Shown: piece by piece, positions 1 to 42,701 of the stretch | How positions within the stretch are numbered: position 1 is the first letter of the stretch | Layout: each line of letters starts with the position of its first letter | DNA from: an uncultured Bacteroidota bacterium | GTDB lineage: Bacteria; Bacteroidota; Bacteroidia; Chitinophagales; Chitinophagaceae | DNA length: 42,701 nt | NCBI GenBank assembly: GCA_937902875.1 | Contig: CALFNL010000265.1 | Span: forward strand, 1 to 42,701 | Reading direction: 5' to 3' | Translations under genes and position numbers: made by a program | The notes under the pieces: generated by a model | What the model was told of the DNA's origin: nothing | What the model saw: only the letters and a program-made list of their open reading frames with translations | Databases searched by the model: none

Positions 1-198
1 TTCAAAAGATGCCCATTCTGGTAAATCCTGCTGCATATCAATTGTCTTTTCCGGCCTGAAAAATCAAAAAATGAACACCCTGCAAGCTAAGCGGTACGTT
101 GATACCCCCTATCCTGCAGCCATAACCGAATATTCAAATGGCGCTGGCGCTCCAACTAATGGGAAAAAGATGAGGCCGCCTGGCTGATAAGAGAATTC

Positions 199-759
199 CT
201 ATACCCTCGGCCTCCAGGGGATTTCCTGCACTTTCAGAATATGTGCGCAATACCGGGAAAGCATAAACAAATAGTCACTCAGGCGATTGAGGTATTTCAG
301 TATGATGGGATCCACTTCCATGTTTTCTAATTCCAGGCGCACGGAACTGCGCTCTGCCCTTCTGCAAACACAACGCGCTATATGCAAGGTGGATACTGCC
401 GGATGGCCTCCCGGCAGTATGAAACTTTTCATGGGTGGGATAAGGTCATTTATGTGGTCAATTTCCTTTTCCAGGAGGGCCACATCTTCCTCAACCAGAC
501 CCGGTATCCGCATCCCGGTTTCTTTGTGCGGGTCGCAGGCCAATACTGAACCAATGGTAAAAAGCCGGTCCTGAATTTCAAGGAGGATATTCCGGCTATG
601 ATCATCCTCCAATAAGTCTCTGCATAAACCGATATTCGAATTCAGTTCATCAACCGTTCCATAAGCTTCAATTCTCAGGTGCGATTTGGGAACCCTGGTA
701 CCCCCGATCAGTGAAGTAGTTCCCTTGTCGCCCGTTTTTGTATAAATCTTCAGTGCCAT
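199..759 (-). CDS. Cob(I)alamin adenosyltransferase, PduO type
   Basis: ORF 199..786; the native start is probably ATG at 759 (MALKIYTKTGDKGTTSLIGG). KIYTKTGDKGTTSL and RIEAYGTVDELNS are hallmark motifs of the family. Confidence 0.93.
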   Translation of the reverse strand: MALKIYTKTGDKGTTSLIGGTRVPKSHLRIEAYGTVDELNSNIGLCRDLLEDDHSRNILLEIQDRLFTIGSVLACDPHKETGMRIPGLVEEDVALLEKEIDHINDLIPPMKSFILPGGHPAVSTLHIARCVCRRAERSSVRLELENMEVDPIILKYLNRLSDYLFMLSRYCAHILKVQEIPWRPRV

Positions 760-1065
760 AAATAGTGTGTGTGGCGTTAATGACAAATCTGAACAATACT
801 ACAAATTTATCCGGCGATAGTTCGTGGAACTTCATCATACGCGCAGATTCTCTGCACAAATTATCTACTGCCTTCAACGGGCTCTATCGGGTATTATGTT
901 TGAGTTCCGTGATTTAATAACAATAAGGAATGTGGTCGCGTAAATTGAATCATTGAAGGAACCAAAGGATCAGGAATACATGGTGAAACTTCCAGGGCAA
1001 GATTGGAACCCAGTTGGGATTTCAGGGCCTGCAAATGGCAATTATTCGCTTATACTAAAGCGTTA

Positions 1066-1770
1066 TCATGCGTGCACATGAGCCCCGGTCTGCTTCCTGT
1101 CGCTTTCTACGATTCCGTCCCTCAGTCTCACAATGCGTTTGGAGTAATTTGCAATATCTTCTTCATGGGTTACGACCACGATCGTATTTCCAGCGTCCTG
1201 GATCTTATTGAAGATCTGCATGATTTCATAAGAGGTTTTGCTATCGAGGTTACCGGTAGGTTCGTCTGCGAGTATGATAGAAGGATTATTAATAAGCGCC
1301 CTGGCTATGGCCACACGCTGGCATTGTCCCCCGCTTAGCTCATTGGGTCTGTGCTGGCTTCTGTCTACAAGGTCAACCTGTTTCAATACTTCCATCGCCA
1401 TTTCCATTCTTTGTTTGCGTCCAACACCTGCATACACCAGGGGAAGTGCCACGTTTTCAGCGGCGCTCAGGCGTGGCAGCAGGTTGAATTGCTGGAAAAC
1501 AAATCCGATCTCTTTATTTCGTACATCGGCCAGGTCGTTATCGGCCATTTCACTCACATTTTGCCCGTTGAGAAAATATTGCCCTCCCGTGGGAGAATCC
1601 AGGCAACCCAGGATATTCATAAGGGTACTCTTCCCTGATCCGGAAGGCCCCATTAATGCCACGTATTCATTTTTCATTATTTCCAGGGAAATGCCTTTCA
1701 ATACTTTCAATTCCTGCTTTCCCATGAAATAACTCTTCTGAATATTGTCCAGATGTATGATTGCCTGCAT
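1066..1770 (-). CDS. ABC transporter ATP-binding protein (MacB/LolD-like)
   Basis: Walker [10 protein letters not shown], signature LSGGQ, Walker [14 protein letters not shown]-loop VVTHE. Confidence 0.93.
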
Positions 1771-1876
1771 ATACTAGATTCTGTTTTCTTAATGTTAGCC
1801 TTTTAGCGTAAGACCTGCATTTTTTCTTCCATCCGGGCTTCTTCTGCATCGGCCTCAGGATTAAAGTTCCTGGTTC

Positions 1877-2170
1877 TCAAGCCCTGGTAATGACCTTTGG
1901 AACCACAAAAAACCGGTCGCTCCTAACGGGCGCATTTAATAGCGCTTCCTCCCTGCTAATAGATCCTTTCACTTCGTCTTCCCTCAATACATTCAGTTCC
2001 GGGCTCATGTGCAACTGCGGCTCAATGCCGGTGGTATCAAGCTCATTCAGCTTTTCAACAAAACTGATCATTTTCTGAAGGTCTTGTTTGATGGATTCTG
2101 TTTCTGCAGCATCAAATTCCAACCTGGCAAGGTTTGCGATCTTTTCCACCAATTCGTTGGTTACCGTCAT
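1877..2170 (-). CDS. gatC: Asp-tRNA(Asn)/Glu-tRNA(Gln) amidotransferase subunit GatC
   Basis: MTVTNELVEKIANLARLEFDAAETESIKQDLQKMISFVEKLNELDT...LREDEV. The ORF-track start at 2266 is probably over-extended; the likely start is 2170. Confidence 0.88.
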   Translation of the reverse strand: MTVTNELVEKIANLARLEFDAAETESIKQDLQKMISFVEKLNELDTTGIEPQLHMSPELNVLREDEVKGSISREEALLNAPVRSDRFFVVPKVITRA

Positions 2171-2377
2171 ACCGGAATAGTTATCCGACAAATATAAGTT
2201 AAACTGCCACAAGATAAGGTGATTTGGGATGAAAGGATGGCTGGCCAGAATGGAAAATTTGGGCAAAGCATTGGTAATTAGTATTGGCAGTTAATCACAA
2301 TCGCACATAACCCGAAGGGCCTAAACCTGGCTATTGATGCTCAGGCATTATCCCTGATGCACACCAGGAAATAGCCA

Positions 2378-4219
2378 TCAACCCGGGTCTGTATTCTTCT
2401 TTCTCTTCCTGCTATTTTTATTACCATAGATCTTCTTGGCCTTAGCCACCAGGTCCAGGAATTCCCTGTGCAGCGGGTTGGTATCATCCATGGATGTTCT
2501 GGCGATGTCCAGGATATCATCCCAATTACTGTTTTTGAGATAAGGTGATTCCCGCAAGAGCCCCCCGAACATGCAGACCGCCGTAGTGAATTGTATATAT
2601 TTTTCCGTGCTATCAAGCTCCTTGTAGTTAAAGGGACAGCGGTGAATATAGTTCCTGACCAGCTTATCTCCCGGTTTCGTATAGTGGATTTTGATGTTCC
2701 CAACTTCATCCTTCACCCATTGGTCATCCGTCTGGTTCATGTTACGTAAGGTTGGCTCAATCTCAAATACAGCCATCAACGAATGACCCGATCCTATTTC
2801 ACCTCCCTCGAGCACAGTGCTCGTGTCTTCGAGCGCGCTCTTCTTATTATCGAATCCAATCAGCCGGTACTGGCTTACCAGTCTGGGATTGAAGGATACA
2901 TTCATGTACACATCGTCTGCCACGGCATATAGAGTTTGTGTGAGTTCTTTTACCAACACTTTTTCACCTTCGCGCTCGTTATCGAGGTAGGCGAAGTTTC
3001 CGTTCCCTTTCTTGGCAAGGATTTCAATTTTGGAGTCTTTATAATTACCCATTCCTACGCCCAGGCAGGTGAGATAAATGCCTCCCTGCTTCATATGCAG
3101 GATCAGGTCTTCCAGTTCTTTTTCACCGGTCTGCCCCACATTAAAATCACCGTCAGTGGCAAGGATCACACGGTTATTGCCTCCCTTGATAAATTTGCTT
3201 TGAGCCAGGCGATAGGCCTGCCGGATGCCGGCCTCACCGGGGGTGAAACCACCCGCATTCAGGTCCTCAATAGCTTCCAGTATCTTCTCCTTTTGGCTGC
3301 CGCTGGTAGGCTGGAGCATCACCCCTACCACCCCACCGTACACAACTATGGAAACGGTATCAATGGGCCGAAGATTTTGAACTAATTTCCTGAAAGAAGC
3401 CTTCAGTAGTGTGAGGCGGTTGGGCATATCCATTGAACCGGATACATCAATCAGGAACACCAGGTTGCTGGGAGGTACTTTATCGAGGTTGATTTTTTTG
3501 GAACAAACCTGTATAAAAAATAATTGGTTGTCTGTGTTCCATGGGCAGGAGGTAAGCTGGCTTATGACGCTGAAAACACTGTCGTCCTCAGGAGGAATGT
3601 AATTGAAATTAAAATAATTGAGCATTTCTTCTATGCGAACCGCGTCTTCGGGCACCTGGCTGTTCATATTGATGAATCGCCGGATATTGCTGTAGGAAGC
3701 ACGGTCAACATTAAGCGCTAATCCCATCACCGGATACTTATCCGTTTTCATGAATTCATTTTCAATAATAGGATTATAGGTTTCATCGGCCACCACCAGC
3801 CTGCGCTGCCCCGGCAATTGAAGATCCCTCGTAAAAGAAAGGAGATGATTTTTTTGGAGACTGGCCGTAAATGGAAGCATTTTCATAACCACCGTGAGAT
3901 ATTTGGTGGTCTTTGCAGACAATGAAACTTCCTGATAACCTTCCATGGAAAAAGTGAGACTGTCAGTTTCAAGGGAGGTGATGATGCCAAAAGCGCCGCC
4001 CACACCACTGGCGTATGGAAGGTTGGTAGAATGAAGGACAATTTTTACATTTTGGAGCGGGCTATTCTTTTCATCCTTCACTTCACCTCTCAAATAATAC
4101 TGAGCCGATAATGTATTACAAAGGCAAAGCCACCACATCAGTAAAGCGGCTTTTCTCATCAAACGTTGCATTTGGTATTTGAAAGTTAATTGGATTTCAA
4201 TGAATTTGCAAACTTTCAC
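2378..4219 (-). CDS. VWA domain-containing protein with N-terminal carboxypeptidase-regulatory-like region (YfbK-like)
   Basis: MIDAS motif FLIDVSGSM, TDGDFNVG, C-terminal region resembling YfbK-type VWA proteins; hydrophobic N-terminus ending ...NTLSAQ. Confidence 0.85.
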   Translation of the reverse strand: MKVCKFIEIQLTFKYQMQRLMRKAALLMWWLCLCNTLSAQYYLRGEVKDEKNSPLQNVKIVLHSTNLPYASGVGGAFGIITSLETDSLTFSMEGYQEVSLSAKTTKYLTVVMKMLPFTASLQKNHLLSFTRDLQLPGQRRLVVADETYNPIIENEFMKTDKYPVMGLALNVDRASYSNIRRFINMNSQVPEDAVRIEEMLNYFNFNYIPPEDDSVFSVISQLTSCPWNTDNQLFFIQVCSKKINLDKVPPSNLVFLIDVSGSMDMPNRLTLLKASFRKLVQNLRPIDTVSIVVYGGVVGVMLQPTSGSQKEKILEAIEDLNAGGFTPGEAGIRQAYRLAQSKFIKGGNNRVILATDGDFNVGQTGEKELEDLILHMKQGGIYLTCLGVGMGNYKDSKIEILAKKGNGNFAYLDNEREGEKVLVKELTQTLYAVADDVYMNVSFNPRLVSQYRLIGFDNKKSALEDTSTVLEGGEIGSGHSLMAVFEIEPTLRNMNQTDDQWVKDEVGNIKIHYTKPGDKLVRNYIHRCPFNYKELDSTEKYIQFTTAVCMFGGLLRESPYLKNSNWDDILDIARTSMDDTNPLHREFLDLVAKAKKIYGNKNSRKRKKNTDPG

Positions 4220-4240
4220 TCCTAATCATCTGCTAAAAAT

Positions 4241-4777
4241 CTATTCCACCATTTGATAAATTTCCCTGATATTCCTTCCCAGCCCATCATAGTCCAGGCC
4301 ATAGCCAATCACGAATTTATCGGGTATGGTAAATCCAAGGTAGTCTATATGAACCGGATATTGAACCGTTCCCGGCTTATGCAGGAGCGCACAGATCTTC
4401 AGTGATGCGGGATGCTGGTGATGCAATTGGGGCAGGAACTCATTCATGGTCTTGCCGGTATCGATGATATCCTCCAATATGATAACGTGCCTCCCGTACA
4501 AATCTGAATCCAGGCCTATAGAAGTGATCACATTCCCTGTAGATTTGGAGCCTTTGTAAGAAGCGAGTTTAATGAAGCAGATCTCTGCCGGGATACTCAA
4601 CTCTTTGAAAAGATCAGATGCAAACATGAAGGAGCCGTTCAGGATCGCAATAAACAAAGGCTGTTTTCCGGTATAGTCTCTTTCCAGGTCACGGGCCAGC
4701 ACCTTAATGGCACCATCAATTTGACGGGCCGAAATATAGGGCTCAAAATTCTTTTCATGCACTTTAATAACAGGCAT
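4241..4777 (-). CDS. hpt: Hypoxanthine phosphoribosyltransferase
   Basis: PRPP-binding motif VIILEDIIDTGKTM, FIAILNGSFMFASDL, DYLGFTIPDKFVIGYGLDYDGLGRN. Confidence 0.92.
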   Translation of the reverse strand: MPVIKVHEKNFEPYISARQIDGAIKVLARDLERDYTGKQPLFIAILNGSFMFASDLFKELSIPAEICFIKLASYKGSKSTGNVITSIGLDSDLYGRHVIILEDIIDTGKTMNEFLPQLHHQHPASLKICALLHKPGTVQYPVHIDYLGFTIPDKFVIGYGLDYDGLGRNIREIYQMVE

Positions 4778-4780
4778 GCG

Positions 4781-6052
4781 TTAGTTTTTGTAAATGATCA
4801 ATTCCTGCCCTGTTTTAATGTCTTCGGATGGTAAATTATTCCATTCCCTGATCTGGTCTGTTTTCACTTCATATTTTTTTGAGATGCTGTACAGGGTTTC
4901 CCTGTTCTGAACAATATGCCTTACCATATTGGTCCTTGACTCTGCCAAATCGCGTTTAGACATCTCTGTTACAGCCATATTGGGCACGTTCAGCCTGTCG
5001 TTTGGAATAGCCAGTAAGGGTGGTTGGGCCGCATAGTCCCGCAAAAACAATTTTTCACCTGCTGCCGGGCGCTGACCCTGTTGAAGTTGATTATAAGCCA
5101 ATAAGGTTTCCATCCGAATGCCTTCGAGTTGCGCTACTTCATAAACGGTTTCAGATTTCCTCATGATATGAAATTCATGGGCTCCCTGCTTTCTTTTTCG
5201 CTGTAAATAGACCAACTGAGAATTGATCAAAATATCGTCTCCATCGCCAAGATCATTGAACTCGAGGATATGCCTGTATTTGATGCTATATTTTTCGGCC
5301 AGGGCGAGGAGGGAACTTCCGGCCGGGGCATATATCACATTTGTCTCGTTAATTTTGAACAAGCCTTCAGGATAGTCAGGTGGCGCCTCTTGTGCCACTT
5401 CCTCCGTATCTGGCTCTTCTTCTATGGCGGCAGATTCGGGGTGAATATAGATGGCAGGTATGCTGGAGAATCCGTTTTCCTCATCCTTTTTATCGGTGGC
5501 CGCAAACGCTGGGTCGTCTGTCCATTTCTTTTTGCCAAGGGCAATGAGGGTAAAAGTCTCCAGATTGTAATCTTCAATATATTGTATGAGTTGCTGGGTG
5601 TACCTGGGGTTGGTGGCATAGCCCGCTTTTTTCAATCCATGTGCCCAGGCCCGGTAATCTTCGGGATCGATCTTGAAAAGGAATGCATAGCGGGCGCTCG
5701 ATCTCAAAAAATCTGAATGATCCCTGTAAGAGTCAGCCGCCGTGGCATAAGCCCTGAAACATTCTCCGCGGGCGTCATCGTCATGATACACTTTATCTCC
5801 GTCCCAATTTGTCTTGCATTTAATCCCAAAATGGTTGTTAGACCTTCTTACCAGATCGCTGGTACCCGCTTCCGTTTCCAGGATGCCCTGCGCGAGTTTT
5901 ATGGAAGCAGGTACGCCTGTACGTTGCATTTCCTCCACAGCCAATTCCTTATACGTATTGATGTATTGCAAAACGTTGGAAGGCTGCGCAACAATCCTGG
6001 TGCCATATAGCAGGGCCGTCAATAAGATGAACATCCGGGTTTTTCTTTCCAT
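4781..6052 (-). CDS. Glucosaminidase domain protein with C-terminal LysM domains
   Basis: Signal peptide; VPASIKLAQGILETEAGTSDLVRRSNNHFGIKCK (FlgJ/glucosaminidase-like); LysM-like segments including VRHIVQNRETLYSISKKYEVKTDQIREWNNL. Confidence 0.88.
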   Translation of the reverse strand: MERKTRMFILLTALLYGTRIVAQPSNVLQYINTYKELAVEEMQRTGVPASIKLAQGILETEAGTSDLVRRSNNHFGIKCKTNWDGDKVYHDDDARGECFRAYATAADSYRDHSDFLRSSARYAFLFKIDPEDYRAWAHGLKKAGYATNPRYTQQLIQYIEDYNLETFTLIALGKKKWTDDPAFAATDKKDEENGFSSIPAIYIHPESAAIEEEPDTEEVAQEAPPDYPEGLFKINETNVIYAPAGSSLLALAEKYSIKYRHILEFNDLGDGDDILINSQLVYLQRKRKQGAHEFHIMRKSETVYEVAQLEGIRMETLLAYNQLQQGQRPAAGEKLFLRDYAAQPPLLAIPNDRLNVPNMAVTEMSKRDLAESRTNMVRHIVQNRETLYSISKKYEVKTDQIREWNNLPSEDIKTGQELIIYKN

Positions 6053-6065
6053 CCAATATCGGTTT

Positions 6066-6722
6066 CTATTTTTTTCTGATCAATGATAAGCCATCCCTCA
6101 CGGTCAGCATCACGGTTTCCACGCGCCCGTCGGCGGCCACGTATTCGTTAAATGCCTGAATGGCTTTCGCATTTTTTCCCTCCGGTTTCTGCTGCAACAC
6201 TTCTCCATGAAACAACACATTATCTGCCAGGATGATCCCTCCTGGTTTCAGGCGGGTCAATACCAGCTCATAGTATTTCACATAATTGGTCTTGTCGGCA
6301 TCTATGAATACCAGATCCCATTCGCCGGGTAATGCTGGTATAATCTTCAGTGCTTCCCCTACATGCAGGATGATCTTATCCTTCAGCGGGCTCTTTTCAA
6401 AAAAAGATCTTGCTTTTGCAGCGTCCTCTTCCCTGATTTCCAGTGTATGAAGCCTTCCCCCGGGGGTCAGCCCCCTGGCCAGGCACAAAGCACTATATCC
6501 CATAAACGTGCCTATTTCCAATATCTGCCGCGGATGCAGCAAAGTACTGATTGCTTCCAATAATTTCCCCTGCAGGTGGCCACTCAGCATTTGAGCCTGC
6601 GGATGAAAGCGATTTGTATAATCCGCTATTTCGCGGAGCAGCTCATCTTCCGGCGTTGTATATTTTTCGGCATAAGCCTGCGCCAATGGATTCACTATTT
6701 CCAAGATTGCCAGTTTTGGCAA
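6066..6722 (-). CDS. O-methyltransferase (class I SAM-dependent)
   Basis: ILEIGTFMGYSALCLARGL, DLVFIDADKTNYVKYYE, LKPGGIILADNVLFHGEV. Confidence 0.9.
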   Translation of the reverse strand: MPKLAILEIVNPLAQAYAEKYTTPEDELLREIADYTNRFHPQAQMLSGHLQGKLLEAISTLLHPRQILEIGTFMGYSALCLARGLTPGGRLHTLEIREEDAAKARSFFEKSPLKDKIILHVGEALKIIPALPGEWDLVFIDADKTNYVKYYELVLTRLKPGGIILADNVLFHGEVLQQKPEGKNAKAIQAFNEYVAADGRVETVMLTVRDGLSLIRKK

Positions 6723-6773
6723 AGTTAATTTGAAAATTGCAAGCTTCAGTGTTAATGACCCTAACAGATCATT

Positions 6774-7469
6774 CTAGAAATTTGGAGCCAATTGCCTGGT
6801 TCGGTAGTATTCAAGCATGTGATTCACTACTTCATCTGCGGTGTCGGCAATTTCAAATAAAGCAAGGTCTTCCGGATGAATATTCCCTTCCAGCATCATT
6901 GCTTCTTCCATCCAGGTCATGAGGCCCTGCCAGTACGATCTTCCCACCAGCACCATCGGCATTTGTTTAAATTTCTCGGTCTGGATCAATGTAGCCACTT
7001 CAAAAAATTCATCCATGGTGCCAAACCCTCCAGGCAGCATCACGAACCCCTGGCTGTATTTGGTAAACATCACTTTCCGCACGAAGAAATAATCAAAATT
7101 CAGCAATTTGTCTTTGTCAATAAATTCATTGGGTCTTTGTTCAAATGGCAGGTCAATATTGAGGCCTACGCTCTTGCAGTTTGCCAGGGCCGCGCCCTTG
7201 TTGGCTGCTTCCATGATACCCGGGCCTCCGCCGGTAATGATTCCGAATCCTTCTTCTGCCAGTTTTCTCGCAATCTCAATGGTGAGGTCGTAATAGTGAG
7301 TATCCGGTTTTGTTCTTGCTGATCCAAACACAGAAATACAGGGGCCAATCTTTGCCAAAGCTTCAAAACCATCTACAAATTCCGCCATGATTTTAAAGAT
7401 CTGCCAACTGCTATGCGCCATACTTTCTTTCCAGCGTCTTTCCTTCAGCGCCTTGATCGTCGCATTCAT
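6774..7469 (-). CDS. LOG family (TIGR00730 Rossmann-fold) protein
   Basis: SVFGSARTKPD, GFGIITGGGPGIMEAANKGA, VMLPGGFGTMDEFFE. Confidence 0.88.
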   Translation of the reverse strand: MNATIKALKERRWKESMAHSSWQIFKIMAEFVDGFEALAKIGPCISVFGSARTKPDTHYYDLTIEIARKLAEEGFGIITGGGPGIMEAANKGAALANCKSVGLNIDLPFEQRPNEFIDKDKLLNFDYFFVRKVMFTKYSQGFVMLPGGFGTMDEFFEVATLIQTEKFKQMPMVLVGRSYWQGLMTWMEEAMMLEGNIHPEDLALFEIADTADEVVNHMLEYYRTRQLAPNF

Positions 7470-7602
7470 AGTTCCAGAGTTTTAGGTTATGCAAATTCTG
7501 CAATCTCTCATTGCAATTTTCAATGGGTGTACATAGACAATGAAGCCACCGCCCTGGCAGTGGCCCTTTGCCTATATCATATAGAACGATGATTTTCCGG
7601 GT

Positions 7603-9153
7603 TTAGTTTGCTGCCGGCTTTCTTTTTGAAACCATTAACAGGCCCAGGAAAGTGAGTATGCCATTGAGGAGAAGGAGTTCAATACCTATCTGGAACCCTC
7701 CCAGCCATTGCATGGAATGCTGGCTTATAAAATAACAGGCTATAGGAGCCGCCAGGCAAATTACGGTTACTATATAGGATTCCGGAAGGCTGCGTTTGGT
7801 GAAAATACCAAAGGCAAAGAGACCCAGCAAAGGGCCATAGGTATAGCCGGCAAAGTCCAGGATCTTATCAATGATGGAACGACTGCCAATCCATTTGAAA
7901 ATGAGAATGAAAAGCAGGAAGACAAGGGTGAATATAAAATGCACGGTCAGGCGGGTTCGTTTTTTTTGTTTCTCCGATAGTCCCTGCTTCTCCTTCAGCC
8001 CCAATATGTCAATACAAAATGAAGAGGTAAGAGCCGTGAGAGCCCCATCGGCGCTGGGAAACAATGCCGAGATAAGGCCGATGATGAAAATGATGGATAC
8101 GGCCTGTGGCAAATAATTCAGTGCAACCGTTGGAAACAGGCTGTCACCAATAACATTCCTTCCCTGCACCAATAGTTGCCATTTGGAAACACCTTCTGTT
8201 GTGTTGGCCAATTGATACTGTGCCCCATTGTTCACCGCGTATAAATACAGGAGTCCTCCCAATAACAGAAAAAGGAAATTAACGATCACAATGATCGTAC
8301 TGAATGTGATCATGTTCTTTTGGGAATCTTTCAGGTTCTTTACGCTGATGTTTTTTTGCATCATTTCCTGGTCAAGGCCGGTCATGGCCACAGTGATGAA
8401 CATGCCTCCCACAATCTGTTTAACGAAATAATTCCTGCTATTGACATCCGTATTGAAAATGTCTGTATAGCCTTTCTCTTTCAGCACATGCATCGCCGAC
8501 CCAAAAGACAGGTTCAGGTGAGCCATTATGTACCCAATGCATACCAACAATCCCAGGAGCATGAAAGTAGTTTGTAACGTATCAGTATAAACGATCGTCT
8601 TCACGCCTCCCTCGAATGTATAGAGAAGGATCATCAGCAGGATGACCGAAGCAGTCAGGAGGAAAGGAATTCCCAAATCCTTGAGAATAAATTCCTGCAA
8701 TACAAATATCACCAGGTAGAGCCTGGCGGTAGCTCCCACCGTTCTCGAAATAATGAAGAACAGGGCGCCGGTCTTGTATGAAATCACTCCAAATCTCTCT
8801 CTTAGAAAATGATAGATGGAAGTGAGATTCATCCGGTAATAGAGGGGAAGCAATATATAGGCTATCACAAAATACCCGATAAAATAGCCGATCACCACCT
8901 GGAAATAGGAAAAGGCTTTGTGAGGTGAATCCATGCCATTGGCGGCAAAATCACCCACGGTTCCGGGCACGGAAACAAATGTTACACCCGATAAAGATGT
9001 CCCGATCATACCAAAGGCCACTAACATCCAGTTTGACTTCCTATTACCAATAAAGAAGGATTCATTGTTGGAATTTCGCGAAGTATAGTAAGCCACTACC
9101 AGCAGCATTATAAAATAACCGATCACAAAAGAAAAGAGAAGCCATGGAGACAT
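7603..9153 (-). CDS. Sodium:solute symporter family protein
   Basis: Multi-TM; SFFIGNRKSNWMLVAFGMIGTSLSGVTFVSVPG and later SSS-family signatures (GADGALTALTSSF-like region). Confidence 0.88.
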   Translation of the reverse strand: MSPWLLFSFVIGYFIMLLVVAYYTSRNSNNESFFIGNRKSNWMLVAFGMIGTSLSGVTFVSVPGTVGDFAANGMDSPHKAFSYFQVVIGYFIGYFVIAYILLPLYYRMNLTSIYHFLRERFGVISYKTGALFFIISRTVGATARLYLVIFVLQEFILKDLGIPFLLTASVILLMILLYTFEGGVKTIVYTDTLQTTFMLLGLLVCIGYIMAHLNLSFGSAMHVLKEKGYTDIFNTDVNSRNYFVKQIVGGMFITVAMTGLDQEMMQKNISVKNLKDSQKNMITFSTIIVIVNFLFLLLGGLLYLYAVNNGAQYQLANTTEGVSKWQLLVQGRNVIGDSLFPTVALNYLPQAVSIIFIIGLISALFPSADGALTALTSSFCIDILGLKEKQGLSEKQKKRTRLTVHFIFTLVFLLFILIFKWIGSRSIIDKILDFAGYTYGPLLGLFAFGIFTKRSLPESYIVTVICLAAPIACYFISQHSMQWLGGFQIGIELLLLNGILTFLGLLMVSKRKPAAN

Positions 9154-9441
9154 GATGGTATCAAATTTGAGGCTGAAGATAAAGATTTCCCCATTGTATG
9201 GGTTTCATCTGCACTATGCATTCCCGTAGTGAATACTCAAATGCAGTTCAAACAGGAAATCGATCGCCGCCGGTAACAGGCCGATGCGAGTGCAAACCAT
9301 TCTATTTAGAACGCCCGCGCCCTGTTACTTATTTGCCGATGACTGTTTTCTAATCGGATTGAGGATTTTTCCGCTGGTATTAAATAGTTCTAATTCTCCA
9401 CCTGTTGGCAATTAATTATTATTGCATCATAAACCTCTTCT

Positions 9442-9981
9442 ATGCACACCCGATCCGTAGCAGTTTTTTGTGGTTCCAGGCAAGGTGCCAGGCAGGCTTA
9501 TGCGAAAGATGCCGCTGAATTGGGAATGCTTTTGGCCGCGCTGGACCTCAACCTGATTTATGGAGGTGGCAGAATTGGGATGATGGGCGTTCTGGCCGAT
9601 TCCATGCTGCAACACGGAGGAAAAATTACAGGAGTGATACCCAGGATACTGGTTGAATGGGAACAGCAGCATGCCGGCTTAACGGAGTTGATCATTACCG
9701 AAAACATGCACCAGCGTAAAAAGACCATGTATGAATTGTGCGACGCGGCGGCAGTACTGCCGGGTGGATTTGGCTCACTCGATGAAATGTTTGAGATGCT
9801 CACCTGGAACCAATTGAATATTCACGATAAGAAAATTTTCCTTCTCAATACACAGGGATACTACAATTACCTGATCGCTCATATCAGGCATGCAGCGGCC
9901 GAAGGATTTCTTTACGATGAATTCGAGAAGCGGGTTTATTTTTGTTCTTCTCCCGCGGAACTCATCAACTGCCTTCCTTAG
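9442..9981 (+). CDS. LOG family (TIGR00730) protein, cytokinin riboside 5'-monophosphate phosphoribohydrolase-like
   Basis: VAVFCGSRQGARQAY, LIYGGGRIGMMGVLADS, AVLPGGFGSLDEMFE, FLLNTQGYYNYL. Confidence 0.9.
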   Translation: MHTRSVAVFCGSRQGARQAYAKDAAELGMLLAALDLNLIYGGGRIGMMGVLADSMLQHGGKITGVIPRILVEWEQQHAGLTELIITENMHQRKKTMYELCDAAAVLPGGFGSLDEMFEMLTWNQLNIHDKKIFLLNTQGYYNYLIAHIRHAAAEGFLYDEFEKRVYFCSSPAELINCLP

Positions 9982-10547
9982 AAATTATAACCGATTGTAA
10001 AAAAGACTTTGCTGCCATAAGGTGATCGTGGATCCTGTACCAGATCGTACTGCAACATGGCTATCATAGCACCCCTTCCTGCCGGCAATACGCCACCGGC
10101 GCCAGCCAGAACAGAGGGCACAAATTTACCGGGGAGCTTTAGATTGGTGCCATCGGCTAATTTTCGTTTGCCCCAATTATAATTGAGTTCCGGCTGCATC
10201 TGCAACAATAGGAATTGTATGGGGTAAACCCGTGCAAAAACATTGACGCCTGTATTCCCAAAATTATCCCTGTAGGCTTCGGTATTGCTTGGGAAATATC
10301 TTGTTTTGAAACTGCTATAAATAAAATTTACTCCGGCTCCCGCAGCAAAATATTTGTTAAAATGGTAACCCACCTGAGGGGAAACATTTACCAGGGTGTA
10401 GTCGCCGAAACTCAGTCCAAAATTTCCTCCAAAAAAAAGTTTTGAAGGATCAAATCCCTTTTTTTCCACAGGCTGTTCTTCCTGCGCCTGCAAATGACCA
10501 AAGCAAACCGCGCCAAGCAACAGCATCATTGCGAAACATTTCTTCAT
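9978..10547 (-). CDS. Outer-membrane beta-barrel-like protein, function unknown
   Basis: Signal peptide (MKKCFAMMLLLGAVCFGHLQAQ), alternating beta pattern, terminal aromatic (FTIGYNF). Confidence 0.7.
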   Translation of the reverse strand: MKKCFAMMLLLGAVCFGHLQAQEEQPVEKKGFDPSKLFFGGNFGLSFGDYTLVNVSPQVGYHFNKYFAAGAGVNFIYSSFKTRYFPSNTEAYRDNFGNTGVNVFARVYPIQFLLLQMQPELNYNWGKRKLADGTNLKLPGKFVPSVLAGAGGVLPAGRGAMIAMLQYDLVQDPRSPYGSKVFFTIGYNF

Positions 10548-11974
10548 GTGTCAAATATTTTACCGGCATTCAGAATATTATTGGGATCGAATACTTTCTT
10601 GATCCCCCTCATTATTTCCAATTGATTGTTGTTAAAAACTATATTCATGTATTCTTTTTGAACCAGCCCGATACCATGTTCTCCTGAAATAGTTCCTCCG
10701 AGACTATAAACCAGTTCAAATAAGGCCCTCAGGCATTTCACCATCGCAGGATCCTCCAGGCTATTCAACGTTCCTTCCTTCCTGATTCGTATGTGCAGAT
10801 TGCCATCTCCCGCATGCCCATAGCAAACCGCATGAAAATCATATTCACGTCCCAGTTTCTTCACCCCCCTGATTAGTGTGGGTAATTCTGCCCTGGGCAC
10901 AACTGTGTCTTCTTCTATCGTATAGCCCTTCAATTTTACGGCTTCGGCAACCCTCCTCCTCAGTTTCCACAATTCTGCCTTCTGCCTTGCATCATCCGCA
11001 AAATAAACTTCTCCGCAATCGTATGCTGTTAAGAGTTCGCTAATTGATTCCATTTCACTCATGAGTGTGTCAGGATGATTTCCATCCACCTCTATGATCA
11101 GATGCGCTTCCGTATCATCGGCAATCGGTACGGGCGAACTGCCCAGCATCTCACTCACTATCTTCAATGCATCTATTTCCACCAGTTCCAGAGCACTGGG
11201 CGTAAAGCCGGCCCTGAAAATGGCGCTCACGGCCTCACCGGCCTTTTCCAGGGAACGGAATGGAACAAGCATCAGGAGATCATATTTGGGCAAGGGAATA
11301 AGTTTCAACACAATCCTGGTGACTATTCCTAATGTGCCTTCACTCCCAACCACCAGTTGGGTGAGATTGTATCCGGTTGAATTTTTCAAAACGTTCGCGC
11401 CAGTCCAAATGATTTCTCCACTGGGCAGCACCATCTCCAGGTTGATAACATAATCCCTGACTACTCCATATTTTACTGCCTTGGGTCCACCGCTGTTTTC
11501 CGCAATATTTCCGCCAATAAAACAGGAACCCCGGCTGCTCGGATCGGGAGGATAGAATAATCCTTTGGCTTTTACGGCATCCTGCAGCACTTCAGTGATT
11601 ACACCCGGTTCGGTAATAGCCTGCAGATTGCGCTCGTCAATATTTATGATGGAATTGAGCCGCTCTGTGGAAATAACTACCCCGCCCAACTGTGGAAGGG
11701 CTCCTCCGCTCAGTCCCGTACCCGCGCCCCGGGGGGTAACGGGAATCAAACGTCTGTTGCATATCTTCAATATCTCACTAATCTCATTTGCATTCCCCGG
11801 CCTCAATACCAGGTCTGGCAAATAATGCAGCATTTCCGTTTCATCCCGCGAATAGTTTTCCAGCGTTTCACCATCGGCAATTACATGTTCATCTCCTACT
11901 ATCTTCCTGAATTGGCCGATATCTTCCTGGCTGATCTTTTCCTTTACTGGGTTCATGTTTATAAATTTCAACAA
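10544..11974 (-). CDS. FAD-linked oxidase, GlcD/D-lactate dehydrogenase-like
   Basis: PRGAGTGLSGGALP FAD-binding loop, SSRGSCFIGGNIAENSGGPKAVKYG, VCYGHAGDGNLHIRI, GTISGEHGIG. Confidence 0.92.
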   Translation of the reverse strand: MLKFINMNPVKEKISQEDIGQFRKIVGDEHVIADGETLENYSRDETEMLHYLPDLVLRPGNANEISEILKICNRRLIPVTPRGAGTGLSGGALPQLGGVVISTERLNSIINIDERNLQAITEPGVITEVLQDAVKAKGLFYPPDPSSRGSCFIGGNIAENSGGPKAVKYGVVRDYVINLEMVLPSGEIIWTGANVLKNSTGYNLTQLVVGSEGTLGIVTRIVLKLIPLPKYDLLMLVPFRSLEKAGEAVSAIFRAGFTPSALELVEIDALKIVSEMLGSSPVPIADDTEAHLIIEVDGNHPDTLMSEMESISELLTAYDCGEVYFADDARQKAELWKLRRRVAEAVKLKGYTIEEDTVVPRAELPTLIRGVKKLGREYDFHAVCYGHAGDGNLHIRIRKEGTLNSLEDPAMVKCLRALFELVYSLGGTISGEHGIGLVQKEYMNIVFNNNQLEIMRGIKKVFDPNNILNAGKIFDT

Positions 11975-12172
11975 TGCATGTAAAAATCGGAAATGCTGTC
12001 CATTTCAGGAAATCCTGATATTTCTTCACTTTTTACCAGTTGAATCCCCGGCCCCCCTGGAATGGAAAGCTCCGGATCTCAAACCAGATAGAGCCCTTGA
12101 TTGGCCAACCAGCAAGACCAGCCTTGATTTCATTTTTTTTTCTTAAAAAAACTAAATGCTGATGCAACATTT

Positions 12173-12210
12173 TACGAATATCATCGTACTTTTATACGAA
12201 GGAAATCGTA
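12173..12210. promoter_or_regulatory. Candidate tandem operator: TACGA-N6-TCGTA twice, four half-sites at 11-bp spacing
   Basis: TACGA 12173-12177, TCGTA 12184-12188, TACGA 12195-12199, TCGTA 12206-12210, 30-67 bp upstream of the preferred start at 12240. Confidence 0.6.
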
Positions 12211-12239
12211 TTAAATCATTCAAAGTAAAAATAGCCAGT

Positions 12240-13010
12240 ATGACACAAAAAAAATCAATGCAAAGAGCCATAGTATCAGGAGCACTGGCGGCCTGCCTGG
12301 GCATAAGCTCCATGGCCTGGGCTTTTCATGAAAAAGTGCCATATCATTCGGGGAATCCGATTCCGGGAACACGCGTTCCCATTTCCGTTAGTGATACCAT
12401 TCCGTCGGAAAAAAAGATTCAACAAAAAGTAGAATCGGAGGTGATTGACAGATCCATGGAAGAAATTAACCGGGCCCTGAAAGACCTGAACATTGAATTG
12501 AAAAAAGTGGATTTGACCGATTTGCGCCTGGAAATGGGAAAAGCGATGAAGGAGATTGACATGAAAGATATCCGTGTTGAAGTAGAGACTGCCTTGAAAA
12601 ATGTGGAATGGGATAAGATACAGGATGAAGTTAATAGAGCCATGAAGGATGTGAAAGTAAATGTTGACCTTGACATCGTGCAAAAAAGCCTGGAGGCCAG
12701 CAGGGAAGCATTGAAAGAAAATTGGGAAAAGGCCTGGAAAGATGAAATGAAAAAAGCCGGAGTAGAAATGCACCGCTTAAAGAATTTCCTTTTGGGCCTT
12801 GAAAAAGACGGATTGATAAAGAAGGGAGAGCCCTATACAATTGAGATCAAAAATGGAGAACTATTCATCAACGGCAAAGAACAACCCAAAAATATAACTG
12901 ACAAATACCGGAATTCAGAAGAGTACAAGAGCTATTTCAAAAAAGACGGAAATTTCAAAATTAAATCAAACGGGAAAGATGATCAGGAAGATGATGATGA
13001 TCTGATTTAG
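12240..13010 (+). CDS. Predicted exported helical-repeat protein with acidic C-terminus, function unknown
   Basis: Internal ATG at 12240 gives a good signal peptide (MTQKKSMQRAIVSGALAACLGISSMAWA); recurring A(L/M)K(D/E/N) helices; C-terminus GKDDQEDDDDLI. The ORF track starts at 12156. Confidence 0.75.
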   Translation: MTQKKSMQRAIVSGALAACLGISSMAWAFHEKVPYHSGNPIPGTRVPISVSDTIPSEKKIQQKVESEVIDRSMEEINRALKDLNIELKKVDLTDLRLEMGKAMKEIDMKDIRVEVETALKNVEWDKIQDEVNRAMKDVKVNVDLDIVQKSLEASREALKENWEKAWKDEMKKAGVEMHRLKNFLLGLEKDGLIKKGEPYTIEIKNGELFINGKEQPKNITDKYRNSEEYKSYFKKDGNFKIKSNGKDDQEDDDDLI

Positions 13011-13282
13011 GATCAAGACAAAATGCGGGAGCCCTGATTTATTGCTTTCAAATTATGCTTTGCTGGCGACCGGTTTGCGTTTCCGCGATTCATTGAGAGT
13101 CATTGCCAGCAAGGGTTTTCCATTCATATTTTGGAATGAAGCCCGTGCTATTTTTTTTGTTAAATTTCATTGACCGAATATGGCGTTTGCAATAATATCC
13201 GGTTTAATATGTTCTTGCATGAAACCGGCGTGCGGCGAAACTTAAACTGAAAAGATCCTGCCGGGAACTCATACAAATATTA

Positions 13283-13723
13283 TTGGGCATGATCATCAGC
13301 AAGACAAGATTTTTCCTGCTGCTAATGGGGTTGGTGATCACTCCATTTCTTGCATATAAGTTCATATGGATCTTAAAGTCGGAAAAAACTATTGGTACCA
13401 TGTGCTTTGTTAGCAAGAGTTACAGTGGCCAAATAGTGCATGTTTTCTCTGTCATTAATTTTATCAGGGGCAAAGACACCATTTGGTTTCACAGCAATGA
13501 CAATATCCTGTTTCGCCGTGGAGAAATAGTTCCGGTAAGGTATCAAAGGCATGACCCCAATGACGCGAGAGTGGACATATTCGTTTCCATATGGGGCGAC
13601 ACACTGGGCTATGGCGGGGTGTTGCTATTGATAGTCATGATCATGTTCCTGCATCCGGAAGTGGTTCCCCGCGGTTCAATACTTTTGCTGATTACCAAAA
13701 AACCATTTATCAGGTTGTCGTGA
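13283..13723 (+). CDS. Small membrane protein, DUF3592-like
   Basis: N- and C-terminal TM segments around a beta region with FRRGEIVPVRYQRHDPNDARVD, typical of DUF3592-like proteins. Confidence 0.6.
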   Translation: MGMIISKTRFFLLLMGLVITPFLAYKFIWILKSEKTIGTMCFVSKSYSGQIVHVFSVINFIRGKDTIWFHSNDNILFRRGEIVPVRYQRHDPNDARVDIFVSIWGDTLGYGGVLLLIVMIMFLHPEVVPRGSILLLITKKPFIRLS

Positions 13724-13809
13724 TTCCGATTCATTCCGTCGGGCGCCAGCCTGCTTACAGGTTTGGTGAAACATATCATTTTCTATTCTCTCACATGGCT
13801 TCCTTTCAA

Positions 13810-15210
13810 CTACCAGTTAAAAAAGCTCTTCGCATTATAATAGCAGATATCGCCGACAATTTTTCCTATCCATGGAATATCTGCAGGCAATTCTCCTCTC
13901 TCTATTTCCTCTCCAAAAATATTACAGAGCAGGCGCCTGAAATATTCATGCCTGGGAAACGACAGGAAGCTCCTGCTGTCGGTGAGCATGCCCACGAACC
14001 GACTCAGCAAACCTATATGGCTGAGTGCATTGATCTGCCGTGTCATCCCATCCTTTTGATCCTGGAACCACCAGGCAGAGCCATATTGAATTTTCCCGGC
14101 AATGGAGCCGTCGTTGAAATTTCCGGTCATGCTGGCCATTAGTTCGTTGTCTGCCGGGTTAAGATTATAAAGAATGGTTTTTGTCAATTGGTTATTGCAG
14201 TCCAGGCTATCCAGGAACCTGGCAAGGGGAGCGGCATGCTGAGAGTCTCCAATGGAATCCCAGCCTGTGTCGGAACCCAGTTTAGCAGTCTGGCGGCTGT
14301 TATTGTTTCGCAGCGCGCCCAGGTGAAACTGTTGCACCCATCCCTTTTCCCAGTCCCATATGGCAAATTGGAACAGAAGGGCCGATTGGAATTTTGCCGC
14401 TGCTTCCTGAGATGGGTTATGACCAGATAGTATAGCCGAAAATATTGATTCGATCTCCTTTTCTGTATATTCTTCCAAATGCATCTGTGCTATTCCATGA
14501 TCGGATACATTGCATCCCTTTGAAGCAAAATAATCGTGACGCAACTTCAGAGCCTTCAGAAAATCTTTGTAGGAGCCAATGGAAACATTGCTAACGGATT
14601 CAAGCCTATCAACATAGTCATTGAACCGGGCGGCATTACTCACTTCCGCAGCCCTGTCTGGCCGGAAAGTGGGCAGCACTTTTATCTCAAACCCATCCCT
14701 CTGAATCCTGGCATGATGTTCCAGGTCAGATACCGGGTCGTCGGTGGTGCAAATCACTTCCACATTCATCTTTCGGAGCAGATTGCGAACGGAATAATCA
14801 GGGCCTTGCAGGAGCGCGCCAGTAGATTCGAAGATCTTTTTAGCTGAATGGAGATCCAGCAGATCATGAATTCCGAAATATCGCTGCAGTTCCAAATGGG
14901 TCCAATGATAAAGGGGATTGCGCATTGTATAAGGAACTGTAGCCGCCCATTGTTCAAACTTCCTGAAGTCTGACTGATTTCCCGTGCAAAAACTTTCATC
15001 AACACCATTAGTCCTCATGGCCCTCCACTTATAATGATCCCCGTTCAGCCAGGCTTCTGTGATATTTTTGAAGCTGACATCGGTGGCAATTTGGTCAGGA
15101 GGCAGGTGACTATGAAAATCAATGATGGGTATCTCCTTTGCATACTCGTGATATAACCTTTGCCCAGCCCTGTTGTGCAAGAGGAAATCTTCGTCCAGAA
15201 ATTTTTTCAT
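13810..15210 (-). CDS. uxaC: Glucuronate isomerase
   Basis: FLDEDFLLHNRAGQRLYHEYAKEIPIIDFHSHLPP; VICTTDDPVSDLEHH; LTDSRSFLSFPRHEYFRRLLCNIFG. Confidence 0.95.
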   Translation of the reverse strand: MKKFLDEDFLLHNRAGQRLYHEYAKEIPIIDFHSHLPPDQIATDVSFKNITEAWLNGDHYKWRAMRTNGVDESFCTGNQSDFRKFEQWAATVPYTMRNPLYHWTHLELQRYFGIHDLLDLHSAKKIFESTGALLQGPDYSVRNLLRKMNVEVICTTDDPVSDLEHHARIQRDGFEIKVLPTFRPDRAAEVSNAARFNDYVDRLESVSNVSIGSYKDFLKALKLRHDYFASKGCNVSDHGIAQMHLEEYTEKEIESIFSAILSGHNPSQEAAAKFQSALLFQFAIWDWEKGWVQQFHLGALRNNNSRQTAKLGSDTGWDSIGDSQHAAPLARFLDSLDCNNQLTKTILYNLNPADNELMASMTGNFNDGSIAGKIQYGSAWWFQDQKDGMTRQINALSHIGLLSRFVGMLTDSRSFLSFPRHEYFRRLLCNIFGEEIERGELPADIPWIGKIVGDICYYNAKSFFNW

Positions 15211-15234
15211 AATAATGTTTAATTCTTTAAGGGT

Positions 15235-16737
15235 TCACACAATGCCTGTTGAAATCGTTTCGGCCACGCCTTTTTCCATCATGAGTTCCAGTTCTTTTTT
15301 CACCAATTGCGGGAAACCCTGAAGAAGAGAAAGATCATGGCCCCAGAGTTCAGTTTCCCTGAGCACCTGATCCACCAACCCCGATGGAGCCGATTGCCGC
15401 CAGATTTTGGAAAACCAGGCGGCCTTATCATCATGCAGCGCATAATATTTCCCATTCCGCAATCCGAAATATTTTCCATTTTCTTCTTTTTCGACCCGCA
15501 TGAACAGGATGTAAGCGGCGAATCCTTTTGCGAATAATGGGGGGGCCCCATGATAGAGATCATAATATTTCAGTAAGATTGGAATATCTCTCAATTTCAT
15601 CTTTGAAGAATATTGCAGGCTGATGCTAAGCCATTGGTGGTGGAGATGCGGATTGCGAAAACGATCCAGCACCTTGCCCCCAAAATCAAGTGCATCATTT
15701 TCCGGCACCGGGTATGGAATGGCTTTTGCAATTTCCCGCAGCATGATATCTTCTATGAATTGGCACATGATCTTATCATTCATGGCCTGCACTACGTTGT
15801 CGAAACCACTCAGGTAAGCCGCGGCGCAGCAGATGGTGTGCACACCGTTGAGCAATCGCAATTTCAATTCACGAAAAAGATTGATGTCAGGAGCCACTAT
15901 TACGGCCTTGTCCACGGCCGCAAAACTCAGCCTATCCGCCACTTTTTTATCTCCTTCAATCGCCCAGAGCCGGTATGATTCCGCAATAATCATCAATTCA
16001 TCTGTATAGCCCAATTCATTTTCAATGGCGTGTTTCACTTCATGTGCCGGCCTGCCCGGAACTATGCGGTCAACCAGTGAATCGCAAAACTGATTGCAGG
16101 TTTCAAGCCATTTTTGGAAATGGTCGCCTAATGCATTGCGCCTGCATAATTCCATTATGATTGCCTTCAATTGCTTTCCATTATTGCTGATGAGTTCTGT
16201 TGGTACCACCACTGTTCCGGATTCCTCGCTTCCATTGAAAGCCTTGTATCGCTCATACAGAAAAGCGATCAATTTTCCCGGGAATGAAGATGGGGGTTGG
16301 TCCCCAATATGATCATCGACCAGTTGAATGCCCACTTCAGTGGTATTGGAAATGATCAGGTTCATGTTTGGGTTATGGGCGCATTGCAAAATATCCTTCC
16401 ATTGGGTGGAGGCCTGGAGCACCCGGCTAACGGAGGCGTTGATAATATTTTCCTCGATCAATTGACCAGCTTCCATTCCCCGCACGCAGAGCGTATATAG
16501 TCCGTCCTGATTTGCGAAAGCAGCCGCATCTCCGCTTTCCGTGGATTTCACCATTACGATTCTCCCATTGAAAATGCCCTGCTTATTGGCCTGGTCTATG
16601 AAATAATCCGGAAGGCCACGGAGCAGGCTTCCTGTTCCAAATTGCAGTACCCTTTCAGGCAAATTCAAAATGTCCTCATTAGGTATTTCAATTTTCCCCG
16701 GCCTGATGTATTGCAGATTAGTTTTGGAAAGAATCAT
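15235..16737 (-). CDS. uxaB: Tagaturonate reductase / altronate oxidoreductase
   Basis: VLQFGTGSLLRGLPDYFID; IISNTTEVGI; LLNGVHTICCAAAYLSGFDNVVQAM, typical of the mannitol dehydrogenase-like UxaB family. Confidence 0.92.
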   Translation of the reverse strand: MILSKTNLQYIRPGKIEIPNEDILNLPERVLQFGTGSLLRGLPDYFIDQANKQGIFNGRIVMVKSTESGDAAAFANQDGLYTLCVRGMEAGQLIEENIINASVSRVLQASTQWKDILQCAHNPNMNLIISNTTEVGIQLVDDHIGDQPPSSFPGKLIAFLYERYKAFNGSEESGTVVVPTELISNNGKQLKAIIMELCRRNALGDHFQKWLETCNQFCDSLVDRIVPGRPAHEVKHAIENELGYTDELMIIAESYRLWAIEGDKKVADRLSFAAVDKAVIVAPDINLFRELKLRLLNGVHTICCAAAYLSGFDNVVQAMNDKIMCQFIEDIMLREIAKAIPYPVPENDALDFGGKVLDRFRNPHLHHQWLSISLQYSSKMKLRDIPILLKYYDLYHGAPPLFAKGFAAYILFMRVEKEENGKYFGLRNGKYYALHDDKAAWFSKIWRQSAPSGLVDQVLRETELWGHDLSLLQGFPQLVKKELELMMEKGVAETISTGIV

Positions 16738-16833
16738 GGCTGTTTCGGCCCGTATTTAAGTAGAGGCGTCAAAAATTAAAACAAAAAATGGAATTCAGGT
16801 TCGTTTCTGCTATCAATCCAAAAATATTTCGGA

Positions 16834-18003
16834 TCAGAACCTTGGGACGGGGCATTGCGTTTGGCGAAGACTACCATTATTCACATTGTAGAATCCTTCA
16901 TGGATCAGCGCGAATTCAGAAGCCCCCTGCGCATTATTGTAGTTCTTGAGTGAAGAAGTAGTTGCATCAAAAGAGAATGTGATCATGAGAGATTTCCATT
17001 GGTAGCCGATCATTGGTATGAAAGCGTCACCGCCGCGGTAGTATAGTCCTCCTATCACCTGCTGTTCTCCGTCACCAGACAGGTTATAGTTGGCATGCAT
17101 GCCAATTGTAAATTCCCTGGACCTGGCCTGCGTTGTGAAATAAGCGCCGGGGCTGATGATTACCTGGTCGTTCAATTTCAATACAGCGTCTGCGAACGCG
17201 ATATATCTCCTTGGAATTTTATTGTCATAACCAGGCACATCATTGAAGAAGCTTTCCTTAGGCGCATTGATGTGTTGAACGGAGGCGCCGCCATGGAGGT
17301 AAATATTATCTGTTGGGAACCAGGCATAGTTGAGGCCAACCTGAACGTCCAGATAATTGATGCTTGTAGCCGCAAAGTTCTCACCACTTGGAGCGCCTAC
17401 GTCGAAAAATTTACCATTCCATTGATTGTCGTAAGTGAATTTGGTCACATCCACGCGTTTATTCGCCCAGCCCAGGTTAAATCCTGCAGACAGCAAGCCA
17501 GTGGATCCCAGCATCTGGTGATAGGCCGCGGATCCATATATCTTGGTAGAGGTGAGATTTCCACTGCCGGCAACATCATGCAAAATCACCCCGCCCAAGC
17601 CTACCCATCCGGATTCGAAGCGATCTCTGAAAACCTGTGCATCACCAAAAACGCTCATGGTCTTAAATGGAACCGGTATGCTGGTCCACTGTTGCCTGTA
17701 GTTGGCGCCCAACCGGTAGTCATGATCGGGCAGGAATCCGGTATTGGCAGGATTGGTAGTTAATGGTGAATTGAAGAATTGCGAAAAATGGAGATCCTGT
17801 GCATATGTGAAAGGACCATGACCAATTGAAAAGACAATACACAAAACCACCAAGAATGATCGCCGCCATCTGCCGAAGAAGGCGACGGTATATGCTCGCG
17901 GCTGTTTGTCCAAATGCCCTGGAAAAAGAGCAGCACCAGCATCATTTGCCAAGGCACCCGCATAATCTGGTATGTGAACAATTTTTTTCATAGTATCCAT
18001 CAT
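16834..18003 (-). CDS. PorP/SprF family type IX secretion system membrane protein
   Basis: DLHFSQFFNSPLTTNPANTGFLPDHDYRLGANYRQQWTSIPVPFKTMSVFGDAQ is diagnostic of PorP/SprF. Confidence 0.93.
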   Translation of the reverse strand: MMDTMKKIVHIPDYAGALANDAGAALFPGHLDKQPRAYTVAFFGRWRRSFLVVLCIVFSIGHGPFTYAQDLHFSQFFNSPLTTNPANTGFLPDHDYRLGANYRQQWTSIPVPFKTMSVFGDAQVFRDRFESGWVGLGGVILHDVAGSGNLTSTKIYGSAAYHQMLGSTGLLSAGFNLGWANKRVDVTKFTYDNQWNGKFFDVGAPSGENFAATSINYLDVQVGLNYAWFPTDNIYLHGGASVQHINAPKESFFNDVPGYDNKIPRRYIAFADAVLKLNDQVIISPGAYFTTQARSREFTIGMHANYNLSGDGEQQVIGGLYYRGGDAFIPMIGYQWKSLMITFSFDATTSSLKNYNNAQGASEFALIHEGFYNVNNGSLRQTQCPVPRF

Positions 18004-18042
18004 TCCTCAAATCAAAACATTTTCATTAAAACGACGGTCACT

Positions 18043-21000
18043 CTATCTCAATAACGTAATGTCTCCCTTTTTAGTTGTTCTTGTTCCATCCGTAAACTCC
18101 ACTTCCAACGTATAAGCATAAGCATCCAAAGGCTGCAAGACTCCCTTGTATTTACCATCCCATCCCTGGTTGCGATCGGTGGTTTGGAAAACCATTTGTC
18201 CCCATCTGTTATAGATACGGAAAATCATTTTACCAATAGCATAACCCCTCACTTTTACCTCGTCATTCACTCCGTCGCCATTGGGGCTGAATGCATTGGG
18301 TACGGCAATCAGTGGCGTCACAATGGCCTGCACCGCTGTGCAAACGGTATCTGTGCAGCCGAATTGATTATAGGCTACGAGGCAGGCATTGAAGGTTCCG
18401 GTTGCATTATACTGGTGAACGGGGTTTACCTGGGTGGAACTATCTCCATCTCCAAATGACCACTTATAGCGCACCGCGTTTGTGGAAGTATTGGTAAATG
18501 TTGTGGGCGTATTTTCCAGTGATGGTATGGGACTGAAACTGAATCCTGCCGCTGGCCGGGGATGCACGTTGATGGTAAATGTTGTAGTATCACTGAGGTT
18601 ACAGGTAGATGGATCATCGGCAATCAGTGTAACCAGGTAGCTGCCTATGGTATTGTATAAATGCGTAGGAGAGAAATCGGTAGAGGTGGTGCCGTCGCCA
18701 AAATCCCAGCGGAACGTTTGGCCGGCCACCGTAGTATTATCAAAAGTTGCCAGATGCGGAACGCAACCATCGGGCGATGTAGTAAATTGCGCGATCACAT
18801 TGGGCGCCAGCCTGATGGTTTTTGAAACTGAATCAGGCGCATTGCAATAACTTGTGTCTGTCAGGATCAGGTTAACTATATAGGTGCCAGGAGCCGCATA
18901 GGAATGGTTGACAGGCAGGCTGCCCGTCACCACATTGGGGGTATTATCGCCAAAATTCCAGGTAAAGGAATTCAGACCGAAAGGCTTGCCTGGCGGGAAT
19001 CCTGAGATATTGTTGAATTGATAGGTCAGGCTTTGGCAGGGAGGCAGTTTCACGGGATTGAAATCCAGGACCGCCCGGTCATTTCGCGCCCTGATGGTCA
19101 CATAGGAAGTATCCCGCACGATACATTTACTGGAGTCTATGGCGATCAGCATTACCTGGTACACGCCGGTAGCATTGTACACATGACTCGTATCGAAGCT
19201 CGTAGTAGTCACTACCGGTGAGCCATCACCGAAATGCCATTCGTATTTGACGGCCTTTTTCAGCGTGTCTGAAAAATCCACTTTCAATGGAACGCAACCA
19301 CTGGTATCATGCGGAACCCCGTTTATCGAAGCGAGGACACCGGCCTTCACGCCGCTAAAATCCATTTCTATTTTTACCGCCGCCAGGTTACAACTGTTAG
19401 GGTTACCCGAAGTTGGGCGCCATGCCCCCGGCGTTGTCGGGAAGGTGGCCGGAAAAGACGTAGCAAGGCAGTTGGCGCAGATGGCCTGGTAAATGATTCC
19501 ATTAGCGTCAAAGCGGCTGGTGCCTCCGTCAACGTGGTCTCCAAATCCTCCCTGCTGTCCGAAAAATGCACCGAACAAGACACTGGTCGCATTTTTCTCC
19601 ATCACAAAAAAGTAAAAGTCCCTTCCATCCGTTGTGCAGCCATTCGGATATACATTGCAGTTTTGAGTTGGCATTCCAAATGTACCCGCGGTGCCGAACG
19701 GATCGGTGGTACCCGGCTCGAGTGCTCCGCCCCATCCCGAAACATAAACGTTTTCACACCTGTCAACCAGAAAGGCGACCGGTGAAATATTCGGCGAGAA
19801 AGATCCGGAACCAAATACGGTAGAATACACAAAATCCGAAAGATCGGGCTTCAATTTGACGATAAACTGCTTGGAATTGGGAAGAAATGCATTTGCATTA
19901 ACTACCGGCCAGTTGCCAGTGGTGATCCCCATCGCATAGGGAAATCCGCTATAGTCAAACTTCAATCCATACACGGCATCAATGCCTCCGGTTCCCAGGT
20001 AAGTAGTCTTTATCAAAGTTCTTCCGTCATTACTGATGATGCTTACAAAGCCATCGCACACACCGCCATTGAATGCGGGCTCTTTCACACCAGACTTATC
20101 TCCCGGAAAATCATTGCTGATCGTGGCCCCTCCCACATAAATATTATTGTTAACAGGATCCAGCGCCATCACGAAAGCGCCGTCTTCTTTGGAGCCTCCG
20201 ATATAGCTGCTGAATAGCACACTGTTAACATTAGGTGATAATTTCAAAACCACACCGTCTTGAAAACCCCCGCCAAACGTTCCCTGAAATGCATTGGAAG
20301 TTGGAAAATTTGAGGACTGCGTGCAGGATGCTATGTAAATATTATTGGCTGCATCGAGGATCACTTCACTCCTGGAATCGTCCCCATAAAAATTATTTAT
20401 TCGATCAGGACCTGTTCTGCTCGTCTTGATATTGATGGCATCATCTCTATCACCTCCGATTCTCATGGATCCTACCAGAGCAGTGCCGGAATCATTCAAT
20501 TTGGTAACGCCCAGGTCCCAACCACCCCCGGTTCCCACAAGATTACCGGCAGGAAACAATGGGTAATTGTCGGAAGAAGTTCTCCCGATCACCACCAGTT
20601 GTCCCTGCTGATCCACGAACATACTATGAGGATGGTCGTTACCACTGCCGCCGATATAGGTGGCATATACCCTGTTTCTGCCTGTGGAACTGAATTTCAT
20701 GATGCCAATATCAACCGGCTCATTAGAAGTTCCTCCCTGGTAAGTAGTTTGGAATGCACCTATTGAAACGGGAAATCCGTTTCCAAATACTATCCCGCCT
20801 GAGTAGAAAGTGCCGTCAGGCCCAAAAGTTGCTGTATAACCCCATTGATCAACCAGGCTGCCAGTAAAAGTGGAAAATTTTAATGCGGGATCTATCACCA
20901 GAATTTCAGAAGGTGAATAACCTTTCACCTTGAATTTTATGATATTGCCGGAAGTTAATACGTATTTGCATTCCACTTCCTCCCTACCGCTATTCCTGGC

Positions 21001-21696
21001 ATGGTAGGAATAAGGCTTTAATTCATTCACATCACCTACTGAAGTGTGTATGTTGAGCTGCTTATTCTTTATTTCAAGTTTGTCTGCACCTTCATATTTC
21101 ATTGTAATCCTGTTGAGGTCGGCGCCCGGGTACACAACAATATCATATTTCAACTGCCCTGCCTGCGCATAGTATCTTACGTCCACGCTCGGATAGACAT
21201 TCTTATAGGTGATTACCTGGTAGATCTTGCAACCGGAGGCCCATTTGGAGGGGTCATTTCCTAAAAAATAATTTTCATAGGAATCGATGGCCTTCTCACG
21301 GACGATCTCCGGATCGGGGTTGCCACCCACGAAACTCATCGAGTATGCATGAGAGTGTAATACCAGCGGTTTATCCTGCAAGGGATCGCCGGTTGGTTTC
21401 TTAGGATTATCCCGGTCAGTGGCTGAGGATTTATTGTTTGGCGATTTCCCGCCATCCTCTTCCAAACCTCCATGCATCCTCGCAGCCAACTTCTTCATGT
21501 CATTGGGGCTATGTAATAAAACAGTATATCCATGGCGCTGCAGGAAGAACGCGCCGGCATTGATATCTCCTTTGAATTGAACCTGCTTGTCCCACTGACC
21601 CTTATTCTCAACAAACTCTACGGATTGCTGGGCAAATGCTGTGGGGATCGCAAGAAAAGATAGAAAAACCAGGAATATGTGGGATTTAGAAGTCAA
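18043..21696 (-). CDS. SprB-like surface protein: DUF7948/SBBP-like N-terminus, four PKD domains, gliding-associated (type B) T9SS sorting domain
   Basis: VEFVENKGQWDKQVQFKGD N-terminus; repeated YIGGSGND/YIGGSKEDG; W(H/N/D/S)FGDG PKD motifs; C-terminus VPNAFSPNGDGVNDEVKVRG...IYNRWGQMVFQT...WDGKYKG. The predicted start is TTG. Confidence 0.92.
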   Translation of the reverse strand: MTSKSHIFLVFLSFLAIPTAFAQQSVEFVENKGQWDKQVQFKGDINAGAFFLQRHGYTVLLHSPNDMKKLAARMHGGLEEDGGKSPNNKSSATDRDNPKKPTGDPLQDKPLVLHSHAYSMSFVGGNPDPEIVREKAIDSYENYFLGNDPSKWASGCKIYQVITYKNVYPSVDVRYYAQAGQLKYDIVVYPGADLNRITMKYEGADKLEIKNKQLNIHTSVGDVNELKPYSYHARNSGREEVECKYVLTSGNIIKFKVKGYSPSEILVIDPALKFSTFTGSLVDQWGYTATFGPDGTFYSGGIVFGNGFPVSIGAFQTTYQGGTSNEPVDIGIMKFSSTGRNRVYATYIGGSGNDHPHSMFVDQQGQLVVIGRTSSDNYPLFPAGNLVGTGGGWDLGVTKLNDSGTALVGSMRIGGDRDDAINIKTSRTGPDRINNFYGDDSRSEVILDAANNIYIASCTQSSNFPTSNAFQGTFGGGFQDGVVLKLSPNVNSVLFSSYIGGSKEDGAFVMALDPVNNNIYVGGATISNDFPGDKSGVKEPAFNGGVCDGFVSIISNDGRTLIKTTYLGTGGIDAVYGLKFDYSGFPYAMGITTGNWPVVNANAFLPNSKQFIVKLKPDLSDFVYSTVFGSGSFSPNISPVAFLVDRCENVYVSGWGGALEPGTTDPFGTAGTFGMPTQNCNVYPNGCTTDGRDFYFFVMEKNATSVLFGAFFGQQGGFGDHVDGGTSRFDANGIIYQAICANCLATSFPATFPTTPGAWRPTSGNPNSCNLAAVKIEMDFSGVKAGVLASINGVPHDTSGCVPLKVDFSDTLKKAVKYEWHFGDGSPVVTTTSFDTSHVYNATGVYQVMLIAIDSSKCIVRDTSYVTIRARNDRAVLDFNPVKLPPCQSLTYQFNNISGFPPGKPFGLNSFTWNFGDNTPNVVTGSLPVNHSYAAPGTYIVNLILTDTSYCNAPDSVSKTIRLAPNVIAQFTTSPDGCVPHLATFDNTTVAGQTFRWDFGDGTTSTDFSPTHLYNTIGSYLVTLIADDPSTCNLSDTTTFTINVHPRPAAGFSFSPIPSLENTPTTFTNTSTNAVRYKWSFGDGDSSTQVNPVHQYNATGTFNACLVAYNQFGCTDTVCTAVQAIVTPLIAVPNAFSPNGDGVNDEVKVRGYAIGKMIFRIYNRWGQMVFQTTDRNQGWDGKYKGVLQPLDAYAYTLEVEFTDGTRTTKKGDITLLR

Positions 21697-21751
21697 GATA
21701 TTTTCTAGTTAATTGTACAGATTCGGAAAATGATAGTTATTCATAAGTAAA

Positions 21752-23923
21752 TTACGAAATCTTACTCCATAGGGTTTGCCCCTTTTGAGAATCAAGCCAC
21801 TGCTTTAACCTCAAATTAACGGCCGATCCCAATTCCGGGTCAGATTCCAGCAAATCTTCAGCCAATGTTTTGGCGGATTCTAACAAATGTTTATCTCCCA
21901 CAATACTGGCGAGTTTGAAATTGAGCATGCCGCTTTGCCTGGTACCCTCTATGTCTCCGGGTCCCCTCAGTTCAAGGTCTTTTTCTGCGATCCTGAAGCC
22001 GTCGTTGGTGGCCACCATCATTTTAAGACGTTCCCGGGATTCAGCGGACAACTTCTTGCTGGTTAATAAGATGCAATAACTTTTTTCCGCACCCCTCCCC
22101 ACCCTGCCTCTCAACTGGTGCAATTGCGAGAGCCCGAATTTTTCAGCGCTTTCTATCACCATTACTGTTGCATTGGGAACATTCACGCCAACTTCAATCA
22201 CCGTAGTGGATACCATGATCTGAGTCTCTCCCTTTACAAAGCGTTGCATGTTTACTTCTTTTTGCTCCCCATTCATTCTTCCATGAACCATGCTGATCCA
22301 ATAAGACGGCTCTGGAAAATAGGCCTTCACATTTTCATATCCTTTCATCAGATTCTCGTAGTCCAATTTATCACTTTCCTCAATCAAAGGAAAAATTATA
22401 TATATCTGCCTTCCTTTGCTGATTTCAGACTTGATGAAATCCATTACCTGTGAGCGCCTGTCTTCAAAGCGATGCACCGTAGTGATGGGTAGTCGCCCGG
22501 GTGGCATTTCATCCATTATGCTGTAGTCAAGGTCGCCATACGCAGTCATGGCCAGTGTTCTTGGAATGGGAGTGGCTGTCATCACCAGTATATGAGGAGC
22601 TAATGCAGACTTTTTCCACAGCTTTGCCCTTTGTGCAACGCCAAAACGATGCTGTTCATCCACAATCACCAGGCCCAGGTTCCCGAACTGAACGTCGTCT
22701 TCAATCAAGGCATGTGTGCCAATCAAGATTTGTATGGTTCCACTTTCAGCGCCGGCCAATATCTTTTTCCTCTCAGCACGCTTAGTCGATCCCGTTAGTA
22801 TTTTCAATTGCAATGGCATATTCTCCAAAAGCGCTGAAATGCCCGCATAGTGTTGCCTTGCTAGAATTTCGGTAGGCGCCATGAGGCAGCTCTGGTACCC
22901 ATTGTCTGCAGCGAGCAACATGCTGAGGAGCGCCACTATGGTCTTTCCGCTGCCTACATCGCCCTGCAGGAGCCGGTTCATTTGGTGGCCGCGGGCCGTG
23001 TCCTGCCTGATTTCCTTCAACACTTTTTTTTGCGCCCCCGTCAATTCAAAGGGCAGATATTTTTCGTAAAAAGTGTTGAACAATGCTCCAACATGACCAA
23101 AAAGGAGGCCTTTGGAATAGCGATGCCGTTGGGAACGGATCATGCCCAGCCGCAATTGTGCCAGAAAAAGTTCTTCAAACTTGAGTCTGTTCACGGCCCG
23201 TTCGTAGGCAGCAGGGTTTGGGGGAAAATGAATATTCCTGAATGCTTCATATCTCGGCATCAATTGCATTGCACTGAGGATGGGTTCGGGTAGGTTTTCT
23301 GGAATATCCGCTTCCCGCAGGAGCCCCATCAACGTATAGATCAATTTCCCAATCTGCCTGCCATTGAGCCCCCTCACCCTCAATTTTTCCGTGCTGGGAT
23401 AGATGGGTTCCAGGAATGGCTTGCCTTCTGTTTTTTCCCTCGTGACCAATTCCATTTCGGGATGGGTGAGCTGTGGCTTTCCCATGAAATAGCTGAGCTT
23501 CCCAAAAACCAACCATTCCTGCCCTATGGCAAGTGATTTTTGTATCCAGCTGATTCCCTGAAACCAGGTCAGTTCCAGAATGCCAGTATCATCCTGTAAT
23601 AGCGCTACCATTCTCTTCGCCCTTTTTTCTCCCAGTACTTCAATGGAGATGATGCTTCCCGAAACCTGTATGTATTCAAGTGAAGGGTTGATGCTTGCGA
23701 TTTTCTTCACTTCGGTCTTGTCGATATGCCGGAAAGGAAAATGTTCGAGCAGGTCCTTGAATGTGAATATCTGCAATTCCTTTTTTAGCAGGTCGCCACG
23801 CAAAGGCCCGACTCCTTTGAGATATTCAATGGGATTTGATAATATAGTACTGTTGTTCCTGATAAGATTTCCTTGAGATGACTGGGCAAAAATAATTGAA
23901 ACCGGCTTTGAAAATTGCGGCAT
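21752..23923 (-). CDS. recG: ATP-dependent DNA helicase RecG
   Basis: LLQGDVGSGKTIVALL, VDEQHRFGVAQRAKL, MTATPIPRTLAMTAYGDLD, QLRGRVGRG, DLELRGPGDIEGTRQSG. Confidence 0.97.
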   Translation of the reverse strand: MPQFSKPVSIIFAQSSQGNLIRNNSTILSNPIEYLKGVGPLRGDLLKKELQIFTFKDLLEHFPFRHIDKTEVKKIASINPSLEYIQVSGSIISIEVLGEKRAKRMVALLQDDTGILELTWFQGISWIQKSLAIGQEWLVFGKLSYFMGKPQLTHPEMELVTREKTEGKPFLEPIYPSTEKLRVRGLNGRQIGKLIYTLMGLLREADIPENLPEPILSAMQLMPRYEAFRNIHFPPNPAAYERAVNRLKFEELFLAQLRLGMIRSQRHRYSKGLLFGHVGALFNTFYEKYLPFELTGAQKKVLKEIRQDTARGHQMNRLLQGDVGSGKTIVALLSMLLAADNGYQSCLMAPTEILARQHYAGISALLENMPLQLKILTGSTKRAERKKILAGAESGTIQILIGTHALIEDDVQFGNLGLVIVDEQHRFGVAQRAKLWKKSALAPHILVMTATPIPRTLAMTAYGDLDYSIMDEMPPGRLPITTVHRFEDRRSQVMDFIKSEISKGRQIYIIFPLIEESDKLDYENLMKGYENVKAYFPEPSYWISMVHGRMNGEQKEVNMQRFVKGETQIMVSTTVIEVGVNVPNATVMVIESAEKFGLSQLHQLRGRVGRGAEKSYCILLTSKKLSAESRERLKMMVATNDGFRIAEKDLELRGPGDIEGTRQSGMLNFKLASIVGDKHLLESAKTLAEDLLESDPELGSAVNLRLKQWLDSQKGQTLWSKIS

Positions 23924-24118
23924 GATATCAGGCCCAAAATCTTCAACTGCTGAACTGAATTCCGGGTTTCCGGCTTAGGGCCTGCCAGAATAATAATCTG
24001 AAAAAAGGCCCTGGATCTTAGAATGGCCGTCCATATGCAAGATCCCCTGAAATTATTAATCATCCCGAAATGACCAACCAGACTGGCTTTCAGCGGTCAT
24101 AGGCCCCTTGGTCTTTCC

Positions 24119-25735
24119 TTATTTCACATATACCTCTATGGTTCCTTTGGTATCGCCTCTCCGTGGCGCATAGAAAGAATCGATCATCCGGTAATGCTTT
24201 TGGAGCGAATCCCTTATCCGGAAGGGATAGAAATTATTGAGTGAAGGAATATTCTCAAAAAGTACTAAGTCATAATATTTGTCCCCAATCCTGCTTTCAA
24301 ACATCCTGGCTTCCCGATTGAACATCCCAACTCCCAGGTGGAACCACAATGGATATTCCGGCCCTCGTTCCAAATGATATGGAATTGCGGCGGCCAGTGG
24401 AGTGAGCTCCGACATATTCAACACCCTCAAGTCTTTATTAGTCCTAACCAGGTCCAGGTTCATAATCCGTTTTATACCCTCCACCGTGGGAGCGGGCATA
24501 TATATTTTTTTGAAAACAGGTAAATCTGAAAAGACCCATTTAGATTGGGGGATCTTAGTTGTATCGAGGTCATAGATATAATTATGCCTGTTCACAAGGT
24601 TCTCTCCTGTTGGGGACAAATTGGCTGACTCCCCGGCACTGGTTCGCGCGGCTATACGTTGAATATAGGTCCAGTACACATGGCTCCACCAAAGCAATAC
24701 TCCTGCTCCGCAAAAGATTACTACAAAGAATTTATCAAAATTCAGGCGAAGCTGTTTGGCAAGAAAACTTATTATGAATACGAAAGCAAAACTGTGAAAG
24801 AAAATATTATTGTCGGGGGGCGTATAACTTGTCACCTGAAATATGACCGCTTCCACGAGAATGCCCAGTGTAAGCAGCAGAAAAATTAAGGATTGTTTAT
24901 TTCCCTTTGCCGGCTTCCAGCTTTTATAATCGGCGAGTATGATCAATGAAATGAGGAAAATGTAGAATTTCAGCCAGTCTGAATTTCCGAAAAATTCATC
25001 TGCCACTTCCATAAGTGAAAGCCTGGCATTATGGGGTGGCTGGCCATGATTGAACCAATAGCCAAATTCGTATTGAGTGAGTGGCCATATGACCAGGATC
25101 ATGATCAGGGCAAAAAATCCAATGTAAACCAACAGTGCCCACCAATTTTTTTTCGTCCAGCAATGGTACAGTAGTAAGGCGCAACAAATGAGAAATGCCA
25201 TACCCCCGCCATCCTGCTTGGTAAAAAATGAAACAAAGGTAAAAACTGCGGCCAGTAAGAGCCAGGGAAGCCGGTATTTTGATCCACTGTAAAAAATATA
25301 TTTCATCAGAAATGCCAGAGCCACAAATTCGTACACGATCACCGTATGATTGTACCAGGGCCAGAAATTAAAAAAGGAATACGACAAACAATAAAGCAGC
25401 AAGGCGGTTACACGAATGCCCGGATGAACATCCAGGCTTTTGAGTATGGATCTGAAAGCAAGTGCCGATACGATATTCAGGAAGGCCTGGGCTTTTATGA
25501 GGGTTATCATAGCGGGACCGAATAATTTAAAAAAGAGAGCCGGCACCACCCAGTACATGCCGCCCATGGGTATGCCAAAGTCACGAAATGGCAATTGCCC
25601 CAGGCTCATCCTATAAGCCCCTTCCCAGGAGAGGAAAATATTTACCCGGTAAGGAAATGTTATAAACAGCGGCACGCAGGCCAGAACCACAATAATCAGT
25701 ATCTCGGCAGCACTCAATAATTTTTTTTGAATCAT
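24119..25735 (-). CDS. Multi-TM membrane protein, candidate GT-C fold glycosyltransferase
   Basis: Around ten hydrophobic segments, first loop WEGAYRMSLGQLPFRDFGIPMG, and a hydrophilic C-terminal domain, an organisation typical of GT39/GT83-like lipid-linked sugar transferases. Confidence 0.6.
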   Translation of the reverse strand: MIQKKLLSAAEILIIVVLACVPLFITFPYRVNIFLSWEGAYRMSLGQLPFRDFGIPMGGMYWVVPALFFKLFGPAMITLIKAQAFLNIVSALAFRSILKSLDVHPGIRVTALLLYCLSYSFFNFWPWYNHTVIVYEFVALAFLMKYIFYSGSKYRLPWLLLAAVFTFVSFFTKQDGGGMAFLICCALLLYHCWTKKNWWALLVYIGFFALIMILVIWPLTQYEFGYWFNHGQPPHNARLSLMEVADEFFGNSDWLKFYIFLISLIILADYKSWKPAKGNKQSLIFLLLTLGILVEAVIFQVTSYTPPDNNIFFHSFAFVFIISFLAKQLRLNFDKFFVVIFCGAGVLLWWSHVYWTYIQRIAARTSAGESANLSPTGENLVNRHNYIYDLDTTKIPQSKWVFSDLPVFKKIYMPAPTVEGIKRIMNLDLVRTNKDLRVLNMSELTPLAAAIPYHLERGPEYPLWFHLGVGMFNREARMFESRIGDKYYDLVLFENIPSLNNFYPFRIRDSLQKHYRMIDSFYAPRRGDTKGTIEVYVK

Positions 25736-25892
25736 TCTGAATACGGGATTGATTTGACTGTAAATGTATAAACGAAATAAAGAATTTATACTATCGTTAT
25801 GGGATAAGGTATTATTATCACATATTAAGATCCGGCATCAGGCTGTAATTATTACGCATTAGTTCGTATTTTGGCGACCAATACAATACAAA

Positions 25893-26777
25893 GTGGCATA
25901 TATTAAATTATTGAGGCCAAAGGATTGGGCCAAGAATCTGTTCCTTTTTGTGCCCTTGTTTTTTGCGGGGGAAATCTTTCACCTTGACAAGATAGTGAGC
26001 ATTGCCTGGGGATTCCTGGCTTTTTGCTGCATTGCCAGCAGCATTTATATCCTCAATGATTTTCGGGACCGGGAAGAGGACAAAAAGCACCCTTTTAAAC
26101 GCATGCGACCGCTGGCCTCGGGCGCCATTAAACCTGCCACGGCGTTGATCATTTTTGCCCTTTTAGTCGTCACCGGCATGGGTTTGGCTTATTGGATCAG
26201 AGATAAATTTCTTTTTGTTCTGGCCATTTATTTTGTACTGAATGTGGCTTATTCATTTGGATTAAAGAATGTGCCGATCCTTGATATCATTATTGTGGCC
26301 ATTGGTTTCGTGCTCAGGATCAAGGCCGGGGCCGTAATTGCAAAAGTGGGATTGTCAGAGTGGCTCAATATCATGGTTTTTCTGCTGGCACTATTCATGG
26401 CAATCGGCAAGAGGAGGGATGACGTGCTGTTGAAGCTGTCATCGGGCACCGATATGCGAAAATCAATCAGGGGATATAACCTGGATTTCCTGAATGTGTT
26501 ACTGGCATTGGTGTGTGCGGTAATCATCGTGGCTTATTTCATGTACACGATGTCATCCGAAGTGATCGACAGGTATGGAACCTACCGACTTTACTATACC
26601 TGCCTTTTTGTATTAGCAGGAATTATGCGATATTTGCAGATCATTTACGTTCAATCAGACTCCGGGTCTCCTACCCGCATCCTTTACAAAGACCGCTTCA
26701 TACAAATTTCAATACTCCTCTGGATAGCCACCTTCTACGTGATTCTATACATGAAAGACGTAACATTGTTCAAATGA
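25893..26777 (+). CDS. UbiA-family prenyltransferase, decaprenyl-phosphate phosphoribosyltransferase-like
   Basis: LRPKDWAKNLFLFVPLFFAG; IYILNDFRDREEDKKHPFKRMRPLASG; YSFGLKNVPILDIIIVAIGFVLRIKAG. GTG start. Confidence 0.88.
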   Translation: MAYIKLLRPKDWAKNLFLFVPLFFAGEIFHLDKIVSIAWGFLAFCCIASSIYILNDFRDREEDKKHPFKRMRPLASGAIKPATALIIFALLVVTGMGLAYWIRDKFLFVLAIYFVLNVAYSFGLKNVPILDIIIVAIGFVLRIKAGAVIAKVGLSEWLNIMVFLLALFMAIGKRRDDVLLKLSSGTDMRKSIRGYNLDFLNVLLALVCAVIIVAYFMYTMSSEVIDRYGTYRLYYTCLFVLAGIMRYLQIIYVQSDSGSPTRILYKDRFIQISILLWIATFYVILYMKDVTLFK

Positions 26778-28111
26778 TGAGAAAGAAAATTGCCAATTGG
26801 GGCAACTATCCTGTGATGGAGAGTGATGAAAAATCATTCAGTTTTACGGATCAGCTCACAAAACTTCTTCAGGAAAAGGATTCCATGATTGCAAGGGGTA
26901 ACGGGCGCTGTTATGGGGATGCTTCCCTTGCAGCAAATACAATTTCTACCCTGAAGTACGACAAGATCCTTGGCTTCGACACCAGGAATGGGATTTTTGA
27001 ATGTGAGTCAGGCATCACTCTCGACAAAGTGCTGGAGGTAATTGTTCCGCAGGGCTGGTTTCTTCCCGTGACGCCGGGCACAAAATTCATCACCGTGGGG
27101 GGAGCCATCGCGAGTGACGTTCATGGTAAGAACCATCATGTGGACGGCGCTTTTTCGAATCATGTATTGGAAATGGATCTGATGCTATATGATGGAACGA
27201 TTATTACCTGTTCTCCATCACTCAATGCCGATCTCTTCCAGGCAACCTGCGGCGGCATGGGCCTTACCGGAGTGATCACCAGGACCAAATTTGACCTCAA
27301 GAAAATTACCACGTCCTTTATCAGGCAAAAAAAGATAAAGGCTGGAAACCTGCAGGAAATCATTGAATTGTTTGAAGAATACAAACACTATACTTACTCC
27401 GTAGCATGGATAGACTGCTTAAAAAAAGGGAATAGTTTCGGGCGGAGTATACTAATGCTCGGCGAGCACGCGGAGCTGGAGGATTTGAATGAAAAGCAAA
27501 AGAAGGATCCACTCGCCCTGCCCAAGAAGAAGCTGATTACTTTCCCTTTTAATCTTCCCTCCTGGGTGCTTAATGAATTCTCCATAAAAGCATTCAATTT
27601 CCTTTTTTACAACAAGAGCAGGAGCAGGGAAGTGAATAATGTGGTTGGCTATGAGCCATTCTTTTACCCCCTCGATGCCATTTTACATTGGAACCGGGGC
27701 TATGGAAAGAAGGGATTTGTGCAATACCAGTTTGTACTGCCCCTTAAAAGCAAAGCGGGCCTGGCAGAGATTCTGCATCGCATATCAAACAAGGGATTGG
27801 GCTCCTTCCTGGCCGTGCTGAAAGTATTTGGGAAACAGGAAAGCCTGGTGTCTTTTCCGATGGAAGGCTATACCCTGGCACTTGATTTTCCGGTAAGGAA
27901 AGGCTGGTTTGAGTTCCTTGACGAATTGGATGGGATTGTTCTGAAATATGGAGGGAGACTCTACCTGTCAAAGGACGCGAGAATGAAGCCCGAAGTATTT
28001 CGCGGAGGATATCCGCATGCGGGGGAATTTGAAACGATAGTAAAAAAGTTCAACCCTCATTTCAAATTCAATTCTGTACAATCCGATCGTTTACACATCA
28101 CCCCGCAATAA
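26774..28111 (+). CDS. DprE1-like FAD-dependent oxidoreductase
   Basis: RGNGRCYGDASL; GGAIASDVHGKNHHVDGAFSNHV; QATCGGMGLTGVI; GFVQYQFVLP; LALDFP; GGRLYLSKDAR. True start ATG at 26774 overlaps the upstream stop; the ORF-track start at 26513 is over-extended. Confidence 0.9.
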   Translation: MMRKKIANWGNYPVMESDEKSFSFTDQLTKLLQEKDSMIARGNGRCYGDASLAANTISTLKYDKILGFDTRNGIFECESGITLDKVLEVIVPQGWFLPVTPGTKFITVGGAIASDVHGKNHHVDGAFSNHVLEMDLMLYDGTIITCSPSLNADLFQATCGGMGLTGVITRTKFDLKKITTSFIRQKKIKAGNLQEIIELFEEYKHYTYSVAWIDCLKKGNSFGRSILMLGEHAELEDLNEKQKKDPLALPKKKLITFPFNLPSWVLNEFSIKAFNFLFYNKSRSREVNNVVGYEPFFYPLDAILHWNRGYGKKGFVQYQFVLPLKSKAGLAEILHRISNKGLGSFLAVLKVFGKQESLVSFPMEGYTLALDFPVRKGWFEFLDELDGIVLKYGGRLYLSKDARMKPEVFRGGYPHAGEFETIVKKFNPHFKFNSVQSDRLHITPQ

Positions 28112-28123
28112 ATCCATTGCATT

Positions 28124-28855
28124 ATGGCGACTGTTTTGATCCTGGGAGCAAGCTCCGACATGGCCATTGCCATTGCCCGGAAATTTGCCGAAGAAAAATA
28201 TGATGTGCAACTGGCCGCACGACGCAAGGAGGAAATTTCGGCCCTGAAACCGGACCTTGCCATTCGCTACAATATCCAGTGCACGATCCATCATTTTGAC
28301 GCGGAGGCCTTCTCCACCCATGAAGATTTTTATGAATCCCTTCAGCCAAAGCCCGATGTGGCAATCACAGTGTTCGGGTATATGAATGATAATGAAAAAG
28401 TAATCCGGGATCAAAAAGAAACGCTCAGGACCATTTTTGTAAACTACGCGGGCGCCGTATCCATACTCAATATTATTGCGCTTGATTTTGCTAAAAGAAA
28501 GCAGGGAACCATTGTTGGTATCAGTTCGGTTGCGGGTGAGAGGGGGAGACAAAGTAACTATGTGTATGGCAGTGCCAAGGCGGGTTTCACCGCCTATCTT
28601 TCGGGCCTCAGAAACAGGATGTATCGGGAAGGCGTACACGTAGTAACGGTATTGCCCGGCTTTGTGTACACCCGTATGACCGAAAATCTGCGATTGCCTC
28701 CATTGCTTACCGCCCAGCCCCAAGACGTGGCAAAAGCGGTTTGGCAAGGCGTTCGGAACAAAAAGAATGTTGTATACATAAAATGGTTCTGGAGATGGAT
28801 CATGTGCATCATCCGGTGGATACCCGAATCCATATTCAAAAAGAAAAAATTGTGA
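28124..28855 (+). CDS. DprE2-like short-chain dehydrogenase/reductase
   Basis: VLILGASSDMAIAIARKFA; GISSVAGERGRQSNYVYGSAKAGFTAYLSGLRNRM; VHVVTVLPGFVYTRMT. Confidence 0.88.
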   Translation: MATVLILGASSDMAIAIARKFAEEKYDVQLAARRKEEISALKPDLAIRYNIQCTIHHFDAEAFSTHEDFYESLQPKPDVAITVFGYMNDNEKVIRDQKETLRTIFVNYAGAVSILNIIALDFAKRKQGTIVGISSVAGERGRQSNYVYGSAKAGFTAYLSGLRNRMYREGVHVVTVLPGFVYTRMTENLRLPPLLTAQPQDVAKAVWQGVRNKKNVVYIKWFWRWIMCIIRWIPESIFKKKKL

Positions 28856-29448
28856 ACAGAGGAATAGCTTTTTTTGATTTTGACGGCACCATCACCACAA
28901 AAGACACGCTTTTTGAGATCATCAAATATCAAAAAGGCGGCAGCCGCTTTTATTGGGGTTTCATCCTTCTTTCCCCCTGGCTACTTGCCATGAAACTGAA
29001 ACTCATATCAAACAGCCGTACAAAAGTGAGAGTGCTGCGCCATTTTTTCAGGAATGAGCCATTAGAGATTTTTCAGCAAAAATGTGATGCCTTCATAGAA
29101 AACAGAATGGGCCAACTGGTGCGTCCATTGGCCCTGAAGGCCATCAGGGAGCACCAGGCCAGGGGGCATGAAGTAGTAGTGGTGTCTGCTTCCGCGGAGA
29201 ACTGGGTGCGCGGATGGTGTCATAGAATTCAAATGGCATGCATCAGCTCCAGGCTCGAGACAAGAAATGGCGTATTAACAGGAAATCTGGATGGTCCTAA
29301 CTGCAATGGCCCGGAAAAATCGAGGAGGATCCTTGAGTTATACTCGCTTTCAGACTATGATGAAATATATTGTTATGGAGACACAAAAGGTGACAAGCCC
29401 ATGCTGGAACTTGCCACCTTCGCATATTTCAAACCTTTCAGGAACTAG
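28852..29448 (+). CDS. HAD-IB family phosphatase
   Basis: IAFFDFDGTITTKDTL; VVVVSASAENWV; YGDTKGDKPMLELA. A GTG start at 28852 (GTGA overlap with the upstream stop) is preferred over the 28741 ORF start. Confidence 0.85.
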   Translation: MNRGIAFFDFDGTITTKDTLFEIIKYQKGGSRFYWGFILLSPWLLAMKLKLISNSRTKVRVLRHFFRNEPLEIFQQKCDAFIENRMGQLVRPLALKAIREHQARGHEVVVVSASAENWVRGWCHRIQMACISSRLETRNGVLTGNLDGPNCNGPEKSRRILELYSLSDYDEIYCYGDTKGDKPMLELATFAYFKPFRN

Positions 29449-32400
29449 TTTATCTTAATAAATTTCTTCACAACCTTGTCCTGCCTGTCAACCCTGATCT
29501 CCACGAAATAGGTGCCCGAAGGAAGCTGCGATACGTCAACCGGTTTATTGAACAATGAATTGTCTTTTATGAATTCTTCATTGAGCACCACCCTGCCACT
29601 AACGTCGTAGAAGATAAGGCTGGACCTGCCCTTGGCATTTCCGTCGAGCTTAATGGTTACGGTAGTTCTGGCCGGGTTTGGATAGAGGGTCACGATGGGC
29701 ACTTCCAATCTTGTTCCATCATTGCCTACTACCACATAAACCGTTCCTTTGGTTACGGCGCCCTTATTATCGGTTACAACCAATTCAAAAGCATAGGTGC
29801 CGGCACTCAATCCCGTTACAGTGGTGGTAGCGGCGGCGGGTGAGAGTATGCTCACCGAGTCTGATCCTGAAAGCAGGTTCCAGTTATAGGTGGCTATGGA
29901 ACCATCTGGATCATATGATGCGGAACCATCCAGGGAAGCGCTGTTCGCCGGAAGACTCACATAGAGCGTGTCTGTAACCAGAACAACCGGCGAAACGTTG
30001 GACGTATTACTGCCTGTAACAGTCACGGTCACCTGATCCTTGGCTGTAGCGCCTTTATTATCGGTTGTAGTCAGTTCAAATACATATACGCCAGCCGCCG
30101 GGTTCTGCAAAGAGGGTTTGGCTGTATTTGAATTGGTAACAGTCAGCGGACTAGGACCGGAAATTTTAGACCAGCTATAAGTAGTGATACTTCCGTCCGG
30201 ATCGTATGATTTACTTCCATCCAGGGCTACTGTGGCAATAGGTGCGGCTACGCTGATATCCGTGCCGGCATTTGCTATCGGTGCCTGGTTGGCAGCCGCA
30301 TTTACAACCACACTCACCTGGTCTTTGGCAGTAGCTCCATCATTGTCCACAACAGTCAATTCAAACTGGTAAGTGCCCTGAACGAGATTAGTAATGGCGG
30401 TGCTGGCTCCCGTTGGATTGGAAATACTGAATTGTGAGGGCCCTGAAATCTTGGCCCAGGAATATGACACAATGCTGCCATCGGCGTCATTAGATGCTGA
30501 ACCATTCAGGTTTGCGGTATTCGCGGGAAGGGTAATTGTCTGGTCTGATCCCGCATTGGCTATGGGTGGCAGGTTAGCCGCCGCATTCACAGTGATAGTG
30601 ACCGAGGCCTGCGAAGATGCGCCAGCATTATCGGTTACCGTTACGCGGAATTTGTAAACTCCAACTACCAGGTTCGTTACAGTAGTGGCGCCATTCGCGG
30701 CATTGGTAATAGTATATTGAGCGGGACCCGAAAGGTGTTCCCATAAATATGCTGAGATTGTTCCGTCTGCATCGCTTGAGCCGGTAGCATCCAGCGTGCC
30801 CGTATTGGTTGGTAATGTAATGGATTGATTGGCGCCTGCTGATGCCACGGGTGGCTGATTGGCAGAATTGGTAACATTTATGATCACCACATCCTGACCC
30901 GTTGCGCCACTATTATCAGTTACGGTCAATCTGAATTGGTAAGAGCCCTGAACCAAATTGGTAACTGTTGTAGTAGCCGAGCCTGGGCTGGTGATTGTAA
31001 AGGTACCCGGACCTGCTATCTTGGTCCAGGCATAGGTGGTGATTGTTCCATCAGGGTCCTGTGATGCAGTACCGTCAAGCGTTGCTGAGCTGGCTGGTAA
31101 TACAAGGTTTTGGTCAGGTCCGGCGCTGGAAACCGGGGGCTTATTGGGAGCAGGATTCACCGTAATGGTAACAGTGCTCTTTCCCGTTGCACCATTGTTA
31201 TCAGTAACCGTCAGTTGAAATTGATATACACCCTGCGCCAGGTTATTGATTGTGGTAGCAGCTGACGCGGGGCTAACGATACTATACTGGGCAGGTCCGG
31301 AAACATAGGCCCAGGCGTAAGTGCTGATAGTTCCGTCAGGATCCGTTCCGCTCCCTGACAGGGAAACCGAATTCGTGGGCAGCGTGATTGTTTTATTTGC
31401 GCCTGCATTGGCAATGGGCGGCTGGTTAGCTGCGGCGTTTACGGTTACTACTACTGTGTCTTTCGCTACCGCACCCTTATCGTCAGTCACAGTCAATTCA
31501 AAGCTATACACTCCCTGCACAAGATTGTTAATGGCCGTAGAAGCGCTGTTTGCATTGGCGATTGAGAATTGTGCTGGTCCCGAAATCCTGGCCCAAAGAT
31601 ACCCTACCACCGTACCATCTGTATCGGTGCCGGTACCCGTTAATGTGACCGTATTGGTGGGCAGAATAATACTTTTATCCCCTCCCGCATCCGCTACCGG
31701 AGCCTTATTTGGCGGAGGAGGCGTAGTTGTATATTCATAGGCGCCAATATCATAGGCGCTACCGGTAGGCCTTGCATTGCCATCGTAATCCGTTACCACT
31801 CCATAAGTGCTGGTATTGGTACCCGTATTTACTGCGGGTGATAAAGCCTGCAGATGGAAATCCTTTGTGGCAGGATTCACAAATAATGCCTCAGCAACTG
31901 TTGGTTTGAGCAGGTTGGTCGTTTGCTGGCTGGAAATACTAGGTGTAATATAAATGTATCTGCCAGAGCCTGGCGCCACAATGATATTATTCATGAATAC
32001 ATTGTTCTGACCCACCGTACCATAGTCATTGTATAATACGATACCCGCTTTTCTTGGGCTGATAATAGTGTTATTGTTGATTTGTACCTGCAATGGGGCA
32101 TAGGAATTGGGATTGGGGCGGTCGTCGATAATGATGGCGTCCTGTCCGTTTGCCGTGCCGTCATAGCCAGTATTGATGATGATATTATTGTAGATCTTTT
32201 CATTACCTACACCCAGCACCTGGATGGCATTACCGGTTCCGCCATCGATGAGATTATTATATACTTTTCCGTTAGTACCGCCTCCAACAATGATACCTGC
32301 CTGCTGGCTCGATAGGTTCTTTGTGCCATAGTTCCTGATTACGTTGTTAAATACTTCCAGTCCAATGGGGGTATTAGAGCATTGAATAGCGTCCCAGCCG

Positions 32401-34658
32401 GTACGTTCGAAAAGGTTGTTATACACCTTCATGTTATTGATATGCTGGGGCTGTACTGTTTGAGTGACTCCATTACAGGTAATATCATAAGTTACCGGAG
32501 AATTACCCAGGTACATGCCTTCGCTATCTGTATCATGAATATAATTATCGTGGAAAGAAACATTCTGGATAGTGAAATAAGTTGACCAGGATGCGGGATC
32601 GCAATCCGGCACGTAGGTGAGGAAGAATCCGGCCTGGACATTTGTAACTTCAATATGGTCCGCTTCAAAATCGGAGGTCCATTGCGAGAGTGAGACTCCC
32701 GTTGACAAAACAGGGCTGCCTTCCCCGATATTGAAACCATAAGTGAATGCAGGGTCGCCCGTACCGGTCAGTCTGAAATAGCGGCAATTCTTCATCACGA
32801 TTCCACCGTAGCTGCCGGGGCCTCCGCAAATTACGCGTCCCCCGCAGTTGATGAATGTCAGCGGCTGGCTGGCCGTTCCCTGAAAATTGAATAAGGTGAT
32901 ATGGTTATAATTTCCCGCCTTGATACAAATCTTATTTCCGGGTTGAACTCCTAATTTGGATCCATCCACGTATAAATAGTCGTCGGTGGGATTTGTGGGT
33001 GTTAATGTAATATCGCAACCGCAATTACCTGCAGGCGCGGCGGCCTTTACCAGCACATTCAGGGTGTCACTGGCCTTTACGCCCGCATTGTCTGTTACAG
33101 TAAGCGAAAACTGGTAAGTGCCCACAATGAGGTTGCTGACCGTGGTTGAAGCCGAAGTGGGCGTTGCGATCACATATTGCCCGGGGCCTGAAATTTTTTG
33201 CCAGTTATAGGAAACAATATTGCCACTAGCCGCACCTGTTAGTGTTACCGAGCTGGCCGGACTGGTAATAGACTTATCGGTTCCCGCATTTGGAACAGGT
33301 GCCGCCGGTGCCGCGGCGGCATTCACGGTTACTACAACCGTATCCGCGGCTGTTGCGCCGGTATTGTCTGTAACGGTTAATGAAAATTGGTAGGTTCCCT
33401 GTGCCAGATTGCTGACGACCGTTTGGGCGGCAGCAGCACTCGCGATGCTGTATTGCGAGGGTCCCGAAATCTTTTGCCAGCTGTAAGAACTTATATTACC
33501 CGTGCCACTTCCATTGAGTGTAACCGAACTGGTGGGACTCGTAATAGTTTGATCATTGCCCGCATTGGAAACGGGTGGCTGAGGGGCGCCGGCATTAACG
33601 GTAACCGTAACGGTATCTTTTGCGATGGCTCCTCCATTATCGGTTACCCTGAGCTCGAACTGATAAACACCCTGAACCAGGCCATTTACGGCAGTCTTCG
33701 CTGCCGATGCATTCGCGAAACTGAATGACGCGGGGCCCGAAATCCTGCTCCAATTATAGGCAGTAATATTTCCGTCAGGATCTGAGGAAAGACTACCATC
33801 AAGGTTTGCAGAACTGGTGGGGAGTGTAATATTGATATCATTTCCGGCACTGGCCGCAGGCGACTGATTGGGTGCGGGAGGAGTGGGGCTTCCCGTTCTT
33901 TTCTGGCTCAAGAGCCACTCATAAATATTCTGACCGTTCTCTCTGTAGTTGGGATCATAAAAATCATTCCAGCAGCAATGTCCGCCACTATAGATCGTGA
34001 TTTTTGCGGAACCTGGGGCGTACTTATTCAAAGTATCCGCGATTTCAGGCATCTGCCTGCTACCATCCTGATCGCCCTGGAATCCCCACCAGGTTCCTCC
34101 TGATTTTGCAAACCACTGAAAATTGGTGAAAGGATAATTGGGAACAACGGCAGACATCATTACGAGTGCCGTCATTCGCTGGGCATATTGTGATGAATAG
34201 GTAATATAATTATCAAATGCAAAACCGCCCATGGAAAGCCCGGTTCCATAAAAGCGGTTTGGATCTACTCTGAATCGTGCAGAGATGGAGTCGAACATCG
34301 TATTCATCAATGCCGGTCCGGGATAAGACTGGATCGGCTGAATAGAAATGAATATAGGCTTTACAATGGTGGAATTAACTGTAAACTGATTGAGGTTCAA
34401 CCCCAGACTGATAAAATGTGAAGGACCGTATTTTAACAGTGAAGCCGGATCAGTACCAATTTCACCAATACCGGGAACATAAATAATTACTGGATAAGTT
34501 TGAGTAGTGGAATTATAATCATCAGGCAGATGAACATATGCATTCCACCCATTGATCTTGGTCAGGTATTGCTGCGCATTGACTCCCAGGGATAAAATGA
34601 GAGCGAAAACGGCGCAGCATAGAAATTTTCTAAAGAATACAGAGTAGAGGGCCTTCAT
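29445..34658 (-). CDS. Giant T9SS-secreted protein: alpha/beta-hydrolase esterase, 3 PKD/REJ-like repeats, right-handed parallel beta-helix, 7 PKD/REJ-like repeats, type A sorting domain
   Basis: Signal peptide; GLSMGG nucleophile elbow and GGHCCWN; ten ANAGxDxxITLPT...SGPAQYSI...VTDNxGATAKDxVTVTV repeats; NNLFERTGWDAIQ-type beta-helix coils; C-terminus LYPNPARTTVTIKL...SGRVVLNE...LPSGTYFVEIR...VKKFIKIN. Confidence 0.9.
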   Translation of the reverse strand: MKALYSVFFRKFLCCAVFALILSLGVNAQQYLTKINGWNAYVHLPDDYNSTTQTYPVIIYVPGIGEIGTDPASLLKYGPSHFISLGLNLNQFTVNSTIVKPIFISIQPIQSYPGPALMNTMFDSISARFRVDPNRFYGTGLSMGGFAFDNYITYSSQYAQRMTALVMMSAVVPNYPFTNFQWFAKSGGTWWGFQGDQDGSRQMPEIADTLNKYAPGSAKITIYSGGHCCWNDFYDPNYRENGQNIYEWLLSQKRTGSPTPPAPNQSPAASAGNDINITLPTSSANLDGSLSSDPDGNITAYNWSRISGPASFSFANASAAKTAVNGLVQGVYQFELRVTDNGGAIAKDTVTVTVNAGAPQPPVSNAGNDQTITSPTSSVTLNGSGTGNISSYSWQKISGPSQYSIASAAAAQTVVSNLAQGTYQFSLTVTDNTGATAADTVVVTVNAAAAPAAPVPNAGTDKSITSPASSVTLTGAASGNIVSYNWQKISGPGQYVIATPTSASTTVSNLIVGTYQFSLTVTDNAGVKASDTLNVLVKAAAPAGNCGCDITLTPTNPTDDYLYVDGSKLGVQPGNKICIKAGNYNHITLFNFQGTASQPLTFINCGGRVICGGPGSYGGIVMKNCRYFRLTGTGDPAFTYGFNIGEGSPVLSTGVSLSQWTSDFEADHIEVTNVQAGFFLTYVPDCDPASWSTYFTIQNVSFHDNYIHDTDSEGMYLGNSPVTYDITCNGVTQTVQPQHINNMKVYNNLFERTGWDAIQCSNTPIGLEVFNNVIRNYGTKNLSSQQAGIIVGGGTNGKVYNNLIDGGTGNAIQVLGVGNEKIYNNIIINTGYDGTANGQDAIIIDDRPNPNSYAPLQVQINNNTIISPRKAGIVLYNDYGTVGQNNVFMNNIIVAPGSGRYIYITPSISSQQTTNLLKPTVAEALFVNPATKDFHLQALSPAVNTGTNTSTYGVVTDYDGNARPTGSAYDIGAYEYTTTPPPPNKAPVADAGGDKSIILPTNTVTLTGTGTDTDGTVVGYLWARISGPAQFSIANANSASTAINNLVQGVYSFELTVTDDKGAVAKDTVVVTVNAAANQPPIANAGANKTITLPTNSVSLSGSGTDPDGTISTYAWAYVSGPAQYSIVSPASAATTINNLAQGVYQFQLTVTDNNGATGKSTVTITVNPAPNKPPVSSAGPDQNLVLPASSATLDGTASQDPDGTITTYAWTKIAGPGTFTITSPGSATTTVTNLVQGSYQFRLTVTDNSGATGQDVVIINVTNSANQPPVASAGANQSITLPTNTGTLDATGSSDADGTISAYLWEHLSGPAQYTITNAANGATTVTNLVVGVYKFRVTVTDNAGASSQASVTITVNAAANLPPIANAGSDQTITLPANTANLNGSASNDADGSIVSYSWAKISGPSQFSISNPTGASTAITNLVQGTYQFELTVVDNDGATAKDQVSVVVNAAANQAPIANAGTDISVAAPIATVALDGSKSYDPDGSITTYSWSKISGPSPLTVTNSNTAKPSLQNPAAGVYVFELTTTDNKGATAKDQVTVTVTGSNTSNVSPVVLVTDTLYVSLPANSASLDGSASYDPDGSIATYNWNLLSGSDSVSILSPAAATTTVTGLSAGTYAFELVVTDNKGAVTKGTVYVVVGNDGTRLEVPIVTLYPNPARTTVTIKLDGNAKGRSSLIFYDVSGRVVLNEEFIKDNSLFNKPVDVSQLPSGTYFVEIRVDRQDKVVKKFIKIN
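29720..31715 (-). repeat. Seven tandem PKD/REJ-like domain repeats (C-terminal block; approximate bounds)
   Basis: Seven consecutive copies of (P/A)PxANAGxxxxITLPT...DxDGTIxxYxWxxxSGPxQxxI...LVQGxYxFxLTVTDNxGA. Confidence 0.85.
33040..33875 (-). repeat. Three tandem PKD/REJ-like domain repeats (N-terminal block; approximate bounds)
   Basis: Three consecutive copies before the beta-helix; copies 2 and 3 lack the DPDG-type insertion. Confidence 0.8.
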
Positions 34659-35049
34659 AGAACCTGGATTTTGGATTTAAAATCTATTTTCTTCACTTAA
34701 AACGCCTTTAATGGTAAACAATCAGGTCATTGGTTTTTCATCTTTTCCCGGGTCGATTGAACTTTGGTTTTTCAAAAATCAAGTTAAGTTCAAAAAGACC
34801 GCCTGTTGTACCTGCGTTTTAAGTCGCCTTGATCTAGAGCAGTCAAATTTTAATTCATAAGAATACAAACCCTTTTGGCTCGTATATGCACTTAGTAAAA
34901 GTCCCATATCAACTTCAAGAAATTTATTAACCGGTACTTTTTAAAAACTAGCAAGTACGAAAAAGCAAATTTGAGGCCAAAACAAAAGATTCATCAGAAG
35001 GTTAATATTTTATTTTTTGCTGTGGATAATATGTGCGCAAACAATTTGT

Positions 35050-35057
35050 TATTTTTG
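35050..35057 (+). promoter_or_regulatory. Candidate Bacteroidota -7 element TATTTTTG (TAnnTTTG)
   Basis: Exact TAnnTTTG match 82 bp upstream of the methyltransferase start; no well-spaced -33 element was found. Confidence 0.3.
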
Positions 35058-35138
35058 TTGATCATAAATCAATCCGGCAGAATATCATTTTTTAACAAAT
35101 GATTTTTCGTTCCGGCTTATACCCTTGAAATAAATCAA

Positions 35139-35873
35139 ATGAAAATCAACAATCCCAGGTCAAGATTCCAGATCAGCATTAAGAATTCAGACAGGGTACT
35201 CGAAGTAGGCGGTGGGAATAATCCCCATCCCAGATCAAATGTTGTGGTTGATAAATATGTGGATGACAATACTCATCGTGCCGATAATCTTAAAGTGCTG
35301 AAAACCCAACAGTTCATTCATGCCGATGGAGAATCGCTGCCCTTTAAGGATCGTGAATTCGACTATGTTATTTGTTGTCATGTATTGGAGCACGTTCCGC
35401 ATCCGGATCTGTTTATTAGTGAGCAGACGCGGGTGGCACCGAGAGGCTACCTGGAAACGCCTTCACTCTTAGGAGAATATCTCGCGCCAAAAGAATCGCA
35501 CCGTTGGCTCATCATGGATATTGATGATAAGATAATTCTGTATGACAAGGAAAAACTGGGCTTTAAGGTCTCCCATGATTTCGGACAACTGTTCCTCAAA
35601 TATTTACCCAGTAATTCGCTGGGATTTAAGTTGTTGCTGCGCAGCCATCCTCAGATCATGACCATGAATTATCAATGGAAAGACAATATTGACTATCTGA
35701 TCAATCCAGAAGACGAGCATTACCTGAGATTTTTTACGAGGCCATGGGAAAAAGACACGGCCAATTACCTGTTGAAGCAAAGGTCTATGTCGGGCGAATT
35801 GAAGGAGGCTTTTACGGGCACGCTGGCCATCATGAAAGATGTTTTCAGGCACAAAGTATTGAAGAAGCAATAA
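35139..35873 (+). CDS. Class I SAM-dependent methyltransferase (Methyltransf_11-like)
   Basis: VLEVGGGNNPHPRSNVVVDKY; DGESLPFKDREFDYVICCHVLEHVPHPD. Confidence 0.85.
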   Translation: MKINNPRSRFQISIKNSDRVLEVGGGNNPHPRSNVVVDKYVDDNTHRADNLKVLKTQQFIHADGESLPFKDREFDYVICCHVLEHVPHPDLFISEQTRVAPRGYLETPSLLGEYLAPKESHRWLIMDIDDKIILYDKEKLGFKVSHDFGQLFLKYLPSNSLGFKLLLRSHPQIMTMNYQWKDNIDYLINPEDEHYLRFFTRPWEKDTANYLLKQRSMSGELKEAFTGTLAIMKDVFRHKVLKKQ

Positions 35874-35928
35874 GTGGTTCTAAAATAAGGTTCCAAAATA
35901 ATAAGATCAAGTGGCCGGGTATCGGGAC

Positions 35929-36954
35929 TCAGTTCCTTTTCACTTTATTGAGACCGGTTATGCGGCACATCCACATATACAGCAATAATCCATTGAGCTG
36001 ATAAAGCATCGGCATTTCAGGCCGCTCCGCATTAAAACGATGCAGGATCTTTCGGCCGGGTTCCGATTTTTGATTCTGAATTCCAAATAACAAATCAATT
36101 TTTGGTTCGGCCGCCAATATCCGGTTTAACACCTGGTAATGTACTTCCCTGTCTGAATGAGGAAATGAAAAGCTGAGTAAATCAGGATGAAATTGTTCCT
36201 TCACAAACCTGCAGGACTCCATGGTTTGACTGATCTGTTCAGATTCAGGAAGGCTCTTGTAATAAGGATGATCCCAACTGTGGGCTCCGATGGTAAACCC
36301 CTTATCCGCCAATTCACTCAATTGGCTAAGGCTCAAAAAGGGTCGCACGGTTTTCAGATAGGTCTCAAAGGAAAGTCCCAGGTCTTCGCCTATCGTATCC
36401 AGTAAGTGCTGGTTCACATTTGTAATGGCCTTCAATTTCGTTTTCAGGTTCAAGATTGAAGTGTCTGAAGATCCCAGCAATTCCGCCGTCCGCCGCAGGA
36501 GTGGTTTATCAGAATTTCTTCTTTCCAATTCTTCAATCACCAGGCTGATTTTGCAGCGGTAAAACAGGATTCTGTTGTCAACAAAAGCCGGATTGATAAA
36601 GAACAGGGCCGGAATTCCCTTACGGATCAGGATGGGCGCCACCACATCATATAATTCGCGGAACCCGTCGTCGAAGCTAATCAGAAAAGAACGCTTGGGA
36701 TATTTCCCATCTTTCTGCAATGAGTGCAGCAAATCCTGGCCCGATATGGGCTTGAAATATTTTAAGAGATAATCGAGGTCCTCCGTGAATTGCCTTGTAT
36801 TCTTGAATGTATAGAGATGTTTCAGATGCAGTACTTGCTGATCCGAAACCAGGTGATGATAAGGAAGCAGCGTGGGCGGTTGGGTGATTCCCGCGAGGAG
36901 GCGGGTGGGGAAAATGGAACTCAGGTAATAGTATGATCTCTTAAGCGGATTCAT
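35929..36954 (-). CDS. Polysaccharide deacetylase family protein
   Basis: FLISFDDGFRELYD and FTIGAHSWDHPYY NodB-type motifs; LPYHHLV N-terminal motif. Confidence 0.87.
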   Translation of the reverse strand: MNPLKRSYYYLSSIFPTRLLAGITQPPTLLPYHHLVSDQQVLHLKHLYTFKNTRQFTEDLDYLLKYFKPISGQDLLHSLQKDGKYPKRSFLISFDDGFRELYDVVAPILIRKGIPALFFINPAFVDNRILFYRCKISLVIEELERRNSDKPLLRRTAELLGSSDTSILNLKTKLKAITNVNQHLLDTIGEDLGLSFETYLKTVRPFLSLSQLSELADKGFTIGAHSWDHPYYKSLPESEQISQTMESCRFVKEQFHPDLLSFSFPHSDREVHYQVLNRILAAEPKIDLLFGIQNQKSEPGRKILHRFNAERPEMPMLYQLNGLLLYMWMCRITGLNKVKRN

Positions 36955-38158
36955 TCTTCATCAATTCGTCAATATAAATGACCCTGGTATGCTCGGTTTT
37001 AAGGAATGATTTCCCCGCCTTCCTGATTTTCAGGAGAGCCCTGGCCTGTCGCAATACAAAAATGGGCATATAAATAAATGCCTTCAACATTCCTTTCTGC
37101 CGGCTTTGCGTGATGACGATCAGAACAAAAGACAGGGCAAATAACAATAGCAGTCCCAGGCCAATCCATCCTGCTACCGGCTCAACCATAAAATCCACGG
37201 CAACAAAGAGGCAGCCCAATCCCGCCAGTATGAATAAGGGCGGACGAAGCGCATTGAATCCGAAAAAAACGAGATTGAAATTCAGCCTGCGGAAACCCTT
37301 CATCAGCACGTTCCAGTTATCGCGGAAATATCTGAAATATGCAAATAGCCAGCGCGTACGTTGCTTCTCCAGGGTATTGCCGTCATCCACTTTTTCATCA
37401 TACACAATGGCGTCTTCGGCAAAAGCCACCTGCGGAACCGATTTGACAAGATCGGCCTGCAATTTCTTGTCAAATCCACCCAAAGTATCCCTGTACGTTA
37501 TATCATCATAAAGGTTCTTTTCTATCGCAATTCCCAAACCCAGGGTGCAGGAAGAAAGCCCCAGGTCCATTCTTATTTGCCGTTCGGTAAAATTGTGATA
37601 TATGAATCCCACCGAATCCAGCTTGGCATACACGGTTTGCGTATTCTTCGAAAGCATATGCGTTTGTACGGCCTTAAATCCCTGCTGAAAATTCTTGTTT
37701 AATTTTTCAAGATATTCAGGGTGCACGAGGTTATCGGAATCAAATATTACAAGTGCGTCATGGGGCCTTATAAAATTTTCGATGGCAAGTTTGATGGATT
37801 TGATTTTGGCATGCAATGCTTTTTCAGGTTTCAGCAGTACAATTCGCGGGTCGGGGAATTGCAGGTTTGATATGTCACAGTCATCTGCTACCACATATAC
37901 TGCGAACCGTGCATGAGTCTGCTTCAGGAAAGAATCTACCAGGGGAGGAATGAACCTGGTGTCTTGGTGCGCGGTGATGATGGCGGCAAAATCAAATTCC
38001 TTTGCATGCTGTACAGGATATTTTTTTTTGAGTCGGCCTCCCGAAAGATCCTGAAGCCATTTTATAATCAGCAGAAAAAAGGGCATCAGGAAATAGAGGG
38101 CCAGCAACAACTGTGCCGCCCAGAATATCCACCATAAAAGACTGCTCCATATCTGCAT
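36941..38158 (-). CDS. Membrane glycosyltransferase family 2
   Basis: N-terminal TM; AAIITAHQDTRFIPPLVDSFLKQTH; VIFDSDNLVHPEYL; LEKQRTRW (QxxRW-like); C-terminal TMs. Confidence 0.87.
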   Translation of the reverse strand: MQIWSSLLWWIFWAAQLLLALYFLMPFFLLIIKWLQDLSGGRLKKKYPVQHAKEFDFAAIITAHQDTRFIPPLVDSFLKQTHARFAVYVVADDCDISNLQFPDPRIVLLKPEKALHAKIKSIKLAIENFIRPHDALVIFDSDNLVHPEYLEKLNKNFQQGFKAVQTHMLSKNTQTVYAKLDSVGFIYHNFTERQIRMDLGLSSCTLGLGIAIEKNLYDDITYRDTLGGFDKKLQADLVKSVPQVAFAEDAIVYDEKVDDGNTLEKQRTRWLFAYFRYFRDNWNVLMKGFRRLNFNLVFFGFNALRPPLFILAGLGCLFVAVDFMVEPVAGWIGLGLLLLFALSFVLIVITQSRQKGMLKAFIYMPIFVLRQARALLKIRKAGKSFLKTEHTRVIYIDELMKNESA

Positions 38159-38234
38159 ATCACAAATTTAGCAGGAGTCTGCCGCTTATTTTCATTAATA
38201 TTTCGAATTCGAAAGGCAGTTCCCGCAGATTTTT

Positions 38235-39143
38235 CTAAATGGTCCGATATTTTGAGGGGCTCAGATTCCATACGGCGCCCTTGAGAAAGAATTTCAGATG
38301 TTCGTATTGACGGCTCAATACGAATTTGAAAATGGTTCCCGGTGTAAAGACCAGTGTAAAATAGAGAAGAAATGAAATAAACTGGAACAGGTTTGTATTC
38401 CTTTTCATATACAGTATCCTGTTCCTGGTATGATAATACACTATGAGAGCGCTTTGCTTGCTCCTGGATATACTTTCCTTATGGTAAATCCTGGCCGAGG
38501 GTTCGAAATAAATCTTATACCCGGCCTTATTGATCCTGGCAGACCAGTCCATTTCTTCGTAAAACATGAAGAATTTTTCAAGGAACATGCCAACATTGTC
38601 AATAACCTCTCTCGACACCAGCATGGCCACGCCGTGAGCGAATGCAGTGAATCCCGCCTGGTCATATTGACCGCGGTCTTCTTCGCCGTACCCGATAGCC
38701 TTGCTTCTCCCGGTAAAAAAATTGATGGGCGTGAACCCCGCATATTGGATGATATCCGGATGTGAATAAGAAAGTATTTTGGGACATACGATGCCCACAG
38801 AAAGGTTTTTCCTGAACACTTCCAGAAGCTTTTCAAGCAAACAGGGCGTCACTTCCGTATCGTTGTTTAGAATAAAAACGTAGTCACCCTTCGCATGAAG
38901 CATGCCCAGGTTATTGCCTCCCGTGAATCCAAGATTTCTTTCGCTGCGTAACACTTTTGTATTGGGATAGTTTCCCGATTCAATCTGTCTTGTGGGATCT
39001 ACCGTGGAGCCCATATCACAAACCAGTACTTCGAAGTGCTTATAGGTAAGAAAACGAAGAGACTCTAAAAGTTGACAGGTAATATTGGTCTGGTTGCAGT
39101 TAAGCGTAATAATGGAGACCAGCGGATGATGCACTTTTTCCAT
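38235..39143 (-). CDS. Glycosyltransferase family 2 (rhamnosyltransferase-like)
   Basis: VSIITLNCNQTNITCQLLESL; NLGFTGGNNLGM; YVFILNNDTEVTP; FFMFYEEMDWSARINKAGYKI. Confidence 0.9.
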   Translation of the reverse strand: MEKVHHPLVSIITLNCNQTNITCQLLESLRFLTYKHFEVLVCDMGSTVDPTRQIESGNYPNTKVLRSERNLGFTGGNNLGMLHAKGDYVFILNNDTEVTPCLLEKLLEVFRKNLSVGIVCPKILSYSHPDIIQYAGFTPINFFTGRSKAIGYGEEDRGQYDQAGFTAFAHGVAMLVSREVIDNVGMFLEKFFMFYEEMDWSARINKAGYKIYFEPSARIYHKESISRSKQSALIVYYHTRNRILYMKRNTNLFQFISFLLYFTLVFTPGTIFKFVLSRQYEHLKFFLKGAVWNLSPSKYRTI

Positions 39144-39200
39144 AGTTTTCTTTTTGCGGTAAACAGATTACAGTCTTATTCCCAATCTAATGATCAACAA

Positions 39201-40355
39201 TCAGACATTGGATTTCTGCATCAGGGCTGAAGGGGTATTGGCAATGATCCACAGATCATACATAAAATTAGATTGATGGGCATAAGCGATATCGAGGTTG
39301 ATACGCTCCAGGGCCGACATATTCTTCTGTCCTCTTTTCTTGATCTGCCATAGTCCGGTAATGCCCGCAGGTGCCATGAAACGCTCTGCCCACTGGTCGG
39401 TAGTAAGCGCAGCGGCTTCATATAAGGGCAGAGGACGGTTTCCCACAAGGGACATTTCTCCCAAAAGCACATTGATCAATTGAGGCAGTTCATCCAGGCT
39501 GAAATTCCTGAGAAAAGTTCCTACCCTGGTCACCCTCGGGTCATTGTCAGCCTTAAAGAACACGGGTCCCTCGTTGCTCTTGTACTGATTTAATTCCGCC
39601 AGGTCGTTAATCTTCTGATCGGCGCCCACTTCCATGGTGCGGAACTTGAAGAACTTGAAAATCTTATAGCCCCGGCCTGCCCGGTATGCGGTATAAAATA
39701 CAGGGCCGCGTGATTCCAGTTTTATGGCAAGTGCTATCAGGGCAAATACGGGCAAAGAAACCAGGAGCAATATGGAAGAAACCAGAATATCAAATATTCG
39801 TTTAAATATTGAACCAGGCTTGTCAATCAATCCTTCGCCAGATTCAATAACCACTTTCTTCAGCGGCGATCCGTTTTCATAACCCTTTACTCGTTTGAGC
39901 AAATGAATCTTATTAGCAAGACAGTGTCCGCATTTATTAATGTCGAGGATCTCATCAACCAGTTTCTCTTTCCTCAAAGCCTGTATATTGGTTATTGATA
40001 AAGAATTGGCACTATACACCACTGGTATTTGTTTGAATGAATGACTGTTCTTCAGAAACAGCAGGAAATCCGAAGTATTCCTGCTTTCATAAGGCAGGTC
40101 CAGTATTATGAATCCGGGTATGATGGATTGAATTTCTTTCGATTTCTTCAGGAGAAGTCTGGCAGAATCATAATTCTCGGCGCACTGCCCGGTTTCAAAA
40201 ACGCTTAATAAGGAATGTACTCTTTCAAAATTCTTGCCTATATAAAAAAACTTAAGGGAGCTGGATGGTTTATTATTTCTGGGATCAGATTCAATCCTCC
40301 TATAATACTTGAATCTCGGCGCTGTGGATCGTAAAATTTCCAAATTCATACTCAT
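39201..40355 (-). CDS. Phosphoglycosyl (sugar) transferase with N-terminal pseudo-receiver domain
   Basis: C-terminus: KRIFDILVSSILLLVSLPVFALIALAIKLESRGPVFY..RAGRGYKIFKFFKFRTM..DELPQLINVLLGEMSLVGNRPLP..GITGLWQI. N-terminus resembles a response-regulator fold (FIILDLP, IPVVYSA). Confidence 0.9.
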   Translation of the reverse strand: MSMNLEILRSTAPRFKYYRRIESDPRNNKPSSSLKFFYIGKNFERVHSLLSVFETGQCAENYDSARLLLKKSKEIQSIIPGFIILDLPYESRNTSDFLLFLKNSHSFKQIPVVYSANSLSITNIQALRKEKLVDEILDINKCGHCLANKIHLLKRVKGYENGSPLKKVVIESGEGLIDKPGSIFKRIFDILVSSILLLVSLPVFALIALAIKLESRGPVFYTAYRAGRGYKIFKFFKFRTMEVGADQKINDLAELNQYKSNEGPVFFKADNDPRVTRVGTFLRNFSLDELPQLINVLLGEMSLVGNRPLPLYEAAALTTDQWAERFMAPAGITGLWQIKKRGQKNMSALERINLDIAYAHQSNFMYDLWIIANTPSALMQKSNV

Positions 40356-40384
40356 GCAGTTTTGTAGGGTTTAATAATCTTCAA

Positions 40385-40774
40385 TTAGGGTTTCAACGTA
40401 AGTATCCGGGTCTGCAAAACTTTATCTGCAGTCTCCATCAAATGAACGGGATTAAAGGGCTTCATGAAATAAGCCATCACGCCCAATCTCATACAATTTA
40501 TTTTTGTTTCTTCTTCTCCAAGGGTTGAAAATACCATCACAGGTATATTTCCATAAAGACTGCTGGTGTTGAGGTGCTCGATGAATTCCCACTTCTTCAT
40601 ATCCGGCAATTCCGCATCGGCGATGATCAAATCAGGGATATCAGAATGTTGTAGAAAATACATGGCGGAATAGCCATCCGGAACGGTGGTTACCTTGTAA
40701 TTTTTTCTGAAAATGGTTTGCAACAGAAACCGGATGGGTTTGCTGTCGTCAATTGCCAGTATATGCTTTCTCAT
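40385..40774 (-). CDS. Stand-alone response regulator receiver domain protein
   Basis: ILAIDDSKPIR acidic pocket, LIIADAELPD phospho-acceptor, VMVFST, YFMKPF lysine. Confidence 0.92.
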   Translation of the reverse strand: MRKHILAIDDSKPIRFLLQTIFRKNYKVTTVPDGYSAMYFLQHSDIPDLIIADAELPDMKKWEFIEHLNTSSLYGNIPVMVFSTLGEEETKINCMRLGVMAYFMKPFNPVHLMETADKVLQTRILTLKP

Positions 40775-41163
40775 CTTCCTAAGGGTTAAAAATTAAAAAA
40801 CCATTCCTTTCGACCTTAACAATAGAATCACTGATCGCGGCTTGCGAAGGAATTGGAAAAGATTTCATGTAAATCTTTAAGGAAACGGAATCAGAGGAAT
40901 TGGAAAGCACTGGTGCCCGGAGTGGATTTTCCGTGGCTAAATTTAATGGATATTGAAGCTAGAAGCGGTACTGAAAGCAAAAAACCTTTCGGTTATTCAG
41001 AGGAAATTTGTGGACAGAGTTGAATGAATCGCGAATTAATACGAAGCGAAAATAGAAACAAAAAACTTAAATACCAAGTAGTAATCCTCTTTTTTACCAA
41101 AATACCCACAAAATGGTAGTTTGTAAGGGAACTGATAACCTAGTGGAAAACTTAAATTAACCA

Positions 41164-42342
41164 TTATTTACTACGGGCGGCCTTTTCCCACAAAACAGTC
41201 TGCCTGCCTCTCATATATCTAAAAAAACCCAGTATCAGGGAAATATTCATGAACACAAAATAATAAGGTACATAAAGAAGCTTAAGGCCGGCACCATTCT
41301 TTTCCATAGCCCAATTGACAATGGCCGCGAGGTAAAACAAAACCTGTGCGACAAATACCACCAGGTAAAACCAGCCCGGACTTTCAAAAGCAAGATAGGC
41401 CCCCGAAACAAAAATGAGAACCAGGGCGGGAGGGCAAACGGTCCAGCGCAGTACACGATGTGATATATATTGAAATGAAAGCTTCGGGTATTTAAATATA
41501 TTGAGGATTTCTTTCAACAGGTGCATTGACTGAAATGCGCCGGCGCTGATCCTTATCTTTCTCTTTTGTTCATCGGCAATAGACGAGGAAGGAGCTTCTG
41601 TTGCATAGGCTGCCGGTTCGTATTCAATTCTATATCCTTTCAGGCAAACTCTCAGCGAAATCACAAAATCGTCGAGGATAATATTATCACCCACATTTTC
41701 GTATAAGGCAGTACGGACCGAGAACAATTCTCCGGCTGCGCCAACCACGGTGTACCATTCGGCATCCAGTTTTTTGAGGAATGATTCATATTTCCAATAA
41801 AGCCCTTCGCCCGCTCCTGCAACATGATCGTCGCCAATTTTCAGGATCTTTTTTTCTCCGGCTACCCCACCCACGGTAGGGTCAGCATAATGTTTCACTA
41901 TCTCTCTGATGCATTCCTTATTGAGCAGAGTATTGGCGTCACAAAAGATCACAATCGGATTGTTCACATAGGTCATTGCCCGGTGCATCGCGGCCACTTT
42001 TCCGCTTCGTTCAGGTTTATGTAATAATTGTATTCTCTTATTCCGGCTAATGATTTCGGGGGTTTTGTCAGAGGATCCGTCTGTTACAAACAAGAGCTGA
42101 ACCTTTTCGGGAGGATAGTTCAATTCCAGCGTGTTCTTTATTTTCATTTCAATGAAATCCTGTTCATTATAGGCTGCTACCACCAGAGAAACGGGAGCTT
42201 CATAGGCAGGGTCTGCGTAAATGGGTCTTGGAAAGTATTTTTTCCTGATTTTCACCATTATCCAAAGGGTCAGCCCGTACCCTACATAACTATAAAAAAC
42301 AATGCCAAGGGATATCCAAAATACGAGTTTAGCCATCAACAT
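41164..42342 (-). CDS. Glycosyltransferase family 2 (processive, membrane)
   Basis: VSLVVAAYNEQDFIEMKIKNTLEL; FVTDGSSDKT; IVIFCDANTLL; ILDDFVISLRVCLKGYRI; C-terminal TMs. Confidence 0.9.
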   Translation of the reverse strand: MLMAKLVFWISLGIVFYSYVGYGLTLWIMVKIRKKYFPRPIYADPAYEAPVSLVVAAYNEQDFIEMKIKNTLELNYPPEKVQLLFVTDGSSDKTPEIISRNKRIQLLHKPERSGKVAAMHRAMTYVNNPIVIFCDANTLLNKECIREIVKHYADPTVGGVAGEKKILKIGDDHVAGAGEGLYWKYESFLKKLDAEWYTVVGAAGELFSVRTALYENVGDNIILDDFVISLRVCLKGYRIEYEPAAYATEAPSSSIADEQKRKIRISAGAFQSMHLLKEILNIFKYPKLSFQYISHRVLRWTVCPPALVLIFVSGAYLAFESPGWFYLVVFVAQVLFYLAAIVNWAMEKNGAGLKLLYVPYYFVFMNISLILGFFRYMRGRQTVLWEKAARSK

Positions 42343-42421
42343 CCTTAAGAATTGATATTTGCGCCATTGAGTTTCAAGTTCCGGGCTAAATTAGTGGGTA
42401 TCATCTGAAAATAATCTGGTT

Positions 42422-42458
42422 TTTTTCTGCACATTATCCTATGTTAAGTGCAGAAAAA
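42422..42458. repeat. Perfect 11-bp inverted repeat TTTTTCTGCAC / GTGCAGAAAAA with 15-nt spacer
   Basis: Arms 42422-42432 and 42448-42458 are exact reverse complements. Confidence 0.75.
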
Positions 42459-42701
42459 TTACATTTGATTAATTTTGATTATTGAAAAATATAACTACTT
42501 TTACAGCCGCTATCTCGGGGATAGCTGTTTGTTGGACAGAAATTCCCCAATACCCTAAATCCTGCCTAGAAATTCCATTCTGTTTGCTTCACTGCTGATT
42601 TTGCTGATATTCTTGAAAAGCTTAAGATCACAAAAAGAAAATCATCTCGTATTTTCTTTTGCCAATAGTCCTTCCTGATTGGGTGCTATCGCCCTGCATT
42701 T

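Follow-up and report, generated by a model that had tools for sequence, protein, structure and literature searches.

A probable tandem BlaI operator laid over a Bacteroidota core promoter, and a target gene whose product may work with BlaR1

The two inverted repeats at positions 12,173–12,210 of the window (the whole stretch of 42,701 nucleotides from an uncultured Chitinophagaceae bacterium that was analyzed) most probably form a tandem BlaI operator that overlies the core promoter of the 12,240–13,010 gene. A shared BlaI/BlaR1 circuit would derepress both this gene and a blaI-blaR1 operon, and the gene product would work with BlaR1; we place the probability of this reading at roughly 0.87. 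DNA binding, repression and proteolytic derepression are what we infer, as is the role of the target protein, of which we are far less confident. In the model proposed here, one BlaI dimer would occupy each 16 bp dyad, with dyad 1 lying between the -33 and -7 promoter elements and dyad 2 over the transcription start, and RNA polymerase would be shut out by two dimers with the -7 box between them. An equivalent array on contig C400 of the same genome would let the same BlaI repress the blaI-blaR1 operon that encodes it, and BlaR1, a membrane metalloprotease of the M56 family, would sense a signal and inactivate BlaI, thereby derepressing both units together. The target would then be a sensor or feedback module that is encoded apart from BlaR1 but co-induced and working with it.

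Re-checking the letters bears out what an earlier, sequence-only reading of this DNA had described: the half-sites TACGA, TCGTA, TACGA and TCGTA start at 12,173, 12,184, 12,195 and 12,206 and build two exact dyads on the forward strand, TACGAATATCATCGTA (12,173–12,188) and TACGAAGGAAATCGTA (12,195–12,210), the second with arms that extend to 6 bp (ATACGA/TCGTAT). The same reading held that the 11 bp register places every half-site on about the same face of the DNA. The register is indeed exact in the window, where the dyads lie 22 bp apart, but relatives show dyad-to-dyad distances of 22–25 bp, so that a strict 11 bp register is no general rule and a single DNA face shared by all four half-sites was dropped as a requirement. 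Across the sequences compared, each dyad is rigid and the register between the two dyads variable; what constrains the spacer is a -7 promoter element.

This predicted element, TACTTTTA (12,187–12,194, + strand), reaches from the end of dyad 1 into the spacer, and has one mismatch to TAnnTTTG, the consensus of the Bacteroidota -7 box, which spans T-12 to G-5 (PMC6847099; PMC9723704). Among the 67 arrays assigned to a gene, TAnnTTTG with at most one mismatch is found on the gene strand in 63 and on the opposite strand in none, at a position made up of the spacer between the dyads plus the last TA of dyad 1. A -7 box held in the spacer on the gene strand points to a BlaI operator superimposed on a promoter. 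Farther upstream, TTG stands 17–23 bp from the -7 box in 47/67 arrays versus 4/67 when the searched interval is shifted; in the window array TTG is absent at the -33 distance, and GCAAC stands there, as in several homologues. With T-12 at 12,187, transcription is predicted to start near 12,199 (+ strand), giving a leader of ~41 nt, and dyad 1 would cover approximately -26 to -11 and dyad 2 approximately -4 to +12, over the predicted start. The average leader in Flavobacterium johnsoniae is 33 nt (PMC6847099). The divergent neighbor, a FAD-linked oxidase (10,544–11,974, - strand; FAD_binding_4 and FAD-oxidase_C in Pfam), was rejected as a target of this promoter because the -7 box points the other way. 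The oxidase adjoins the target in several genera (the window, L026, L037, L051 and L084), and a functional link is not obvious.

The target gene (12,240–13,010, + strand) encodes 256 aa, counted from the first in-frame ATG, which follows the array by 29 bp. Lack of conservation upstream of orthologues had been set beforehand as a result that would count against an operator; the dyads are present at 29 of 30 target loci, the window included, and the 30th is cut by a contig end. In these 29 loci the distance from the dyads to the first in-frame ATG is 12–70 bp, mostly 24–32 bp, and in 27 of them (again with the window) no in-frame ATG occurs upstream of or within the array. The start at 12,156 in the open reading frame track is thus an open-frame artefact, and on this comparative evidence translation starts at 12,240, as the earlier reading had preferred. 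The in-frame extension (12,156–12,239, + strand), which is not conserved and would render operator and promoter intragenic, was rejected as coding.

Where the sequence-only reading considered the regulator not identifiable from the window and named a BlaI/MecI-like repressor as inference only, a specific candidate is now at hand. On C400, 4 bp separate a second tandem pair (C400:2181–2220) from the start codon downstream of it, that of a Penicillinase_R (BlaI) protein of 127 aa (PF03965, 94.9 bits against a cut-off of 22.6), which matches the solved structures of MecI and BlaI. It is followed by a Peptidase_M56 BlaR1 gene (PF05569, 119.8 bits), and the two make up a blaI-blaR1 operon. The genome (3.8 Mb in 461 contigs) was scanned for TACGA-N6-TCGTA as had been suggested, with the reversed pattern as control. 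Single dyads were not enriched (6 exact matches versus 8 for the control), so a lone dyad proves nothing, but tandem pairs were (2 versus 0). Four of the six exact dyads make up the window array and the C400 pair. The two solitary ones, at position 1,171 of the window and at C322:33782, fall within an ABC-transporter ATPase open reading frame and within mnmG, respectively; as both are intragenic, they were taken as chance matches rather than operators. Counting one-mismatch dyads as well, the window holds 4 matches against 0.47 expected, and those sampled in the genome are mostly intra-ORF. In a 154 kb sample of the genome, the number of mismatches per pair is either 0 (the window and C400 pairs) or at least 4.

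The association between array and regulator extends well beyond this genome. A pattern search of bare DNA found the tandem pair in 121 of 299 Chitinophagaceae genomes and the control in 0 of 299, and, of 70 such arrays inspected, 36 stand immediately before a blaI homologue and 31 immediately before a relative of the window gene. One of the 3 unassigned arrays, L084, is followed by a truncated target-like gene, with the FAD oxidase known from the window as its divergent neighbor. BlaI/BlaR1 pairs are encoded in 118 of 150 sampled Chitinophagaceae genomes. In a phylum-wide sample the tandem array occurs in 35 of 396 genomes and the control in none, and 15 of the 20 arrays outside Chitinophagaceae are upstream of blaI. 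Viewed from the side of the regulator, an exact dyad stands no more than 130 bp upstream of each of the closest blaI genes (30/30), and the same holds for the 80 closest blaI loci in named genomes (80/80; Terrimonas, Niastella, Flavihumibacter, Lacibacter, Puia and others), where 0.02 would be expected from the remainder of the same DNA. Promoters of blaI with only one exact dyad are common in Chitinophagaceae, and the second dyad there may be weaker or absent. The regulator gene and the motif therefore co-occur, both on C400 and among the family arrays, and the earlier suggestion of a BlaI/MecI-like repressor has gained support from the blaI-linked arrays, the C400 pair and the dyads before blaI.

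The features of BlaI operators encountered here are an inverted repeat upstream of blaI, a Penicillinase_R winged-helix regulator, overlap with the promoter and the presence of two dyads, and judged by them the array should behave as a BlaI operator and in most respects is one. The staphylococcal bla and mec operators (the R1 and Z dyads) similarly place paired dyads over a promoter, and there, too, small dimeric Penicillinase_R repressors control their own blaR1-blaI operon. The half-sites differ, being TACA/TGTA in staphylococci (PMC5460165) and TACGA/TCGTA with a 6 bp center here. A second difference is that the bla/mec resistance regulons control a beta-lactamase or PBP2a gene, whereas no such gene was found under this operator, and at the upstream end of the class A beta-lactamase gene on C322 no dyad is present even with 1 mismatch allowed. 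Like the BlaR1/MecR1 sensor-proteases, the M56 protease here is encoded beside blaI, but a penicillin-binding sensor domain gave no Pfam match in the C400 BlaR1, which is cut at its 3' end, or in the complete BlaR1 proteins of L164 and L165; what is found instead is a target-like domain at the C-terminus, or none when that domain is encoded separately. As the scanned BlaR1 proteins have no penicillin-binding match and the beta-lactamase lies outside the operator, sensing of beta-lactams is not to be assumed.

The nearest parallel is Clostridium thermocellum, in which BlaI_0696 and BlaI_1845 have regulons of three and one operons (PMC8457756), are autoregulated, and control a target of unknown function beside blaI-blaR1, with two inverted-repeat pairs for four protomers as a strict requirement. 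The C. thermocellum half-sites are GTCTAT or GACTAT, compared with TACGA/TCGTA here, and the staphylococcal TACA/TGTA core is not in those sites either, the half-site core being species-specific. Unlike here, the passages on these two regulators describe no BlaR1-like target domain. A search of the open-access literature found no published Bacteroidota BlaI operator or targets, and papers outside it are possible; as far as this literature shows, the Bacteroidota operator sequence, its fit to the promoter of the phylum and the BlaR1-like target are new. With the operator sequence and its fit into this unusual promoter fixed, and the main regulon member besides blaI-blaR1 named, there is now a reliable motif with which to annotate BlaI regulons over hundreds of genomes, and the signal perceived by BlaR1 proteins without a penicillin sensor becomes directly testable.

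The target protein had nothing above cut-off in Pfam and NCBIfam, its structure model had no match in the PDB at E ≤ 0.001, and a protein query against named organisms returned no match. It begins with a predicted N-terminal signal sequence or membrane anchor (MTQKKSMQRAIVSGALAACLGISSMAWA; 12,240–12,323, + strand), modeled as a helix. A coiled coil makes up the middle, and the C-terminal domain (12,765–13,001, + strand) is in common with BlaR1 C-termini (alignment A3, 86 bits); residues 181–230 are modeled with high confidence (block pLDDT 95–98). It is probably an exported, periplasmic coiled-coil protein.

The argument that it works with BlaR1 comes from the way the C-terminal domain is distributed. 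In six relatives examined, all without a separate target gene, the domain is at the C-terminus of BlaR1, and in ten genomes with a separate target gene the BlaR1 beside the array-type blaI is without it (the C400 BlaR1 is truncated by the contig end, and absence of the domain was taken from a same-genus relative with a 91% identical BlaI). Across 200 genomes the domain is separate in 73, fused to a protein of BlaR1 length in 18, and present in both forms in 0 (one-sided Fisher p = 0.0002, uncorrected for shared ancestry). Two parts that some species join in one protein, and that a common operator governs where they are separate, most likely act together. The target gene and the BlaR1 sensor appear to be switched together, and the target is probably a detached, co-induced BlaR1 module. 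It is tempting to go further and to suggest, tentatively, a split BlaR1 system in which the extracytoplasmic C-terminal module is separate, exported and encoded at a distant locus in most Chitinophagaceae genomes that carry the system, and in which its induction only after BlaR1 has removed BlaI would create a feedback loop. If so, the BlaI/BlaR1 circuit would not be sensing penicillin through a penicillin-binding domain.

A serious alternative, to which we give somewhat less than even odds, accepts the BlaI operator but takes the target for an ordinary effector of envelope stress, one that has a domain in common with BlaR1 without being its partner. A related domain also occurs at the C-termini of H+-pyrophosphatases, suggesting that it can be a general add-on, but the mutual exclusivity of the separate and BlaR1-fused forms argues for partnership, as do what are apparently both layouts side by side on contig C153 of the window's genome, where the matches are weak. 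At L015:9507–10343, a third BlaR1, of 507 aa and without the C-terminal domain, adjoins a separate exported protein of 278 aa that weakly matches the target C-terminal domain, and in the second BlaR1, of ~730 aa, a weak match lies at the C-terminus of BlaR1 itself. The H+-pyrophosphatases with a tail domain related to the target C-terminus (L172:5591–7699 and L007:3234–5621) are found near blaI-blaR1 in several genomes, and some of the frames that yield these tail matches hold a stop; the tail of the H+-pyrophosphatase in the window's own genome looks similar, as judged by eye only. The contig ends of L007 (1–40 and 9123–9178) translate to odd strings (SRTPTTRLN and STLFPYTTLFRS) and resemble sequencing-adapter remnants rather than genome.

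It is also worth considering which regulator would occupy the array. Two other blaI paralogues on C153 each have a one-mismatch dyad ~11 bp before the start, so specificities may overlap and either paralogue could in principle be the actual repressor of the window gene. We consider this improbable, as each C153 gene has a lone, imperfect dyad, the exact tandem array of the window recurs in this genome only at the C400 blaI, and the arrays of relatives sit at orthologues of that gene. Still less probable is that a different dimeric regulator, of the MarR, TetR or a similar family, acts here: the half-sites are unlike the staphylococcal ones, but the dyad precedes every one of the 80 blaI loci, arrays found from DNA alone precede blaI across the phylum, and no other regulator gene recurs at arrays. 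That the half-sites are a chance pattern or coding sequence read from 12,156, as unenriched single dyads and the open frame might suggest, can be set aside, being already refuted by the family scan, the gene assignments and the target loci, in nearly all of which the array is upstream of the start, and at odds with a same-genus relative in which the specified bases of both dyads are kept (20/20) while the N centers differ.

With BlaI as the preferred regulator, the regulon need not always consist of two units, as a few arrays precede other genes, including those for an S41-like protein and TonB-receptor-like proteins, and it would be larger in some species. Outside Chitinophagaceae, the tandem arrays of L287 and L289 stand before TonB-receptor-like outer-membrane proteins and not before blaI. 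At L175:1450–2578 (G000:C185:5449–6577), two one-mismatch dyads 43 bp apart flank a TACATTTG box directly upstream of the gene for an exported PDZ-domain protein, a possible further target of the BlaI family.
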